From the NCBI GenBank assembly GCA_025916675.1, contig CP098402.1:987205-1051204 (forward strand): 64,000 nucleotides of DNA. Reading direction: 5' to 3'. The notes beneath the pieces were generated by a model. That model made no database searches. It was not told the origin of the DNA and worked only from the letters and a program-made list of their open reading frames with translations. Made by a program: the position numbers and the translations under genes. Origin of the DNA: Phycisphaera sp. (lineage in GTDB: Bacteria > Planctomycetota > Phycisphaerae > Phycisphaerales > UBA1924). Positions 1-64,000 of this stretch are shown here, one piece after another. Positions within the stretch are counted from its first letter, which is position 1; the number at the start of each line of letters is the position of its first letter.

Positions 1-1
1 C

Positions 2-1768
2 CAGAGCATCGGCCGTGATGCCGACTCGGGCCGGACCCGCGTCGAGGTCATCGATGCGCTCCGCGACGACACGGCCGTCCTAATCCTCGACGTCGATGGC
101 ACGCCCTGCCCCTCGACCATCGAGCAGATCGAGACGATCACGCGGTTCTGCGATGGCCTCAATATCGTCGTGGCAGCGGAGCGTGCATTGGATCTCCCGG
201 GTGAACGCGTGGAACCGATCGAGCCGGTCCGTTTCGACCCGAAGATGGTGTCGAGCGCGGACGATCTCGGCGAGAGCGACGCGTGGCAGCTCGTCGTCGC
301 GGAGTTACCACGCGATCGCGCATCGAATCTGCTCGATGGGGTCCGGTTCCCAGAGCTCGTCTCATTGCTCGGCTTGGGCGACGGCACGCCAGGGTGGTTC
401 GTCGCGGTGGGACGAGAGCTCCGTGAGCACGAGCCGGGGGACATCGCGCGGCGCATCGCCACGCGCGAGTTGTCGTTCTCATCGGGTGCCGATCGCACGT
501 GGGACCAGCGCGTCCGGCGGGCGAGCGAGTCGATCTCGATCGATCAGCTCTCGGTGCTGGCCATCCTGCCACGGTCGTTCGTGCTCGAAGACATCCGGGG
601 CCTCGCCGGCCTGGGCACATCGGAGATCGAGCGGATCCTCGGGATCGCGCAGGACCACTGGCTCATCGAGAAGAACGGCGATCGGTTCATCATCCCACGC
701 GCGGCACAGCAAGCGTGCGCGAGGCTGGGCGGCTCCGCACACCAGCGCGCGATCGACGGACTGCTGGCCAGGCTCCCGGCCCACGACGCGCCGCCGCAGG
801 AACTCGCCGCCTTCGATGTGCATGGCCACATGGCGGCGCTGCACCTGGCTGCCATCGGGGCCAGTGAGGGGCAGATGCCGGACCTGGCCAAGCGGATCAT
901 CGCGTTGCTGATCCCCGCGTGCATGAGGCCGACGCGATGGAGCGAGGTCACGGCGATGGCCGTCGATCTTGAGCGCCGCCTGGCGGATATCGAGGGCATC
1001 TCAACGGTGCCCATCGCACGATGGGCGGGCACCGGGGCATTGGTGACGGGCGACCTCGATGCCGCGAGGTACTGGGCCGGGCGGTGCGTCGAGCGAGCCA
1101 CGAAGAACGTCGAGCGGGCGGCCGGACTGAACGTGCTCGCGGCGTGTCGCCTGAGTGGGAAGGACCTGTCGCGATCCGACCTCGACGACTCGCTGGCCGA
1201 CTGGATCGAGGCTCGCCGCCTGTACGACGAGGTCGACGACACGATGAGCGTCCTGACCATGGATGCAAATATCGCGATTGTCTACGAGTCGGTCGGGGAT
1301 CTGGACGCGTCCCTCGAATCAACGAGCAATTGGTCCCAGATCGGAGGTATCCTCCATGTCCAACTGGCGATCACGAGGGCTCGCGTGTTGTTGCGAGTTG
1401 GACGGACGGACGAAGCGATCGAGATCATCACGGCGATCAAAGACGATGACGCCCTCGCGAATCCGATGGCGTCGATCGCGTTCGTCACGCTGCTCGCGTT
1501 TGCCGTACTTGCACGCGAGGGCGTCACCCTTCCCCGGTCGCGTCTCGACGGGCGGCAGGGGTCTGGGTCTGCGGACTATTCGCTGGCTGCCGAGGCCCTG
1601 GCCCGGTCCAAGCTCATCGCGATGCTCGAAGGGATCGACCCAGGCCTGCTCGACCGCATCGATTGGGCGTGGGTGGAATCCACGGTCACGCCGCGTGCGA
1701 TCACCGAGTTGCAAGACGCGGGCGACGTGTCCGGCTTGGCTCGTCGTGTGCTGAAAACGCAGGCGTGA
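2..1768 (+). CDS. STAND/LuxR-type AAA ATPase, 5' truncated by the window edge
   Basis: The reading frame is open to the left edge, so only the C-terminal part (about 588 residues) is seen. A GTG at 170 could be read as a start, but the translated upstream part continues a typical ATPase core: a Walker B-like strand TAVLILDVDG at visible residues 24-33, followed by VVAAERALDLPGERVEPIEP. That resembles the sensor-like segment after Walker B in the predicted ATPases of the AfsR/LuxR (STAND) type, usually 'ATSREPL..PGE..'. A winged-helix-like part (about residues 170-230) and an alpha-helical, TPR-like region follow. The P-loop must lie upstream of the window. Such proteins are usually signal-responsive regulators or kinase-coupled switches; which output domain this one carries cannot be seen. 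Family fairly sure, function open. Confidence 0.75.
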   Translation, partial: QSIGRDADSGRTRVEVIDALRDDTAVLILDVDGTPCPSTIEQIETITRFCDGLNIVVAAERALDLPGERVEPIEPVRFDPKMVSSADDLGESDAWQLVVAELPRDRASNLLDGVRFPELVSLLGLGDGTPGWFVAVGRELREHEPGDIARRIATRELSFSSGADRTWDQRVRRASESISIDQLSVLAILPRSFVLEDIRGLAGLGTSEIERILGIAQDHWLIEKNGDRFIIPRAAQQACARLGGSAHQRAIDGLLARLPAHDAPPQELAAFDVHGHMAALHLAAIGASEGQMPDLAKRIIALLIPACMRPTRWSEVTAMAVDLERRLADIEGISTVPIARWAGTGALVTGDLDAARYWAGRCVERATKNVERAAGLNVLAACRLSGKDLSRSDLDDSLADWIEARRLYDEVDDTMSVLTMDANIAIVYESVGDLDASLESTSNWSQIGGILHVQLAITRARVLLRVGRTDEAIEIITAIKDDDALANPMASIAFVTLLAFAVLAREGVTLPRSRLDGRQGSGSADYSLAAEALARSKLIAMLEGIDPGLLDRIDWAWVESTVTPRAITELQDAGDVSGLARRVLKTQA

Positions 1769-1906
1769 GCGCCGTTGCGGAGAATCTCTAGGAACCCAGC
1801 GCGAGGCGCGAAAAACGCCGATTTTGGTACCCACTTGGAACCCAGGGGTGTTTTGTCCTTGCAAAACGGCTCTGAGAGACTCTCAAGCAGGCTTTTCTTG
1901 TACAAG

Positions 1907-1993
1907 CGGAGAGGGGGGGATTCGAACCCCCGATGACCCGAAGGCCATACCGGATTTCGAATCCGGCGCGTTCAGCCGCTCCGCCACCTCTCC
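1907..1993 (-). tRNA. tRNA-Ser, anticodon CGA
   Basis: Read on the minus strand the RNA begins GGAGAGG and ends CCTCTCC plus discriminator G, giving a 7-bp acceptor stem. The anticodon arm is CCGGA-TTCGAAA-TCCGG with anticodon CGA. The T arm carries GTTCGAATC, and there is a long variable arm, as expected for serine tRNA (87 nt, class II). The 3' CCA is not encoded. It is transcribed divergently from bioY, 73 bp away. Confidence 0.95.
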
Positions 1994-2066
1994 GGGATGG
2001 GGAAGGCAATCTGTAGGCTCGCCAGGGGTGATTGGCGAGCCGGCGACGTGCCAACAATCGCACCTT

Positions 2067-2657
2067 ATGGCACAATCTCCCGAACTCAGCCGCTCCAACG
2101 AACAGCCATTGACTCGGGCCCACCTCTGGGGCATCGGCGTGCCGGGCTTCGCTCTGCTGACGGCGGCCGGTGCCCACGTGAGCATCCCGATGGAGCCCTA
2201 CGGCTTGCCAATGACACTTCAGACCTTGTTTGTTGTTCTGGCGGCCTTGTGCTTGGGACCGAGAGCTGGGGCCCTGAGCATGCTGCTGTACATCGTGGCA
2301 GGCGTGGTAGGGGTTCCCCTGTTTGCCGAGGGCGAGGTCGGCTTGGGAGTCATCCTTGGCCAATCCGGAGGATACATCGCCGGATTCCTGGCCTGCCAGC
2401 CCATCGTGGGCGTGATCGTCAGGCGGGCGGACGGGCTGCCGCGAGGCTGGCTCGCGATCGTGGCCGGCGTTCTGGCCGCCCATGCGGTCGTGTTCGCCTT
2501 TGGTGTGCCGTGGCTGGCCATGGTGCGCGAGATTTCGATCGGTGAGGCGATCCGTTGGGGCATGGTGCCATTCCTTCCGGGCATGGTCATCAAGAGCGTG
2601 ATTGCGGTACTCATCGGTCTGGCTGCGGCCCCCTGGTGCGTGCGGCGGGTGTGGTAA
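2067..2657 (+). CDS. bioY: BioY, biotin transporter S component
   Basis: 196-residue integral membrane protein, the usual BioY length, with about five or six hydrophobic segments. Diagnostic stretches are the PMTLQTLFVVLAAL helix, YIVAGVVGVPLFA, the glycine-rich GQSGGYIAGF loop and a last helix rich in Val/Ile/Leu. BioY binds biotin in the membrane and works alone or with the EcfA/EcfT module; no EcfT or EcfA gene is present here. The ATG at 2067 (MAQSPEL) is chosen because the frame further upstream runs through the tRNA-Ser gene. No biotin biosynthesis genes are adjacent. Identification is firm by family; substrate is inferred. Confidence 0.92.
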   Translation: MAQSPELSRSNEQPLTRAHLWGIGVPGFALLTAAGAHVSIPMEPYGLPMTLQTLFVVLAALCLGPRAGALSMLLYIVAGVVGVPLFAEGEVGLGVILGQSGGYIAGFLACQPIVGVIVRRADGLPRGWLAIVAGVLAAHAVVFAFGVPWLAMVREISIGEAIRWGMVPFLPGMVIKSVIAVLIGLAAAPWCVRRVW

Positions 2658-2674
2658 GAAATTTTCGATTGCCT

Positions 2675-2701
2675 TGTCGAATCGCAGGCCGCTCGTTCGT
2701 C
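2675..2701 (+). promoter_or_regulatory. Candidate ECF42 promoter upstream of the DGPF gene
   Basis: TGTCGA (2675-2680), a 17-bp spacer, then CGTC (2698-2701), 57 bp before the ATG of the DGPF/YCII gene. From memory of published work on actinobacterial ECF42 sigma factors, their target promoters carry TGTCGA at -35 and CG(A/T)C at -10, and the targets are DGPF genes. An ECF42-type sigma gene lies directly downstream, so autoregulation of the pair is a reasonable inference. No transcript start is known. Confidence 0.6.
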
Positions 2702-2758
2702 TACAGGTGAGCGCGAGCGCGGCTCGCCGACACTGGCAGACCTCCCCGGAGCCGAATC

Positions 2759-3097
2759 ATGCCCAAATTCATGCTCTTGTTGTTCGATAACCCGTCCGAT
2801 TACGCCGACCTGACGCCCGAGCAGATGCAGCAGGTGGTGAAGGAATACGGTGCGTGGGCCCAGAAGATGGGCAAGGCCGGCAAGCTCGAAGGCGGCGAGA
2901 AGCTGGCCGACGAGGGCGGCAAGGTCATTACGCAAAGCGGCGTGACCGATGGTCCGTTCGCCGAGAGCAAAGAAGTGCTGGGCGGGTACTTCACCATCAA
3001 CGCGTCCTCGTACGACGAGGCGGTCGAACTGGCCAGCAGCAGCCCCCACGTGAAGTATGGCGCCAGCACCCACGTCCGGCAGATCGACGCCCACTAA
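2759..3097 (+). CDS. YCII-related DGPF-domain protein
   Basis: 112-residue soluble protein of the YCII-related superfamily, with the hallmark DGPFAESKE (about residues 65-73) followed by LGGYFTINA. The fold is a small ferredoxin-like alpha/beta domain, usually dimeric; a catalytic role has not been established for the DGPF subgroup. The gene sits directly before an ECF sigma factor and overlaps it by 41 bp, the arrangement known for ECF42 systems in which DGPF genes are the sigma factor's targets. A matching promoter motif lies 57 bp upstream. The family call is sure; the physiological role is unknown. Confidence 0.9.
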   Translation: MPKFMLLLFDNPSDYADLTPEQMQQVVKEYGAWAQKMGKAGKLEGGEKLADEGGKVITQSGVTDGPFAESKEVLGGYFTINASSYDEAVELASSSPHVKYGASTHVRQIDAH

Positions 3098-4331
3098 CCG
3101 GGCCGGACTGCATGAGCTCGTTGACCACCTGTTCCGGTACGAGTCGGGCAGGCTGTCGGCGTCGCTCGTCGCGGTCTTTGGTCCGAGCAAGCTCGACCTG
3201 ATCGAAGACGTGGTGCAGGAGGCGCTCGTCGAGGCCCTTCGGCATTGGCGATTCAATGGTGTGCCCGAGAATCCCGCCGCTTGGCTGACACAGGTTGCCA
3301 GGCGGCGGGCTCTTGATGCGCTCCGGCGCGATGCCACGCTGCGCCGGCACGAGCCCAAGTTGCGCGCTTGGGCGGAGCGCAACGCGTACACGCGAGTGCA
3401 AGGCGAGCTCGATGAGCAGCTCCGGTTGATGCTGATGTGCTGCCACCCCGGGCTGCCCCGAGAGCAACGGGTGGCGCTCACGCTCAAACTGGTGGCCGGC
3501 CTGGGCACGGGCGAGATCGCGCGGGCATTCCTGATCACCGAGTCGGCCGCGGCCCAACGGCTGGTGCGCGCGAAGAAGGTGATCCGCGAAAACGGCATCT
3601 CGATGGACATGCCCGAGGCTGGCGAGCTTCGCCCGCGGCTGCGCAGCGTCCTGGAGACGGTGTACCTGCTGTTCAACGAGGGGTACGCCGCGGGCGAAGG
3701 GGATCAGGTCGTGAGGCGAGACAGGCTGGAGGAGGCGTGCCGGCTGGGGGCAATGCTCGTTCAGGACGAGCGCACGGCTAGCCCCTCGGCCCACGCATTG
3801 CTGGCGCTCATGCTGTTCCACGCCTCGCGGCTTGATACGCGTAGCGATGCCGATGGGGCGCTGCTTCTGCTGGAAGATCAGCCACGTCAAGACTGGGACC
3901 AGGGGCTCATCGCACGCGGTTTCCACCACCTGCAACGCGCGGCCGGTGGCGACGAGCTTACGGCGTACCACCTCGAGGCGGGCATCGCGGCGATCCACGC
4001 GCGGGCGATTGGCTTCGACGAGACGAACTGGGATGAGATCGTCGCGTTGTATGATCTGCTGCTCGAGCAGAAGCCCGGGCCGGTGGTGGGGCTCAATCGC
4101 GCTGTGGCGATCGCGATGGCGCACGGAGCGACCGCTGGGTTGGCCGAGCTTGATGCCATCGGCCCCATGGGCGGCTACCCGCACCACGCGATCGTGCGGG
4201 GCGAGCTATTGCGCCGGGCCGAGCGCACCAGTGAGGCCCGCGAGCAGCTAGCACGGGCTCTCGCGATGCCATGCTCCGAGCCGCAGCGAGCCTTCGTGGA
4301 ACGCAAGATCGCTGCGCTCGGTGAGTCCTAA
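3057..4331 (+). CDS. ECF42-type RNA polymerase sigma factor with C-terminal helical extension
   Basis: 424 residues, about twice a minimal ECF sigma factor. Region 2 is near residues 30-95 (LDLIEDVVQEALVEALRHW, then WLTQVARRRALDALRRD). Region 4 is near 135-185 (GTGEIARAFLITESAAAQRL). The remaining ~230 residues are a TPR-like extension with ECF42 signatures: LLFNEGYAA, LLALMLFHASR, LLLLEDQ, LEAGIAAIHA, WDEIVALYDLLL and VVGLNRAVAIA. No anti-sigma factor is nearby, consistent with control through the C-terminal extension. Start: ATG 3057 lies inside the DGPF gene, suggesting translational coupling; the conserved part begins about 15 residues later. Its stop overlaps the convergent aminotransferase gene by 4 bp. 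Confidence 0.92.
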   Translation: MAPAPTSGRSTPTNRAGLHELVDHLFRYESGRLSASLVAVFGPSKLDLIEDVVQEALVEALRHWRFNGVPENPAAWLTQVARRRALDALRRDATLRRHEPKLRAWAERNAYTRVQGELDEQLRLMLMCCHPGLPREQRVALTLKLVAGLGTGEIARAFLITESAAAQRLVRAKKVIRENGISMDMPEAGELRPRLRSVLETVYLLFNEGYAAGEGDQVVRRDRLEEACRLGAMLVQDERTASPSAHALLALMLFHASRLDTRSDADGALLLLEDQPRQDWDQGLIARGFHHLQRAAGGDELTAYHLEAGIAAIHARAIGFDETNWDEIVALYDLLLEQKPGPVVGLNRAVAIAMAHGATAGLAELDAIGPMGGYPHHAIVRGELLRRAERTSEAREQLARALAMPCSEPQRAFVERKIAALGES

Positions 4332-5503
4332 CGGCGGTAGTGACCCGCAACCTTCGCGATCGCCTCGCCGATCTTGGTCACCGTCGGGCCATCCAATTCG
4401 TGGTGCATGGGCAGGCTGAACACTTTGGTGGCCAACGCGTCGGCGACCGGCGGATGGTCCGTCACGTGGTCCTTGAACGCGGGCTGGCGCGTGAGCGAGC
4501 GCGGGTAGTGGATGGCCGTCGGCACGCCCTCGGCGTTCAGGGCTTTGACGAACGTGTCGCGGTCGCAAGCGAACTGCTCGGGGTCCATCTTGGCGGTGTA
4601 CAGGTGCCAAGCGGCGTCGGCTCCCTCGGTGCGGCCGGGGGCGCTGATGCCCTTGATGCCGCCCTCGTAGTCCACGATCATGTTGTCGTACTGGTCGGCG
4701 GCCTCTCGACGGGCGCAGGTCTCTTCCAGCAGGCGGTCGAGGCGCGAGCAGCCGATAGCGCCGGTGATGTCGTTCATCCGGTAGTTGAAGCCGATGCGCT
4801 CGTGCGTGTACTTCTCGGTTTCGCCGTGGCTGCGCATGAGGGCGATGTCGTGGGCGAGCTCGTCGTCGTTGACGGTGATCATGCCGCCCTCGCCGGTGCC
4901 CAGATTCTTGGTGGCGTAGAACGAGTAGGTGCAGGCATCGCCAAACTCGCCGATGCCGTCGCCCTTGTACGTCGCCAGGTGGCTCTGGGCGCAGTCGTAG
5001 ACAACCTTGAGGTTACTCGCCTTGGCCAGTTCCTGCAGGGCCTTGATGTCCACGGGCATGCCGTACATATGGGTCGCGGCGATGCCCTTGGTCTTGGGGG
5101 TGACCTTCCGCGCCGCGTCGGCGACGTCGATCTGCATCGTGTCCTCGAGGGCGTCGACCCACACGGGCTTGAGCCCGGCGGCCACGATCATGCTGGCCGT
5201 GGCGACGTAGGTCCACGCGGGCACGAGCACCTCGTCGCCGCGCTCGAACAAGACGCCGTAGGCGAGTTGGAGGGCGCAGGTGCCGTTGGCGCAGGTCAGG
5301 CCGTGCTTGGCGCCCGATGCCTTGGCGAAGCGTTCCTCGAGCTCGGCGCACTTCTTGGAGGCCCGGAGCATCCCGCTCTTGAGGACCTCGTGGGCGGCCT
5401 CGACGTCCTGGGGCTTCAGGCCCGGCTTCATGAACGCGACGGGCGAGTCGAAGACGGGGTTGCCACCGTCGAGGGCGAGCTTGCGGGCCGTGGCCTGGGT
5501 CAT
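4328..5503 (-). CDS. DegT/DnrJ/EryC1/StrS family PLP-dependent aminotransferase
   Basis: 391 residues, normal for the family. The N-terminal KPGLKPQDVEAAHEVLKSG, the ANGTCALQLAYG segment that lines the cofactor site, WTYVATASMIVAAG, and the YSFYATKNLGTGEGG motif (around residue 195), whose lysine forms the PLP aldimine, are all present. These enzymes aminate keto sugars of nucleotide sugars for glycan or antibiotic synthesis; the exact sugar cannot be read from sequence. The ATG at 5503 has an upstream GGAGAG. It is divergent from hpt, 112 bp away. It may feed the polysaccharide operon at 14-27 kb, but that is inference. Confidence 0.9.
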   Translation of the reverse strand: MTQATARKLALDGGNPVFDSPVAFMKPGLKPQDVEAAHEVLKSGMLRASKKCAELEERFAKASGAKHGLTCANGTCALQLAYGVLFERGDEVLVPAWTYVATASMIVAAGLKPVWVDALEDTMQIDVADAARKVTPKTKGIAATHMYGMPVDIKALQELAKASNLKVVYDCAQSHLATYKGDGIGEFGDACTYSFYATKNLGTGEGGMITVNDDELAHDIALMRSHGETEKYTHERIGFNYRMNDITGAIGCSRLDRLLEETCARREAADQYDNMIVDYEGGIKGISAPGRTEGADAAWHLYTAKMDPEQFACDRDTFVKALNAEGVPTAIHYPRSLTRQPAFKDHVTDHPPVADALATKVFSLPMHHELDGPTVTKIGEAIAKVAGHYRR

Positions 5504-5615
5504 CTGTCTCTCCGTAAACCCACGCGGCGAGGGCGTGGCGATGGTGCCAAAGGGAATGCTAGGTGCCCGGCGTGCGGGTGGGCCCTCTCTCAAGGTTTCC
5601 CTACAGTGGTCGCCT

Positions 5616-6185
5616 ATGCCCCCCGACCATCCCTCCAAGAAGCACGCCGAAGTCGACCGCATCCTCATCGACCGCTCCGCCATCGCGACGCGGGTGGCCG
5701 AGATGGGCGCCCAGATCGCCAGCGACCTCGAGCTCTCCACCGGGGCCGATCGCCTCGTCGTTGTGCCGGTCATGACCGGGGCCCTCGTCTTCGCCGCCGA
5801 CCTGGTCCGCACCATGCCCATGCGGCTGCGGCTGGAACTCATCCAGGCGTCGAGCTATCCCGGCCAATCGACCACCAGCCAGGGCGTGACGCTCGGCTCG
5901 GGGCCAACCGAAGAGCTGGCCGGCGCGCACGTCCTGATCCTCGACGACATCTTCGATAGCGGCCGCACTCTGGCGGCTGTGCGCGGCCTGGTCGAGGCCA
6001 TCGGCCCGGCGAGTGTGCGGACGGCCGTGCTGCTCCGCAAAGAAGTCGAGCGCGCCGTTCACATCGAACCCGACTACATCGGTTTTGATGTGCCCGACGA
6101 GTTCGTGGTGGGGTATGGGCTGGACTACGACGGGTGGTATCGGAACCTGCCGAATATCGCGGTGCTGCGGCAGCCGGGCGGATAA
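5616..6185 (+). CDS. hpt: Hypoxanthine phosphoribosyltransferase
   Basis: 189 residues, typical for bacterial HPRT. The PRPP-binding loop reads VLILDDIFDSGRTL, the early loop VVPVMTGALVFAADL matches the pyrophosphate-binding segment, and EPDYIGFDVPDEFVVGYGLDY is the C-terminal purine-binding block found in HPRT. It converts hypoxanthine or guanine plus PRPP to IMP or GMP in the cytosol (purine salvage). ATG 5616 is chosen because homologous sequence begins about 12 residues later; no clear Shine-Dalgarno is seen. purQ of the de novo pathway lies 6 kb away. Confidence 0.93.
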   Translation: MPPDHPSKKHAEVDRILIDRSAIATRVAEMGAQIASDLELSTGADRLVVVPVMTGALVFAADLVRTMPMRLRLELIQASSYPGQSTTSQGVTLGSGPTEELAGAHVLILDDIFDSGRTLAAVRGLVEAIGPASVRTAVLLRKEVERAVHIEPDYIGFDVPDEFVVGYGLDYDGWYRNLPNIAVLRQPGG

Positions 6186-6193
6186 CGCGGCGG

Positions 6194-6901
6194 TTACGCC
6201 GCGCGATCGCTCGAGGGCCCGGCCTTCTCGGCGGGCTCCGTGCTGGCCGCGGCCTTCTCGCGGCCGAACGTCGCCGTGGCCGGCTCGCTCCATTCGCTGG
6301 CGGTGGTGCCGCGGCGGCTGGGCCGCACGCCGCGGGCGCGGTAGAAGATCGCCGCCGCGCCGCGGGGCGGGCAGTCGTCGATCCACCGCTTGCTGGTGCC
6401 GCTGGCGATCGTCGCCCACTCGCCGGCCGTCCCCTCGACGGGCACGACCTGCCGCTGGACCTCATAGACCGCGCCGTCGCCGCTGGCCTCGAATCTCACC
6501 TCGATGGCCCCGCCGTTGAGCAGACGCGCGTCGATGGGGATCGGCCGGGGCGGCTCGCCGCGCGGGGCGCCCCGGGCGGGCGGCGCGATGGCCGCCAGCG
6601 CGTAGACCTCGGCGTCGCCCGTGTACCGGGCGTACCCGTCGATGGTGCGCACCAGCGCGCCGAACGCGCGCCGCAGCCGCGCCATCGCCTCGCGCCGGGC
6701 GTTGTTGGAGGCCCGGGCCCTGCTCCGAAGCGACACGTACTCGCGGGTGCGCTCGGTGGTCTCTTCGAGCAGCTCGACCAGCGTGCCCACCTGCTGGGGC
6801 GACAGGCCGATGTCGCCGGGCGCGCCCTGCTGCCAGCGCGTCGCCAGGCTCCGGCAGGTGTCCAGGAACTTCGCGTCGTCCTTTGGTGCTCGGCGTGCCA
6901 T
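6194..6901 (-). CDS. Hypothetical protein with C-terminal fibronectin type III-like domain
   Basis: 235 residues. The N-terminal half (about residues 1-115) is helical, charged and Ala/Arg rich, without a signal peptide. The C-terminal part (about 118-215) looks like one beta-sandwich: GGAIEVRFEASGDGAVYEVQ, GEWATIASGTSKRWID, then IFYRARGV and EWSEPATATFG, the strand pattern of an FN3 domain. Function not recognised. The ATG at 6901 is favoured over an upstream in-frame ATG because the segment between them is low-complexity. A perfect palindrome lies 20 bp upstream of the start and may be its operator. Confidence 0.7.
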   Translation of the reverse strand: MARRAPKDDAKFLDTCRSLATRWQQGAPGDIGLSPQQVGTLVELLEETTERTREYVSLRSRARASNNARREAMARLRRAFGALVRTIDGYARYTGDAEVYALAAIAPPARGAPRGEPPRPIPIDARLLNGGAIEVRFEASGDGAVYEVQRQVVPVEGTAGEWATIASGTSKRWIDDCPPRGAAAIFYRARGVRPSRRGTTASEWSEPATATFGREKAAASTEPAEKAGPSSDRAA

Positions 6902-6921
6902 CGTGGTTGCTACCCCGTCTT

Positions 6922-6944
6922 CGTGCCACGGGTCCCGTGGCACG
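6922..6944. promoter_or_regulatory. Perfect 11-bp inverted repeat upstream of the FN3-like gene
   Basis: CGTGCCACGGG (6922-6932), a single central T, then CCCGTGGCACG (6934-6944). The dyad is exact. It lies 20 bp before the ATG of the minus-strand gene at 6901, a position fitting a repressor operator or a 5'-UTR hairpin. No other copy was noticed in the window. The rest of 6902-7440 is GC-rich with no credible gene; its last 100 bp hold a repeat element. Confidence 0.45.
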
Positions 6945-7341
6945 GCGAACGGCCGCCGCGTCGCGATCCCGGTGCGTTCGTGCCCCCCTGGCATCGTCAT
7001 GAAGGATGCGACGCTTGAGCCCAAGCCGCAAACACGCGAAAGAACGCCGCCCCGGGCGCAAGAGCTGCGCCCGATTCGCCGATGGCGGACGGCTCTGGGC
7101 CCCCGGCGCCGCTTCCGGGCCCTCCGGCGGACGCTCCCATTGCCGATCCGCGTGCCCGCGCTGCGGGGGCACGGTCCGCCCAAGCGGGGGCGGCGGCCGG
7201 GCGAAAACGGCGGCCGCCGGGGCTGGTTCGGCGGGCGGGGGTGTGATGGGGGCGGGCTGATGGAAGGCACCCCGGCCGCGCGATGCCTCGGGCTCGGCCT
7301 GCGCCTACGGGGATGCCGCGTCGGGTGCCGCCCACGCACGG

Positions 7342-7440
7342 CCCCGCCGGCGAGGCGACAAGCTTCTATCCCAAGCCCGAAGGGCGTGGCCTCGCTGGCG
7401 AAGCACAAGACGAACCCGGCCCCGCCGGCGAGGTGACAAA
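7342..7440 (-). repeat. Stop-adjacent repeat element, copy 1
   Basis: On the minus strand, directly after the TAG at 7441-7443, comes TTTGTCACCTCGCCGGCGGG. About 50 bases later comes CCTTCGGGCTTGGGATAGAA followed by GCTTGTCGCCTCGCCGGCGG. The same two blocks in the same order follow the next tagged gene (copy 2 at 9239-9342), and a shorter version follows the gene ending at 51188. The CGCCGGCG core is self-complementary. It may be a 3'-UTR repeat or a REP-like element. Confidence 0.55.
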
Positions 7441-9201
7441 CTAGCACCCCGCGTCGAAGGCCGTCTGGAACGCCAGGAAATCGAACAGCGTGAGCTCGCC
7501 GTCGCCGTCCAGGTCGGCCCGCGGGTCGCCGTCGTCGAAGAGGTTCTGGAACGCGAGGAAGTCGAAGACGGTCAGCGCGCCGTCGCGGTCGATGTCGGCG
7601 GCGCACGGCGGTCCGCCCGCGGCACCGCCGAAGACCACGAAGGCCGCGCCCGGATTTCCGCCGCTGCCCGGTCTTCCGGGCCCGCCGAGCACGAGGTCGT
7701 CCAGGCCGTCGCCGTTGAGGTCGCCCAGGCCGGCGACGGAGGTGGCGACGTAGTGCTGCTGCATGTATCCGTCGATGGAGACGAACCGGTCCCGGCTGGT
7801 CCCAAGCTCGAGCCGGCCGGGCCAGGTGCGCGCGCCGCGGAGCACTAGCCCCCGGCCGGCGCTCGAGATGAACGGGCTGAACCCGGTGAGGGCGGCGCCA
7901 ATGAGGGCGTCGTCCAGGCCGTCGCCGTCGAAGTCGCCGATGGCCGCGGCGCTGGAGCCGAAATAGCGGGTGCCCTCGAAGTTGGCGCTCAACTCGACGC
8001 CGCGTGAGGCGTCCAGGACCCACAGCGGCTCGATGGGCAGGAAGCCGTCGCCGGGCGCGCGGCCGAAGCGGATCCAGGCCCGGCCGTCGACCGAGCCGCT
8101 GGGGCCGTAGGAGGGCGAGAAGAACCCGAAGTCGTCGCGACCATCGCCGTTGAGGTCGCCCAGGAACGCGGGAGACATGCTCGTGCGTTCCTCCAGCGCG
8201 TCGAACCGCACGCCGGCGCTCAAGGGCATGCTGGGAAGGTCGATCGAGGAGCCGCCACGTCCGTGGTCCGGCGAGCCGAAGACCAGGTACACCCGGCCCG
8301 CGCCATCGCGGCCGGCGGGCGATGTCCGTGGGGCACCAACGAGCAGGTCGTCCACGCCGTCGCCGTTGGCGTCGCCGGTCATGCCGACGGGGGCGCCGGC
8401 GATGGAGGCGCCCGCCGATTGCCCGGGACCGCCGCGCAGTGTCATGCCCACCGACGCGGGCCACGATCCCAGCGTGAGCGCGTCGGGGAACGGGTCATCG
8501 CCGCCCGGCACGTCGCGGCCCCAGATGACGTAGGCCTCGCCGCCCGCGCCCGCGTTGGCGGCACCCAATGCCAGGTCGGGCCGGCCGTCGGCGTTGAAAT
8601 CTCCCGCAGACGCCACGGTGACCGCCGCGACGGACAGCGGGCTGCCCGACGCGAGCGCCAACGTGCGCACGCCCGGGTCGTCCAGGCTTATGCTCGCCGG
8701 GAAGCCGCCCTCGCGGCCGAAGAGCACGTAGGCCCGGCCGATGCTCTCGGTGCGATCGAAGCAGCCGATGGCCAGATCGTCGTAGCCGTCGCCGTCCAGG
8801 TCGCCGATGCGGGCGAGGTAGAAGCCCAAGCCCACGACGCCGGCCGGCGGTGTCACCCGTGTGCCGACGCCCCCGGGCAACGCCTCGAGCGACTCTTGTG
8901 CGGCGAAGGGCGTGGCCCGGCCGTAGACGAAATAGACCGCGCCGGGCCCGCCGTCGCCGCCGCCGGCGTCGGGCTCGCCCACGGCCAGGTCGTCGATGCC
9001 GTCACCGTTGAGGTCGCCGGCGAAGGCAACCGATTCGCCGGCCTGGCCCAGCGGGTCGGTCCCGTCGAAGCGGACACCGTCGGTTCCGTCGAGGTCGCGC
9101 AGGCAGATGGCGTCGGGATCGGCGCACGGGGCTTGCGCGAGCGCGACGCCGGTGGTGGTGAGGGCCAGGAGGGGGCCGAGCAGGATCGCGAGTCGTGGCA
9201 T
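7441..9201 (-). CDS. Secreted FG-GAP repeat protein with C-terminal double calcium-loop tag
   Basis: 586 residues. Signal peptide at residues 1-22 (LAILLGPLLALTTTGVALAQ). Seven or so FG-GAP blades follow, each with a DxNGDGxDDL calcium loop, for example GDLNGDGIDDLAVGEP, GDLDGDGYDDLAIG and GDFDGDGLDDALIG, implying an integrin-alpha-like beta-propeller outside the cytoplasm. The last 54 residues are a cysteine-flanked pair of dockerin-like loops: CAADIDRDGALTVFDFLAF, then DLDGDGELTLFDFLAF, ending FDAGC. ATG 9201 has AGAGGA upstream. It lies downstream of the beta-helix gene, with a repeat between them. The adhesion or surface role is inferred. Confidence 0.88.
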   Translation of the reverse strand: MPRLAILLGPLLALTTTGVALAQAPCADPDAICLRDLDGTDGVRFDGTDPLGQAGESVAFAGDLNGDGIDDLAVGEPDAGGGDGGPGAVYFVYGRATPFAAQESLEALPGGVGTRVTPPAGVVGLGFYLARIGDLDGDGYDDLAIGCFDRTESIGRAYVLFGREGGFPASISLDDPGVRTLALASGSPLSVAAVTVASAGDFNADGRPDLALGAANAGAGGEAYVIWGRDVPGGDDPFPDALTLGSWPASVGMTLRGGPGQSAGASIAGAPVGMTGDANGDGVDDLLVGAPRTSPAGRDGAGRVYLVFGSPDHGRGGSSIDLPSMPLSAGVRFDALEERTSMSPAFLGDLNGDGRDDFGFFSPSYGPSGSVDGRAWIRFGRAPGDGFLPIEPLWVLDASRGVELSANFEGTRYFGSSAAAIGDFDGDGLDDALIGAALTGFSPFISSAGRGLVLRGARTWPGRLELGTSRDRFVSIDGYMQQHYVATSVAGLGDLNGDGLDDLVLGGPGRPGSGGNPGAAFVVFGGAAGGPPCAADIDRDGALTVFDFLAFQNLFDDGDPRADLDGDGELTLFDFLAFQTAFDAGC

Positions 9202-9238
9202 GGTGCGATCCTCTGGAGGGGTGTTGGGGTGGCAGTGG

Positions 9239-9342
9239 GGCGACAAGGTTCTCTCCCAGGCCCGAAGGCTGGGCAACAAGCGACCAAGAAGACCCGCGCC
9301 GGGCGCAGCCCGCGCATGGGCCCGCCGCCGAGGCGACAAAAC
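9239..9342 (-). repeat. Stop-adjacent repeat element, copy 2
   Basis: Just after the stop of the beta-helix gene (9346-9348) the minus strand reads TTTTGTCGCCTCGGCGGCGG. About 50 bases later come CCTTCGGGCCTGGGAGAGAA and CCTTGTCGCC. Block order and spacing match copy 1 at 7342-7440. It lies between two co-oriented tagged genes, so it could terminate or process the upstream transcript. Confidence 0.5.
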
Positions 9343-9345
9343 GAA

Positions 9346-11145
9346 CTAACAGCCGGCGTCGAAGGCCGTCTGGAACGCGAGGAAGTCGAACAGGGTCAAC
9401 TCGCCGTCGCCGTCAATGTCGGCACGCGGGTCGCCGGCGTCGAACAGGTTGGCGAACACGAGATAGTCGAAGATGGTCAGGGCACCATCGCCGTCGAAAT
9501 CGGCCGGGCACGCGACGCACGGCCCAACGGGCAGGTAAAGCACCTCGGGCAAGCCCGGCTCGTCGGCCACGTCGTAGATGCGGGCCGCGATCGCGGCCGG
9601 GTCGGTCGTGCCCCAGTCGACGCAGCGTGCGTCGGTGTCGGCGGGGGTGGTGGCCGGGTCGGGCCGAGCGAGGTAGATGTCGCTGCCGAAGAGCGCCGAG
9701 TTGCCCGCCAGGCGGTTGCCCACGCCGCCCTCGGGGGCGTTCAGGTCCAGCGCCGAGCCGAGCGGATCGACCGCGATGGCCCCGCCGAAGACCGCCTGAT
9801 TGCCCTCGAACTCGTTGGCGGCGAAGTCGACCTCGTCGGCGACGACGTACAAGGCGCCGCCGGCCTCGGATGCCGTGTTGTCGAGGTAGACGTCCGGCCG
9901 GCCGGGCTCGCCCAGGATCGAGCGGCGCACGCCCGCGCCCAGCCACGCTGCGCCGCCGTACTGGGCGGTGTTGCGCACAAAGGTGTTGCCGGCCGACAGG
10001 ATGCTACCGTTAGCGTAGATCGCCCCGCCACGCACGGCGCTGTTGCCCTCGAAGCGGTTGTCGTAGAGGTCGACGAACCCACCCAGCGCGAGCGCTCCCC
10101 CGTCGCCGGCGGAGCGGTTGTTCAGGAACAGGTTGTCTCGCACGACCGTGGCGCCCGAGAGGGCGGGGCCGGTGGTGTTCTCCTCGAAGCGGCAGCCGGT
10201 GACCTCGGCCCCGGCCACGAGCACGCGTCCGCCGCGCCGGAACACGCCGGACCGCAGCGTGCCCGAGCCCGACCTGATAGAGATGTGCGTCGCGTTGCCG
10301 TCGTAGCGGCACCCAGAAAAATCGAATCGCCGCGTGCTGGCGAGCAGCCCCTCGCCGTCGCAATCCTCGACCACCAGGTTCCTGGTCTCGATCCAGCCGC
10401 CCTCGGTGAACAGGCCCCAGCGGGCCGACACGTCGAAGACCTCGCAGTCGATCAGCACGATGTCCGGCTCGGCGGGCGTGGGGTCGCGGCGCTCGTTGAT
10501 CTCCAGCCGCATGCCGGCGCCCTGGCGGTCGGCGATGGCGACGTTGCCCACCCGGACGCGCTCGAGCGTAGCCGAGCGCCCGCCGTTGACCGTCAGGCCG
10601 GTCTCGGTCGTCGTAAAGACGGTCATGTCCTCGAGCCTGAGGTCGACGCTCTCGGCCGCGTTGATCTCCACGCCCATGCCCGTGACGTCCTGCACGCGCA
10701 CGTGGCGCAGCAGCGGCTCGCTGAGGGTGACCTCCAGTGCCGCGCCGAAGCCCGCGTCGATGTACTGGAGGCGCACATGCTCGAGCACCGTGCCCGAGAC
10801 GTACTCACCCGTGTCGGGGTCGAGCACCGCGTCTGACGCGCCGGTGGGCAGCATCAGCCCCCGGCCTCGAAGGAACTCGATGCGATCGTCGGCCGTCCCC
10901 CGCGCCACCAGCGTGCCGCGATCGACCGACAGGAACGTCCCTGGCTCGAACTCGACCTCGACGCCCGGCACGATCGTGAGCGTGGCGTTGTTGGTGATGC
11001 GCACGGTCTCGGTCACGCTAAAGGGGCTGTCGGCCAGCGCCCAGGTGGCGTCGCTGTCGATGGTCCCGCCCACGGGCGTTTGCGCATCGGCGTGCGTGGC
11101 GGCGACGGCGAGCAGCGCGGTGAAGAACACGACCGGCTTACGCAT
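9346..11145 (-). CDS. Secreted right-handed beta-helix protein with C-terminal double calcium-loop tag
   Basis: 599 residues. Signal peptide (PVVFFTALLAVAATHADAQ). The body shows the irregular repeats of a parallel beta-helix, with asparagine-ladder stretches such as NNRSAGDGGALALGG, NRFEGNSAVRGGAIYANG and NEFEGNQAVFGGAIAVDP, as in polymorphic outer-membrane-protein-like and pectate-lyase-fold proteins. No catalytic residues were recognised. The C-terminus carries the tag: CPADFDGDGALTIFDYLVF, then DIDGDGELTLFDFLAF, ending FDAGC. The ATG at 11145 has AGGAGG ten bases upstream, and its start overlaps the end of the PEP-CTERM-like gene by 8 bp, so translation is probably coupled. Confidence 0.87.
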   Translation of the reverse strand: MRKPVVFFTALLAVAATHADAQTPVGGTIDSDATWALADSPFSVTETVRITNNATLTIVPGVEVEFEPGTFLSVDRGTLVARGTADDRIEFLRGRGLMLPTGASDAVLDPDTGEYVSGTVLEHVRLQYIDAGFGAALEVTLSEPLLRHVRVQDVTGMGVEINAAESVDLRLEDMTVFTTTETGLTVNGGRSATLERVRVGNVAIADRQGAGMRLEINERRDPTPAEPDIVLIDCEVFDVSARWGLFTEGGWIETRNLVVEDCDGEGLLASTRRFDFSGCRYDGNATHISIRSGSGTLRSGVFRRGGRVLVAGAEVTGCRFEENTTGPALSGATVVRDNLFLNNRSAGDGGALALGGFVDLYDNRFEGNSAVRGGAIYANGSILSAGNTFVRNTAQYGGAAWLGAGVRRSILGEPGRPDVYLDNTASEAGGALYVVADEVDFAANEFEGNQAVFGGAIAVDPLGSALDLNAPEGGVGNRLAGNSALFGSDIYLARPDPATTPADTDARCVDWGTTDPAAIAARIYDVADEPGLPEVLYLPVGPCVACPADFDGDGALTIFDYLVFANLFDAGDPRADIDGDGELTLFDFLAFQTAFDAGC

Positions 11146-11740
11146 GTTCAATCCTCCTGCAACGGCAAGCCATCGCGATGCCTAGGAGCAGTGCCGCGCC
11201 GGCGGGTGCCGGGATCACGCGAATCATGGCCGTGTCGTCCTGGAACCCGTCGAGCCGGCTCTCGGTGCTTGGAGAGTACATATAGGGATAGACGTAGAAG
11301 AGCGACGTGCGTGTCTCGAGCATGACATCGAACGGCGCGGCCACGTCCACCGGGGCGGTGTACGTGGCTTCCCAGAACGCGATGGGGTTGCTCGGGTCGC
11401 CGTAGATATCGCCCAACCCGTTGATCTGGCCTGCCAGGATGCCCCGAACCCCATGTTCGCCTGGGCTGCCCGCAGTGGTGCCCGGGCCCAGCAACGGGCC
11501 AATGAGCCGCACATCGGACAGCCCCGCACCCCCGGTAGATGAATCCAGCCATGTTCCGATGCCACCGACGCAGTAGTCACGGGCCGAATCGAAGTAGGCT
11601 TCCAAGCGGATGGTGGTCGACTCGCCGGGCAGGAGGGTCTCGTTGTCCACGGTAATGCGTAGCCCGCTCGGGTCGAGTTGGGCCTGGGCCGCAGCGACAG
11701 CCGTGGCCAACACCAGGGCCGCAGTTGATTGCACGAGCAT
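11138..11740 (-). CDS. Secreted protein with PEP-CTERM-like sorting signal
   Basis: 200 residues. Signal peptide LVQSTAALVLATAVAAAQAQ, then a beta-rich extracytoplasmic body of unknown function. The C-terminus reads IPAPAGAALLLGIAMACRCRR: a Pro-rich motif, a hydrophobic helix and a basic tail, the layout of PEP-CTERM-type signals recognised by exosortase. No exosortase gene is in the window. Two in-frame ATGs (11746, 11740) exist; the second is better spaced from GGGAGG. The 3' end overlaps the next gene's start by 8 bp, so the exosortase-type substrate and the calcium-loop-tagged protein are probably made together. Confidence 0.75.
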   Translation of the reverse strand: MLVQSTAALVLATAVAAAQAQLDPSGLRITVDNETLLPGESTTIRLEAYFDSARDYCVGGIGTWLDSSTGGAGLSDVRLIGPLLGPGTTAGSPGEHGVRGILAGQINGLGDIYGDPSNPIAFWEATYTAPVDVAAPFDVMLETRTSLFYVYPYMYSPSTESRLDGFQDDTAMIRVIPAPAGAALLLGIAMACRCRRIEHA

Positions 11741-11877
11741 GAGCATCGGCCTCCCTCGCAACACGCTGGCGATCTACGCCGCTTGCTTCTAGGACCTTAC
11801 CGCCGATCCGGCATTCGACCAGCGAAGCTCGCAATCTTCTTGCACGGTTCCCAAGGGGGTGTTCGGGGTGTATTTGC

Positions 11878-12708
11878 TTACACCGCCACCGCCGCCGCCT
11901 CCACCGCGTTGATGAACATGCGCAGGCCCGGCGCCGGCTCGCCCTGGAGGATGGCGCGATCGAGCCGCGTGTAGTGCGGGTGCCGCGTCCAATCGAGGAA
12001 GCGGTCGGGGTGGGGCATGAGCCCGAAGATGCGGCCCGTCGCGTCGCACACGCCGGCGATGGCGCCGGCCGAGCCGTTGAAATTGTCGAGGTAGGTCAGC
12101 GGGGCGCGGCCGCTGGTGATGAGGGCGTCGACGGTGGCCTGAGGTGCCACGAAGCGGCCCTCGCCGTGGCCGACGGGCAGCATAAACGACCCCGTCGGAT
12201 CGTGCGCGAGATCGCGCGTCCAGACGCAGGGGCTATCGGCGTTGACGCCGAGCCGCACCCAGCGGTCGGCGTAGCGGCCGAACTGGTTGTCGCACAGCGC
12301 GAGCTCGGGAGCGCTGGGATCTTCGGGCCAATCGATGGCGTGGGGGCTAGAGGAACCGGCCTTGGCCGGCGGCCCCGGCAGCAGCCCGGCCTGCGTCAGC
12401 ACCTGAAAACCGTTGCAGATGCCGATCATCGCCACGCCCCGAGCGGCCGCCTCGCGCAGGGCGGGGTAGAGCTTCTCGCGGACCAGCAGGGCCAGCACGC
12501 GGCCCGAGGCCACGTCGTCGCCGTAGCTGAAGCCGCCGGGGAAGCCGATGAGCCCGTAGCGGTCGAGCGTGCTGGGGTTGTTGGCCAGGGTCCGGACGTG
12601 CAGGAGGTCGACATCGGCCCCGGCCAGGCGGAAGCCGAGGGCCATCTCCTCATCGCAATTGATGCCCGCCGCCCGGATGACCAATGCTCTCGTGGGGGCT
12701 CGCGTCAT
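11878..12708 (-). CDS. purQ: Phosphoribosylformylglycinamidine synthase I, glutaminase subunit
   Basis: 276 residues, class I glutamine amidotransferase. It begins with the PurQ-type LVIRAAGINCDEEMALGFRL. GFPGGFSYGDDVASG and the nucleophile motif GICNGFQVL (Cys near residue 100) are present, and the distal His is in GLMPHPDRF. It supplies ammonia to the PurL synthase for the fourth step of de novo purine synthesis. PurL is not in the window. The ATG at 12708 is the one that aligns with the family start. Divergent from the DUF1015 gene, 129 bp away. Confidence 0.93.
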   Translation of the reverse strand: MTRAPTRALVIRAAGINCDEEMALGFRLAGADVDLLHVRTLANNPSTLDRYGLIGFPGGFSYGDDVASGRVLALLVREKLYPALREAAARGVAMIGICNGFQVLTQAGLLPGPPAKAGSSSPHAIDWPEDPSAPELALCDNQFGRYADRWVRLGVNADSPCVWTRDLAHDPTGSFMLPVGHGEGRFVAPQATVDALITSGRAPLTYLDNFNGSAGAIAGVCDATGRIFGLMPHPDRFLDWTRHPHYTRLDRAILQGEPAPGLRMFINAVEAAAVAV

Positions 12709-12837
12709 GGGCGAGTGTATGGCCTCCGGCCACAACGATTTCGGCCGGCGTGGGGCATATCGTTGCCGCGGCGGGGCCGCCTTGGTGGGGCCGCCCCGAG
12801 TGTTCCAACGCGCGACTCGTGATCAGGAGGCTTCGCT

Positions 12838-14208
12838 ATGCCCGCCGTTTTTCCCTTCAGGGCCGTCCAGTTCAAGAATGGCAAGGGCGACGTGAGCGCC
12901 TGCATCGCCCCGCCCTACGACGTGCTCGACGCGCGCGGGAAAGAGAAGCTGTTGGCCAAGGGCCCGGCCAACATCGTGGCCGTCGACCTGCCGCACACCC
13001 CGGCCAAGGAACTGGGCCCGCCCGAGGCGTACACCAAGGCGGCCGACCTGTACAAGGGCTGGCTCGAGGACGGCACGCTGGCGGCGACCGACAAGCCGGC
13101 CATCTTCGCCTACCGCCAGACGTTCGACTTCATGGGCCAGCACTACGAGCGAGCAGGCATGGCCTGCGCCGTCGAGACGCGCCCCTTCGGCCCTCGCGAG
13201 GGCGGCGGCGTGCTGCCGCATGAGCAGACTTTTAGCGGCCCGAAGCAGGACCGCTTCGCCCTGATGGAGGCCAGCGCGACCCAGTTCAGCCCGATCTTTG
13301 GCCTGCACGCCGACGACGACGGCGCGGCCACGGCGCTCACCAAGAGCGTGATGGACGGTCGCCCCGCCGATATGACCGCCGACATGGGCGATGGCGTGAC
13401 CCACGAGGTCTGGACTATCGACGACGCGGAGACCATCGCGGCGTATGAGAAGGCGCTCGCGGGCGAGGACGTGTTCATCGCCGACGGGCACCACCGCTAC
13501 ACCACCGCCATCAACTACCTGGCCAAGCTCGAAGAGGCCGGCAAGGACATCGGCCAGGACCACCCCGCCCGCCGCACCATGATCGTGCTGGTGGGCATGA
13601 GCGACCCGGGCCTGGCCATCGGCGCCACCCACCGCGTGCTGGGCGGCATGAAGGACTACGACTTCGGCAAGCTCGCCAACGAGCTCGATCAGTACTTCAC
13701 CCTCGACCGCGTGGGCAACGACCCCAGCCAGATCGAGGCGCACATGGACAAGCGATTCGCCCCGGGCAAGAACGTACTGGGCCTGATCGACTTGGCGACC
13801 AACGAGTGCGTGGTCGCCACGCTGAAGGACGGCGACCCGCTGGCCGACAAGTTCGCCAGCAAGCCCGAGGCCTGGCGCAAGCTCGACGTCGCGCTCGTCC
13901 AGCACCTGATCGTCGAGAAGGTGTGCGAGCCCAAGTTCAACGGCGGTGAGGCGGTCAAGTGGGCCTTCCCCCACACGGTCGAGGAAGTCATGGAGATCGC
14001 CAGCGGCCAGGAGACCGGCGCCGGCGGCGGCGCGGGCTTCGCGCAGGTGGCCGTCATCGTGCGGCCGACGCCGCTGGGCGCCGTCAAGGACATCGGCGCC
14101 GCGGGCGAGCTGATGCCCCAGAAGTCGACGTTCTTCTATCCCAAGCTGGCGACGGGGCTGTTCGTGAACCCGCTGACGAGCGAGCTGCCGGTGGGGGCGA
14201 ACGCCTAA
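12838..14208 (+). CDS. DUF1015 family protein
   Basis: 456 residues, the usual length for this family (HTH/ParB-like uncharacterised proteins often listed next to serine biosynthesis genes). Diagnostic parts are the N-terminal PFRAVQF with APPYDVLD, FIADGHHRYTTAINYL in the middle, and AVKWAFPHTVEEVM with FFYPKLATGLFVNPL near the C-terminus. No known activity; no membrane segment. The ATG at 12838 has AGGAGG seven bases upstream. No serA or serC is seen nearby. Its stop overlaps the convergent flippase gene by 4 bp. Confidence 0.9.
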   Translation: MPAVFPFRAVQFKNGKGDVSACIAPPYDVLDARGKEKLLAKGPANIVAVDLPHTPAKELGPPEAYTKAADLYKGWLEDGTLAATDKPAIFAYRQTFDFMGQHYERAGMACAVETRPFGPREGGGVLPHEQTFSGPKQDRFALMEASATQFSPIFGLHADDDGAATALTKSVMDGRPADMTADMGDGVTHEVWTIDDAETIAAYEKALAGEDVFIADGHHRYTTAINYLAKLEEAGKDIGQDHPARRTMIVLVGMSDPGLAIGATHRVLGGMKDYDFGKLANELDQYFTLDRVGNDPSQIEAHMDKRFAPGKNVLGLIDLATNECVVATLKDGDPLADKFASKPEAWRKLDVALVQHLIVEKVCEPKFNGGEAVKWAFPHTVEEVMEIASGQETGAGGGAGFAQVAVIVRPTPLGAVKDIGAAGELMPQKSTFFYPKLATGLFVNPLTSELPVGANA

Positions 14209-15650
14209 GCGGGTGTGGGCTTGGGCTTGAGCTCACGCAGCCAGGCACGCGCGCCGAGCAGGCGCGTGCGCCAGGCGGGCACCAACATGTAGCACGACCC
14301 CGCGGCGATGCCGCTCGCGCCAAGGCCGCAGGCCAGCACGAGCAGTGTCGGCGCGCCCGCTGCGGCCCACACGGCCAGTGCGCCGGCGGCATACGCGAGC
14401 GCGGCGGCCGTCGCGCCGGGCGCGATGGCGTGATAAAAGTCCTTGATCGCCACCGGGCTGCGGCGCAGCACGAGGTACACCGCCAGCGGGCTGCGCATGA
14501 GCAGGCCACTCAATCCATACGCCATCGCCAGGATCACGATGCCGAACGGCGTGGCGATCAGGAAGCACGCCAGCAGCAACGCGAAGTAGATGCACGAGTA
14601 CTTGAACTGCTCCTTGGCCCGCCCCTCGGCGATCATGAGCCAGCTCAGCGTGCCCGTGAGCGGTTGCGCGATGGCGGCCAGCCCGAGCCAGCGGAACGTG
14701 TCGGGCACCATACCCCAGCCGGGGCCAAGCAGGGTCAGGATGAGCGGATCGGCCGAGGCCATGAGCGTGGCCACGCCCGGCATGGCGACCATCGCCATCA
14801 GCGAGATCAGGCGCGTGTAGATGCGGCGGTACCGCTGCGGATCGGACGAGACGAGCCGGCTGAGCGTGGGAATCGCCACCCGGCCTATGGGCGCGGTGAC
14901 CTGCTGCACGGGGAAGAGCAGCAGGCCGTACGCGCGTGTGTATTGCCCCAGCATGGCCGTGCCGAGCCAGCCACCCACGAGCATGTTGTCGAGGTTGCGA
15001 CCGCCGTACGAGATCAGGCTGTGGCCGATCATGTACGCACCGAAGCGGGCCATGCTACCCGCACCAGTGCCGCGACGGGGGAGGCCCGGGATCCAGTGGC
15101 ACGCAACCAGAACCCAGATCGAATCGATGGCCACGCGCGAGACCTGCATGCCCACGAGCGACCAATAGCCGAAGCCCGTTGAGGCCATGGCGATGGCGAT
15201 GCCGATCGAGCCGGCTTGCGAGGTCACCTGGGCCATCGAGAGCGAGCCCAAGCGCATCTGCCGCTGCATCAGTGCGCGGTGGATGCCCCCGAAGCTGCCT
15301 AAGAACGCCGCAACGGCCATGGCCAGCGTGATGTTGAATAGCTCGGGCCGATCGAACAGCAGCACCATGAGTGGCGCGAGCGCGGCGCAGCCGGCGGCGG
15401 CCGCCAGCGACATGCCGATATTCAGCCAGAACAGCGTGCTGACCTGCTCGTGGGTGATCTCCTCGCGCTGCACGACGGCCTGGGCGAAGCCCGCGTCCTT
15501 GACGATCAGGATGACGCCAATGAACGAGGCGACCAGAGCCACGAGCCCGAAATCGTCGTCGATCAGCAGGCGGCTGAGGATGGCCGTCGAGAGGATGTGC
15601 AACCCGAGCGACGAGAACTGGGCACCAAGCGTGAACGCGCCCCCGCGCAC
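14205..15650 (-). CDS. Polysaccharide flippase (Wzx/MATE-like), last gene of the polysaccharide operon
   Basis: At least 481 residues with about 12-14 hydrophobic helices. The opening VRGGAFTLGAQFSSLGLHIL and the FGLVALVASFIGVILIVKDAGFAQAVVQRE block are typical of polysaccharide_synt/Wzx exporters, which flip lipid-linked repeat units across the inner membrane. The GTG at 15650 is the first standard start, but the frame stays open upstream to a CTG at 15716 overlapping the previous stop as CTGA. The translated extension (SQRFDKVSSVGHLQKGLRTS) resembles the usual N-terminus of this family, so the true start is probably upstream. Product sure, start uncertain. Confidence 0.88.
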   Translation of the reverse strand: MRGGAFTLGAQFSSLGLHILSTAILSRLLIDDDFGLVALVASFIGVILIVKDAGFAQAVVQREEITHEQVSTLFWLNIGMSLAAAAGCAALAPLMVLLFDRPELFNITLAMAVAAFLGSFGGIHRALMQRQMRLGSLSMAQVTSQAGSIGIAIAMASTGFGYWSLVGMQVSRVAIDSIWVLVACHWIPGLPRRGTGAGSMARFGAYMIGHSLISYGGRNLDNMLVGGWLGTAMLGQYTRAYGLLLFPVQQVTAPIGRVAIPTLSRLVSSDPQRYRRIYTRLISLMAMVAMPGVATLMASADPLILTLLGPGWGMVPDTFRWLGLAAIAQPLTGTLSWLMIAEGRAKEQFKYSCIYFALLLACFLIATPFGIVILAMAYGLSGLLMRSPLAVYLVLRRSPVAIKDFYHAIAPGATAAALAYAAGALAVWAAAGAPTLLVLACGLGASGIAAGSCYMLVPAWRTRLLGARAWLRELKPKPTPA

Positions 15651-15712
15651 GGCGCTGGTTCGCAGGCCTTTCTGGAGATGGCCAACCGATGAAACCTTGT
15701 CAAAGCGCTGGC

Positions 15713-16768
15713 TCAGGGCGTCGCCCCCGCCTCGCCCAGCAGCCGCCTTAGGTGCTCGGTCGCGTCAGCGGCGTCGGCCGCAGCCACGGCATTGGGCCCC
15801 AGCGTGCCGCACGCTTCGGCCAGCCCGCGAATCTTGCCATAGCTGTTGTCGAAGAACACGTGGGGCTTGCCCAGCAGCACGCACTGGACATGCACGTGCA
15901 AGCGGTCCGTCAGAACGACGCGACCATGGGAAATGATGCGCCGGCCGAGTTCCATGCGAGCCCGGCTGAGCTTGTGCCATCCCAGTCGTTGCAGGCCCGG
16001 GCTCTTGGATCGCCGCGCCAGACGACTCCACATCCGCGTCATGGTCTGGTGAGCCTTGGGCCAGGGCACGGGCAGGTCGGCGTCGCTGGCCCAGTCTCCC
16101 GAGAGCGATGAGAAGTCGGAGAGGTTTCGCATCACCTCGTCGATCGCACCGGCGTGCTGGGACTCGGAATCCTGCCGACGAAGGACGAGCACGTCGGTCG
16201 TTGCGGGCGGCGGGGTGTCGAGTTGCAGCGCGAACGCCGAATCGGGCATGAGCTGGAGCGATGCGAGTGGGAATGGCGCGAGCTGGTCGTAACTGGCCTG
16301 GTCTCGCACCATGATGTGGAAGTCGGGGTGGTCGGCCAGCACGTCGAGGGATAGCTGCAAACGGTCGGGCGAGTCGAAGTGGACCGACTGGGGCAACTGG
16401 ACAATGGTCGTGTTGGACATCGTGCGGGCGGCGTGTTCACGGAATTCCTGGTGGCGTGGCCAGATCGATCCGAAGTTGCCGCCGCCGTGGATGAGCAGCA
16501 CGCCGCCGGCGTTGTTGAGCTGCGCGAGCACGTCACTCGACGGGTCGCTGCCGAAATACACACCCTTCATGTTCGGGTGCGTGGCCTTGAGCAACTCGAA
16601 CTCGCCCAGCGTGATGAGGCTGTCGCCGATGTTGAGATAGCTCGGCAGGTCGACCAGTGCCACGGGGCGGCCATCGAGCGGCAGCCTGGAGTATGCGGAT
16701 TCCAGCGTCTTGCGGAGGTCGGCGAGCGTCTTGGGCGGGGCGGCCTCGGGCATCGTGGTGGTACTCAT
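15713..16768 (-). CDS. Polysaccharide pyruvyl transferase family protein
   Basis: 351 residues. NIGDSLITLGEFELLK near residue 45 and LLIHGGGNFGSIWPRHQEFR near 95 are hallmarks of the CsaB/ExoV-type pyruvyl transferase fold (GT-B like). LTDRLHVHVQCVLLGKPHVFFDNSYGKI near the C-terminus is the conserved nucleotide/PEP-binding block. It would add a pyruvate ketal from phosphoenolpyruvate to a sugar of the exopolysaccharide. It starts with an ATGA overlap on the preceding glycosyltransferase and ends next to the flippase start. Family firm; acceptor sugar unknown. Confidence 0.87.
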   Translation of the reverse strand: MSTTTMPEAAPPKTLADLRKTLESAYSRLPLDGRPVALVDLPSYLNIGDSLITLGEFELLKATHPNMKGVYFGSDPSSDVLAQLNNAGGVLLIHGGGNFGSIWPRHQEFREHAARTMSNTTIVQLPQSVHFDSPDRLQLSLDVLADHPDFHIMVRDQASYDQLAPFPLASLQLMPDSAFALQLDTPPPATTDVLVLRRQDSESQHAGAIDEVMRNLSDFSSLSGDWASDADLPVPWPKAHQTMTRMWSRLARRSKSPGLQRLGWHKLSRARMELGRRIISHGRVVLTDRLHVHVQCVLLGKPHVFFDNSYGKIRGLAEACGTLGPNAVAAADAADATEHLRRLLGEAGATP

Positions 16769-17625
16769 GGCGTGGCCTCTTGTGGGGCTGGCGTGGCGGG
16801 TTCTTCGTTCAACGAGCTGTAGCCGATCTGGGCCCTGGTCACGCCCTTGTTCTCGATCTCGGCGAGCATCTGGTAGCCCGGGCCTTCCAAGTCATGGGGC
16901 GTTTCCTTGTGCCACAGGTGCATCACCGTCGCGGCGCGCGGCAGGTAGCCCGCGTGCACGCCCGCGTTGTTCAGGCGGGCCATGAAGTCCCAATCCTCGA
17001 CGCCGTAGCCGCGGTAGCGGTCGTCGAAGCCGTCGATCGCGTCGAAGTCCTTCCGCCACGCACCAATGCAGAAGCCGGACATGCCTCGGAAGGGCTGGGG
17101 CGTTGTGCCTGGGGTGCGGTCTCGCAAGGGGAACAAGTATCGCCATCCTCCAAGCCGCTCTCGTCGTGCCTGGAGCGCGAACTTCCAGGAAAATAACGAT
17201 CGGGGCTCCATCGAACCTTCGAGCAGCCGCTTCGATCGTTCCGTGTCGAGCTTGACGCGCCGGCCGCCGACAAACCAGCCGGTCCTGATGGTCCCACGCA
17301 AAGTCTTGAAGAAAGTGCGCGGCAGTAATAAGTCGTGATCAAGAAACAGCAGGAACTCGCCGCTCGCGTGCTTCACAGCATTGTTGCGAGAACGAGCCAG
17401 GCGGAAGCCGATGTCCTCTTGCCAGGCATGCAACACTGGGAATGGAGCAGCCTTCTTGAAGCCTTCAATGATCTCAAACGTTCTCTGGTTGCTCGAGCCG
17501 TCGTCGGCGATCAGGACCTCAACGTTGGTATCGCCGGTCGCCATGAGCGATCGTGTGCAGCACTCGAGCTGGTCAGCACCGTTGTAGGTGGCCAGGATGA
17601 CCGAGATATCCGGGCGTGCGCTCAC
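16765..17625 (-). CDS. GT2-family glycosyltransferase, GT-A fold
   Basis: 286 residues. The GT-A nucleotide-binding start ISVILATYNGADQLECCTRSL, EVLIADDGSS, the metal-binding LLFLDHDLLLP (Asp-x-Asp) and the C-terminal GYGVEDWDFMARLNNAG acidic motif place it with GT2/galactosyltransferase-like enzymes. It is soluble or peripheral at the inner membrane and adds one sugar of the repeat unit. Start GTG 17625 with GGAGG upstream. Its stop overlaps the start of the pyruvyl transferase gene (ATGA). Donor sugar not predictable. Confidence 0.88.
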   Translation of the reverse strand: MSARPDISVILATYNGADQLECCTRSLMATGDTNVEVLIADDGSSNQRTFEIIEGFKKAAPFPVLHAWQEDIGFRLARSRNNAVKHASGEFLLFLDHDLLLPRTFFKTLRGTIRTGWFVGGRRVKLDTERSKRLLEGSMEPRSLFSWKFALQARRERLGGWRYLFPLRDRTPGTTPQPFRGMSGFCIGAWRKDFDAIDGFDDRYRGYGVEDWDFMARLNNAGVHAGYLPRAATVMHLWHKETPHDLEGPGYQMLAEIENKGVTRAQIGYSSLNEEPATPAPQEATP

Positions 17626-17644
17626 GATCGCCTCCGGGCCTCGC

Positions 17645-18733
17645 TCAACCGCCCAGCATCGGCCGCAGCCGACGCCAGAGGAACTTCATCGGGTTGCCCA
17701 TGCGGGCGCGGTTGGCCTGGAACGCACGCACCACGGCCACCGGAAAGGAGGCGTAGTGCTTAATGGCGCTTATGGCCGACGCGCCCTTCATCCGTTCGTA
17801 GCCCAAGCGGTCGATCAGCCTGCCGCTCACGCCCTGGATGACCGCGACCTCGCCGCCGGTGAGCTTGCTCTTCCAGCGGTCGACCGGCTGCTTCGAGACG
17901 CCGCGACCCTCGGTAAACTTCTCGTAGCTGCTGTTGGACATCGGCATCTCGAGCACGGCCTCGTCAAAGGGCAGATGCAGCCAATCGAGCAGCTCACGCA
18001 TCATTGTGTCAGGGTCGCCTACGACGTCCTCGAAGCGTTGCAAGCGGACGCGGCCCTTGCCGAAGCGATCCTCAGCCGACAGCGCCGACTTCATCGCACC
18101 GTTCCAGAGCGAGGCGATGATGATCGGGTGGTACGAACGATTGGCCCGCTGGTGGTCGGCCTCGAGCGTCTCCTTATGGCCCGGATCCTTGTCGAAGTCG
18201 AAGCCGCCCTGGTTCTTCCAATCACGGTACGACGCCACGACGGCGCGCACGTCGCGGATCATGCAGATCACCCGAGCATCGGGGAAAGCGGTCAGGATGT
18301 CGTCGACGCGGAAGATGTGCCGCGGGGTCTTCTCGCCCCAGACGGTCTTGCCGTGGTGCCGCGCTTCGAGCTCGCAGTAGGCCCGCAGGCACAGGTCGGC
18401 GGTTGGGGGCTTGTCGCCGGCTAGTTTTGTAACGAGGTCGCGGAAGTCCTGCCGAGAGATGCGGCCCTTATCAGGGTCCCCGCCGTGGCTGTACGGCCGG
18501 TGCCCGAGGGCGAGCAGATACTCCTCGCACTGGGCGACCTGGGCGTGCGAGAGCGGGCCGTCGCCGCCGGTGCCCAGGGCCACGCGGAGGTCGTCGAAGT
18601 AGTGGGTCTCGCCACTCAGGTGCACCAGCGGGTGCAGGTTCAGGGCCGCGCGCACCATGGCCGTGCCCGACCGAGAGGGCCCGCAGATGAAGATGGGGCC
18701 CTGGGCCTCCGAATTGCCCGCTTGTTCGTTCAC
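17645..18733 (-). CDS. Sulfotransferase family protein
   Basis: 362 residues. The PAPS 5'-phosphosulfate-binding loop reads FICGPSRSGTAMVRAALNLHP (about residues 13-33, the Arg-Ser-Gly-Thr core). The 3'-phosphate-binding segment ARVICMIRDVRAVVASYRDW follows near residue 165, and ESGETH-type contacts occur as LSGETHYFDDL. It would transfer sulfate from PAPS to a carbohydrate, so the polymer is probably sulfated, a trait common in marine bacteria. Start GTG 18733 overlaps the previous gene's stop as GTGA. No sulfatase or PAPS synthesis gene is nearby. Confidence 0.88.
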   Translation of the reverse strand: MNEQAGNSEAQGPIFICGPSRSGTAMVRAALNLHPLVHLSGETHYFDDLRVALGTGGDGPLSHAQVAQCEEYLLALGHRPYSHGGDPDKGRISRQDFRDLVTKLAGDKPPTADLCLRAYCELEARHHGKTVWGEKTPRHIFRVDDILTAFPDARVICMIRDVRAVVASYRDWKNQGGFDFDKDPGHKETLEADHQRANRSYHPIIIASLWNGAMKSALSAEDRFGKGRVRLQRFEDVVGDPDTMMRELLDWLHLPFDEAVLEMPMSNSSYEKFTEGRGVSKQPVDRWKSKLTGGEVAVIQGVSGRLIDRLGYERMKGASAISAIKHYASFPVAVVRAFQANRARMGNPMKFLWRRLRPMLGG

Positions 18734-19701
18734 GATCCGGCGTCTCCAGTGCTTCCAGCCGCCCCTCGGCCGGTCCATTCCTTCCGACGGGCCCAGACCT
18801 GGTCGAACGTGCCCGGCTCCTTGCCCGGCTTGCCCTTGCCCAGCAGGCCGCGGAGCCGTGCTACGGCACGCCGCCGCAGCACGTTCATCATCGGCCCAAC
18901 ATCCGCCCACCATTGCCACGCTTTGCCCCAGTGGCGTGCGTAGAGCTGGCGGCGGGCCATGTAGAGCCGAACAATCTTATCGGGCCGTACTCGATCGGAT
19001 TGCCCGCCGTAATGGACGATGTCGGCGCGGGCCGTCACCATGGGGCGGGCACCCAGGGCGCGTGCCCGCAGGCACAGGTCGGCGTCCTCGCCGTACATGA
19101 AGAACGCCGGGTCGAACCCGTCGAGCTTCTCCCAAAGCCCTCGATCGACCATCAGCCAGCAGCCGGTCACCACGTCGACGGGACACTCGACCCCGTCGGG
19201 CAGCACACCGACAGACTCGGGGTTGAACAGGCGTGAGTTCTTGAACACGCCGGCCAGCGTTGTGGCCGAACAAAAGACACTCCAGGGCGTGGGCTTGCGC
19301 CAGCAGCTCGTGGGGTTGGGCGAGCCATCGCCGAAGCGTGTGCGCCCGCCCCAGATGCCGGCCTTCGGGTTGCGGTCGGCAAAGGCAACGAGCTCATCGA
19401 TCGCACCGGGGTCGACCAGGGTGTCGGGATTGAGCAACAGCAGCCGCTCGGCGGTCGCATGGGTGGCGGCCAGGTTGTTCGCGCGCGCAAACCCGAGGTT
19501 GTCCTTCGAGTCGATCAAGCGGAATTCTGGGAACTCCTGCGCGATGGCTTCGGCCGATCCGTCGCTCGATGCGTTATCGACGACGATCACCTCATGGCTT
19601 GTGTTGCTGGCCCCCTCGCGGATCGTGCGCAAGCAATCGAGGGTCATCTCCCTGGTGTTGAAGCTGACGACGAGGACGGCCACGCGCGAGTCGCTGGTCA
19701 T
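18730..19701 (-). CDS. GT2 glycosyltransferase, rhamnosyltransferase-like
   Basis: 323 residues. VAVLVVSFNTREMTLDCL, EVIVVDNASSDGS, NLGFARANNLA and LLLLNPDTLVDP are the successive motifs of the WcaE/rhamnosyltransferase group, and FFMYGEDADLCLRARALG carries the catalytic ED. C-terminal basic tail. ATG 19701. The preceding polymerase gene runs 110 bp into this gene in another frame, whereas most other junctions of the operon overlap by 4 bp. Its own stop overlaps the sulfotransferase GTG. Role in building the repeat unit is inferred from family and position. Confidence 0.9.
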   Translation of the reverse strand: MTSDSRVAVLVVSFNTREMTLDCLRTIREGASNTSHEVIVVDNASSDGSAEAIAQEFPEFRLIDSKDNLGFARANNLAATHATAERLLLLNPDTLVDPGAIDELVAFADRNPKAGIWGGRTRFGDGSPNPTSCWRKPTPWSVFCSATTLAGVFKNSRLFNPESVGVLPDGVECPVDVVTGCWLMVDRGLWEKLDGFDPAFFMYGEDADLCLRARALGARPMVTARADIVHYGGQSDRVRPDKIVRLYMARRQLYARHWGKAWQWWADVGPMMNVLRRRAVARLRGLLGKGKPGKEPGTFDQVWARRKEWTGRGAAGSTGDAGS

Positions 19702-21034
19702 TGGTGGGGGGCCTCCCGGGGCGTTTGGCAGGTCGGGGCTTGAGGGCGGGCAACTGTGAGATGGTGGCGGCTAGCGCGATGGTGAGAAACCACGACACCC
19801 TGGTCTGCCCGAAGTAGGACACGCCGATGAAGCTCATGCAGTGCGTGAACAACGACGCGCCAACGGCCCACTTGAGCCAGAACAGGCCCTGGCGGTTGGG
19901 CTCGCTCTTCAGGGCCCGGCCCACGGCGCGGAAGCCCAGCACGATGACGGCAACGAAGAGCGCCATGCCCCAGATGCCGCCACGCACGCCCTCGAGCACG
20001 TACTGGTTGGTGACGTCCGACAGGCCGATGCCCCAGTGCTCGGTGGTCTTGGTGCCCAGGAGGGCCCACTCGCCGAAGCGCTCGATGGTCTTGTCGATCA
20101 GGTGCTTGCGATGCCAGGCGGTCGAGCCGCCCACGGCGCTCACCCGGGCGATGAGCGCCCAGACCGGGCCCTCCATCACGAAGTGCAGCAGGATGAGCAA
20201 GAACACGATGGCGTAGCGGAACGGCCGCAGCAACTCGCGCGACCACGCGAAGGCCATGGCGATGCCGCCAGAGAGCACCGCCAGCAGCGGCGTGCTCGAC
20301 GCGGTCATGATCACGATCGTGCCCGCGGCGATGCACCCGGCCATCGTGAGCGACAGCTTGCGCCTGGCCATGAAGAGCCCAGACGAGAGGACCAGGACGA
20401 TCGCAAAGAAGCACCCCGCCATGATGGGGTGGCTGAATGCGCCCTGGGCGCGCAGGCGCCCCTCGCGCACCTGGGTCATGCTCTTGACGCCGCCCATCAC
20501 CGAGAACATGTTACGGCCGGTCTGCTTCTCGATCATGAAGAAGACGGCCGCCGCGATGGAGATCATGGCAAGCGTCAGGATCGTGCGTTCGACATCGGCC
20601 CACGAGCGCAGCAGGCACCGGAAGGTGACGTAGATGCCAAGCGATTCGTAGATGTGTCCCGCGCGGTTGGTGATCGCGCTCTTGTCGCCCCATTGCAGGA
20701 TGTAGACCAGAGAGACCATCAGGATCCACGCGACGACCGTGTAGTCGAGCGCGATCAGCCGGAGGCCCTGATAATCCTTGAACGCGAGGATGCGGACCCA
20801 GTATGCGATCACGAGGATGCGCAGGAACGTAAAGTCCAGGCCCATCACCGCGATGCGCTGGCCAGCGGGCACGAAGCACGCCAGCACCAGCAGCGGCGCC
20901 AACGACCAGCGACGCGGCAGCACGAACACCAGGATCCCCAGCACGCCAAGCACGGCGAGGCCTACCGGGTGGACCGAGGTCTGGCCGGTGTAGTCGAGGC
21001 TCTGACCGGCGATCTGGGCGAGCAGCGTGCTCAC
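19592..21034 (-). CDS. O-antigen polymerase/ligase-like membrane protein (Wzy or WaaL type)
   Basis: 480 residues with about ten hydrophobic helices, e.g. LAVLGVLGILVFVLP, YTVVAWILMVSLVYIL and IAAGTIVIMTASSTPLLAVL. The RLRAQGAFSHPIMAGCFFAI segment, with AFSHP followed by helices, and the large loop HWGIGLSDVTNQYVLEGVRGG match Wzy_C/O-antigen ligase proteins. Start GTG 21034, overlapping the GT4 stop (GTGA). The last ~36 residues are Arg/Gln-rich and encoded inside the next gene; they look unlike the rest of the protein and may come from a frameshift near the end. Confidence 0.82.
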   Translation of the reverse strand: MSTLLAQIAGQSLDYTGQTSVHPVGLAVLGVLGILVFVLPRRWSLAPLLVLACFVPAGQRIAVMGLDFTFLRILVIAYWVRILAFKDYQGLRLIALDYTVVAWILMVSLVYILQWGDKSAITNRAGHIYESLGIYVTFRCLLRSWADVERTILTLAMISIAAAVFFMIEKQTGRNMFSVMGGVKSMTQVREGRLRAQGAFSHPIMAGCFFAIVLVLSSGLFMARRKLSLTMAGCIAAGTIVIMTASSTPLLAVLSGGIAMAFAWSRELLRPFRYAIVFLLILLHFVMEGPVWALIARVSAVGGSTAWHRKHLIDKTIERFGEWALLGTKTTEHWGIGLSDVTNQYVLEGVRGGIWGMALFVAVIVLGFRAVGRALKSEPNRQGLFWLKWAVGASLFTHCMSFIGVSYFGQTRVSWFLTIALAATISQLPALKPRPAKRPGRPPTNDQRLARGRPRRQLQHQGDDPRLLAHDPRGGQQHKP

Positions 21035-22356
21035 GGTTGGCCTACTTCGACCGCTTCGGATTTGTTCGTTCGCCCGACGCACGCGTCGAGCACGCCCGCC
21101 ATGCGTTGCGCGATCTGGCGGCGGTCGTATGGCTCCAGGTCGGGATCGGCCAATACCGGCTGTGCCAGTTCGGAGCCCCGCTCGATGAGTGTCTCCAGGG
21201 CCCGGGCGATGCTCGCCGGATCGCACGGATCGGCCAGCAGACAGCGATCGCGCTCCGCCAGCAGGTCTCGCGCATCGCCCTCGGGCAGAGCACCAAGGAT
21301 GGGCCGCCCGCTGGCAAGATACTCGTAGGTCTTGCCCGGCACGATCCGGGCTCGATGCCCGGGCGGTAGCCCGTGCAGGTGCAGGAACAGCGCGTCGGCA
21401 CTCAAGAGCTGACCCACCGATTCGTTGTGGGAGAGATAGCCGATCGAGTCGACCAGGTCCCGCGATGGGCTGGCGTCGATCCAAGCCTTGGTTGCGTCGT
21501 CGAGGTTGCCCACGTGTACGAAGCGGAAGCCCTCCATCAGGGCCGGCTTCTCGCGACGCACCAGATCGATCGCCTCGAGCAGCGGGCCAACCGAGCGTCC
21601 TATCGGACGGATGGGCTCGGGCCTGTAGTTGACGTGTTGCTTCAGCCTTGCCTTGAGCCCGGCCGGGGGCATGGCCTGGTACGTGAGGAAGGTGCCGGTG
21701 TGGACGAGCGTGAAACGGGCTCCCTCGGGCCGGGGAGCGGGCTCGGCTTGCTCGAAGTCGGCCCGATCAAATCCGTTCGGGATCGCGTGGACGCGGCTGG
21801 CATCGAGATAGTCGAACGCTCGCAGCGTTGCCGCCCGTGCCTCGGGCGTGTTCATCACGACGTGCCGGGCGGCGCCGAGTGTTCGGCCCATAGCGCGGAG
21901 GTCCTGCTTCCACTGGAACCAATGCCGGTACTTCGGCACGCCGTCGAGGGCCCAGGGATCACGCAGGTCGGCGACAACCGGCAGCCTTGATCCGAATCGC
22001 TCGACAAGCGGGGCGAGCCAGAAGGGCGACATCGTGACCAGGATCGCGTCGATCGCTTCATCCTTGATGAGGGATTCCAGGTGCCGGACCGTCTCGTCCA
22101 CCCAAGCACCAACATCGGAAACCTCGATGCGGTGCACGGCCAGGTCCGCAGGCAGGTCGCGCGACACCATCCGTTTGTCGAGGTGACGGGCCGAGAGGCG
22201 ATGCTTGGTACTGTCGCGCGATGGCGCACCGCACACGACGGTGGGGGTCCACCCGAACTCGTGCAGGTACCGGCAGAGTTTGGCCGCCCGCTGCGTGCCC
22301 GCGCCGCCGATGGGCGGGAAGTAATACGCCACGATCGCCACGCGCACGCCGCTCAC
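21031..22356 (-). CDS. GT4-like glycosyltransferase, GT-B fold
   Basis: 441 residues. The N-terminal domain opens VRVAIVAYYFPPIGGAGTQR with the glycine loop of family 4. The C-terminal Rossmann domain includes RFTLVHTGTF, FRFVHVGNLDD, DSIGYLSHNESVGQLLSADALFLHL and VPGKTYEYLASGRPILGALPEGDA, the nucleotide-sugar-binding E(x7)E-like region. GTG 22356 is chosen because it overlaps the acyltransferase stop as GTGA, although another GTG lies 12 bp upstream. It probably adds a sugar to the lipid-linked repeat unit. Confidence 0.88.
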   Translation of the reverse strand: MSGVRVAIVAYYFPPIGGAGTQRAAKLCRYLHEFGWTPTVVCGAPSRDSTKHRLSARHLDKRMVSRDLPADLAVHRIEVSDVGAWVDETVRHLESLIKDEAIDAILVTMSPFWLAPLVERFGSRLPVVADLRDPWALDGVPKYRHWFQWKQDLRAMGRTLGAARHVVMNTPEARAATLRAFDYLDASRVHAIPNGFDRADFEQAEPAPRPEGARFTLVHTGTFLTYQAMPPAGLKARLKQHVNYRPEPIRPIGRSVGPLLEAIDLVRREKPALMEGFRFVHVGNLDDATKAWIDASPSRDLVDSIGYLSHNESVGQLLSADALFLHLHGLPPGHRARIVPGKTYEYLASGRPILGALPEGDARDLLAERDRCLLADPCDPASIARALETLIERGSELAQPVLADPDLEPYDRRQIAQRMAGVLDACVGRTNKSEAVEVGQP

Positions 22357-22976
22357 GCCGCCACCCACTCGCCCCGCTCGAAATCAAACCGCCGGATGAC
22401 CTTGGCCGGCACGCCCACGGCGATGCAGTACGCCGGTACGTCACGATTGACCAGCGCGCCGGCGCCGACGATGGCTCCCTCGCCGATCGTCACGCCCTTG
22501 AGGATGATGGCGCGCTCACCGATCCAGGCCTTTGGCCCGATGCGTACCGGGGCGGCCAGCAACTCGCCCGTGCCGAAGTACCCGCGCTTCGGATCGCGAT
22601 AATCGTGGTCGTGGTCGGTCACGTACACGCCCGAGCCGAAGACCGTACCCTCAAGGATCTCGACGCTCTGGCACGCGCCGATGTGGACGTCGCGCTGGAT
22701 CGAGACCTTCTCGCCCAGCACGACCTGGGGCGCCGGCCCGGCACCGACGGCCTCGATGCGTGCGCCGCGGAACAGCATGACCTTGGGCCCGATGGCGATG
22801 CGCGAGGGGCGGACGAAGTCGCTGGTGTGATGCAAATACGTGCTGGCACCCAAGCTGTGGAGCCGAGAACGCCATCGCAACGACATGGCGGTGCTGTAGA
22901 TCCGGCCAAAGAGCCGCGTGCGGAGGGTTCGCTTGGGGTACTCCTGAGGCACGGGCATGGCTTGCTGTGCGCTCAT
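22353..22976 (-). CDS. Left-handed beta-helix O-acyltransferase (hexapeptide repeat)
   Basis: 207 residues. Imperfect hexapeptide repeats run through the protein: IAIGPKVMLFRGARIEAVG, VSIQRDVHIGACQSVEI, APVRIGPKAWIGERAIILKG and VTIGEGAIVGAGALVNRDVP. YVTDHDHDYRDP supplies the catalytic-type histidines of WcaF/maltose-O-acetyltransferase relatives. Likely acetylates a sugar of the exopolysaccharide using acetyl-CoA. ATG 22976; no transmembrane segment. Confidence 0.9.
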   Translation of the reverse strand: MSAQQAMPVPQEYPKRTLRTRLFGRIYSTAMSLRWRSRLHSLGASTYLHHTSDFVRPSRIAIGPKVMLFRGARIEAVGAGPAPQVVLGEKVSIQRDVHIGACQSVEILEGTVFGSGVYVTDHDHDYRDPKRGYFGTGELLAAPVRIGPKAWIGERAIILKGVTIGEGAIVGAGALVNRDVPAYCIAVGVPAKVIRRFDFERGEWVAA

Positions 22977-22986
22977 GGGGTGGTCC

Positions 22987-24555
22987 CTAGTCCTGCCACA
23001 ATCCGTTGGGATGAGTTCCCGAGTGCCGCTCGATCGCGTGGGCCATGGTCAGCAGCGCCCCGATGGCGTGCGCGGCCGTGGAGGGGTCAGATCGGAGCAC
23101 CTCCGCCACGCGATCAACCCTGACACCCCCGAGCGTACGCAGGCGATCGACCACACTATCGGCACCATCGAGCGAACGCATGAGCGAACGGGCGGTCGAG
23201 GCCCACTGCTCTGGCTGGGCGGTGGGGCGGGGCAGCACCCGAGACGCCAGCCGCTTGGCCTTGCCCAGCTTGCGGGCGAGCTTGCCGCCGGCGGGGGCTT
23301 CGAGTTGCTTGGCGTAGGCGATGCCGGCCAGCTCGGGGCTCGTGCGGCCGATGAGCTCGTGCTGGGCGGCCCGGTTGTGGCGTTGCTCGGCCGAGAGCGA
23401 TCGTGACCACGCCAGATACTCGTTCGAAAGGAATGGGGTGATGGGCTGGTACCACGCGGCGGAGGCGCGGATGACCGGGATGGCCCAGCCGTGGATTCGG
23501 GCGTGGGTGTAAAAATCGTCGGTTCGCAGCCGCCAGGGCTTGGATTCGTTGAGCTCGGGGCGATCGCGCGCGACTTTGGCCAGCCGATCGCCGAATCCAC
23601 CCTCGAACAAGGCCGACCACCGGCCACCATCGACGACCGCACGCGCGCGCAGCCAGAGCCTCGGAGAGTTGAGCACCTGGAACACCGGATCGAATCCTGT
23701 GTAGTAGAATCCCTCGCCGATCTCGCCGCCAACGCCCGAGAGCTGGGCATCGCGCCAGGGCCCGAGCGTGCGGAAGATCGTTGGCAGCCAGCCATAGGCC
23801 GCGGCGTTGCACACGTAACCGCTCTCGGCAACAAAGGCCGTGGTGTCCTCGACCAATCGGTGTTCATCTTGCTCGACCCGGATGGCGCGGTGCTCCATGC
23901 CAAGCAATTCTGCGATCTCACGCGCCACACGCACGTCTGGATCTGACTCCAAGCCGATCGTGAACGACTTGGTAGGCTTGCCGCCCGCCCTCAGCCCAAG
24001 GGCCAGCAACAACCGGCTGTCAACACCGCCGGTCAGCTCGATGCACGCTCCATCGTTCATCGCCTCGGCGATCCGATGCCCGAGTGAATCCAAGTCGATC
24101 CCGCCGGCCTCGATCGGGGCCGGCGTGACGCCGGTTGGTGCGTAGACCATTGGGTTTGACGCCCCGCAGGGCAGGATGCCGGTATACGGCGAACGCCCAT
24201 CGGGCCGGAAGCCGAGGAGCAGGTCGTCGACCAGGGCTGAGCGATCGAGCTCGGCTCCGGTGGCTTCAGCAATGGTGGCCGGGTCGCTACCAAGCGCCCG
24301 GAGGGTGCCATCCGTGTCTGTGGCGTACCACGCCGCGGCATGGGTGAACGAACCGGTGGTGTAGGTCCAGCCCTCGGGTGAGAGTCTGAGCCCAGGAGGA
24401 ACCCGGTCGATCGCAGAAACGACCGTCCAATCGCCAGATGTTTGCGAGTGAACGCCGGTTGCCATCGTGTTGCCGTGGAACTCGCTGGTTGGCAAAAGAA
24501 GCCACGGCGAACGCTGGGTCCGCCGTGGGGTCTCGGTCTGTGGGGTTTCGATCAT
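22987..24555 (-). CDS. Asparagine synthetase-like protein without an evident glutaminase domain
   Basis: 522 residues. The ATP-pyrophosphatase loop is ACIELTGGVDSRLLLALGL (about residues 175-193), a variant of the usual SGGxDS. It is followed by FTIGLESDPDVRVAREIAELL and a helical C-terminal domain, as in the synthetase half of AsnB. The first ~150 residues do not begin with the catalytic Cys of class II glutaminases, so the enzyme probably uses another amine donor or acts as an amide/adenylate ligase. Such genes recur in exopolysaccharide clusters; the product is unknown. ATG 24555 lies 7 bp after the previous stop. Confidence 0.78.
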   Translation of the reverse strand: MIETPQTETPRRTQRSPWLLLPTSEFHGNTMATGVHSQTSGDWTVVSAIDRVPPGLRLSPEGWTYTTGSFTHAAAWYATDTDGTLRALGSDPATIAEATGAELDRSALVDDLLLGFRPDGRSPYTGILPCGASNPMVYAPTGVTPAPIEAGGIDLDSLGHRIAEAMNDGACIELTGGVDSRLLLALGLRAGGKPTKSFTIGLESDPDVRVAREIAELLGMEHRAIRVEQDEHRLVEDTTAFVAESGYVCNAAAYGWLPTIFRTLGPWRDAQLSGVGGEIGEGFYYTGFDPVFQVLNSPRLWLRARAVVDGGRWSALFEGGFGDRLAKVARDRPELNESKPWRLRTDDFYTHARIHGWAIPVIRASAAWYQPITPFLSNEYLAWSRSLSAEQRHNRAAQHELIGRTSPELAGIAYAKQLEAPAGGKLARKLGKAKRLASRVLPRPTAQPEQWASTARSLMRSLDGADSVVDRLRTLGGVRVDRVAEVLRSDPSTAAHAIGALLTMAHAIERHSGTHPNGLWQD

Positions 24556-24562
24556 AGGGGGA

Positions 24563-26812
24563 TCAATCGCGTGGGCCGGCACTTCCAAAGTATGCCCCAA
24601 GCGGCACCATGTCTTCCTGCGCGGGGCGCCCCATCACGTCGGCGGGGGCGAGCAGATCGGACGCGGGGAACCGGGCCCAGACGATGCTGGAAGGACGCGG
24701 CTGGTAGTTCATCCGGCCGGGGCTCACGAACACCTGCTCGCGAGAGTCGCCACCATGGATGTGTCCGACGGTGATATTGACACCGGCAGGGATCTTGGCC
24801 CCAAAGGAGTCGCCATCGATGATGTGGAGGTTGCGGAACCTGCCGTTTTCGGGCATGTCGTCGCCCGAGAGCTTCCAGAAGATGCTGTTGGTGACCGAGA
24901 TGTTCTTGAGGGTGAGCTTGCCATCCGTGTCCTGGCGGTGGGCGTCGAAGCGGAAGGTCTGATCGGGAAGCTGGAGGCCCGAGAGGACCAGGTGGTTGAC
25001 ATCGAGGTTCCACATGCTCGAAGCGACGCTGGCTTCGTCCTTGGAGATGTGGACGTTGACGATCGCGATGTCCTCGAGTTCCTGCTCGCCGCCGCGGATG
25101 GGGTTCATCAGGAAGCCAAGGAGCGGGAACTGGTGCACGCGAAGGCCGTAGATCATGCGGTTCTCGCGGTCCAAATCGTCGCGCCAGAACCAGTGGAAGA
25201 TGTCGGCGTGGGTGCCGTCTGGGTGGCGTGTGAAGTCACGGATATCGGCGTTGAGCACCATCGTGTCCGAGCCGAAGGGCGTGTCGGAGAAGCCGGTAGC
25301 CTGAACATTGCGAACGAAAGTCGAAGAGCGGAAAGGCGAGCTGATGTCGGTAGCAACAAGGTCGGTGCCATAGATGCCCGCCCAATCGCTGCTGCCCGAG
25401 GCGATGCCACCACCCTCGAATCGACTGCTGCCCGCGATGGCCGAGTTGCTCAGCCAGAAGTACGTGTCCATCGTGCGGAAGGTGCGTGGGCCGCCGCCGC
25501 CGCTGAGAGTGATGTTGTCACCGCGAAGAAGACGCGTCCGCATGCCGGCCGGCTCGTTGTCGATGAAGACGACCTGATCACGGTCGACGCCCGGCGCGGC
25601 CGTGACCGTGGCCCAACGCTCACTCGTTGCCACGTTGTGGGGGTGGGAAGCACCCTCCCACACATACTCGCCCGGCATCAAGTAGCACACCGCACCATCG
25701 GAGCTGCCGTGATCGGCGGTGACTTGGGCCAGGGCGCGAGTGGCGCTGCGGAAGGGGTTGTCGCGCGAGCCATCGCCCTCGCTATCGCTGCCGTTCTCGG
25801 CGTCGGCGTACACCTCGTGCTTGGGCAGGCTGTCGCCCGAGTTCGCGTTGAGGAACATCGAATGGACACCGTTGCGGAAGTGGACCGAGCCGCCGTTGTA
25901 GCCATCGATCTCGCCGCCAAGAACCCGGGTCTCACCCGCGTATTTGGGGAAGACACGGGCCCGAACCTCGACGAGCCCGTCCTCGAACGCCGCGGCGTCG
26001 AGCGTGGCGGTGAACTCCCACACGTTGGTGCGAGGGTTAAGCTTCATCTCGTGCACGGGCGTCCACGGACCGCCGTTGGCGCTGAACTCAACACGATCGA
26101 TGCCATTCATGTGGAATGCCACGACACCGATGTGGAAGACCCCGTCGAAGTCCTGGTAGGGCACCACGTCCCAGCGGGCGATGGCCTGGGCGTCGTAGCC
26201 GGGAAGGCTGGGGTCGCCCACGGCCGGGGGCTGGGGCGTGGCACTGCCAAAGCCCGAGCCGCCGCGGAGCACGGGGAAGTCACCCGGCTCGCCGCCTCCG
26301 CCCGAGCCGCCCTTGGGATCTTTCGAGAGCGTCCCCCCCGTGGGGCTGGGGCCTGCCAGAAGACCGGGGGTTGGCTTGACAACGGTTCCACCGCCTGGGT
26401 TTGGAACGATCGGGCCGCCACTGCGGATCGTAATACGACCGAGCGTCGGGTGGCTGAGGACGGCGGTCCCGCCAGGCGTGGAGCCAGGGCCGGCCCCCAT
26501 GTCCCGAATAAGTCGGATCTGGGCGGCCCGGATCTCGCGGAGTTCTTCCTCGGTGTACCGCCTCGCATTGGCGGCGTTACTCACCGGACGAAACCCGGAG
26601 GTGAACGCATACCGGATCTGACCGGGAAGGAAGTATTGGGGACGACTGTCTGGTGCCGCGTTCACCCGCCGTTCGTGGGCTTCGCGCAGACTCGTATTGC
26701 GATTCTCGGGCTTTGGTTCCTTCTCGTCCTGGGCAGCCAGGAGGCTGGTCGGAAGTGCGAAGATTGAAGCGGCCATCAAAAGGGCCATAGCAGAGCGGCG
26801 GCGATCAGGCAT
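24563..26812 (-). CDS. Secreted parallel beta-helix protein, first gene of the polysaccharide operon
   Basis: 749 residues. Signal peptide (SAMALLMAASIFALPTSLLAAQ), a proline/glycine-rich linker near residues 130-200, then a sandwich-like segment. The fold signature VYADAENGSDSEGDGSRDNPF, which opens many pectate-lyase-like helices, comes near residue 350, and the rest is repetitive beta-strand sequence. No catalytic set recognised; in this position a polysaccharide lyase or epimerase acting on the exported polymer is plausible. It lacks the calcium-loop tag seen elsewhere. GGAGG lies 8 bp before ATG 26812. It is preceded by a 404-bp gap that should hold the operon promoter. Confidence 0.72.
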   Translation of the reverse strand: MPDRRRSAMALLMAASIFALPTSLLAAQDEKEPKPENRNTSLREAHERRVNAAPDSRPQYFLPGQIRYAFTSGFRPVSNAANARRYTEEELREIRAAQIRLIRDMGAGPGSTPGGTAVLSHPTLGRITIRSGGPIVPNPGGGTVVKPTPGLLAGPSPTGGTLSKDPKGGSGGGGEPGDFPVLRGGSGFGSATPQPPAVGDPSLPGYDAQAIARWDVVPYQDFDGVFHIGVVAFHMNGIDRVEFSANGGPWTPVHEMKLNPRTNVWEFTATLDAAAFEDGLVEVRARVFPKYAGETRVLGGEIDGYNGGSVHFRNGVHSMFLNANSGDSLPKHEVYADAENGSDSEGDGSRDNPFRSATRALAQVTADHGSSDGAVCYLMPGEYVWEGASHPHNVATSERWATVTAAPGVDRDQVVFIDNEPAGMRTRLLRGDNITLSGGGGPRTFRTMDTYFWLSNSAIAGSSRFEGGGIASGSSDWAGIYGTDLVATDISSPFRSSTFVRNVQATGFSDTPFGSDTMVLNADIRDFTRHPDGTHADIFHWFWRDDLDRENRMIYGLRVHQFPLLGFLMNPIRGGEQELEDIAIVNVHISKDEASVASSMWNLDVNHLVLSGLQLPDQTFRFDAHRQDTDGKLTLKNISVTNSIFWKLSGDDMPENGRFRNLHIIDGDSFGAKIPAGVNITVGHIHGGDSREQVFVSPGRMNYQPRPSSIVWARFPASDLLAPADVMGRPAQEDMVPLGAYFGSAGPRD

Positions 26813-27216
26813 CGTGTCCTCCAGCGCCCCACACCCGGAACGCACCATCATCATCGATTCCGATCGCCCACGAGTCTCGGCTTCTTACCCGGCTTAGTGG
26901 CCTTATCGACCTTCTCCAAACCGTGCAATGCGACGAACCTCTACGAACCGATGTGCTGGTGCCTGCCTGTTTGGTATGGGTTCTGACCAGCCCCGGCTCG
27001 ATGCTCCGTAGCCCGGGGCGTGTACAAGTCCCGGCTTCCGTACCGGGACCATGCGTCATTGCCCGTTGCTGTCGGCGGGCTGCTTGACGCGAAGGGCAAC
27101 AGTAACCCAATCACGATGAAGAGAGCATCATCGTCAACCCAGGAGTTTCCCTGTAAAATTGGGAAGAATTACGCTAGGTAGAGCACAGATGCAAGCGTGC
27201 TGTTCGGGTATTTTAG
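26813..27216 (-). other. 404-bp intergenic region upstream of the polysaccharide operon
   Basis: Lower in GC than its surroundings, with no convincing gene in either direction. On the minus strand TTGACG near 27110 and several AT-rich stretches near 27145-27175 are possible promoter parts, but no good -10 pairs with them. A short inverted repeat (CCGGCTTCCGTACCGG) sits near 27030-27050. This is the only gap over 110 bp within or before the operon, so its control region should be here. Confidence 0.4.
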
Positions 27217-28329
27217 TCAGAGCACCGGATTCTTCGCGCCATGCACGTATTCACGCGTGGGGCTGAGATTCGGCTGTGGATACACGAACACGTCCGAATA
27301 CAACTCCGCGTCCACGTCGGGAACCTCGGCCGACTCGGCAAACTCGACCGCGTCCTTCACTTCGTCGCGGATCTCGCTGCGCATGGCCTTCCAGCCGTCC
27401 TCGTCGATCGCGCCACGATCGTTCATCAGATGGTCGAGCAGGGCGGCGATGGAGTCCTTGCCCTTGTACTGTTCGACCTCTTCCTTGGTCCGGTACTTCT
27501 GCGGGTCGCTCATGGAGTGGCCCTGGTACCGATAGGTCAGCAGGTCGACGAACGCGGGCTTCTGCTCCTCGCGGCAAAGATCAACCACAGGCTTGAACTG
27601 ATCGTACACGTCGCGGATGTCGAGCCCGTCGATCTGCACCGAGTGGATGCCATAGCTCTTGCCGCGCGAGATCAGGTTCTCGTGGTTGGCGGTGTGGCGA
27701 TCGATGGAGGTGCCCATCGAGTACCCATTGTTCTCGATGATGTAGATGACCGGGAGGCCGAAGAGGGATGACAGGTTCAGAGCCTCGTGAAAGGCACCCT
27801 GATCGATCGCGCCATCGCCCAGATAGCAGAGACAAACCTTCTTCGACCCCGTTCCGAGAACTTCCCACTCGTAGCGCGTGGCAAAGGCCAAGCCCGCGCC
27901 CAGCGGAGTCTGGGCCCCGACGATGCCGTGCCCCCCGTAGAGGTGGTTGGGCTTATCGAACATGTGCATCGAGCCGCCCTTGCCCTTAGCGCAGCCTGGG
28001 GCTTTTCCGTACATCTCGGCCATGCACGAGCGGGGCGTCATGTTCCGGGCCAATGCGTGGCCGTGGTCGCGGTAGGCGGTGATAACCGGGTCGTCGGCGT
28101 TGGTGCAGCCGATGGTGCCGACCGCGCAGGCCTCCTGGCCCGAATAGATGTGGCAGAAGCCGCCGATCTTGGCCTGTTGGTAGGCCTGCTGCGTGCGCGT
28201 CTCGAACTCACGAATGAGCTGCATCGAGCGAAGCCAGCCCAGCAGCGTGTCATTGCTCAGGGCGTCAGCCGCCCGGTTGCTTGCCGAAGAAGCGCTGGCG
28301 CTCCCCGAGGTCGTGGTGGCTTGGGCCAT
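27217..28329 (-). CDS. pdhA: Pyruvate dehydrogenase E1 component, alpha subunit
   Basis: 370 residues. The thiamine-pyrophosphate motif is CYLGDGAIDQGAFHEALNLS (GDG...N); GKGGSMHMFD and GGHGIVGAQTPLGAGLAFA are E1-alpha signatures. RHTANHENLISRGKSYGI and YRYQGHSMSDPQKYRTKEE cover the phosphorylation-loop region. It decarboxylates pyruvate with the beta subunit and hands acetyl to E2. No pdhB, E2 or E3 gene is in the window, which is unusual because E1 alpha and beta are normally adjacent. A Ser/Thr/Ala-rich N-terminal 25 residues precede the domain. Branched-chain 2-oxoacid substrates cannot be excluded. Confidence 0.88.
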   Translation of the reverse strand: MAQATTTSGSASASSASNRAADALSNDTLLGWLRSMQLIREFETRTQQAYQQAKIGGFCHIYSGQEACAVGTIGCTNADDPVITAYRDHGHALARNMTPRSCMAEMYGKAPGCAKGKGGSMHMFDKPNHLYGGHGIVGAQTPLGAGLAFATRYEWEVLGTGSKKVCLCYLGDGAIDQGAFHEALNLSSLFGLPVIYIIENNGYSMGTSIDRHTANHENLISRGKSYGIHSVQIDGLDIRDVYDQFKPVVDLCREEQKPAFVDLLTYRYQGHSMSDPQKYRTKEEVEQYKGKDSIAALLDHLMNDRGAIDEDGWKAMRSEIRDEVKDAVEFAESAEVPDVDAELYSDVFVYPQPNLSPTREYVHGAKNPVL

Positions 28330-28442
28330 GGTTGAGAACGCTCCGCGTGGCTGTCAGGCAATGGTCAGGGCCGCGCGCACGCGTGGCCGATGCGTGAAGT
28401 CTATGCGACGGTCACGCCAAGTCGCCCGTTTTGTTGATCCGA

Positions 28443-30785
28443 TCAGGGGGTCCGCCGTTCCTTGTCCTCGGGAAGCATGGCCGCAGCGTCGGACGAGGGA
28501 CGGGTCTGGGACTGGAGCAGCACCAGGGCCGCGTTCAACTGCAGGTCCATGCCTTCTGAGATCAGACGCGATGGGTCTGGACGATCCTCGAGGGCCGGGG
28601 GGTTGCCGTCCTCGTCGAGCACCAGCACGTCGGCCTCCTGGCGGAGCATGAGGCTCTCGGCCACCTGCTCGGGCAGCATCGAGACCGACATGTCGGGCAC
28701 CACGCCGTGCTCGATCTTGCCGGGCACGCGGTGGATCATCCGCCCGCCGGGCAGCACGTAGTACTGGGTGGTCAGCTTCATCAGGGCCCGGGGCGACGAG
28801 CGTCGCTCGGGGTCAATGGGCAGCACGTTCTGCACGCTGCCCTTGCCGAAGCTGGTCTTGCCCAGCACGACGGCCTTCGCGGCCGAGGCCTTGGAATAGT
28901 CCTGGATCGCGCCAGCCACGATCTCGCTGGCCGAGGCGCTGCCTTCGTTGATGAGCACTACGACGGGGATGTCGGGCAACGGCGAGTTGCGGCGTTGCAG
29001 GCGTTCGGGCGACATGCCCGTGCCGTCGGTACGCTCGTTGCGCGTCGACACGACAACCCTGCCGAACGAGCCGCGGCTCTTGGTGTAATCAACGAAGCGG
29101 CTGGTGATCTCGACCGCCTGATCGAGCAGGCCGCCACGGTTGAACCGCAGGTCCAGGATGAGTCCTTGGACGCCCTCCTTCTTCATCTCGGCCAGGGCCT
29201 TGTCGAAGTCCTCGGTGGTGTTCTCGGTGAAGCCCGTGAGCCGGACGTAGCCGATGCCATAGATCGGATCGATCATCCAGTCCCAGTGGTCGTCGGTGGC
29301 GTCGATGCGCTCCCAGCCCTTGACGGTCTTGAGCTCGACGGTGTCGCGGACGATGGTGAAGGTGACCTCCTCCTTTTCCTCGTCCTCACCGCGCGTCACG
29401 GTGACGTCCACGGGCGTGCCCTTGGGCCCGGTGATCTTGTCGACCGCCTGGTTGAGCGAGATGCCCATGATCGCCTCGCCGTTGACCTTGGTGATGATGT
29501 CCTCGGCTCGCACGCCCGCGCGTTGGGCCGGGGTGCCGTCCAGCGGCGTCACGACTTGGATCTGCCGCTTGGGGTTCATCTGGATCGAGACGCCGATGCC
29601 GCTGAAGTTGCCCCGCGTGCTGCGCTCGAACTGCCGCACGTCGTAGGGCCAGATAACCTCGGTATAGTCATCCAGGGCCCGCATGGCGCCGTCACCGAAG
29701 ACACGCAACACCAAGGCGTCGGGCAGCCGGACGGTCTGGCGATTCCAGGATTGGACGTCTCGGACGACCTCTTGCAGGGTGCGGTCGGTGGCGATCGGAG
29801 CGCGTTCAACGTCGGCGGCCTTCGAGGCGAGCGACTCGATGAAGCGAGAGCGTGTTTGCTTGTCGGCCAGCTGCGGGTAGGCGTCGTACAGGTCGTCGGT
29901 CTCGGCCATCAGGCGCAAGCCGTTCAGGCCCGAGACCAGCAGATCCTTCATCTTCGAGCCCGAAACATGGTGCCGATCGGCGTTGACCATGGCGTAGAGC
30001 AGCATGAGCGGCTCGATGTCTTCGAGCCGCTCGTCGACCGACTCGCCGGCCGGGTTGAAGGGCGGCAGGGCTTCTTCGCCGCTCTCGACCAGGCGTTGGC
30101 TACGCAGCTCGTGGTTGCGCTCGGGGGCGTAGAGCGCGATCAGGGAAAGGCGCTTGAGCTGCCGCTTGCGATCGGGCAGGTAAGTGCCCTCGTCCTCGTA
30201 CAACGCGTGCAGCCGCTCGAACATTTCGGCGGCGGCGTACCAGCGGCCGTCGGCTTCGGCGATGCGGGCCTCGGCGTTGGCGGCGGCGACCAGCTTCTTC
30301 ACGTCGGCATCGAACAGGACCGCTTCTTTATCGTCCGAAAGCATGTGCAGCGCGATCGCGGCGCTCATGCCTTCGAGCAGTGCGGTCTCACGCTCGGCCG
30401 GCTCGGGCGCGTCGGCCAGGGTGGCCAGCGACTCAGCCACCTTCCCGGCATGCTCGGCCACCTTCTCGTATCGCGCCACGGAGTGCTCGTCGAGCGACTC
30501 ACCCAGAGCCAGGGCGGCGTCGGCCAGCATCGGATCGCGCAGGCGGTCTGGGGCGTGGTTCAGGAGTTTGACGAACTCGGTCCGATCACCACGTGCTACG
30601 GCGGCCCACAGGTCGCCCGCCCAAGCCTTCGAGTCTTGGACCGTGGTCGCTTGGATTGGCTTGGCTTCGGTAGTCTGGCTGGAATTTTGGAAGCCCAGGG
30701 CGGCAGGTGCCAATGTCGTGCCCAGGGCGGCTAGCAGAGCCGCTGTAGTACCCAAGACGCGAGTGCTCGTTCCGGTCTGTCGCAT
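28443..30785 (-). CDS. Carboxyl-terminal processing protease, S41 family
   Basis: 780 residues. Signal peptide (VLGTTAALLAALGTTLAPAALGF). A helical region occupies residues ~40-380. A PDZ domain follows, from FSGIGVSIQMNPKRQIQVVT through GEAIMGISLNQAVDKITGPKG. The catalytic domain has GLILDLRFNRGGLLDQAVEI, NEGSASASEIVAGAIQDY (nucleophile Ser) and GKTSFGKGSVQNVLP (catalytic Lys). It cleaves periplasmic proteins at their C-termini, like Prc/CtpA. The long pre-PDZ extension makes it larger than CtpA and closer to Prc. AGGAGG lies upstream of ATG 30785. Confidence 0.9.
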   Translation of the reverse strand: MRQTGTSTRVLGTTAALLAALGTTLAPAALGFQNSSQTTEAKPIQATTVQDSKAWAGDLWAAVARGDRTEFVKLLNHAPDRLRDPMLADAALALGESLDEHSVARYEKVAEHAGKVAESLATLADAPEPAERETALLEGMSAAIALHMLSDDKEAVLFDADVKKLVAAANAEARIAEADGRWYAAAEMFERLHALYEDEGTYLPDRKRQLKRLSLIALYAPERNHELRSQRLVESGEEALPPFNPAGESVDERLEDIEPLMLLYAMVNADRHHVSGSKMKDLLVSGLNGLRLMAETDDLYDAYPQLADKQTRSRFIESLASKAADVERAPIATDRTLQEVVRDVQSWNRQTVRLPDALVLRVFGDGAMRALDDYTEVIWPYDVRQFERSTRGNFSGIGVSIQMNPKRQIQVVTPLDGTPAQRAGVRAEDIITKVNGEAIMGISLNQAVDKITGPKGTPVDVTVTRGEDEEKEEVTFTIVRDTVELKTVKGWERIDATDDHWDWMIDPIYGIGYVRLTGFTENTTEDFDKALAEMKKEGVQGLILDLRFNRGGLLDQAVEITSRFVDYTKSRGSFGRVVVSTRNERTDGTGMSPERLQRRNSPLPDIPVVVLINEGSASASEIVAGAIQDYSKASAAKAVVLGKTSFGKGSVQNVLPIDPERRSSPRALMKLTTQYYVLPGGRMIHRVPGKIEHGVVPDMSVSMLPEQVAESLMLRQEADVLVLDEDGNPPALEDRPDPSRLISEGMDLQLNAALVLLQSQTRPSSDAAAMLPEDKERRTP

Positions 30786-30987
30786 GGTGCCTCCTGGCGT
30801 TCTGGGCTCGGGTCCATCCAAAGACCATGCCCCGAATCCGGGCCTATTGCCAACGCATCGGCTCAAACGACCCTTCTGGCCTGCGGAGTGGCCAACAACA
30901 AGGATCGTTCGGCATGGTTGTACCGTCAGCCTTCCCGTGTTATTCGCAACTATCGGCCGTGTCGTTCATTGCCTAGGGGATACGCTA

Positions 30988-32307
30988 TCAATTGTAAGGG
31001 TATTCCTGGTTACGATCTCGCCGGCCCGAGGCCAGCGCCCGCGCGACCGAGCCGAGGCCGAGCACGACGATCACGCCGCCGGCGAGCACGAGCAAGAGCA
31101 GGCTCGGGCTGATGGACAGCGGGCCGTGTGGTTGGGCCGAGCTATACGCGATGAGCCCCACCAGGGGGCCGCCGAGATAGCCCAGCCCGATGAACGCCTC
31201 GTGCTTCCCACCGGCGTCGATCTCAGCGTCGCCGACTTCCATCGCGTAATAGAACGCTCCGGTATAAATCATGCCCACACCGAGGCCGACGACTGCGAGG
31301 CCGGCCAGCACCATCACGCGCGCGGTGAGCGCGGTGCCGGCGTTCGGCCCAATGGTGATGCCCGCGAACCCAACGAGCAGCAGCGTCGCGGCGACGACGG
31401 GCATGGACCACCGCCCGTGCCAGCCGTGCCACCGTGCCAGCAGCACGAACGTCGCCACGCGCGTGGCCAGCCACACCGCAGCGGCGGGCGCGCGCCAGGG
31501 ATCCTCGATGGCCACGCTGGCGATCAGGAACGGTGATACCGGTTCGAGGATCGCGACCAGCAGGAAGCTCATGGGCAACTGCACGCGGAAGACCGACAGC
31601 AGCTTCTTGTAGTGGGCGGGTCTGGTGGGGTGGGCGTCAGGCAGGCTGCGCGCGGGCTCGGAGCCCATCCAGATCGTCAGCAACGCGCACAGGCCGTAGA
31701 TTGGCAGCATGGCGGCCAGGGCTTCGAGGGGGTGGTGCTTCACGAATGGCCCGAGCGCCGCGATCGATACGACGACGCAGCCGCCCCAGGTGATGTTGAA
31801 TAAGCCCGCCGCGTTCCGCAGACGCTCGCCTCGCCGCCCGCCGCTTAAATAGCTCTCGACGATCGGCCACGTCGCCCCGCTGAGCAGCCCCTGGGCGGCC
31901 ATCATCAGCCAGATGGCCCACGCGCCCATGGCTCCGCTCTCGGCAGCGGGCCGGGTGGCCAGGGGCAGCGCTGCGAGCAGCCCCAGCACGATGCTGATGC
32001 CCGCCAGCAGGCGGCCGCTGGTGAGCCAGGCGTACCGGGCGGCCAGGCGTCGCAGGGCGGGGCCAGCGCCCAGAGCACCGGGGATGTAGACCGACCCGTA
32101 GAGCAGGGCCAGTAGGAGCACCTGGGTCTCGCCGTAGCCGTAGGCGCTCTGGGCCAGGAACGGGACACCCGCCGTGGCGATGGCCGTGCCGACGCTGCCG
32201 GCAAAGGTAAACGACAGCACGGCCCACAGTGGGGCGGGCAACATCGCCGGCTGGTTCGTGTCGGCGGGTGTGCGGGCCTTGCTTGCCACCACGGGTGTCC
32301 TTACCAT
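30988..32307 (-). CDS. Major facilitator superfamily transporter
   Basis: 439 residues with 12 predicted hydrophobic helices, e.g. PLWAVLSFTFAGSVGTAIA, QVLLLALLYGSVYIPGALGA, VVVSIAALGPFV, SMPVVAATLLLVGFAGITI and LLLLVLAGGVIVVLGLGSVA. The charged central loop (residues ~205-235) separates two six-helix halves. MFS fold is clear; no substrate-specific motif was recognised. ATG 32307 is chosen over an upstream GTG-type start that lies close to the divergent tRNA gene. Confidence 0.8.
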   Translation of the reverse strand: MVRTPVVASKARTPADTNQPAMLPAPLWAVLSFTFAGSVGTAIATAGVPFLAQSAYGYGETQVLLLALLYGSVYIPGALGAGPALRRLAARYAWLTSGRLLAGISIVLGLLAALPLATRPAAESGAMGAWAIWLMMAAQGLLSGATWPIVESYLSGGRRGERLRNAAGLFNITWGGCVVVSIAALGPFVKHHPLEALAAMLPIYGLCALLTIWMGSEPARSLPDAHPTRPAHYKKLLSVFRVQLPMSFLLVAILEPVSPFLIASVAIEDPWRAPAAAVWLATRVATFVLLARWHGWHGRWSMPVVAATLLLVGFAGITIGPNAGTALTARVMVLAGLAVVGLGVGMIYTGAFYYAMEVGDAEIDAGGKHEAFIGLGYLGGPLVGLIAYSSAQPHGPLSISPSLLLLVLAGGVIVVLGLGSVARALASGRRDRNQEYPYN

Positions 32308-32339
32308 GAGCCCGCAGGCCGACACCGCGTCGGCCATCC

Positions 32340-32413
32340 GAGCCCGTAGCTCAATTGGATAGAGCGCTGGCCTCCGAAGCCAGAGGTTCCGCGTTCGAAT
32401 CGCGGCGGGCTCG
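32340..32413 (+). tRNA. tRNA-Arg, anticodon CCG
   Basis: Acceptor stem GAGCCCG pairs with CGGGCTC; D arm GCTC-AATTGGATA-GAGC; anticodon arm CTGGC-CTCCGAA-GCCAG with anticodon CCG; T arm CCGCG-TTCGAAT-CGCGG; discriminator G. 74 nt, CCA not encoded. A T5 run follows directly. Divergent from the MFS gene by 32 bp. Confidence 0.95.
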
Positions 32414-32436
32414 TTTTTCCTGCCTCACATCGATGA

Positions 32437-33150
32437 TTACTTCTTGCCTCGCGCGTTCTCACAGAAGCGTTGACAGATGCTGTCCTGCTCGCACAGCCAG
32501 CCGCGGGCCTTGCACACCTGCCGGCCGTGGAAGATGATGCGGTGGCTCAGGTCGGCCCATTGGTCGCGAGGGAAGAGCGAGATCAGGTGCCGCTCGACCA
32601 TGGCCACCGAGGCGTCGTGTGGTGCCAGCCCGAAGCGTTTGCTCAGCCGTTCGATGTGGGTGTCGACGACGAAGCCCTGGTTGATGCCAAAGGCGTTGCC
32701 CAGTACCACGCTGGCGGTCTTTCGAGCGACGCCGCGCAGGGTGAGCAACTTGTCCATGGTCTGGGGTACCTCGCCGCCGAAGTCGTTGACCAAGCTGGTC
32801 ATGGCCGAGTGGATGGCCTTGGCCTTGTTGCGGTACAGGCCGATGGACTTGATGTGCTTCTCGATCTTCGCGGGCGTGGCGTCGGCGTAGTCCTGGGGAG
32901 CTGGGAAGGCCTTGAACAGCGCTGGTGTCGCCTTATTCACGCCCACATCGGTGGACTGGGCCGAGAGGATGGTCGCGACGAGTAACTCGTGCGGCGTGGT
33001 GTAATCCAATGCGCAGACAGCATCGGGGTACCGCTCGGCCAGCGCCTTGGCGATCCGCCGGGCCCGGGCCTTCTCGGCTTTGGTTGCTTCGGGAACGCGG
33101 AATGGAAGATCGCGCAGGCCCCTGGGATTGTCGGGTGTCCGCACTGTCAA
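32437..33150 (-). CDS. nth: Endonuclease III (DNA glycosylase/AP lyase)
   Basis: 237 residues. The helix-hairpin-helix with catalytic Lys reads LLTLRGVARKTASVVLGNAFG, and the catalytic Asp lies in VVDTHIERLSKRFGL, as in Nth. SAQSTDVGVNKATPALF is the conserved DNA-contact helix. The C-terminal iron-sulphur cysteines are spaced Cys-x6-Cys-x5-Cys-x3-Cys, not the canonical x6-x2-x5. It removes oxidised pyrimidines in base-excision repair. Start TTG 33150 overlaps the preceding stop as TTGA; an in-frame GTG six bases later is possible. Confidence 0.9.
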   Translation of the reverse strand: MTVRTPDNPRGLRDLPFRVPEATKAEKARARRIAKALAERYPDAVCALDYTTPHELLVATILSAQSTDVGVNKATPALFKAFPAPQDYADATPAKIEKHIKSIGLYRNKAKAIHSAMTSLVNDFGGEVPQTMDKLLTLRGVARKTASVVLGNAFGINQGFVVDTHIERLSKRFGLAPHDASVAMVERHLISLFPRDQWADLSHRIIFHGRQVCKARGWLCEQDSICQRFCENARGKK

Positions 33151-33800
33151 CGCCGGGGGCCCCGGGCAAGATCGGGCTCTTGAAGCGAAGGGGTACTCGC
33201 GGGTCTGGTGGTGTCGACCGCGCCGCCGGTCATCACGCGCCTCGTTGTCGCCAGCGTGAAACCGAGGGCACCCAGCGACACCAGCAAGCTGGCGACCATC
33301 ACGTTGCTGGCGGTCTTGTGGTGCTTGTCGTACTCGGCCTGCATGGCCAGCGCGTTCGCGGTGTCTCCGAGCGCGGCGGCCTGGCGGTAGGCGGCCAAGT
33401 CAGTCTGCATCGCAGGATCGAGCGACGCGAAGCGGAACGTCATGATGCCCATCATCGCCATGATGAGCAGGGCGCGGAGGGCGGCGATCCAGGACCGCGG
33501 GTGCGGGTGGCCCTTCCAGCACGCCAACGCGAACGCCCCGCCGCCCAGGCAGATGGCCAGGAAGCCCACCACGTCGGCCCCGATGAACAGCCGCTCGGCC
33601 ACGTACCCGCCCAGCAGCCGCCAGTGCTCGCCGTCGTAGGCCGAGAACTCGGGCAGGCTCGGGTCGAGCCCCTTGAGCAGCGTGAATACGAAGTATGCCG
33701 TCAACCCGGTGACCAGCAACGCCCCGGACCACGTCGCCCACGCGGCCACCTGTATCGCTTCGAGGCGGTAGGGCGGCGGCTTGGGCGGGGTTTCGGGCAT
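33147..33800 (-). CDS. Hypothetical membrane protein, possibly DUF4149-like
   Basis: 217 residues with four hydrophobic segments: VAAWATWSGALLVTGLTAYFVF, FIGADVVGFLAICLGGGAFALA, WIAALRALLIMAMMGIMTFRFA and ASNVMVASLLVSLGALGFTLA. Between the third and fourth lies an acidic/alanine stretch. The arrangement resembles TMEM205/DUF4149 proteins, but similarity is weak. The stop overlaps the nth TTG start, so the two genes are probably co-expressed. Function unknown. Confidence 0.65.
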   Translation of the reverse strand: MPETPPKPPPYRLEAIQVAAWATWSGALLVTGLTAYFVFTLLKGLDPSLPEFSAYDGEHWRLLGGYVAERLFIGADVVGFLAICLGGGAFALACWKGHPHPRSWIAALRALLIMAMMGIMTFRFASLDPAMQTDLAAYRQAAALGDTANALAMQAEYDKHHKTASNVMVASLLVSLGALGFTLATTRRVMTGGAVDTTRPASTPSLQEPDLARGPRR

Positions 33801-33844
33801 CGCTGAGCCTAGCCGCCCGAAGGACGGGCCTGCTACAACTCGGG

Positions 33845-34600
33845 GTGTTCCAGCAAGCCTCAAGCACGCCCCTGGGCCTCGCCCTGTGCCCCTGGCGAGA
33901 CGCGCCCGTGCGCGAGGCGGTGGCGCTCGTGGCCTCGCTTGGCTACCGGGCCGCCCAACTCGACGCGACCCACCCCGAGGTCCGCCCGCGGTCGCTCGAC
34001 CGATCGGCCCGTCGGGACCTGGCCGCCCTCCTGAAACGCAGCGAATTGGAACTGACCGGCCTGGACCTCTGGCTGCCCCCCGAGCACCTCGCCTCTGGCG
34101 CTAACGTCGAGCGCGCGGGTGACGCGGTGGTGGGGGCCATAGGCCTTGTGCGTGAGCTGGCCGGCCTCGTGCGAACGAGCCCTGTACTCAGCCTGACCCT
34201 GCCCGATGAGCCCGACCCGCACGTCATGGAGGCCATCTCTGCAGCGGCCGAGCGCGATGGCGTGTCGCTGGCCAACCATGCGTGGCCGGCTCCAGAGGCC
34301 GGCGAGATCGGCCTCGACCCCGCATTGGCGATCATGGCCGGGGCCAGCCCGGCGAAGGCCGTGACGACGCTCGGGTCACGGCTCACGAGCGTGCGACTGT
34401 CCGACGCGGGCGTGGCGGGACGGGTGCCCGTGGATTCGCCCGGGGGCCGCCTTGACGTGCCATCCTTCGTCGCCGCGCTGACGATCTCGGCCCCGGAAGC
34501 GCCCGTGGTCGCCGACGTTCGAATGCTGGCCGACACACGCGCGGCCGCCCTTGCTGCGCGGGAAGCCTGGGACGAAGGCCGCGCCCCTATGCACATGTGA
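33845..34600 (+). CDS. Sugar phosphate isomerase/epimerase-like TIM-barrel protein
   Basis: 251 residues. Opening LGLALCPWRDAPVREAVALV and GYRAAQLDAT match the start of xylose-isomerase-like (AP_endonuc_2) barrels; GLDLWLPPEHL and VSLANHAWPAPE follow the strand order. The metal-binding Glu/His/Asp set of true epimerases is only partly recognisable. GTG 33845 starts in the short gap after the divergent membrane gene. The nitrilase gene follows after 9 bp, so they are probably one transcript. Substrate unknown. Confidence 0.65.
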   Translation: MFQQASSTPLGLALCPWRDAPVREAVALVASLGYRAAQLDATHPEVRPRSLDRSARRDLAALLKRSELELTGLDLWLPPEHLASGANVERAGDAVVGAIGLVRELAGLVRTSPVLSLTLPDEPDPHVMEAISAAAERDGVSLANHAWPAPEAGEIGLDPALAIMAGASPAKAVTTLGSRLTSVRLSDAGVAGRVPVDSPGGRLDVPSFVAALTISAPEAPVVADVRMLADTRAAALAAREAWDEGRAPMHM

Positions 34601-34609
34601 GACCCGCCC

Positions 34610-35569
34610 ATGCGAATCGCTATTGCCCAGATCGCGCCCGTTTTGCTCGACCGAGATCGGACGATCGAACGCGCTGTCGCAGCCATCCACGAGGCGGCCA
34701 AGAACGGTGCCAGGCTGGTCGCCTTCGGTGAAACGTTCATCCCCGCTTACCCCCTATGGCTGTGCCGGCAGAATGCCGCCCGGTTCAACGAGCCCGCCGT
34801 CAAAGAAGTCCACGCGGCCTATCTCGAACAGGCGGTGCGCATCGAGGATGGCCACCTGGGCCCGATCCGCGACGCGGCGCGGACCGCGGGCGTCCATGCC
34901 ATCGTCGGTGTGGCCGAGCGGCCCAGGGATCGCGGCGGGAACACGATCTACTGCAGTGCCGTGGTCATTGATGACAAGGGAGAGATCGCCAGCGTGCACC
35001 GAAAGCTCATGCCCACCTACGAGGAGCGGCTGGCGTGGGGCGTCGGCGATGGGCATGGCCTGCGCATCCACCGCGTCGGGCCGTTCACGGTGAGCGTGCT
35101 CAACTGCTGGGAGAACTGGATGCCCCTGGCTCGCGCGGCCCTCTACGCCCAGGGGGTCGACCTGCACGTCGCGATCTGGCCGGGCTGCGAGCGGCTGACC
35201 AGGGACATCACACGGTTCGTCGCCCTCGAGGGCCGCTGCTACGTCGCCTCGGCTAGCTCCATCATCCGGCCTCAGGACGTGCCCGGCACGGTCCCGCACC
35301 GTAATTCGTGGGCGGACGCAGGCGTGGAGAATGGGGCCTACTACGACGGCGGTTCGTGCGTGGCCGGCCCCGATGGCTCGTGGCTTACGTCCCCGGTCGT
35401 CGGACGGGAAGAATTGGTCTACGCCGACCTCGATCCTGCCGTCGTGCGGGCTGAGCGGCAGAACTTCGACCCCAGCGGCCACTACGCCCGGCCTGATGTG
35501 CTCGCGCTCACGGTCGCTCGCTCGCGCCAGGGCGTGCGATTCAGCGACGACGGGCCGGCCAACCCATAG
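34610..35569 (+). CDS. Nitrilase (carbon-nitrogen hydrolase superfamily, branch 1)
   Basis: 319 residues. The catalytic triad is visible: Glu41 in LVAFGETFIPAYPLWL, Lys in VHRKLMPTYEERLAWG (near residue 128) and Cys in LNCWENWMPLARAAL (near 163). The CWEN and HRKLxPTxxER motifs are specific to nitrilases rather than amidases, so hydrolysis of an organic nitrile to acid plus ammonia is expected. Cytosolic, normally forming spiral oligomers. It follows the isomerase-like gene by 9 bp and precedes the GT2 fusion gene by 11 bp. Confidence 0.9.
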   Translation: MRIAIAQIAPVLLDRDRTIERAVAAIHEAAKNGARLVAFGETFIPAYPLWLCRQNAARFNEPAVKEVHAAYLEQAVRIEDGHLGPIRDAARTAGVHAIVGVAERPRDRGGNTIYCSAVVIDDKGEIASVHRKLMPTYEERLAWGVGDGHGLRIHRVGPFTVSVLNCWENWMPLARAALYAQGVDLHVAIWPGCERLTRDITRFVALEGRCYVASASSIIRPQDVPGTVPHRNSWADAGVENGAYYDGGSCVAGPDGSWLTSPVVGREELVYADLDPAVVRAERQNFDPSGHYARPDVLALTVARSRQGVRFSDDGPANP

Positions 35570-35580
35570 ACTCGCCTCCC

Positions 35581-37074
35581 GTGCCCCAGCCGCTGCTGTC
35601 CATCGTTACGCCGTCGCTCGATCAGGGACGGTACATCGGCCAATGCCTGGAATCGGTCGCGGCCGAGATGGCGTTGCCCGCCGCGCAAGCCCACGGCGTC
35701 GAGCACATTGTGATGGACGGTGGCAGCACCGACGAAACGGTCGGGCTGCTCGAACGAGCCACCCACCTGGCCCACTGGCAGAGCGCCCCCGACGGCGGGC
35801 AGAGCGCGGCGATCAATCGGGGCTTGCTCGACCATGCCCGCGGCCGCTACGCAACCTGGATCAACGCCGACGATTGGTTCGAGCCGGGCGCTCTGGGGCC
35901 GATGCTGGAGGAACTGGCCAGTGCTGATGCGCCGGACGTGCTGGTCGGGCGATGCCGGTTCGTGGAGGGCGATCGCACGATCTTCGAGCCGCGACCGCCC
36001 GAACCAATCGACATCGCAAATCTGTTACGTCTGCGCACGAAGTGGTTCGCCGGCGAGCTGATCGTCCAGCCGGAAGCGTTCTTCAGCAGCGCGTTGTTCG
36101 AGCGTGTTGGCGGTTTGAATGAGGCGAACCACTTCACGATGGACCACGAACTCTGGCTCAAGCTGCTCGAAGCCGGGGCCAGCTTCAGATCGATCGACCA
36201 TCCCGTCGCGTGCATGCGTGTCCACGAGGCCCAGAAGACGGCCGACAACCGCCGGATCGTCGAGTCGCTGATCCGCTTCGGCCGGCCCTTCCTTGACCGC
36301 CACGCCGAGATGCTGGGCGAGCCCGGCCGGATTGCTCGGAGCGAGTTGGTCGGGCTCGAACGCAAGCTCACGCTCAGCGAGCCGGTGCTGCGACGGCTCC
36401 GCGTACCGTGGGCGAACGTCGAACACACTGAGCGGGTTGATGGAGCCGCGGATGTCGTGCCCGGGGAGTTCCACCTGGCTCCCTTGCGTGCCGTGTTGAG
36501 CGCCGTGCCGAAGAGCCCCGGCCTGTTGCGCCGCCGGTATCGGTCCCGCGTGCTGGGCGATGCCCCGATTGCCGAGCTGCCGGTGCGGTTCACGCCGACG
36601 ACCGATCCGTCGTATGACATGGTGTTGTGTTGGCAGGCGTTCAGCCGCTCACGAGATCCTGCAGCTGAGCTCACGAACGCCGTTGCCGGGCTCCGCGCTG
36701 GGGGCGTGCTTGTCGCCATGGCAGAGATCGCGCCATGCGAGCACGGCCTCAATACCTACACGGAGGGCCTGGCCGGCCTCATCGACCAGCAACTGAGCCA
36801 GGACCACGACTGGCTGATCGACCCCGCGGCTATGCCTTGGGTCGAATCTCTCGCCGGAGCAAGGCACGACGATGATGCCCGTTGGTTGGCGAGCCATCCT
36901 CACCCCTTCGGTATCGACCTGGGGGACCTGATGGACCGGGCGGGTCTGGAACACGTGTCATCCATGACCTACGGCGGCATGTCGTGGCACCCGCTCACGC
37001 CGTTCGCCGCGATCGAGGGTGTCCCCGGGCGCGACAGCGACGCGTGGGCGTGCGGGGTGTGGCGGAAGCGATAG
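35581..37074 (+). CDS. GT2 glycosyltransferase fused to a degenerate methyltransferase-like domain
   Basis: 497 residues. Residues 1-230 are a GT-A domain: LLSIVTPSLDQGRYIGQCL, EHIVMDGGSTDETV, YATWINADDWFEPGAL (metal-binding Asp-Asp) and FTMDHELWLKLLEAGA. Residues ~330-497 include YDMVLCWQAFSRSRDPAAEL and GLRAGGVLVAMAEI, the order of the second half of a class I SAM methyltransferase. A clear glycine-rich SAM loop is missing. GTG 35581 is the only start near the GT domain. Acceptor unknown. Confidence 0.78.
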   Translation: MPQPLLSIVTPSLDQGRYIGQCLESVAAEMALPAAQAHGVEHIVMDGGSTDETVGLLERATHLAHWQSAPDGGQSAAINRGLLDHARGRYATWINADDWFEPGALGPMLEELASADAPDVLVGRCRFVEGDRTIFEPRPPEPIDIANLLRLRTKWFAGELIVQPEAFFSSALFERVGGLNEANHFTMDHELWLKLLEAGASFRSIDHPVACMRVHEAQKTADNRRIVESLIRFGRPFLDRHAEMLGEPGRIARSELVGLERKLTLSEPVLRRLRVPWANVEHTERVDGAADVVPGEFHLAPLRAVLSAVPKSPGLLRRRYRSRVLGDAPIAELPVRFTPTTDPSYDMVLCWQAFSRSRDPAAELTNAVAGLRAGGVLVAMAEIAPCEHGLNTYTEGLAGLIDQQLSQDHDWLIDPAAMPWVESLAGARHDDDARWLASHPHPFGIDLGDLMDRAGLEHVSSMTYGGMSWHPLTPFAAIEGVPGRDSDAWACGVWRKR

Positions 37075-37077
37075 AAC

Positions 37078-38220
37078 TTACTGGCTCAGCGCCTCGATCA
37101 GCCGCACACGCTCTTGCATCAACCGGGTTTGCTCTCTTTGCAGCGGGCCGAGTTCGTTGCGGAGTTCGGTGATGCGGCCGCGCAGTCTCTCTGCGGTTGC
37201 GCGACCATCGGCTGTATCCGCGGTCGCGTGGACTTCGAGTTCCAGCTTTCGCACCGATTGTTCGATCTCGATCGCACGCCGAACGACGCCTTCGAGGTCG
37301 CCGTTGAGCCGGCTCAGTTCGGCCCGGATGCCTGCGAGCGGGTCGTTCCCGGGGATGGTCTGCGCTACGACGCCGGCCCGGCGAGCGGCGTACTGCCCGG
37401 GTTGGCCGCCCAGGGCAACATCGGCCTCAGCAGCACGCAGGCGGGCCGTCGAAGCCGAGGGCGGTGCCGTCACAACCGATCGTGCGAGGTCGGTATCAAG
37501 CCGTCCGAAGCTCTTCTGGCCGCGAAGGCGGTCCATCCGCAGAGCCCAGGCGCGCCGGAGCACGCGTTCATCGAGGGCGGCTACCGACCTGAGGTCTTTT
37601 CGTCGGCCGAGGGTCACGGTGACTTCCATTGGCTCGCCGTTACGCAAGAGTGAGATGACGGTCTCTTCTCCTGGCAGGTGCGAGGCGATCGATACCGGGA
37701 GGTCCATCGACCCCGACTTGATCGGTGCGCCCGAGAGGGCCAGCACAATGTCACCCGCGCGCAGCTTGCCATGGGCGTCGAAGTTTGCGACGGTGTCACC
37801 CAGGCGCACGCCGCGATCGGCGGGTGTGCGGTCGTAGGTGATGCCGAGGCCGGCGCGGGGGGCGTTGAAGAATGCCTGCTTCGCCTCGAGCTCGAATCGC
37901 GCGAGCACCTCGGCGCGGTCGCCCTCGCCTTCCGCACTCGCGCCGCGGTCGGCGAGCCACTCGGCCAGCGCCGTTTCGAGCGTGTGGAGCGCCGTCTCGG
38001 GACGCAGGGCCCGGGCCAGTTGCTCCAGCACGTCGCTGGCAGCCTTGCGGTCCAGCCAGCTCTCGCTGGCGAGATCGGCCACCGCGGCGCGTGCGGCTTC
38101 CAGATCTGTGGCGGGCGTAGCAGGACCGGAATCTTGCTGCGCGAAGCCCCAGGTCGTCGCCAGGGAGATGGCGCACGCTGCGGCAAGCTGTCTTTGACGC
38201 CGGCTGATCATGGTGACCAT
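37078..38220 (-). CDS. Secreted PDZ-domain protein with C-terminal coiled coil
   Basis: 380 residues. Hydrophobic signal near the N-terminus (LAAACAISLATTWGFAQQ). A helical region is followed by a PDZ domain from GLGITYDRTPADRGVRLGDT through GETVISLLRNGEPMEVTVTL (about residues 120-200). The end is a heptad-rich coiled coil (RAELSRLNGDLEGVVRRAIE, LRGRITELRNELGPLQREQ). No protease residues, so it is likely a scaffold or chaperone. Two ATGs (38220, 38211) are nearly equal; the first is taken. Last gene of the secG-yicC-kinase group. Confidence 0.75.
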   Translation of the reverse strand: MVTMISRRQRQLAAACAISLATTWGFAQQDSGPATPATDLEAARAAVADLASESWLDRKAASDVLEQLARALRPETALHTLETALAEWLADRGASAEGEGDRAEVLARFELEAKQAFFNAPRAGLGITYDRTPADRGVRLGDTVANFDAHGKLRAGDIVLALSGAPIKSGSMDLPVSIASHLPGEETVISLLRNGEPMEVTVTLGRRKDLRSVAALDERVLRRAWALRMDRLRGQKSFGRLDTDLARSVVTAPPSASTARLRAAEADVALGGQPGQYAARRAGVVAQTIPGNDPLAGIRAELSRLNGDLEGVVRRAIEIEQSVRKLELEVHATADTADGRATAERLRGRITELRNELGPLQREQTRLMQERVRLIEALSQ

Positions 38221-38231
38221 TGTAAGGCCGG

Positions 38232-39350
38232 CTACGGCCGGGCGTGCTGGAGAACCTTGGCGGGGTGGTCGGCGAGCCACTGGGCCTTGCGTGCCACCAT
38301 CCGCAGGAAGGGCGACGGATCCCGCCCGTCGAACGCCCCGGTCGCCGCGATGGGCACCGCGGCCTCGGCAATGAGAGCCTCGGCCATCAGCCAGGGCAGG
38401 GCTTCGAGGGCCTGCTGGGCTACGCCCGGCACCCCGATCATCGCCCGACCTCCATGGACGCCGCCAAGGAACGCCCCGAGACGATCGCCATCGGGTGGAG
38501 TTGGCCACTGGCGGAAATCGGTGCCCGAACCCTGGAGCGAGAATTGCAGCGCCCCATTGGCGATGTCGAGCATCGCCGGGGCCATCCCGGCCGACTCGTG
38601 ATCGAGCACGGCGGCCAGCTTGCCGCCGTCAAAGATCAGATTGCCCGGGTGCCAGTCGCCGTGAACGATCTGGACCTCGCCGCCCTCGAGGGCGGCGGCG
38701 GCGCGTGCCGCCGATTGCTCGTAGAGGGCCCCGAGCCGGGCGGCCAGGTCGCTCCCGCTCGAGGCGTCGAGCGCCTGTGGGAGGCGTGCCAGGGCTCGAC
38801 GGATTCGCTGGTCGTCGTGGTACACACCCGTCAGCGGCTCGCCGATGGACCGGCCCATTGCTCCCAGGTGGTCGTGGGCGTTGGCCAGCAACGCGTGGTA
38901 TCGACCCAGTGCCTCACCAGCCAGCCGCGTCTGGCCTGATGAGCGGTCGCACTTGCCGCCGCGTTTGAACCCGCACACCTCGTACACGCGGCCTTCGAGC
39001 CGGAGCGCGCTCGCGCCGCCGCGTGCGGGCAGGAGGGGGGCAACCGGGAATCCGTGTGCGGCCAATCGGCGGTGGATCGAATGGATGACGTGCACGAACT
39101 CGGGCCCGTCACGTCCGGGCGCCAGCCGCTTGAGCACGACCGGCCCGCACAACGAACCAAGCAGGATGATCTTAGGTGCCTGGGTCGATCCGGCGTTGAG
39201 CGGTGCGGCCTTGAGCACCTGGCCGATCGGGTAGTGGATCCGAACATGATGGACCTCGCCGACCGCGAACCCCGCCTGGGCTTCGGCCGAGGCGAGCGTC
39301 TCGGGGTCGACCGGCCCCGGTGGAGTCTTGCTTGGTGCGCCTCGGTCCAC
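38232..39350 (-). CDS. Aminoglycoside phosphotransferase-family kinase-like protein
   Basis: 372 residues. The Brenner-type catalytic loop reads QIVHGDWHPGNLIFDGG with the catalytic Asp and metal-binding Asn, and the magnesium-binding Asp is in LAAVLDHESAGMAPAMLDI. These identify the APH/choline-kinase superfamily. The N-lobe includes KIILLGSLCGPVVLKRLAPG, which holds the ATP-binding lysine. The substrate is unlikely to be an antibiotic; small metabolites or protein-bound sugars are commoner. Start GTG 39350, five bases after the yicC stop. Confidence 0.8.
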   Translation of the reverse strand: MDRGAPSKTPPGPVDPETLASAEAQAGFAVGEVHHVRIHYPIGQVLKAAPLNAGSTQAPKIILLGSLCGPVVLKRLAPGRDGPEFVHVIHSIHRRLAAHGFPVAPLLPARGGASALRLEGRVYEVCGFKRGGKCDRSSGQTRLAGEALGRYHALLANAHDHLGAMGRSIGEPLTGVYHDDQRIRRALARLPQALDASSGSDLAARLGALYEQSAARAAAALEGGEVQIVHGDWHPGNLIFDGGKLAAVLDHESAGMAPAMLDIANGALQFSLQGSGTDFRQWPTPPDGDRLGAFLGGVHGGRAMIGVPGVAQQALEALPWLMAEALIAEAAVPIAATGAFDGRDPSPFLRMVARKAQWLADHPAKVLQHARP

Positions 39351-39354
39351 GGCG

Positions 39355-40224
39355 TTACTCGACGTTCTGGACCTGCTCTTTGATCCGGTCGATGGCGGCC
39401 TTCGCGTCGATGGCCGCCCGAGAGAGATCAGCGTCGGGGCTCTTGCTGGCGATGGTGTTGGCCTCGCGGAGCATCTCCTGGGCGATGAAGTCGAGCTTGC
39501 GGCCAACCGGTCCATCTTCTTCGATCGCCAGCAGGAACTGCTCGACGTGCCCGCTCAATCTGGAGATTTCTTCGTTGACGTCGCACCGTTCGGCGTATGC
39601 CGCCACCTCGCGCACGATGTCCACCGGCTCGGCTTCGGGTAGGAGTTGTTCGATGCGAGCCTTCAGCCGGGTTTCGTAGAGTTTGCTGACCTCGGGGGCC
39701 TTGGACTGCACGACCTCGAGGCTCGCCGAAACCACGCCGCAGAGTTCGGCGAGTTCGGCGTGCAAGGCCTTGCCCTCTCTGGCGCGCATTTCGACCAACT
39801 TCTCGCAGGCCCTTGGGAGCAGTTCCTTGAACGCCTCACGCGCGGCGGCAAGCCGGGCATCGAGCGGCTCGGCCCGGAGTACGCCTGGCAGTGCGAGCAG
39901 GCCGGCCATGTCCACGGTCGTGCCCGATCCCAGTTTCTGCGAAGCCGCTTCGATCGTCTTCAAATACGCCTCGAGCACGTTCTCGTTGATCGCCCCGGCC
40001 TGGCTGGCCGGCGAACCCTCGGCCGAGCAACGCACGGTGACGCTGCCGCGCTGGAGAAGCCCGCGGAGGGTTTCTTCGAGCCCGCCTTCGAGCGGCGCGA
40101 ACTCATCGGGCAGTCGCACCTGGGCCTTGAGGTACCGGTGGTTCACCGCACGCACCTCGAGGCTGTACGTCACCCCGCCACGCTCCACGCGGGCGTCGCC
40201 GAATCCGGTCATGCTGCGGATCAT
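39355..40224 (-). CDS. yicC: YicC-family endoribonuclease-like protein
   Basis: 289 residues, the usual length. The N-terminal MIRSMTGFGDARVERGGV with EVRAVNHRYLKAQVRLP and the C-terminal DUF1732 block (LDFIAQEMLREANTIASKSP, then IDRIKEQVQNVE) are diagnostic. E. coli YicC is reported to be an endoribonuclease acting in RNA decay. ATG 40224 is fixed by the conserved start. It lies between secG and the kinase-like gene in one minus-strand group. Confidence 0.92.
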   Translation of the reverse strand: MIRSMTGFGDARVERGGVTYSLEVRAVNHRYLKAQVRLPDEFAPLEGGLEETLRGLLQRGSVTVRCSAEGSPASQAGAINENVLEAYLKTIEAASQKLGSGTTVDMAGLLALPGVLRAEPLDARLAAAREAFKELLPRACEKLVEMRAREGKALHAELAELCGVVSASLEVVQSKAPEVSKLYETRLKARIEQLLPEAEPVDIVREVAAYAERCDVNEEISRLSGHVEQFLLAIEEDGPVGRKLDFIAQEMLREANTIASKSPDADLSRAAIDAKAAIDRIKEQVQNVE

Positions 40225-40249
40225 GGGCGCTCTCGCGAGACACCCGGGA

Positions 40250-40762
40250 TCACGGGCCCGGCTCCGGGTCATCGGCGGGCGTGTCGCCGGGTTGATCGGC
40301 GGGCGTTTCGCCCGGATCACCTGTGGGTGTCTCAGCCGGGGGTGGTGTGGTTTCGCCGGTGGTCTCGGGTTCGGTGGTTTCGGGGTCGGCGGTCTCGCCC
40401 TCGGCGGGCGTGGTCGCGGCCGGGTCGCCCTCGGGTGTCTCGGCGGGTACCTGCTCCCCCGTGGGCGTGGCGACCGGCTGCCCGGGGACGGCCGCCGGTG
40501 GGCGGCTGGTGTACACCAGCATGATGGCCGTCAGGATGAACAGCACGAAGGTGCCGATGGTCATCAGCGTCAGGGCGTCCCCGGTCTTGGCACCGAAGGC
40601 CGTCTGGCCCGACCCGCCGCTCGAGGCCCCGAACGCTCCGCTCAGCCCGCCGCCCGAGGGGCGCTGGATCAGGATGATCAGGATCATGATGACGGCCACG
40701 GCGATGAACGCCAGCATGAGCAGGTTGGAAAGAACCGGATTCAACGCGAGCGTCAGGGGCAT
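40250..40762 (-). CDS. secG: SecG preprotein translocase subunit with long Pro/Thr/Glu-rich tail
   Basis: 170 residues. The two SecG helices are LSNLLMLAFIAVAVIMILIIL and LTLMTIGTFVLFILTAIMLV, separated by QRPSGGGLSGAFGASSGGSG, the conserved loop. It supports SecYE-driven export. Typical SecG is 75-130 residues; here ~75 residues after the second helix are Pro/Thr/Glu/Gly repeats, presumably an extracytoplasmic tail. GGAGG before ATG 40762. Confidence 0.92.
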   Translation of the reverse strand: MPLTLALNPVLSNLLMLAFIAVAVIMILIILIQRPSGGGLSGAFGASSGGSGQTAFGAKTGDALTLMTIGTFVLFILTAIMLVYTSRPPAAVPGQPVATPTGEQVPAETPEGDPAATTPAEGETADPETTEPETTGETTPPPAETPTGDPGETPADQPGDTPADDPEPGP

Positions 40763-40858
40763 TCAGACCTCCAAAGGACAGCCCCACCACAGATCACCGA
40801 TGGGGAGCCAAGACTGTAGGGCCCGATCTGGGCGATGGGGTGGGGCTTAGGCGGTCGA

Positions 40859-42238
40859 TCAGGCCCGCTGGGGCTCGCCGGCCTGGGTTACGCTGGGGCG
40901 GCCCACGCTGTGGTGGCTGAACCCGAGTTCGGCCATCTGGTCGCGCTTGTACAGGTTACGGCCGTCGAAGATGGTCTTCTCGGCCAGCCTCTGGCCCATG
41001 CGATCAAAGTCGGGCGTCTTGAACTCGTCCCAGTCGGTCGAGACCACGACGCCGTCGCACCCCTCGAGGCAATCGTACATCTCACCGACGATCTCGGCGG
41101 GCACGCCCATCTCGTCGAGCGACTGCTTGCCGGTCTTGTCGGCCACCGAGTCGTACGCCCGGATGGTCGAGCCATGCTCGTGGGCCATCTGCATGAGCGT
41201 CAGGGCCGGTGCCTCTCGGACGTCGTCGGTGTTGGGCTTGAAGGCGATGCCCCAGAAGGCCAGCGTCTTGCCCGCCAGGCTGCCACCATAATGAGCCAGG
41301 ATCTTGTCGAAGAACAGCGTGCGCTGGCGCTGGTTCACGTCGTGCACGGCCTTGGAGAGCTGGGTTTCGAAGCCGGCCTGGTCGCCCATGCCGATGACCG
41401 CCAGCGTGTCCTTGGGGAAGCAACTGCCGCCGTAGCCCAGGCCCGGGTAGAGGAACTTGTGGCCGATACGGCTGTCGCTGCACATGCCCTCGCGCACGCG
41501 GTTGATGTTGGCCCCGAACTTCTCGCAGAGCATCGACATCTCATTGATGAAGCTGATTTTGGTGGCCAGGAAGTTGTTGCTGGCGTACTTGACCATCTCG
41601 GCCGAGGGGATGTCCATGATGAAGATCGGGTGCCCGTTGCGGGTGAAGGGCTCGTAGACCTCGTGGAAGCGCTTGGCGGTCAGGTCTTCGGGATCGTCCG
41701 GATGCTCGACGCCGCAGACCACGCGGTCGGGCTTGTTGAAGTCGATGATCGCGTCGCCCTCTTTCAAGAACTCGGGGTTGTCGCCCACGGTGAAGGGCAA
41801 GTCGCCCACGGTCTGGCGGATGCGATCCCGCACGGCCAGGGTGGTGCCTACGGGCACGGTGCTCTTGACGACGATGGTCTTGGGGGTCTGGCCCGGCCCC
41901 AGGCGCTTGATGACGGCCGCGATGTCGTCGGCGGCCTGCATGACGTACTTCAAGTCGGCCTTGCCGTCGGCCCCGCTGGGCGTGCCCACGCAGATGAAGA
42001 TCATCTCGGCGTCTTCGTAGGCCAGGTCTTTATCCAGCGTGGCTACCAGACGGCCGGCCTTGAGGTTGCGCTGCATGAGTTCGGTCAAGCCCGGCTCGTA
42101 GATGGGGCACTCGCCGCGGTTAATCTGGTCGACCTTGTCCTTGACCACGTCGAGGCAGACCACGTCGTTGCCGGTGTTGGCAAAGCACACCCCGGTTACC
42201 AGCCCAACATACCCCGTGCCCACCATCGTCAGCTTCAT
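40859..42238 (-). CDS. ugd: UDP-glucose 6-dehydrogenase
   Basis: 459 residues. NAD-binding Rossmann start MKLTMVGTGYVGLVTGVCFA, the FICVGTPSGADGKADL motif, NPEFLKEGDAIIDFNKPDR, and the catalytic cysteine in GLGYGGSCFPKDTLAVIG (near residue 275). AFWGIAFKPNTDDVREAPAL is the C-terminal UDP-binding block. It oxidises UDP-glucose to UDP-glucuronate, a likely precursor for the polysaccharide operon at 14-27 kb. ATG 42238; divergent from the methyltransferase gene. Confidence 0.95.
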   Translation of the reverse strand: MKLTMVGTGYVGLVTGVCFANTGNDVVCLDVVKDKVDQINRGECPIYEPGLTELMQRNLKAGRLVATLDKDLAYEDAEMIFICVGTPSGADGKADLKYVMQAADDIAAVIKRLGPGQTPKTIVVKSTVPVGTTLAVRDRIRQTVGDLPFTVGDNPEFLKEGDAIIDFNKPDRVVCGVEHPDDPEDLTAKRFHEVYEPFTRNGHPIFIMDIPSAEMVKYASNNFLATKISFINEMSMLCEKFGANINRVREGMCSDSRIGHKFLYPGLGYGGSCFPKDTLAVIGMGDQAGFETQLSKAVHDVNQRQRTLFFDKILAHYGGSLAGKTLAFWGIAFKPNTDDVREAPALTLMQMAHEHGSTIRAYDSVADKTGKQSLDEMGVPAEIVGEMYDCLEGCDGVVVSTDWDEFKTPDFDRMGQRLAEKTIFDGRNLYKRDQMAELGFSHHSVGRPSVTQAGEPQRA

Positions 42239-42395
42239 GCCGATTCCTCTCCTGGATGCCCGGACGAACGGAACCCCATCGGGAGGCCCCTCACCGGCCC
42301 GAATCGGACCTTCCGCGGCGTATGGAACTACTCTAGGCTCCCGTCGTTTCATCGAAACCCGGTGGCCCAGACTTGAGCCGACGCTACACTGGCCG

Positions 42396-43286
42396 ATGGC
42401 CGATAAGACACCCACGAAGAGCAGTACCAAGCCCCCACGCGGCGTCTCCAAGCGCACCGCCAAACGCCGGGCCAGCGCCGCCCCCAAGCTGACGGCCTCG
42501 ACGGCCGATCGCCACCAGCTCTACACCGCCGCCGTCCAGAACGTCGAGGGCGAGATCGACTTCATCGATGAGACCTACGAGACCCTTCGGGGCAAGAAGG
42601 CCGTCAGGCTGCGCGAGGATTTCTGCGGCACCGCCCAGACCAGCGCCGAGTGGGTCCGCCGCCGGCCAACCAACGCCGCCGTCGGGCTCGACCTGGACGA
42701 GGCCACCCTCCAGTGGGGCCGCGACCACGTGCTCAGCCAACTCAGCGCCGAGCAACTCGAACGCCTGACCCTCAAGAACCGCGACGTGCGCGACCCGGGC
42801 AAGAAGGGCCGGGACATGGACGTCGTCCTCGCGATGAACTTCAGCTACAACGCGCTCATGGTCCGGGCCGACCTGCTCGAGTACTTCAAGGCCGTCCGCA
42901 AGAGCCTGGCCCCCGGGGGGCTGTTCTTCATGGACTGCTACGGCGGGTACGAGAGCCTGATGGAGCAGGAAGAACGCCGCCAGTGCGAGGGCTTCACCTA
43001 CGTCTGGGAGCAGGTGCGGTACAACCCCATCGACGCGTCGCTCGATACGGCCATCCACTTCGAGTTCAAGGACGGCTCGGAGATGCGCGACGCGTTCACC
43101 TACCACTGGCGGCTGTGGAGCATGTCCGAGCTCCGCGACCTGCTGCTCGAGGCAGGCTTCTCCAAGGCGACCGCCTACTGGGAGGGCGACGACGGCGAGG
43201 GCGGCGGTGACGGCGAGTTTAAGCCCGCCACCGAGGGCGACGCCGACGCATCGTGGATCGCGTACATCGTCAGCGAGATCGACTGA
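42396..43286 (+). CDS. Class I SAM-dependent methyltransferase
   Basis: 296 residues. A basic N-terminal 30 residues is followed by a class I fold: VRLREDFCGTAQTSAEW (SAM loop, FCGT instead of GxGxG), AAVGLDLDEATLQWGRDHVL (acidic end of strand 2), MDVVLAMNFSYNAL and LAPGGLFFMDCYGGYE. Related family members lack a known substrate. The ATG at 42396 follows a 157-bp divergent gap with ugd. It ends 12 bp before the convergent beta-helix gene. Confidence 0.82.
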   Translation: MADKTPTKSSTKPPRGVSKRTAKRRASAAPKLTASTADRHQLYTAAVQNVEGEIDFIDETYETLRGKKAVRLREDFCGTAQTSAEWVRRRPTNAAVGLDLDEATLQWGRDHVLSQLSAEQLERLTLKNRDVRDPGKKGRDMDVVLAMNFSYNALMVRADLLEYFKAVRKSLAPGGLFFMDCYGGYESLMEQEERRQCEGFTYVWEQVRYNPIDASLDTAIHFEFKDGSEMRDAFTYHWRLWSMSELRDLLLEAGFSKATAYWEGDDGEGGGDGEFKPATEGDADASWIAYIVSEID

Positions 43287-43297
43287 GTCCTGCTCCG

Positions 43298-45169
43298 TTA
43301 GCCGCATCCGGCGTCAAACGCGTTCTGGAACGCCAGGAAATCGAACAGGGTGAAGTCGCCATCGCCGTCGAAGTCGGCGCGTGGGTCGCTCGCGTCGAAG
43401 AGGTTCTGGAACGCCAGGAAGTCGAACAGCGTGAGCTCGCCGTCGCCGTCGAGGTCGACCGGGCAGGCTGTGCCGCCCGAGACCTCGACGAAGGCAGAAA
43501 ACTCGCTTGTGGCGTGGCGGCCAATGTCGGTGGCGGTCGCCGCGACAATCCAGGACTCATCGATCCCCACAGCGGGGAAGCTGGTGTCGAAGCCGGCCTG
43601 GCCGGTCGTGTCGGTGCTGGCTTCAAGGTTGCCAAGCCAACGCTGGCCCTCGCCGTGGCCCGAGCCGTCGCCCTCGGGTGAGGCGTAGAGGTCGATGCGA
43701 TAGTCACGCGAGGGCAGAGAATTCAGCGCACCGATGATCCGGACCGAACCACCGCTTACTGCGGCCGAGTCGATCACCGGGAAGTTCTGCAGGCCGTTGG
43801 GCCCCTCGTCGGCGTCGCCATCATCGTTCTCGGTCACGCCGCCCGAACCCGACGGGAAGGCGCGAAGGTCGATGCCCAGCAGCCCATTGGCGAAGATGCT
43901 ATTGCCCGAGATGTCCACGCCGTCAACGACCGCGCCCGCGATGGTGATGCCATCCAGGTCGGTGAAGGCGATCACGTTGCCCGCGTCGCCGGTGGGGCCG
44001 CCGATGCGGACGTTGGTGATCGAGCGCGTGATGGTGGTGGGGCTGATCTCGATGCCGGCGTAGGTCGGCACGGGGTTGGTGCCGGTCGCGTCGGTCCCGA
44101 TGCGGTTGTTCTCGATGACCACGCCGTCGACGGTGTCGTTGATCGAGGTCACCCAGATGGCCTTGCCGAAGATCAAGCCCGCCGAGCCGGCGACGCCCGG
44201 GGCCCGGATGCCCGAGATCAGGTTGCCGGCGATGGTCGTGTCGTTGGAATCCCACACGAACACGCCCTGGACGCCCGAGTTGGCCCGCCGCGTCCCGGCC
44301 TCGTCGGTGCCGATGGTATTGCCCTGGATGAGCGTGCCCTGGGCGAAGGAGACCTCGACGCCCGCGCCCGTGGGCCGGCCCTCGCCGCTGGTGCGGCCGA
44401 AGCCGTTGACGAGGTTGCCCTCCTGGGGCGTCGGGCCGCCGATGCGATTGCCCGTGGGGTATCGGGTGCCATCGGCGCAGAAGGGCGAGCCGTGGATGGA
44501 GACCTGGGTGATGCGGTTGGCGACGACGACCGAGTCGTTGGCGCCGCAGGCGAGTTCGACCAGGCCCAGGTCGTTGCCCTGGTTCGCGTCCGTACCGCCG
44601 ATCTGCGTGCCGGTCACCACGGTGCCGAAGCCGGGCCGGACGGCGATGCCGTTGGTGCGGTTGGCATAGAAGCGGTTGTCGTCGCCGCTCCACACCTCGA
44701 TCGATACGTCGGTGTTGCTCATAAAGCCCAGGCCGATGACGGTGCACTCCGCAGCGCCGATCACCACGCCCGGCTCGCCGACGAACGCGGGATGGAGGTG
44801 GATCATGCCCAGCGCGGGCCGTGTGGGGTCGGGGGCGCCCTCGTACCGGGCCTGCGAGAGGAAGTCGATGGTCGTGCCCGCCCGGGTCACGGCGACGAAC
44901 GCCGATTCCTCGAGCCGCAGCAGGTCGCCCAGCGGGTCGGCCGGGTCACGATCGATGGCAAACTCGATGGTGTGCACTCCGGGCGTGGCGTTCAGGGCGT
45001 TGACGGCCTCGCGCAGCGAGACCATGCCGTCGGGGCCGGGCAGGTCGGCGATGGTGCCAAAGCTGTCGGACACGTCCTGGGTCGTGTCGACGGTGACCAG
45101 CGATTGGGTGTGGGCGGTGGCGGCGGCGAGGCACACGGCCAGCGCGGCCGTTCGCGGATTGCTGTTCAT
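43298..45169 (-). CDS. Secreted beta-helix protein with C-terminal double calcium-loop tag
   Basis: 623 residues. Signal peptide TAALAVCLAAATAHTQ. VTVDTTQDVSDSFGTIADL and GMVSLREAVNALNATPGVHT are the CSLREA-type start of many planctomycete beta-helix proteins. Repeats such as VVIENNRIGTDATGTNP and TLIQGNTIGTDEAGTRR form the helix. The C-terminus is the tag: CPVDLDGDGELTLFDFLAF, then DFDGDGDFTLFDFLAF, ending AFDAGCG. ATG 45169 with AGGATCC upstream; a G-rich tract lies 36 bp before the start. Surface or extracellular role inferred. Confidence 0.88.
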   Translation of the reverse strand: MNSNPRTAALAVCLAAATAHTQSLVTVDTTQDVSDSFGTIADLPGPDGMVSLREAVNALNATPGVHTIEFAIDRDPADPLGDLLRLEESAFVAVTRAGTTIDFLSQARYEGAPDPTRPALGMIHLHPAFVGEPGVVIGAAECTVIGLGFMSNTDVSIEVWSGDDNRFYANRTNGIAVRPGFGTVVTGTQIGGTDANQGNDLGLVELACGANDSVVVANRITQVSIHGSPFCADGTRYPTGNRIGGPTPQEGNLVNGFGRTSGEGRPTGAGVEVSFAQGTLIQGNTIGTDEAGTRRANSGVQGVFVWDSNDTTIAGNLISGIRAPGVAGSAGLIFGKAIWVTSINDTVDGVVIENNRIGTDATGTNPVPTYAGIEISPTTITRSITNVRIGGPTGDAGNVIAFTDLDGITIAGAVVDGVDISGNSIFANGLLGIDLRAFPSGSGGVTENDDGDADEGPNGLQNFPVIDSAAVSGGSVRIIGALNSLPSRDYRIDLYASPEGDGSGHGEGQRWLGNLEASTDTTGQAGFDTSFPAVGIDESWIVAATATDIGRHATSEFSAFVEVSGGTACPVDLDGDGELTLFDFLAFQNLFDASDPRADFDGDGDFTLFDFLAFQNAFDAGCG

Positions 45170-45204
45170 CTGGATCCTCCTGGGGAAGCGCTCGGGGGCG
45201 GCTT

Positions 45205-45245
45205 GGGAGTGGGGAGTGGGGAGTGGGGGGTGGGGGGTGGGGGTG
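45205..45245 (+). repeat. G-rich heptamer repeat, G-quadruplex-capable
   Basis: About six G-runs of 3-6 separated by AGT or T (GGGAGTGGGGAGTGGGGAGT, continuing with longer G runs). Such a sequence can form a G-quadruplex on the plus strand or an i-motif on the other. It lies 36 bp upstream of the ATG at 45169 (minus strand), so the G-rich strand is the template strand of that gene's 5' region. Confidence 0.6.
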
Positions 45246-45429
45246 TTGTGGGAGCGGTATGGCAATCCGCGTGCCAGGCCCCGTCGCGGCTCGTGCACGG
45301 TGCGGCCGCCACGGACGATGGCCACGGGTGCCATGCGATCGGCCAGGGGTGGCCCGTACCAGCCCGCATCGGGCCAGATGGTTCGGGATCGGGGTCGTTC
45401 CGGGCCGCAAGGTCCGGAGAACACCCCGG

Positions 45430-45576
45430 CGATGCTCCATCACGCAAGCGCGATGGAGCATCACGCATGGGTGATGGAGTGTTGCGGGCCGGTGATGGAG
45501 CATCGCCCATGCCCCACAGTGAGTTGCGGACATGCGATGGAGCATCGCGCGACCGCGACGGGACCTCACGGATCAC
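45430..45576 (+). repeat. 21-bp tandem array A (seven units)
   Basis: Seven 21-bp units start at 45430, 45451, 45472, 45493, 45514, 45535 and 45556. A representative core is CGATGGAGCATCACGCATGG. Units differ by several bases but never in length; faint units continue on both sides. A degenerate form of the box shared with arrays B and C lies at 45268-45293, and ACCAGCCCGC lies at 45358-45367. The 476-bp gap 45170-45645 holds this array, the G-rich tract and no credible gene. Confidence 0.75.
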
Positions 45577-45645
45577 GCGCGGAGCCGTTGCGGCCCCCCT
45601 GGCTCGCCGATCGGGCCGAATGGCCCGGGCGGGGGCTTCTCGGAC

Positions 45646-46513
45646 TCAGCACGCGTTCTCGAACTCGTTGATGAACTCCAGGAAGTCGAAAATGTCCAGC
45701 CGCCCGTCGTAGAAGAAGTCGGCGCGTGGGTCCTCGGCGTCGAACAGGTTCTGGAACTCGAGGAAGTCAAACACCGTCGCCTCGCCGTCGCCATCGAGAT
45801 CGACCGGACACGAGAGCAGCCAGCGGATCTGGTCCTCGGCGATGGTTCGTCCGCCCTCCCAATTGTCCCATTCCTGGCCGTTGACGATCACGCGGCCGTC
45901 ACGCGCGACGAACACCGCTGGCGTGCGGTCGTCCTCGAACACGGCGATCGGGAATCCGCCTGGCAGGATCTCGAAGCGGTCGCCGTAGTCGGGGCCGAAG
46001 ATATCCGGAGTGACTGGCATGCCCAACGCACTCGAAAAGGCGGGATGCCGCAGTTCCGGATCGGAAAAGCCGCCAAATGGCACGCGGATCGTTTGCAGCG
46101 GCAATTCGAGATTCTCCGTCCCCGCAATCCCCAGCAGGTCCCAGAGCAACGGGTTCTGCTCGATCTTGGCCATGGAGAACATGATCTTGCCGCCGCGCTG
46201 CACGTGGGCCTCGAGCTCGGCGGCCAGGTCGGCCTCGAACCCGCGCCCGAACGCGAAGCGCCAGCGGATGATGACCAGTTCCCACTCCTGCGGCGCGGAG
46301 CAGGTCGAGCAGGTCCTGGGCGTCGGCGATGATCGAGGTGGTCTCGGGACTCAGGCCGAGGCCGGCGATCGCGCTGCTGATGGGCAGATTCTCAAAACCA
46401 CTTGATCTCGTGAACAAGATCCTCTGGTCGGGCTGGGCGTGGGTGGTAAACGCCGCAATCGCCAGGATGAGTGTTCCCAAAACGTATCGGCTTCGAATGT
46501 TCGCGCCTCCCAC
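45646..46513 (-). pseudogene. Frameshifted secreted protein gene with a partly degenerate calcium-loop tag
   Basis: The first part (start GTG 46513) has a signal peptide (LGTLILAIAAFTTHAQ) and then RILFTRSSGFENLPISSAI. About residue 70, near 46288-46305, the coherent reading moves to another frame. There it continues QEWELVIIRWRFAFGRGFEA, then LEAHVQRGGKIMFSMAK and on to the tag. The second tag loop has lost calcium ligands (ADFFYDGRLDIFDFLEF), and the end is ENAC. A single-base indel in GC-rich sequence would restore one reading frame, so it is either a recent pseudogene or a base-call error. Function otherwise unknown. Confidence 0.72.
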
Positions 46514-46608
46514 TCATTGCGGGCGGCCGATCTCCCAACACGCTCGCCCTCTTGCCATACGGCCTCATCGATCGGAGCGTTCCACACTCCCCGTCCTACC
46601 CTGCCGCC

Positions 46609-47655
46609 ATGACCAGCGACTCTCCCTTCCTCGATACCCTCTCGACCCTCCAGCGCGATGGCCTGGCCGAGCTTGAGGGGGCTGCCGACGCCGCCGCCCT
46701 CGAAGCCTGGCGCGTGGCGTACCTGGGCTCCAAGGGCCGCCTGAAGGCCGCGATGGCCGGCATGAAGGACGTGCCCAAGGAGGACAAGCCTGCGGCGGGC
46801 CAGAAGGCCAACGCGGTGAAGACCGCCCTCGAAGGCGCGTTCGAGGCCAAGCAGGCAAGCCTGGGCAGCGCCGGTGGGGCGGTGCCGACCGTCGACCTCA
46901 CCGAGCCGGGGCTGCACGAGGCTCGGGCCCTGGGCCGGCGGCACATCCTCATGCAAGTCCGGGCCGAGCTGGTCGAGGTGTGCGCGCGGCTGGGCTTCGC
47001 CGTCGTCAGCGGGCCCGAGCTCGAGGACGAGGACCACAACTTCACCAAGCTGAACATCCCAAGCGACCACCCCGCCCGCGACCCGATCGATAATTTCTAC
47101 GTCGACGACCCGGCGAAGACGGATCGCCCGCGCATGCTGCGCAGCCAGACGTCCACTGTGCAGATCCGCACGATGGAGAAGGCGGTCAAGGAAGGCTGGG
47201 GGCCTCCGTTGAAGGTCATCAGCCCCGGCCGCGTGTACCGGCCCGACACCGTCGACGCGACGCACACGTTCATGTTCCACCAGCTCGAGGGGCTGTACAT
47301 CGACGAGGGCGTGTCGCTGGTCGACCTCAAGACCACGCTCTTGCAGTTCGCCGAGGCCTACTTCGGCAAGGGCGCCGAGATCCGCCTGCGCCCCAGCTTC
47401 TTCCCCTTCACCGAGCCCAGCGCCGAGTTCGACATGATGATCGCCCTGCGCCCCGGCGACGAGCCCAAGTGGATCGAGCTTGGCGGCTGCGGCATGGTCG
47501 ACCCCAACGTGCTGAGCGCCTGCGGCATCGACCCCGAACGCTGGACCGGCTTCGCCTGGGGCTTCGGCATCGAGCGCCTGGCGATGGGGAAGTATGGGAT
47601 CCCGGATATCCGGATGCTGTTCGAGAATGACCTGCGTTTCTTGCGGCAGTTCTAA
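46609..47655 (+). CDS. pheS: Phenylalanine-tRNA ligase alpha subunit
   Basis: 348 residues. Coiled-coil N-terminal arm, motif 1/2 region ISPGRVYRPDTVDATHTFMF, and motif 3 near the end, GFAWGFGIERLAMGKYGIPD, are class II synthetase features of PheS. The alpha subunit holds the catalytic site and pairs with PheT, which is absent here (often adjacent as pheST). ATG 46609 gives the expected N-terminus. It is divergent from the frameshifted gene. Confidence 0.94.
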   Translation: MTSDSPFLDTLSTLQRDGLAELEGAADAAALEAWRVAYLGSKGRLKAAMAGMKDVPKEDKPAAGQKANAVKTALEGAFEAKQASLGSAGGAVPTVDLTEPGLHEARALGRRHILMQVRAELVEVCARLGFAVVSGPELEDEDHNFTKLNIPSDHPARDPIDNFYVDDPAKTDRPRMLRSQTSTVQIRTMEKAVKEGWGPPLKVISPGRVYRPDTVDATHTFMFHQLEGLYIDEGVSLVDLKTTLLQFAEAYFGKGAEIRLRPSFFPFTEPSAEFDMMIALRPGDEPKWIELGGCGMVDPNVLSACGIDPERWTGFAWGFGIERLAMGKYGIPDIRMLFENDLRFLRQF

Positions 47656-47884
47656 TATCAAGTTCTCGACTTTCGTGGGCGTATTCACTCAATGATGGCG
47701 TGGATTCGACTCGATTTTTGAGACTTTGAAGATTCGATCTTGCATATCCCATCCGGGTGTGTTGCAATGCCATATGAACCATCGCACGCGCGCCGCACGA
47801 CCCTTGGAGGGCCGTCGGCGCCCTGAGGCCGTCGGGCAGTAGCCGCGATGGAGCGACCCCGGCCCGGGCGGCGGGAGAGGAAAC

Positions 47885-49501
47885 ATGGAGACCCTGCTCG
47901 CACCCGTGCGGCGTGAGTTGCCCTCACGCGGCCGCGTTGTCGCCGTCGCGTTCGCCGCCGGCACTGTATTCTCGGCACCCATCGTGTTCGACTACGAGCG
48001 CGCCCACGCCGACGAGCCGATTACCACGACGGTGGTGGTGACCGTCGGCCTGGGCGTCGTGGCCGGCCTGATCGCCAACTGGATTTACGACTCGCTCACC
48101 GGTGAACCAGATACGAAGGTCTGCACCACCACAAAGTACAAGCAGTACTTCAGGAACGGCCGGCTGAAGAGCGAATGGGAGCAGACCAAGTACACCCAGA
48201 GCCCGGCCGAGATCGTCTACCCCGACGAGTTTCCAGGTCTGGAGTCGAGCCTCGAACCCAGCTACGAGATCAGCGATCGCACGTTCATGGATTCCACCCC
48301 CACGGGTGAGACGATCGTGATGTACACCGACAGCCTGCACCATGCCGACGTGAGCCATCCGGACATCGAGGACTACGTGCGGTACGAGATGGATCGCGTC
48401 ACCCAGTGGCGGCTCCTGCGCCCGCCGGGCGTGCTCGATCCCTCGAGCCAAGCCGGCATGTTCGACGTGGGCGACGTCATGCTGGGCACCACCGACACGG
48501 CCGGCACCACGGGCTTCTCGCACTACGAGCTCAGCCTCGAGATCGCCGAACTGGGCATGGTGCTCGAGTCCTACGCGATGGTTCGACAGGGCGAGATGCC
48601 GATGGTTTCGGGCGATATCCCCGAGGCCATGTTCGCGATGGCACCCGGCGAGTTGACGCTGGCCGGGGTGGGGATGCCGTTGGATATGCCGATCCCCGAC
48701 GGCATCGACACGCTGAACTACACGCTGCGCTACCGCAGCATCGGCAGCGGCATCGACCTGGCCTCACCCTCGCGCACCTCGCTCTCGCACGCGGCCGAGC
48801 CGGGCACGATCGAGACCGGCGTGGGCCTCGCGTGCGTCAGCGATGACCCGCCGCCCAGCACCTTTGACACCAGCGCCTGGGTCAGTTTCGATCTCCCCGA
48901 CGACTTCGTCGTCACCGATATCTCCATCGGTGTCGACGAGGCCGAGTCGCCCACGGGCGAGCAGACCATCGCCGTGCGTCTCTACAGGGACACGGATGGT
49001 GGTGATCCGGTCGGCCCCGACCTCGAACTGCTCGACTTCACGATGGTGCCGATCCCTGATATGTCGCTGACTCTCCTGAGTGTGCCCGCCAATGCGGAGA
49101 TGCTGGCCGGCGAGACGCTCGTGGTCGAGGTGGCCAGCCGCGATCAGGTGGAGCGTTTCCCGGGCGTGCTGTCTCGATTCTTCCTTGGGGCAAACGAGCT
49201 TGGCAACGATGGTACCAGTTACATCAGCGCCGAAGACTGCGGCGTGTCCGACCCGACCGACGTGGTCGATCTGGGTTTTTCACCCGAGTTGGCATGGGCG
49301 ATCCAGGTCAACGGCATCGGTGTCGCCGTGCCGTGCCGGGCGGACATCGACGGCGATGGTGCGCTGACGCTGTTCGACTTCCTGGCATTCCAGAACCTGT
49401 TCGACGCCGGCGACCTCGGTGCCGACTTCGATGGCGATGGCGTGCTCACGCTGTTCGATTTCCTTGCGTTCCAGAATGAGTTCGACGCTGGTTGCCCCTA
49501 G
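47885..49501 (+). CDS. Secreted protein of unknown function with C-terminal double calcium-loop tag
   Basis: 538 residues. An N-terminal hydrophobic region near residues 18-65 includes VVAVAFAAGTVFSAPIVF and VVVTVGLGVVAGLIANWIY, so it may be anchored. The body is beta-rich with no recognised domain. The last 55 residues are the tag: CRADIDGDGALTLFDFLAF, then DFDGDGVLTLFDFLAF, ending EFDAGCP. GAGAGG lies before ATG 47885. The 229-bp gap to pheS shows no recognisable element. Confidence 0.8.
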   Translation: METLLAPVRRELPSRGRVVAVAFAAGTVFSAPIVFDYERAHADEPITTTVVVTVGLGVVAGLIANWIYDSLTGEPDTKVCTTTKYKQYFRNGRLKSEWEQTKYTQSPAEIVYPDEFPGLESSLEPSYEISDRTFMDSTPTGETIVMYTDSLHHADVSHPDIEDYVRYEMDRVTQWRLLRPPGVLDPSSQAGMFDVGDVMLGTTDTAGTTGFSHYELSLEIAELGMVLESYAMVRQGEMPMVSGDIPEAMFAMAPGELTLAGVGMPLDMPIPDGIDTLNYTLRYRSIGSGIDLASPSRTSLSHAAEPGTIETGVGLACVSDDPPPSTFDTSAWVSFDLPDDFVVTDISIGVDEAESPTGEQTIAVRLYRDTDGGDPVGPDLELLDFTMVPIPDMSLTLLSVPANAEMLAGETLVVEVASRDQVERFPGVLSRFFLGANELGNDGTSYISAEDCGVSDPTDVVDLGFSPELAWAIQVNGIGVAVPCRADIDGDGALTLFDFLAFQNLFDAGDLGADFDGDGVLTLFDFLAFQNEFDAGCP

Positions 49502-49601
49502 GCGAGTGCGCGTGAGAGTTTGGTGAAGATCACCCGGCGCTCCCCGGGCGGGCCGGCAGGTCGGCTATCCTCGCGGCAACACTGCCCGAGGAGGCCGCGC
49601 T

Positions 49602-50525
49602 GTGCCAGTTATTCTTCGCATCGCCACTGCCATCGTTCTCGTTCTGCTCGCGTCGCGGGCCGACGATGCGCCCCTCGTCCTCGCCCACCGCGGCGCTTCG
49701 GGGCACCTGCCCGAGCACACGCTGGCGGCGTACACGCTGGCGTGGTCGATGGGTGCCGACTATCTCGAGCCCGACGTCGTGCTCACCAGGGACGGCGTGG
49801 CGATCTGCGCGCACGATGTGAACATGGAGCGGGTGACGGACGTGGCCGAGCGGTTTCCCGATCGGGCCCGCGATGATGGAAAGTGGTATTGGATCGACTT
49901 TACGAACGATGAGGTGCGCACGCTGCGCGTGACGTACAAAGACGTGGGTGGGGCGGTGCCGACGTTCGAGGAGTTCCTCACGCTGGCCGATCGGCTGAAC
50001 GCCATCGGCGGTGAGCACGGGCGGGCTCGAGTGGGCGTCATCCCCGAGCCCAAGAAGCCGGCATTCCACCAGCAGCACGGCTGGAATGTCGAGCGGGTGG
50101 TCTGGCTCGCGTTGTCGGAGCACGGGTATCGTGCGTCCGACGACCCGGCCATCATCCAGTGCTTTGATCTCGACGCATTGCAAGGCCTCCGCGATGCCGG
50201 CGCGACGCTCCGCCTCGTGTGGAACGTCGGCGAGCACCCCGACGACGCCGACCTGGAGCGAGCCGCCGCGTTCTGCCATGGCCTGGGCATCAACCGCAAC
50301 CTGCTCGAAGACGAGAACACCGGCCAGCCACTGCCGCTGCTACAGCGGGCCCACGAAATGGGCCTGGCCCTCTACCCATATACATTCAAGGACGAGCCCG
50401 AGGCGATGGCCCGGTTCTATCACGAGCACGGCGTCGCGGGACTGTTCTCCGATTACCCCGGGGTCGCACGCCGGGCGGCGGATACTCGACCGGATGAGCG
50501 CGCACACGGCGGGGGGCGTCCCTAA
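49602..50525 (+). CDS. Glycerophosphodiester phosphodiesterase, GlpQ-like
   Basis: 307 residues. Short hydrophobic N-terminal signal (VILRIATAIVLVLLASRA), then the GDPD core: VLAHRGASGHLPEHTLAAY (catalytic His, Arg), ADYLEPDVVLTRDGV (calcium-binding Glu, Asp), ICAHDVNMERVTDV and VGVIPEPKKPAFHQQHG. Hydrolyses glycerophosphodiesters to glycerol-3-phosphate and alcohol, probably in the periplasm. Slightly shorter than E. coli GlpQ. GTG 49602 with AGGAGG upstream. Confidence 0.9.
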   Translation: MPVILRIATAIVLVLLASRADDAPLVLAHRGASGHLPEHTLAAYTLAWSMGADYLEPDVVLTRDGVAICAHDVNMERVTDVAERFPDRARDDGKWYWIDFTNDEVRTLRVTYKDVGGAVPTFEEFLTLADRLNAIGGEHGRARVGVIPEPKKPAFHQQHGWNVERVVWLALSEHGYRASDDPAIIQCFDLDALQGLRDAGATLRLVWNVGEHPDDADLERAAAFCHGLGINRNLLEDENTGQPLPLLQRAHEMGLALYPYTFKDEPEAMARFYHEHGVAGLFSDYPGVARRAADTRPDERAHGGGRP

Positions 50526-50555
50526 ACTGCCCCGTTCTCAGCGAAAGGGGCCCCG

Positions 50556-51188
50556 ATGGACGAGCACGCCGACACGCCGAAGACCGACAAACCCGGGCCC
50601 CAGGGCGGTGATCCCATCCACCCCGAACAGATCGAGCTAGAGCCGGCAACCCCCGAGCCCACCAAGCCCAAGAAGCCCGATCGTGCCGCCGCCGCCGGCC
50701 TGCCTAGCGAGTTCGGGCCCGAGGTCCGCGTGCTGAAGCTCCGCCCGACCATGTTCCGGGCCCGGCCGTTCTCCTACATCGGCCTCGCGTCGCTCATGGC
50801 CGGGGCGGGCGTGCTGGCCCTGGTCGCGGCGATCAAGAAGGAACCGCTCTGGCCGGCCGACGGCTTCTGGCTCGTCGTGTGCCTGATCATGTTCATGGCC
50901 GGCGCCATCGTGATGGGCGCGTGGTTCCTCAAGACCATGAGTGCGTGCCTCGACGTCACGACCAAGCGCACCACCGAGAACCACGGCCTGTTCAGCCGCG
51001 CGACCAGCGAGGTGCTGCACGACAACATCCGCAACATCGCCGTCAAGCAGAGCTTCATCGACCGCGTCTTCAACGTGGGCGTCATCGAGATCTCCAGCTC
51101 GGGCCAATCGGGCATCGAGATCACGATGAAGAACATCCGCGACCCGCACGGCGTGCGGGAGACGATCGACAAATACCGGGAACTCTAG
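50556..51188 (+). CDS. Bacterial PH-domain membrane protein
   Basis: 210 residues. Residues 1-50 are acidic and proline-rich and presumably disordered. Two hydrophobic helices follow (IGLASLMAGAGVLALVAAI and FWLVVCLIMFMAGAIVMGAW). The C-terminal ~80 residues resemble a YdbS/bPH2-like PH domain: TTENHGLFSRATSEVLHDNI, VGVIEISSSGQSGIEI. Role unknown. A strong stem-loop and a stop-adjacent repeat begin directly after its TAG. Confidence 0.72.
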   Translation: MDEHADTPKTDKPGPQGGDPIHPEQIELEPATPEPTKPKKPDRAAAAGLPSEFGPEVRVLKLRPTMFRARPFSYIGLASLMAGAGVLALVAAIKKEPLWPADGFWLVVCLIMFMAGAIVMGAWFLKTMSACLDVTTKRTTENHGLFSRATSEVLHDNIRNIAVKQSFIDRVFNVGVIEISSSGQSGIEITMKNIRDPHGVRETIDKYREL

Positions 51189-51278
51189 TAGACGCCTCGC
51201 CGGCGGGGCCTCGGGCTTGCGCCCTTGCGCCGGGGGCATGCGCCCGAGAACGGGCGGATGCCCCGGCGCAAACGTCTA
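51189..51278 (+). terminator. Strong nested stem-loop directly after the PH-domain gene, overlapping stop-adjacent repeat copy 3
   Basis: TAGACG (51189-51194) and CGTCTA (51273-51278) close the structure. The inner stem pairs GCGCCGGGGGCATGCGCCCG (51227-51246) with CGGGCGGATGCCCCGGCGC (51251-51269) around an AGAA loop, about 18 pairs with one mismatch and one bulge. GCCTCGCCGGCGGGGCCTCG within 51190-51215 matches the repeat after the genes ending at 7441 and 9346. No U-tract follows, so Rho-independent termination is not certain. Confidence 0.55.
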
Positions 51279-51561
51279 GGGCGCGCTCGTGCGCCAAGGG
51301 CTCTTCACGCCGAAGCATCCGCCGAGCGAGTCTTCGAGCGAAAGCGCATGCGAGAGGCGCGGCCGCTGAGCGGCCCGGCCGTGAGGCCGCAAGCGAGCGA
51401 AGCGAGCGCTCAAAAGCAACCCGTTGGGCGAGCGCTGGCGCAGCCGTCTTCGGCTCCGCCGAGCGGTGAAGAACCAAGAACGCCCGAGAGCACCCCCACG
51501 AACGACCGCGACCGCCCGTCCCCCCGCGTTCTCGGTCCCGAACAACCTTGCTCCCACACGC

Positions 51562-51792
51562 ACACTCTCGGACCTCCACCGGACACCTTTGCGGCCCGTC
51601 CCGAAATGTTTGCAGGGAATCCCAAGATGTTTGCGGCCCCTCCGGACATGTCCGCGGGCCCTCAGAAGACGTGTGCGGCCACTCTGGGATCGCGTGCGGG
51701 GCCACGCACCACGCTCGCGGGCCACCCGGACATTGGTGCGGATCCGTTGGATACGCACTCGAGCGTTCCAGCGATGGGCGCGGGCCAGCACG
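51562..51792 (-). repeat. 21-bp tandem array B (about eleven units)
   Basis: Units begin every 21 bp from 51562 (51583, 51604, 51625, and so on), with one or two degraded units beyond 51792. On the plus strand a unit core is AGATGTTTGCGGCCCCTCCGG or ACATGTCCGCGGGCCCTCAG. Read on the minus strand, the core (GGGATTCCCTGCAAACATTT) resembles that of arrays A and C, so its orientation is minus. The shared box lies at 51997-52024. The 949-bp gap 51189-52137 otherwise holds hairpins and simple repeats but no credible gene. Confidence 0.75.
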
Positions 51793-51996
51793 CGGTGCCG
51801 CAGAGCCCGCGCGATGCGGCGTTCGCGTGTCGATTTCGGGCCTCTCAGGCCGCACATCGTGCATCGGGCCGCCCGCACGGGCCGAGAAGCCCGGCCCCGC
51901 TCGATCGGGAAGCCCGCCGCCGCCGGTCCGATCATCGCGCGGCCATGCACCGTGATCGGACGAGAGGGAAGGGCCCGACCCGAACAGCCGCCCCGC

Positions 51997-52024
51997 CCGA
52001 GCCGTGCTGCGTGAGCACGCGACC
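51997..52024 (-). repeat. Array-associated box F, copy B
   Basis: On the minus strand this 28-base box begins GGTCGCGTGCTCACGCAG and ends CACGGCTCGG. Copy C at 54777-54804 differs at three positions only, all transitions. CGTGCT and AGCACG form a 6-bp stem. In its array's orientation it lies about 200 bp before array B. Confidence 0.65.
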
Positions 52025-52037
52025 TTTTCTGTTATAG

Positions 52038-52120
52038 GGCATTGGGCATTGGGCAATAGGCAGTGGGTCTAAGGTGGGCGGTCTTGATCCGTTCCGCCCC
52101 ATTGCCCAATGCCCAATGCC
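52038..52120. repeat. Perfect 20-bp inverted repeat after the FG-GAP-like gene
   Basis: GGCATTGGGCATTGGGCAAT (52038-52057) and its exact complement at 52101-52120 flank a 43-bp loop; each arm is built from a GGGCATT(G) simple repeat. On the minus strand the structure starts 17 bp after the TAA at 52138-52140, so it may stop or protect that transcript. Confidence 0.65.
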
Positions 52121-52137
52121 TAGTGCCTACTGCCTTC

Positions 52138-53466
52138 TTACGAACACCCCGCATCGAACGCCGTTTGGAACGCCAGGAAGTCGAAGATGGTCAGCTCGCC
52201 GTCACCGTCGAAGTCGGCGATGGGGTCGCCGGCCTGGAAGAGGTTGAGGAAGGTGAGGAAGTCGAAGATGGTGAGGGCGCCGTCGGCGTCAAGGTCTGGC
52301 GCGCACAGCAGGCAGGCGAGGTCGTACACCTCGGCCATGCCCTGGTCTTCGCCGATGTGCAAGAACTCGCTGCAGCCGATGGCGAGCTGGCCACCGCCGA
52401 GGTCGACCGATTCGGCATAGTCAATACCGCCGACGGTCGAGACGATCCGTGCGGCGTGCCGCCACTGCCCGTCGGCTTCGCGTTGGAACAGGTGGGCCGC
52501 GCCGACGCCGGTGGTCCCTACCTCGCCCCTCGCGCCGATGGCCAGCAGATCGCCCTGGAGCGAGACGTCCCAGCCGAAGCGCGCGCCGTCCTGGGGCTGG
52601 GGTGCCAGCAACTCCTGGTGCAGCACCCATTGATCGCCATCGTAGTGGTAGACGTACGCCGCGCCGATCGAGCGATCGGCCACCCAGCGGCGGGCGATGG
52701 CGCCCACCACGAGCGTGTCGCCCTCGATCGCCAACGAGAAACCGAAGTTTGGGCCGTAATCGACGGGGCCGGGCTCGAGCTTTTGCACGAGTTCGGGTGA
52801 GCCGGCGTTATCCCAGCGGTACACATACACGGCACCATGTTCGTTCGGTATGCCGCGTGTATCTTCACCCGGTGCGCCAACAAGGATGAACTCATCGTTG
52901 ACGACAATCGCGTTACCGAAATAGACTCTCCCTGTTACGCCTTCACTCGGCCTCAGTTCGCCTACTTGCTGCCACTGGCCCGTGATCTGAGTAAAGGCAA
53001 GAACAGTCGTACCCCAGTTCGCTACCGCGGCCTTTTGGCCAAAGATGGCAACGGTCTCCCCCCACGGCGATCGTGAAGCGATATCTGGTGACCCCAAGCG
53101 GCCCGACTCGATCCAGCGTGCCCCATCGAAGTCGTAGATCACAGCCCCGCCATAGCGTTCCACACCCAGGCTGCCCGTGATGAACTTGTTACCGTCAAGC
53201 TCAATGTCTCCACCGCTCGCCCCGGGGACCGTGTGTGTAAACACCCAGTTGCCCCCGCCGTCACGTTCATAGGCGTAGATCTTGTCGGCGAACCGATCGT
53301 TCACCAACAGGTGCTCATCGCTGATGGCCACATCCTGCCCGAACTCAAGCAGCCTGGGCTCGAAATCCGGGAAGAATCGTTGAGGCTCGCACTGGGCGTG
53401 AGTCGTGGGCGTCTGGACGGTGGCGAGGGCGAAGCCGGCTAGGGCAGACAAAGTGGCGTGTATCAT
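52138..53466 (-). CDS. Secreted FG-GAP-like protein with C-terminal double calcium-loop tag
   Basis: 442 residues. Signal peptide LSALAGFALATVQTPTTHAQ. Blades of the FG-GAP_2 type occur: FGNAIVVNDEFILVGAPGED, FGFSLAIEGDTLVVGAIARR and FGWDVSLQGDLLAIGARGEV, with HGAVYVYRWDN-like strands. The last ~57 residues are the tag: CAPDLDADGALTIFDFLTF, then DFDGDGELTIFDFLAF, ending AFDAGCS. ATG 53466; an inverted repeat follows its stop. Presumably surface exposed. Confidence 0.86.
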   Translation of the reverse strand: MIHATLSALAGFALATVQTPTTHAQCEPQRFFPDFEPRLLEFGQDVAISDEHLLVNDRFADKIYAYERDGGGNWVFTHTVPGASGGDIELDGNKFITGSLGVERYGGAVIYDFDGARWIESGRLGSPDIASRSPWGETVAIFGQKAAVANWGTTVLAFTQITGQWQQVGELRPSEGVTGRVYFGNAIVVNDEFILVGAPGEDTRGIPNEHGAVYVYRWDNAGSPELVQKLEPGPVDYGPNFGFSLAIEGDTLVVGAIARRWVADRSIGAAYVYHYDGDQWVLHQELLAPQPQDGARFGWDVSLQGDLLAIGARGEVGTTGVGAAHLFQREADGQWRHAARIVSTVGGIDYAESVDLGGGQLAIGCSEFLHIGEDQGMAEVYDLACLLCAPDLDADGALTIFDFLTFLNLFQAGDPIADFDGDGELTIFDFLAFQTAFDAGCS

Positions 53467-53495
53467 ACTGCTATTGTGCGCGATTCCGGGGCCTG

Positions 53496-54658
53496 ATGCA
53501 AGGGCGACGACCTGCTCGTGCTGCGCCCCGCGACCTGCCGCCCGCTCCCGCGATCATCGAGTACGAGCCCGACCCGTACATCCGCCAGTACGCCGTCCAG
53601 GAGCCATTCCTGTACGAGGAGGTCGAGAACGCGCAATTATTCGTGTCCATCTCGGACGTTTCGAGCCTGAAACAAGACCGGATCCGGGTCGCGGGGCTCT
53701 GGTTCGATGACAGCGACCCAGACCCGCTCGAACACCGTTGGCGTTATACCCAGCACATCGAGAATAACGCGGCCAAGAATTACCCCCTTCTCGACGTCGG
53801 CGTCGGCGCCCCATTGGAGTTCCACTACGGCGGAACATATCAAGTTTCGACGCCCGACAGCAGCTTCAATCCAAGGGCACCCGGGGGCTTTATCTCTTCG
53901 GCGGTGCTCGCCAAGGACGCCGAGGGTGATGTCCGGCTCTTCGTCACGCACTACGCGCGGCCTGCCGGAATGAGCGGGGCCGAGGACCGGGTCGTCGTGC
54001 AGTGGTACGTTATCGATGCGAACCTCGACAACTTCCGCGTGATCCAGAACCCGCCCGTGTGGAATCCGACGATCATCACGGGTGGCCGCATCGAGTCCGA
54101 TGGTACGGACGATGGCGATTGCTATTATCCGTCCATCGGCGTCACCCGGCAGGGCGTGGCGTACATCGAGTACACGTTCTCGAATGGTGATACGTGGCCC
54201 GAGATCCGCCGCGTCAAGCTGACAAGCGACTACTCCGCCGTCGATACCAGCGTGCTCCTGAAAGCGGGACCGATCAATCGGAGTTATGAGGACGGTGTGA
54301 CAACACCAAGTGGTGATCCGAACGACGCGTGGGCCGACTTCTCCGACATGCAACACGATCCGTTCCTGTGCAAGCTCTGGTCGGTCCATACGCTGGTGCA
54401 TGAGCTCACCAACGAGCCCGATCCGACCTCGCCGGTCGACATGGACAAGCGCGACATCTGGCTTTTCGAGAACCGCACACGCCCTTCTGCTTCAGTCCCG
54501 ACATGAACGGCAACAGCATGGTCGAGTCCGGCGATGCCCTGCTGTTCAACAACTACTACGCGACGCAGGACGACCGCGCCGACGCCGACGCGAACGGTGA
54601 TGTGGACATCAACGACATGGCGATCTTCCTAGACGCCTACACCGCCGGCGTGCCCTAA
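53496..54658 (+). pseudogene. Frameshifted secreted-type protein with a dockerin of a different family
   Basis: The frame from 53496 encodes a beta-rich protein (IIEYEPDPYIRQYAVQEPF and so on) but has no signal peptide. A hydrophobic VACIILLLCAIPG lies just upstream in another frame (GTG 53453). At the 3' end the frame stops at 54506, while a neighbouring frame from about 54482 continues FCFSPDMNGNSMVESGDAL, then ADADANGDVDINDMAIFLDA and ends TAGVP at 54658. This is a two-loop dockerin without the LFDFLAFQ core. A break near 54475-54490, and probably a second near the start, suggest a decaying gene. Confidence 0.68.
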
Positions 54659-54691
54659 CGAGCGAGCCCGAGAATCCTGCAAGCACCCCCA

Positions 54692-54717
54692 CGGGCCCGC
54701 CAACGCGGGCCCGTTTT
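54692..54717 (+). terminator. Rho-independent terminator
   Basis: CGGGCCCGC (54692-54700), loop CAAC, GCGGGCCCG (54705-54713), then TTTT. A 9-bp perfect GC stem followed by a short U-run, 33 bp after the stop of the frameshifted gene. Confidence 0.85.
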
Positions 54718-54776
54718 CATTCCCCCTTCGAGCCCTTCGCGTTCGATCTCTTCTCGCGTGTTGGCCTGCGATCGGT

Positions 54777-54804
54777 GGCCGCGTGCTTACGCAGCGCGGC
54801 TCGG
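54777..54804 (+). repeat. Array-associated box F, copy C
   Basis: GGCCGCGTGCTTACGCAG followed by CGCGGCTCGG. 25 of 28 bases match copy B on the opposite strand at 51997-52024. It lies 165 bp before array C, with ACCAGCCCGC (54871-54880) between them; array A has the same decamer at the same distance from its degenerate box (65 versus 66 bp). Confidence 0.65.
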
Positions 54805-54969
54805 ACGGAGGGATCGCCCCCACGGAGTGGGCCCGCGCTGGCGTTTGGACAGAACCCTGCCACGGAGTGGACCAGCCCGCGTTCTCGGCCCATGGATAAC
54901 CCAAACACCAGGATTCCCAGCGTCGAAGGCCGGTTTTCTCAGAATCCGGACGTTGGGAGATCGATGAAA

Positions 54970-55200
54970 AACGATCCGAATTGTGTTGGGAACGATTCCC
55001 AACACAATTTGGATCGTTCCCAACACATGGGGGATCGCTCCACACACATGGAAAACGGTTCCCGACACATGGGGGATCGTTCCGAGCACATGCGGAACCG
55101 CCCCCCTTCGATGAGGAATCGCTGCCACACGTTCTGGAATGGCCGCCACGGCCTGGGGGGCCGCTGGCCTTCGATGGCAGGGGCCGGGCGCTGGCAGGGA
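54970..55200 (+). repeat. 21-bp tandem array C (eleven units)
   Basis: Eleven consecutive 21-bp units from 54970 to 55200 with no length variation. The clearest (units 3, 5, 6) have cores GATCGTTCCCAACACATGGG, AACGGTTCCCGACACATGGG and GATCGTTCCGAGCACATGCG; units become more divergent toward 55200. The 742-bp gap 54659-55400 holds a terminator, box F and this array; its last 200 bp are GC-rich with a CCTGGAAGGCACC direct repeat (about 55288 and 55377) and no credible gene before atpG. Confidence 0.8.
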
Positions 55201-55400
55201 TGTAGGTGGTGGTCCCCCTCACCCCTCACCCATGCCCCTTGGCCCATGCCCGCCGGGACGGCGAGCCGGGCCCCCAAGGACCCTGCCTGGAAGGCACCCG
55301 ACCGGAGGCCCGCCCGGCTGGAAGCCCCACGGTCGGGGGCCATGGCGCGAGCGTTTCGTGGCAAAGAACCCCGCCTGGAAGGCACCTATGCTTGCCGCCT

Positions 55401-56282
55401 ATGGCCAAGACCCGTGAAATCAAGAAGCGCATCAAGGCGGTCAAGAACATCCAGCGGATCACCCGCACGATGCAGATGATCGCCACCAGCAAGTTCGCCA
55501 AGAGCCAGAGCCGGGCCGAGGCGACCAAGCCGTACACCGAGGGCATCTTCGAGCTGGTCCAGGAGCTGGCCGCCACCGCCGGCAACGTCAACCACCCGCT
55601 CATCGAGGGCCCCGAGGGCGGATTCAAGGACGACGCCAAGCCGCTGACCCTGGTCATCACCAGCGACCGCGGCCTGTGCGGCCCCTACAACGGCTCGATC
55701 CTGCGCACGGCCATCAAGAAGCTGCGGGCCGACAAGGCTGCCATTGGTGGCCCCGTCGAGGTCGTGGGCAAGAAGGGCGTGGCCTTCATGAAATTCAACG
55801 GCGTGCAGGTGACCAAGCACCACACGCAGTTCAGCGACCGCCCCGAGTTCGAGGACGTCCAGGAACTCGCCCAGAACTACATCGAGCTGTTCGAGGCCGG
55901 CCGCATCACCGGCGTCAACCTCGTCTACATGCGGTACGAGAGCGTGGCCAAGCAGACCCCCGCGAGCGTGCAGCTGCTGCCCCTCAAGCCGCCCGCCGTC
56001 GAGGCGGAAGCCGGCGCGATGACCGCCCAGTACGAGTTCAGCCCCGACGCCGAGGGCCTGCTGGCCGAGCTGCTGCCCGAGACGGTGAAGACCACGCTGT
56101 TCCAGGCCTTCAACGACGCCGTGGTGAGCGAGAACATCGCCCGCATGGTGGCGATGAAGTCGGCGACGGACAACGCCGGCAAGATGGGCAAGGCCCTGAA
56201 GCGCAAGTTCAACCGTGCGCGCCAGGCCCAGATCACGACCGAACTGACGGAGATCGTGTCGGGTGCCGCGGCGCTGGGGTAG
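55401..56282 (+). CDS. atpG: ATP synthase F1 gamma subunit
   Basis: 293 residues. The N-terminal helix MAKTREIKKRIKAVKNIQRI and TRTMQMIATSKFAKSQ, the central LVITSDRGLCGPYNGSILRT and the C-terminal helix ENIARMVAMKSATDNAGKM with ARQAQITTELTEIVSGAAAL are all diagnostic. It forms the rotating shaft of F1. No other atp gene is within the window on either side, although atpG normally lies between atpA and atpD. ATG 55401; the upstream gap holds array C. Confidence 0.95.
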   Translation: MAKTREIKKRIKAVKNIQRITRTMQMIATSKFAKSQSRAEATKPYTEGIFELVQELAATAGNVNHPLIEGPEGGFKDDAKPLTLVITSDRGLCGPYNGSILRTAIKKLRADKAAIGGPVEVVGKKGVAFMKFNGVQVTKHHTQFSDRPEFEDVQELAQNYIELFEAGRITGVNLVYMRYESVAKQTPASVQLLPLKPPAVEAEAGAMTAQYEFSPDAEGLLAELLPETVKTTLFQAFNDAVVSENIARMVAMKSATDNAGKMGKALKRKFNRARQAQITTELTEIVSGAAALG

Positions 56283-56329
56283 CGAGCAAATTCTCCTGGC
56301 TGGAATCGACGAGAGTTCGGAGAAAACTT

Positions 56330-57076
56330 ATGGAAAGCCAACGAGGTCTTAGCGTCTTTGGGGTTGTTGCAAGCATCATCGCGATTGTGGTAGCAATCGT
56401 TTCCTTATCAAGGTATACCTTTGGATTAGAGAGTCGTCTCTCTATTTTAGAAAACTGGAAGAATTCGCACAGCTCCCATGTGGAGTTAACGCCGGAACAA
56501 TTTAGTCAATTTCAAAGAGTGCTTTCGATCGACCATGCCGTAAGTACAGGTAGCGATGAGGCACCCGGAAGCGGTACTCATCTTGCGCACGTGATTCCCA
56601 TTGGTTCAGTTGTTGCTTGGCCAGGTCCTATTCCACAAGACGAAGAGTGGAAGCTGCGGTGGCAAGTGTGTGATGGATCCACAGTTAAGAATTCCAAGGA
56701 ACTCTGGTTTGTGCTTCAACCCTATCAAGAGGATGGCTTGACGGAAGAGTCGGAGTTCTTGAAGCTTCCTGATTTCCGAGGGTACTTTCTTCGGGGCCTG
56801 GATCAAACGAGGCGTGTAGATCTCGAGCGACGGGTTCTCGGAGAATCCCAGTCAGCCTCGCTGGAGAATCATGTTCATGAACTCGACTTGTCGGCGTGGG
56901 AAACGGATGGGCATCATTTTCAACCGATAAGTGGCAAATCAGACAACAGTAAGACTCCACCTGTCATTGCTAGTTTGAAGGTATTTAAAACCAACATGGA
57001 TGACGAGGACGAGGCCAAGAAAGAAACACGCCCGGCGAACTACGCTGTTCACTGGGTGATGAAGATTGCTCACTAG
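56330..57076 (+). CDS. AT-richer membrane-anchored tail-collar-like protein
   Basis: 248 residues. N-terminal transmembrane helix (VFGVVASIIAIVVAIVSLS), a short coiled coil, then a beta-rich domain. IPIGSVVAWPGPIPQDEEW, LRWQVCDGSTV, LPDFRGYFLRGLDQTRRVDL and ENHVHELDLS, with RPANYAVHWVMKI at the end, are the order of motifs in phage tail-collar/tail-fibre proteins. Base composition is visibly AT-richer than neighbouring genes, suggesting transfer. ATG 56330, 47 bp after atpG. Role unknown. Confidence 0.75.
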   Translation: MESQRGLSVFGVVASIIAIVVAIVSLSRYTFGLESRLSILENWKNSHSSHVELTPEQFSQFQRVLSIDHAVSTGSDEAPGSGTHLAHVIPIGSVVAWPGPIPQDEEWKLRWQVCDGSTVKNSKELWFVLQPYQEDGLTEESEFLKLPDFRGYFLRGLDQTRRVDLERRVLGESQSASLENHVHELDLSAWETDGHHFQPISGKSDNSKTPPVIASLKVFKTNMDDEDEAKKETRPANYAVHWVMKIAH

Positions 57077-57100
57077 CGGTTGTTCAATGAATGTTGGAGT

Positions 57101-57868
57101 TCATCTGGCTACTCTTTGATACCAATGCACCGCCGTCGACCCATACTCGTGCGTCTCCGGCCCGACCGCCCCCTCGATCTCCAGCGGCCCCTCGATGAAC
57201 TTGGGTTCTTCGTCCTCGATCGCCTCACCCGCCGCAATGGCCTCGAACATCGCCTCGATCTCGTCGATGTCCTGAGTGTCGAGCGAACCGTCGTCGAGGC
57301 TCAGTGATACGACTTCCTCACGCGGCTTGCGATGCTTCTTGTATCGCGGTTCCGGCTCGGGTTCTTCGGTCTTTGGCATCTGCAGGAAGGGCCACGGCGT
57401 GCGCAGCAGCAGGTAGCCGTCGTCGGTGAGCTTCTGCACGAGCCTGCCCGCCTGCGCCAGCACGCGCTGCCAGCTCTGCGGGTCGCGGGCCAGCGGGTAG
57501 GGCGGGTCCATCATGACGATGGTCACCGGGCTCGGGCATCGAGCGAACGCCAGCGGCCCGAGCGCATCGCCCTCGACGATCTCGCTCGCGGCCGTCGCGT
57601 CAAGCTTGGCGATGTTGTCCCGGAGGATCTCGCGGATCTTCCGATCACGCTCGACGAACACCGCTCGCGTCGCGCCGCGGCTGATGGCTTCGAGCCCGAA
57701 CGAGCCCGTGCCGGCGAACACGTCCATGACGGTGGGGCCCTCGACCAGGTGCCCCTGGAGCATGTTGAAGATCGACTCGCGCACCCGATCGGGCAGCGGC
57801 CGCGTCGTCTTGGCGTCCGGGGGGCCTGTCAGGATGGTCCGCTTGTATTGCCCGCCGATGATGCGCAT
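57101..57868 (-). CDS. rsmD: 16S rRNA (guanine966-N2)-methyltransferase RsmD
   Basis: 255 residues. Start MRIIGGQYKRTILTGPPDAK, TRPLPDRVRESIFNML, the SAM loop VMDVFAGTGSFGLEAISRGA and the catalytic MMDPPYPLA match RsmD. It methylates G966 of 16S rRNA. Homologues are about 180-200 residues; here an acidic/basic insertion follows residue ~165 (EEPEPEPRYKKHRKPREE and LDTQDIDEIEAMFEAIAAGE) before the final TAVHWYQRVAR. Confidence 0.9.
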   Translation of the reverse strand: MRIIGGQYKRTILTGPPDAKTTRPLPDRVRESIFNMLQGHLVEGPTVMDVFAGTGSFGLEAISRGATRAVFVERDRKIREILRDNIAKLDATAASEIVEGDALGPLAFARCPSPVTIVMMDPPYPLARDPQSWQRVLAQAGRLVQKLTDDGYLLLRTPWPFLQMPKTEEPEPEPRYKKHRKPREEVVSLSLDDGSLDTQDIDEIEAMFEAIAAGEAIEDEEPKFIEGPLEIEGAVGPETHEYGSTAVHWYQRVAR

Positions 57869-57905
57869 GGCCCAGCAAAGCGCCGCGGGCGGCCAGAGTC
57901 AAGGC

Positions 57906-59270
57906 CTAGATGGCACTCTGCCCATCGGTGTTATTCGAGCCCAGCGTTGCAGGCTCGCTGACGAGCTCGAGCCGCACCCGCCGCACGCGCGTCTGCTCGG
58001 CGCTGGTCACGATCAAGCGGATGTCGCCCTCAACCCACTCGTCGCCGATGTCCGGGATCCGGCCCAGCCGGGTCGAGACGTAGCCGCCCACGGTGTCGTA
58101 GTCGTCTTCTTCGGGCAGCTCAACGTTCAGCGGCCGTAGCGCGTCATTCGCGTCGTCGATGTGCATCTGGGCGTCGATCTCGGCGTTGCGTTTCTCAAGG
58201 TCGAGCTTGACCTCGGGCTCGTCCTCGGGCGCGTCCTCGTACTCGTCGTGGATCTCGCCGAAGACCTCCTCGACGATGTCCTCGATGGTCACCAGCCCGG
58301 CCGTCCCGCCGTACTCGTCGGCCACCATCGCGATATGCACGCGGCTCTGGATCATCTCACGGAGCAATTCGCGCACCGTCTTGGTCTCTGGGATGAACAG
58401 GGCCGTTCGGAGGATGCTCTGCAAATTGAAATGCTCGGCATGCCCGTTGTCGGGCTCGGCCAGCCACTTGAGCAAGTCCTTGGCGTACAGGAAGCCGGTA
58501 ATCTCGTCGAGGTTCTCGCGGTACACCGGTATGCGGCTGTGGTGGCTGTCGCGCACGTACTGCTTCACCTGGGACAGATCGTCGGTGTAGCTCAGCGCCT
58601 CGATCGTGGTGCGCGGTGTCATGATCTCGTCCACGCTCGTCGAGCGGAACTCGACCACCGCCTCGATCATGTCGCGCTCGGTCTCGTCGACGCCTCCGAA
58701 GCGCTCGGCCTGCTCGACCGCGCTCAGGATCTCCGCCTCGGCCCGATCTCCCTCGTCGCCATCAGCGCCGGCCAGCCGGCGCACAACCTCATCGAAGAAC
58801 AGGTACAGCCCGGCGAACGGCTTCAGCGGGATCATCAATCCCCGGATCAGGGGTGCGAAACACCGCAGCGTCGGACCCCAGGCGTGTCGCGCGATTGCCG
58901 CTGGCAGGGCCATGTTGGTCAACCAGAGGATCGGGGCGGCGATCGCCACACCCAGCACTAGCGAGACCCAGCTCACGTCGATACCGCCACTGGCGTCGGG
59001 CTCGTTCAGCACGATCGCCAGAAGCAGAACCACCGCCACGGGCACCAATAGGCTAAAGGCGATACGCGGCAGCGCGATCGCGCCGGCCGACACGTCGGCC
59101 GTGTCCAGGATCGAGCGGATGCGATCCCGCTTGGCATCGTCGGCGATGCTTCGAAGCCAATCCTCACCCGCCACGCGGTGGGCGTGCCGCAGCGTCTGGT
59201 GTAGTACGGCGAAAACGCATCCAACGATCGCCGAGACAACAGCAATCCAGAACCACACCATCGCGGTCAT
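57906..59270 (-). CDS. CorC/HlyC-like CBS-domain membrane protein (YbeX/YtfL type)
   Basis: 454 residues. Four N-terminal hydrophobic segments (DUF21-like), then two CBS domains around residues 205-330: SVDEIMTPRTTIEALSYTDD, SHHSRIPVYRENLDEITGFL, VAMVADEYGGTAGLVTIED and IVEEVFGEIHDEYED. A CorC-type C-terminal domain ends the protein (YDTVGGYVSTRLGRIPDIGD). Members are linked to magnesium/cobalt efflux and, as YbeX, to ribosome quality control; the start overlaps ybeY (ATGA), the classical ybeY-ybeX pairing. Confidence 0.88.
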   Translation of the reverse strand: MTAMVWFWIAVVSAIVGCVFAVLHQTLRHAHRVAGEDWLRSIADDAKRDRIRSILDTADVSAGAIALPRIAFSLLVPVAVVLLLAIVLNEPDASGGIDVSWVSLVLGVAIAAPILWLTNMALPAAIARHAWGPTLRCFAPLIRGLMIPLKPFAGLYLFFDEVVRRLAGADGDEGDRAEAEILSAVEQAERFGGVDETERDMIEAVVEFRSTSVDEIMTPRTTIEALSYTDDLSQVKQYVRDSHHSRIPVYRENLDEITGFLYAKDLLKWLAEPDNGHAEHFNLQSILRTALFIPETKTVRELLREMIQSRVHIAMVADEYGGTAGLVTIEDIVEEVFGEIHDEYEDAPEDEPEVKLDLEKRNAEIDAQMHIDDANDALRPLNVELPEEDDYDTVGGYVSTRLGRIPDIGDEWVEGDIRLIVTSAEQTRVRRVRLELVSEPATLGSNNTDGQSAI

Positions 59271-59854
59271 GCCGAGGCTCCCCGCGAGTTGGGATCCGGG
59301 GAGAAGGTCGCCCCGACGCCAATCGCTTCGAGGAGTTCGTCTTCAAGGGCGTGCATGCGCTGGTACGAATTCTCGTCATAGTCGTCGTGGCCCAGGCAGT
59401 GCAGCAGCCCATGCACGACGTAGAGCAGCAACTCACGCTCGACCGAATAGCCGTGCTCGCTCGCCTTGCGGGCGGCTTCATCAACGCACACCAGCAGATC
59501 GGCGTCCACGGGTGCCCCGCGAACTGCGGCCCCGTCGGCAAGATCAAAGGTCATCACGTCGGTCGTGTCCGGCTCGCCCAGGTGTTTCTCGTGGGCCTTC
59601 GCCATCTCGGTATCGCACACGACCCGGACGCGCAACTCACCCTCAAGATTAAGGTGCTCGCTTGCCCGGCGGGCGTTCTCAACGAGCCACGCCTCGGCCG
59701 AGCCATCGATAGCGGCCGAGGCTTCGCGACTGAGGGTGAGATCAACAACCAAACCCCCGGCTTCGCTCGCGCGTTCAGGGGGCTCCTCGGCACTACTCGC
59801 CGGCTCGGGTTCGTCGTTGCCCGCAGGAGATTCGTGGTCAAGCTGGACGGTCAT
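59267..59854 (-). CDS. ybeY: Endoribonuclease YbeY (rRNA maturation)
   Basis: 195 residues. An acidic/Pro-rich first 35 residues precedes the YbeY fold: RVRVVCDTEMAKAHEKHLGE, TDVMTFDLADG and LLLYVVHGLLHCLGHDDYDE. The zinc site normally reads HGxLHxxGxDH; here the third histidine position is Asp (HGLLHCLGHDD), with a His two residues earlier. It functions in 16S rRNA 3' processing. ATG 59854. Its stop overlaps the CorC-like gene. Confidence 0.9.
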   Translation of the reverse strand: MTVQLDHESPAGNDEPEPASSAEEPPERASEAGGLVVDLTLSREASAAIDGSAEAWLVENARRASEHLNLEGELRVRVVCDTEMAKAHEKHLGEPDTTDVMTFDLADGAAVRGAPVDADLLVCVDEAARKASEHGYSVERELLLYVVHGLLHCLGHDDYDENSYQRMHALEDELLEAIGVGATFSPDPNSRGASA

Positions 59855-59913
59855 GTCCGGGTCGGTCCTCCAATGGACAAGTCTACCGCCGTAAACGGCC
59901 CGGCGGAGCCGAA

Positions 59914-60981
59914 TCACGCGGCCATCGGTGGATCCTCGCTCTGCTCTTCGGGCCCGTCCCACTGGTCCATGGGCAGGTGGCGGTGGTGCACCCGGATGAT
60001 CCGGGCCAACTGCTGGGCCAGGATCTCCCCGATCGCCCCCAGCCGCTTTAGCGTCCGAGCATCAAACGGATCCCGATCATCGCGGAACAACGCCACGGCG
60101 GCGAGCATCTCCCCGTCGTGCTCGGCTGCGAAGGTCACCGCCTCGCAGCCGGTCAGCCAGGCCGCGTGGTCGCCCATGAGTTCGTCCAGCGCGTCCTCGC
60201 CGCGGTGCAGCCGCATGCTCGGGTCGGCCTCGATGGCCGGGGCAACCGAAGCCGCGACATGGTCCAGCAGCAGGTCGACGCAGTCCTTCGGGCAGTCGTA
60301 ATTCACGTACGCCCCAAGGGTGAAGTCCTCTCCGGCCGTTGGCAGAAACACCGCCGCGTTGGTCGGGCCGATCTTGTGCAGCACGTATTCGAGGGTGGTC
60401 CGCAGCAGGCTCTCGACATCCAGTTCGAGCCGGGCCAGCACGCCGAATTCGGCGCGAACGGTCACTAGATCGACGTCGTTGTCAGCCGTCACATCCGCCT
60501 TGGTTGGCACGAGGGCCAGCGGTTGAGGCGTTTCGCCGGCACGCTTGCGGCGGGCCTCACCGGCCATTGCACCGATGCGTTGTGAGATCTCGCGCTTGGT
60601 GCGGTCGAGCATGAGCAGGTCGGCCATGCCAAGCCGCATCGCTTCTGCGGCATCCTCGATCGTGGGAGTGAAGCTCGCCAGCACCATCCGAAACTCGCCC
60701 TCGAACTCGCGAGCGAGCGAACGCCATCGCATGTTGTCGTCGTCGGCGGCCACGAGCACCAAGTCAGGACGCAACGCAAACAGATCGTCGGCCTCGTCGA
60801 ACGTCAGCACGGCTGGGGCCGCGCCCAGCGCCGCTTTGGCTTGGCTTGACAGCAGCCGGCCCACGTCGCGCTGGTCGGCGATGACGACCACGCCCCGACC
60901 CTCGACCGAGGCCGATGGGCCGGACATACCGGTGGCGGTCGAACGGCGCTTCTTTTTGGGATCGGGTGTGGGGTGGGCCAT
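59914..60981 (-). CDS. GAF-domain protein with receiver-like N-terminus
   Basis: 355 residues. Residues ~30-140 have a response-regulator-like strand order (VVVIADQRDVGRLL, LRPDLVLVAADDDNM, FRMVLASFTPTIEDAAEAM, ADLLMLDRT) without a clear full acidic pocket, so probably a pseudo-receiver. Residues ~185-330 are a GAF domain (ELDVESLLRTTLEYVLHKIG, AAVFLPTAGEDFTLGAYVNY, EMLAAVALFRDDRDPFD). No output domain. It follows the HDOD-kinase gene by 121 bp on the same strand, so a signalling role with it is plausible. Confidence 0.72.
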   Translation of the reverse strand: MAHPTPDPKKKRRSTATGMSGPSASVEGRGVVVIADQRDVGRLLSSQAKAALGAAPAVLTFDEADDLFALRPDLVLVAADDDNMRWRSLAREFEGEFRMVLASFTPTIEDAAEAMRLGMADLLMLDRTKREISQRIGAMAGEARRKRAGETPQPLALVPTKADVTADNDVDLVTVRAEFGVLARLELDVESLLRTTLEYVLHKIGPTNAAVFLPTAGEDFTLGAYVNYDCPKDCVDLLLDHVAASVAPAIEADPSMRLHRGEDALDELMGDHAAWLTGCEAVTFAAEHDGEMLAAVALFRDDRDPFDARTLKRLGAIGEILAQQLARIIRVHHRHLPMDQWDGPEEQSEDPPMAA

Positions 60982-61102
60982 GAGAAGTGCTCTCCGTGCA
61001 CTTGGTGAATTCGCTCGGCCCATCCGGGGGCTCGGTCCTCTGCTGGCCCTTCGATCGGCGTGTTTCCAAGGCCAATCCAGTCGTAATTCAACCCACCGGA
61101 CC

Positions 61103-63412
61103 TCAGCCAACGGCCTCGGGATGCTGGCTGATCGACAAGTCGCTGGCAGGCATCGAGTTAGCTACTCGCCACACCGGAATCGAAAGCGTTGCCACGGCCC
61201 CGATATCCCGGGCGTTGGCCAGCGACAGCGTCCCACCGAGGAGCTCGGCCAGCCGCCGCGCACGGGTCAACCCAAGCCCCGGCTGCCGGCCGGCGGGCTT
61301 CTCCGAATAGAACGGATCGAACGCGTGCCGCAGCGCCCGATCACTCAATCCGGGCCCGCGATCGATGACTTCGAAGACCAAGCAATCGTCGAGCGCGTCA
61401 ACCCGTACGCCCACCGTCACCGGCGAGCCGGTTTCTACGGCATTGCTCACTAGCTCTACCAGGATGCGCGAGACGAGCCCGCCGTCGATCCTGGCCTCAT
61501 TGGGGGCACCCGAGAGCGCCGTTGCCAGGTCAACACCCGAGCACAGCCGGTCTCGAATTGCTTGTCCTACGCCACGGATCAGAGTCTCGATCCGCACCGT
61601 CTCGGCCTCGGGCGTGGGTGGGTCGGCGAACACATGCAACGCCGTGATCAGGTCTGACAGCCGATGCGATGATTCGACGATCGCCCCTGCTGCGCTGCGT
61701 GCCGATTCCTCGGCAGCACCATCGAGCAGCAGTTGTGCGCGACCACTGATGACCGTCAGCGGGTTGTTCATCTCGTGGGCCGCGCCTGCGGCCATCTGAC
61801 CCAGCCGAACCATCGCATCGGATTCGGCCAGCCTGTCTTGTGCGGCACTGAGCGCACGATTCGCCTCGGCGAGCCGTTCACCGAGCCGACGCGCCGAGTC
61901 ATGCCGGGCCGCCGCGGCCACGGCCGAGGCCCACGCGCCAATGAGCGCTCCGAGATTGTCGTGGGCATCATCGCCGTTGTGCAGCAACGCGACGGCGGGC
62001 GCATCATCGATCCGCCCCGGTGTGAGCGGCACGACGCGGACCGACTCGGCACTGCCGAGCTTCTCAGTCACCGTGCTCCCGAGCCAGCCTTCCAGCGGGG
62101 TGAGCGAGAGCGGAGCATCCAGGCCGTGGACTATCTCAGCAAGAGCGCGGCTGACACGATCGGTCCCCTCGGGCTCGGTCAGCGTCGCCGCGTTCACGGT
62201 CTCTCCACCCGGCGAGAGCCAGCTCAGCCGCCACGGATCGCCCGCGTTCTGCTTCATCAGCACCGCCAGCCGCCCGGCTGAGAATGCCGATGCCGCCGAA
62301 CGTCCCGCGGCCCCGATCGCGCTCACCAGACCCCGGCCGCTGCCGGGATCTGCGTGGAATGTGGCAACCGCTTTCAGCGTGCCCTCGCACCGCCAGGCTA
62401 CCTCGGCCTGTTTCTCGAGCCGGCCGTGGGCCCGCCCCAGCCAGGCGTTGGCCTGCGAGATCGAATCCAGCAGCATCACCGGGCTGTGCGGGGTATCGAG
62501 CCCAAGGTCCGTACACCGCTGCGACACGACCTCGTGCAGCCCGATGCCGATGTGTTGCATCTTGTCCGCGTTGAGGCCGTACTGCTTGGCCGTTCGTGCA
62601 ATATCCGGCAGTGGGTCGCACTCTCCGCACCACCCAAGGTGCAGCGCCCGCGCGAGTTTGTGCCCCGCGCTCACGACACCCACGAGCGACTTGTTGCGTA
62701 GCTCGGCCATGCCCTCGGGCGGCTGTCCATTGAGCCACATCGAGTCTTGGATCGTCAGCGGCAGGTCCCAGTGCTCGGCCAGCCGCTTGCCCGCGGTATG
62801 GTGGTCGATGCCGATGATGCGTTGCGCCGCGGCGGCGGCCGTCAACCCGCGGTCTTCTGCTAACTGCATCACCTTGCCATACGTGCGGGGGAGGACCAGG
62901 TCGAGCGCCAGCTTGCCTAAGTCGTGCAACAGCCCCGAGACGAACGCCTCGTCGGGCGATACCCGGAGTTCTTTGTGCGCCCGGGCGATCTCGTCCGCGG
63001 CGCACGCGGTGGACACGCAATGCCGCCAGAACGCCTCGTGCCGGAACCCCTCCGCGCCCTCGCGCTCCTCCAATTGTGCCGTGTGCCCGGCCATCGTGTC
63101 GTACACGGCAACGCTCAGGATCGCGGCCCGTACGGCCTCGAATCCCAGCATGACGACCGCCCGCTCCACCGTGGTCACGCGATCGCCCAGCCCGTGCTCG
63201 GCCCGCTGGCACATCGAGAGCACACGCCCGGTCAGAGCCGGATCGCTCTGGATGATCCGCACGATGTCCTCGAGTTCGGTTTCGGCCGCGCTGCCCATGC
63301 GCAAGACACGCTGGGCAACCGGCGACAGCGTTGGCAGGTGGTCGATCTGTTGGAGCACCAACTCGACCTGCTGCGCACGCTGGTCGGGACAGTTGCCGGC
63401 TGATGAGCTCAT
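61103..63412 (-). CDS. HDOD-domain histidine kinase
   Basis: 769 residues. N-terminal HDOD domain (LPTLSPVAQRVLRMGSAAET, VVMLGFEAVRAAILSVAVYD, VSGLLHDLGKLALDLVLP with an HD pair) spans about 20-240. A GAF-like region follows (~300-510), then a coiled coil, the dimerisation/H-box GAAHEMNNPLTVISGRAQLL, N-box ELVSNAVETGSPV, G-boxes IDRGPGLSDRALRHAFDPFY and GLGLTRARRLAELLGGTL. No transmembrane segment, so cytosolic sensing. It lies directly after the HTH-receiver gene and is its likely partner. ATG 63412. Confidence 0.88.
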   Translation of the reverse strand: MSSSAGNCPDQRAQQVELVLQQIDHLPTLSPVAQRVLRMGSAAETELEDIVRIIQSDPALTGRVLSMCQRAEHGLGDRVTTVERAVVMLGFEAVRAAILSVAVYDTMAGHTAQLEEREGAEGFRHEAFWRHCVSTACAADEIARAHKELRVSPDEAFVSGLLHDLGKLALDLVLPRTYGKVMQLAEDRGLTAAAAAQRIIGIDHHTAGKRLAEHWDLPLTIQDSMWLNGQPPEGMAELRNKSLVGVVSAGHKLARALHLGWCGECDPLPDIARTAKQYGLNADKMQHIGIGLHEVVSQRCTDLGLDTPHSPVMLLDSISQANAWLGRAHGRLEKQAEVAWRCEGTLKAVATFHADPGSGRGLVSAIGAAGRSAASAFSAGRLAVLMKQNAGDPWRLSWLSPGGETVNAATLTEPEGTDRVSRALAEIVHGLDAPLSLTPLEGWLGSTVTEKLGSAESVRVVPLTPGRIDDAPAVALLHNGDDAHDNLGALIGAWASAVAAAARHDSARRLGERLAEANRALSAAQDRLAESDAMVRLGQMAAGAAHEMNNPLTVISGRAQLLLDGAAEESARSAAGAIVESSHRLSDLITALHVFADPPTPEAETVRIETLIRGVGQAIRDRLCSGVDLATALSGAPNEARIDGGLVSRILVELVSNAVETGSPVTVGVRVDALDDCLVFEVIDRGPGLSDRALRHAFDPFYSEKPAGRQPGLGLTRARRLAELLGGTLSLANARDIGAVATLSIPVWRVANSMPASDLSISQHPEAVG

Positions 63413-63435
63413 GCCACACCTCCCGCTTGTCGCGA

Positions 63436-63999
63436 TTATCGCTTGGCCGGGCTCAGGTCCAGCAGTCGTGAGATCTCGTCGAGCAATGCGCCGACCGTGA
63501 AAGGCTTCTTGAGGAAGGCGTTGCCACCCGCGCGAAGCAATCGATCGATGCGGTCCCGTTCGATCACGCCCGACACGAACAGGATCTTGGTGTCCTGCGT
63601 GTTGGGATTCTCGCGCACGCGCTCGCACACCACGTCGCCGTTGAGGTCGGGTAGCATGTAGTCCAGCACGATCAGGTGCGGGCGGAAGCGTTCGGTCAAC
63701 AGCCCAGCGTCATACCCGTTCGAGGCCGTTTCGATCTCGAAGCGGGTATCGCGGCGCAGCATCTCCTGCAGCAAATCCACGATCTGCGGATCGTCGTCCA
63801 CGATGAGCACCCGCCGGCGCGATCCCTCCAGCGCGTCGGTGGGAATGTTGTTCTCGCGCATGAAACGCAGCAGTTCGTCTCTTGGAATCCTCCGGAACTT
63901 CGAGCCCGGAACGCGGAAGCCCTGCAAACGCCCGTTATCGAAGCAACGGATGATCGTCTGCTGGCTCACGCGACAGACCGAGGCGGCCTCGCCGGTGGT
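63436..63999 (-). CDS. Response regulator with N-terminal excisionase-type HTH, 5' truncated by the window edge
   Basis: A GTG at 63969 is not the true start: the frame continues to the right edge as TTGEAASVCRVSQQTIIRCF, the first helices of a MerR/excisionase HTH, followed by RLQGFRVPGSKFRRIPRDEL. The receiver domain (about residues 60-185) has RVLIVDDDPQIVDLLQEML, the phospho-acceptor in LIVLDYMLPDLNG, and the conserved Lys in NAFLKKPFTVGALL. DNA-binding first and receiver second is the reverse of most regulators. Probably phosphorylated by the adjacent HDOD-kinase. Confidence 0.87.
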   Translation of the reverse strand, partial: TTGEAASVCRVSQQTIIRCFDNGRLQGFRVPGSKFRRIPRDELLRFMRENNIPTDALEGSRRRVLIVDDDPQIVDLLQEMLRRDTRFEIETASNGYDAGLLTERFRPHLIVLDYMLPDLNGDVVCERVRENPNTQDTKILFVSGVIERDRIDRLLRAGGNAFLKKPFTVGALLDEISRLLDLSPAKR

Positions 64000-64000
64000 A

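Follow-up and report, generated by a model that had tools for sequence, protein, structure and literature searches.

Iteron arrays and centromere-like arrays, as in plasmid origins and parC/parS-type sites, place their repeats about two helical turns apart, and these repeats are often dyads that bind a dimer or a filament. CRISPR arrays contain a leader at one end of the repeat array. RAYT genes are flanked by two inverted REPs in the available part of one report (PMC2817692), and REPs tagged with GTAG/CGTC are described, with Planctomycetes among the carriers, in the available part of another (PMC3733652). In freshwater Planctomycetota, non-coding deletions are often located in intergenic tandem repeats, and such repeats are described as a source of structural variants in planctomycetes and ascribed to slippage; the available sections of that report give neither a period nor a leader for them (PMC9426551). 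Our literature search, with most subscription journals outside its reach, found no paper on 21-bp planctomycete arrays.

The window analyzed here is a stretch of 64,000 nucleotides, bases 987205-1051204 of a one-contig Phycisphaera sp. genome of 3.62 Mb (the own genome), and the comparison set contains six congeners (G001-G006). By the named records closest to it in atpG, the own genome is that of a planctomycete of the Phycisphaeraceae type. The window contains three arrays of 21-bp units (A, B, and C) and palindromic boxes (Table 1). A sequence-only reading had taken box, array, and a common decamer as one dispersed mobile or regulatory element, possibly a structured RNA with phased protein-binding sites. 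Our analysis agrees that boxes and arrays are dispersed, non-coding, and beyond chance, and that the arrays resemble phased protein-binding sites, but not that they form one element. We suggest that two separate families meet here, a REP-like box spread by a RAYT-like transposase and arrays of dyad sites for a putative dimeric DNA-binding protein; we hold this reading tentatively, close to an even balance and leaning slightly towards doubt. The arrays are apparently a second, non-coding repeat family, undescribed so far.

Table 1 Features of arrays and boxes in the window. Positions are counted from the first base of the window. Both window boxes belong to the 31 sequences from which model R3 was built.
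Feature	Position	Strand	Evidence
Array A, 21-bp dyad-symmetric units	45414..45586		period-21 score 0.58 vs 0.44 best other; dyad reached by 0/300 shuffles
Array B, 21-bp units between two convergent genes	51546..51765		period-21 score 0.60 vs 0.34 best other; dyad p 0.29, not significant
Array C, 21-bp dyad-symmetric units, upstream of atpG	54956..55172		period-21 score 0.63 vs 0.35 best other; dyad p 0.007
Box of B, REP-like palindrome, long (AGC) subtype	51990..52027	-	R3 model E 3.1e-11
Box of C, REP-like palindrome, long (AGC) subtype	54774..54811	+	R3 model E 1e-13; alignment A3, hairpin
Two CCACGGAGTG(G) motifs in the interval from box C to array C	54820..54869	+	direct reading
Claimed degenerate box of A	45267..45293	+	unsupported: R3 E 0.32 in 64 kb

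Period-21 arrays were called at a score of at least 0.5 that exceeded every other period by at least 0.10, and A, B, and C proved to be genuine 21-bp arrays. An 864-kb sample of the own genome, consisting of the window and 40 stretches, each of 20 kb, from two coarse grids, contains 16 period-21 loci and none at 19, 20, 22, or 23; A, B, and C make up three of the 16, and L007, L156, L002, and L160 (second grid) were known before the grid was drawn. The first grid alone gave 3 period-21 loci in 400 kb, two of which are labeled coding by a crude gene caller, and the 14 sampled stretches of 2.44-3.61 Mb are without any. The same sample has 17 loci of period 12, 10 of period 15, 8 of period 27, 2 of period 24, and one each of 16, 18, and 30; most of the multiple-of-three periods are taken as low-complexity coding sequence. 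Per 100 kb sampled, we found four period-21 arrays in G004, one in G005, a weak one in G002, and one with a close competing period in G018. Strong arrays are present in G006 (L208, L213, and L218). The 109 atpG loci inspected, some genomes being represented twice, include one such array, L148 of an uncultured Phycisphaerales, with a dyad p between 0.04 and 0.08.

The arrays contain about 8 to 25 contiguous units of 21 bp without spacers, and by eye the centers are more uniform than the ends. Unit sequences vary from locus to locus, with some pairs alike, L007 and L156 most. Genes coding for heptads (21 bp being 7 codons) were considered and rejected, as 15 of 15 arrays lack the gene-like GC content per codon phase (~0.66/0.5/0.85). 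L026 and L031, which the crude gene caller labeled coding, likewise show no gene-like codon-phase GC, and L031 begins directly behind a stop codon.

The unit resembles its own reverse complement beyond column shuffles (p<0.05) in 43 of 59 arrays; the symmetry is not significant in the other 16, including B. Dyad pairs also covary at the unit level. At the main center, 3506 of 6964 pairs match, compared with 3298 ± 27 expected from column make-up (z 7.7), and at the second center 3370 of 6946, compared with 3281 ± 27 (z 3.3); the two values are best read jointly, as the split between the centers was made on the data. As the 21-bp units are mostly dyad-symmetric, successive dyads would stand 10.5 bp apart and successive units two turns of the helix. 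Phased A/T curvature was also considered and rejected: the 10.5-bp harmonic has a z of -1.1, so there is no A/T phasing at 10.5 bp and therefore no intrinsic curvature. We note an A/T peak at 5.25 bp (z 4.0).

Gapped alignment of the arrays with 63-nt flanks gave 242 indels in all. The interior (at least 42 nt inside) contains 5 indels in 3 arrays against 2606 differences from consensus, to be read with the gap-free scoring of the array finder, which biases it towards indel-free arrays; a planted indel was recovered in 59 of 59 arrays. A gap within a long array would appear as two adjacent arrays, and none were seen.

A subset of arrays is preceded by a leader. Six array loci, five of the own genome and one of G005, have ~35-65 bp in common right before the first unit, and a conserved leader of ~30 bp, about GTCCGGATAnnAAAACCGCCCTGGCGCCCCC, occurs in five of the six congeners. 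A sequence-only leader model (R1) gave 46 matches at E<1e-3 in the seven genomes searched, with none in G002. A period-21 array lies within 250 nt downstream in 22 of the 26 R1 loci kept, and upstream in 0 of the 25 that have upstream sequence. Without the five seeds, the downstream count is 17 of 21, with L212, L220, L226, and L227 failing, L220 narrowly. Two of the ten own R1 matches at E<1e-3, at 59767 and 1326133, are without an array. With a second model (R2) built from 27 leaders, 9 of 9 own matches at E<1e-3 have a downstream array, L241 marginally. Leader matches held out of the model, from the own genome and G004, have one in 10 of 13 cases (L241 again marginal); L263 and L266 are without an array, and L264 has its array on the opposite side. 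One register of the dyad center to the CCGCCC of the leader is common to 26 of 33 leader arrays; among the 25 whose dyads are significant, 23 have it. The chance for unrelated arrays is 1 in 21, with fewer independent cases if the arrays share descent.

Among the 16 loci of the own sample, 4 have a leader and 12, including A, B, and C, are without a recognizable one; a search for leader relics at A, B, and C gave nothing above shuffles. Outside the genus, the leader was matched under stricter filters in 2 of 59 other family genomes, neither with a 21-bp array downstream. Both of these matches resemble plain terminator hairpins, and at L254, one of the two, the upstream side reaches a period-21 score of 0.57.

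Comparison between genomes shows turnover of the arrays. At an orthologous locus (own L210 and G001 L205), the next gene is 88% identical and the leader 78%, and the units are unlike. Own L217 has ~11 units and G001 L220 ~4 of a common unit sequence, as counted by eye. More common positions were found by tblastx (L224/L212, L031/L227, and L211/L218); the leaders of L212 and L227 are not followed by a clear array. As for the window, blastn found no copy of array C (L008) in the 6 congeners, and the five congeners whose sequence covers the region upstream of atpG have no array in it, the contig of G001 stopping 197 bp short of atpG. As to the site of array A, a leader array directly precedes pheS in G004, with clear orthology on the pheS side only. 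A, B, and C are leaderless members of the array family by period, A and C by symmetry too.

The box is beyond chance by far. The match described before, between 54777-54804 and the complement of 51997-52024, is confirmed by direct reading (25 of 28 positions identical, all 3 differences transitions), and the degenerate box claimed at array A is not significant (Table 1). We also note a weak third match to R3 in the window, at 26295-26337(-) with E 9.5e-4. A blastn search with a 144-nt query around box C gave 52 genome matches, many of the box part and others of the stretch behind it. Further copies were found by model R3 in the own genome and five congeners: at E<=0.01, the own genome has at least 65 matches among 150 of 8334 candidates scored, and, with 150 candidates scored per genome, G001 and G002 have at least 23 each, G005 at least 16, G003 at least 4, and G004 at least 2. 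None was found in G006 among 150 of 6362 candidates scored.

In the alignment of 31 box copies (A3), GGTCCGCGTGCTCACGC(A)CGCGGCTCGGA is almost invariant, and a hairpin with a 7-bp stem has 92.2% of its cells paired. A single pair changes on both sides, with AU for UA in 3 of 31 copies and no pairing there in 9 of 31; one such pair is equaled in 153 of 500 shuffles, and the count of such cells (3) in 1 of 500. Several box copies also occur as inverted pairs ~50 bp apart, for example 3038245(-)/3038298(+), 3295062(-)/3295120(+), and 3450471(-)/3450519(+). On the features tested, the box agrees with a REP, being a short extragenic imperfect palindrome with many copies and inverted pairing (BIME/REPIN). 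Since the GTAG head is absent from A3, we call it REP-like rather than a GTAG REP; for the CGTC head, the complement GACG follows CTCG in only part of the 31 copies.

The own genome has two Y1-transposase (PF01797) genes, with scores above the Pfam Y1_Tnp cut-off. The open reading frame at ~1762.1-1762.7 kb is bracketed by inverted boxes, 1762107-1762143(-) and 1762697-1762733(+), and extends into the downstream box. The second gene sits between inverted copies of another palindrome, CCCCTCGC..GCGAGGGG. Neither protein reaches the cut-off of NF047646, the RAYT model of NCBIfam (28.2 and 32.3 bits vs 80), and among the six congeners PF01797 was matched in G003 only, though G001, G002, and G005 are rich in boxes. 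The copies, the hairpin, the inverted pairs, and the bracketed gene are consistent with a RAYT-like Y1 transposase that may mobilize the box as a REP-like extragenic palindrome.

The relation of box to array bears on whether box, decamer, and array together form a single mobile or regulatory element, which we consider very improbable. The box-array distances given before are roughly right (152 bp for C and 232 bp for B to the detected array edge), and of the 7 boxes of the long subtype, with a 3-nt middle, 4 are followed by an array, three of these at 108-232 bp. Of the short subtype, however, 22 of 25 boxes are without a nearby array, 1 precedes one, and 2 more have an array before them; the subtype loci were mostly collected with a long-subtype query, so that this comparison is biased, and the counts leave out matches to the pattern that lack CTCGG, as well as L156 with its worn box. 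A loose box pattern matched the own sample 16 times; 4 of these matches are no more than 250 bp from an array, and one of the four carries 3 substitutions. G004 has at least 2 boxes (150 candidates scored) beside many arrays, and G006 has arrays with no box found in the search above. Since G006 has arrays without a box found and short boxes are mostly arrayless, box and array are in general not one element. The decamer ACCAGCCCGC does occur near both A and C, but these two window copies compare with 0.43 expected and are reached by 9 of 100 shuffles, and no copy stands between box and array at B or at L002, L007, L013, and L156. Box copies unlinked to arrays were thus found, and the one-element reading is refuted as a general rule. 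A partial link persists for the long subtype in this biased sample, and a composite sub-family is possible; the order box, CACGGAGTGG, leader, array is present at L002, L007, and, with a worn box, L156. L007 and L156 have box, leader, and unit in common, as if copied together, and the CCACGGAGTG(G) motif is also found behind the box at L002 and L007. In another reading, the arrays would encode a structured RNA made of consecutive 21-nt hairpins, with transcription running towards the leader and the leader acting as terminator. This agrees with the unit-level covariation, with one leader form that is a full hairpin (AAACCGCCCT..AGGGCGGTTT), and with G.U-type mismatches being more frequent on the strand antisense to the leader (410 vs 324). 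Counted by arrays, however, this bias is 20 to 12 with 3 ties and not significant. Main-center complementarity is 0.54 at separation 1 and 0.61 at separation 3, which speaks against an RNA hairpin because hairpin loops do not permit pairing at these separations. The leader folds no better than shuffles (z -1.6 to +0.5, six sequences); the box itself forms a hairpin with one covarying pair. At gathering score, Rfam matched two tRNAs only in the window and nothing at L234, L208, L213, L260, L217, or L019. An RNA is therefore unlikely, as the dyads close to separations of 1-3 nt, the leader gives no folding signal, and the strand bias is not clear.

The main rival, which we regard as a real contender though rather doubtful, is that the arrays are selfish or neutral minisatellites without host function. 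Palindromic units would form hairpins during replication, leading to slippage by whole units and to template-switch repair that keeps the palindromes, and leader and period would be inherited. The whole-unit copy-number difference at an orthologous locus and the more uniform array centers fit this, as does the slippage to which the available part of PMC9426551 ascribes planctomycete tandem-repeat variants. So does the gene context, where insertion disturbs little: by the crude gene caller, at 25 leader loci the gene upstream points towards the element in 12 of 17 cases and the gene downstream in 15 of 23, and 8 of 16 loci with both flanks are convergent. A neutral satellite with hairpin-driven slippage accounts for most of the data, but not for the scarcity of interior indels. 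It also fits poorly with the absence of loci drifted to 20 or 22 bp and with a leader that is conserved where units have turned over. Against a binding array, in turn, register and period might just be inherited from a common ancestor, and we count against it the leaderless arrays, the arrays without significant dyads, the lack of A/T phasing at 10.5 bp, the two arrayless leaders of the own genome, and the lack of an array before atpG in the five congeners with sequence there.

Under the proposed binding array, a putative dimeric DNA-binding protein may nucleate at a half-site in the leader or on the array itself, and would then fill successive dyads along one face of the helix. Such filling would select spacing and symmetry above exact sequence, and whole units might be gained or lost through slippage or recombination. 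Candidate effects of binding are nucleoid structure, insulation between genes, and regulation. The arrays could then be a new class of chromosomal element, in which the leader sets the register of a dyad array, spacing and symmetry are selected, unit sequence is free, and a putative dimer- or filament-forming protein reads them; we consider this possible, with doubt clearly outweighing. The class would include some ten to fifteen copies with a leader in the own genome and in G004, more arrays of equal period that lack it, and a comparable array, also leaderless, in one or more Phycisphaerales genomes that are less closely related.

Compared with known systems, the box resembles REP/BIME/REPIN elements with RAYT genes of the IS200/IS605 superfamily in being a GC-rich, imperfect palindrome of ~30 bp in tens of copies, with inverted pairs and a Y1-transposase gene bracketed by two inverted boxes. 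It differs in lacking the GTAG head, in having CGTC in some copies only, and in its proteins falling under the RAYT cut-off. The box adds a RAYT-like/REP-like pair in Phycisphaerae, and the arrays weigh more in importance. Like bacterial intergenic minisatellites (VNTR), the arrays are non-coding and tandem, with whole-unit copy-number difference and unit turnover; unlike them, they keep one period across unlike units, with dyad symmetry, near-zero indels, and, in a subset, a leader at fixed register. The leader-bearing subset is similar to CRISPR in having a leader at one array end, but the arrays have no spacers, their units diverge, and by eye the center rather than the leader end is uniform. 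One period in unlike units, dyads, few interior indels, and the register of a subset suggest recognition through spacing and symmetry rather than sequence, of which we know no bacterial example. The 21-bp arrays are like iteron or centromere arrays in that their repeats, mostly dyads, would be spaced by about two helical turns, and unlike them in being located at many chromosomal loci with differing unit sequences.

In the Phycisphaera sp. genome no 21-bp array was found between 2.44 and 3.61 Mb (14 sampled stretches, 280 kb), as against 16 in the remaining ~584 kb of the sample, and the REP-like box is present in the 2.44-3.61 Mb region despite the lack of 21-bp arrays in the stretches sampled there. 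The array in the more distant genome (L148) has no leader, the conserved sequence at which a subset of arrays begins. Across 59 arrays taken together, the A/T content of the 21-bp unit has a periodic component at 5.25 bp that is stronger than expected (z 4.0). The two alternating units of the L187 array are near reverse complements of each other.

The second Y1-transposase gene (L161) is flanked by an inverted palindrome, CCCCTCGC..GCGAGGGG, that differs from the box, and a 21-bp array lies ~280 bp downstream of this gene.

Within the window, the inverted repeat adjoining box B has arms of 23 nt that are 96% complementary, and similar text occurs at other loci. The leader-like sequence near array C contains a small insertion and is oriented away from the array; its ungapped score for the leader is at shuffle level. 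The weak third box match apparently lies within a gene.

Genes adjoining arrays frequently end in a dockerin-like repeat (FDFLAFQNxF) at many array loci, and this repeat seems to be the cause of many cross-matches between array loci.

Coordinates of the array loci and window features
Feature	Position	Strand	Remarks
L161, Y1-transposase/palindrome/array locus	1333-1800 and 2084-2346		own genome, ~97 kb
L187, array with alternating units	18284-18559		42-bp higher order
L169, array with alternating units	18234-18468		42-bp higher order
L148, 21-bp array	1492-1746		CALMPG010000049.1, more distant Phycisphaerales genome
Imperfect inverted repeat, GGGCATT-type heptamers	window 52038-52127		adjoins box B
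Leader-like sequence CGTCCGGATTCTGAGAAAACCGGCC	window ~54910-54952	minus	
Third box match, weak	window 26295-26337	minus	E 9.5e-4
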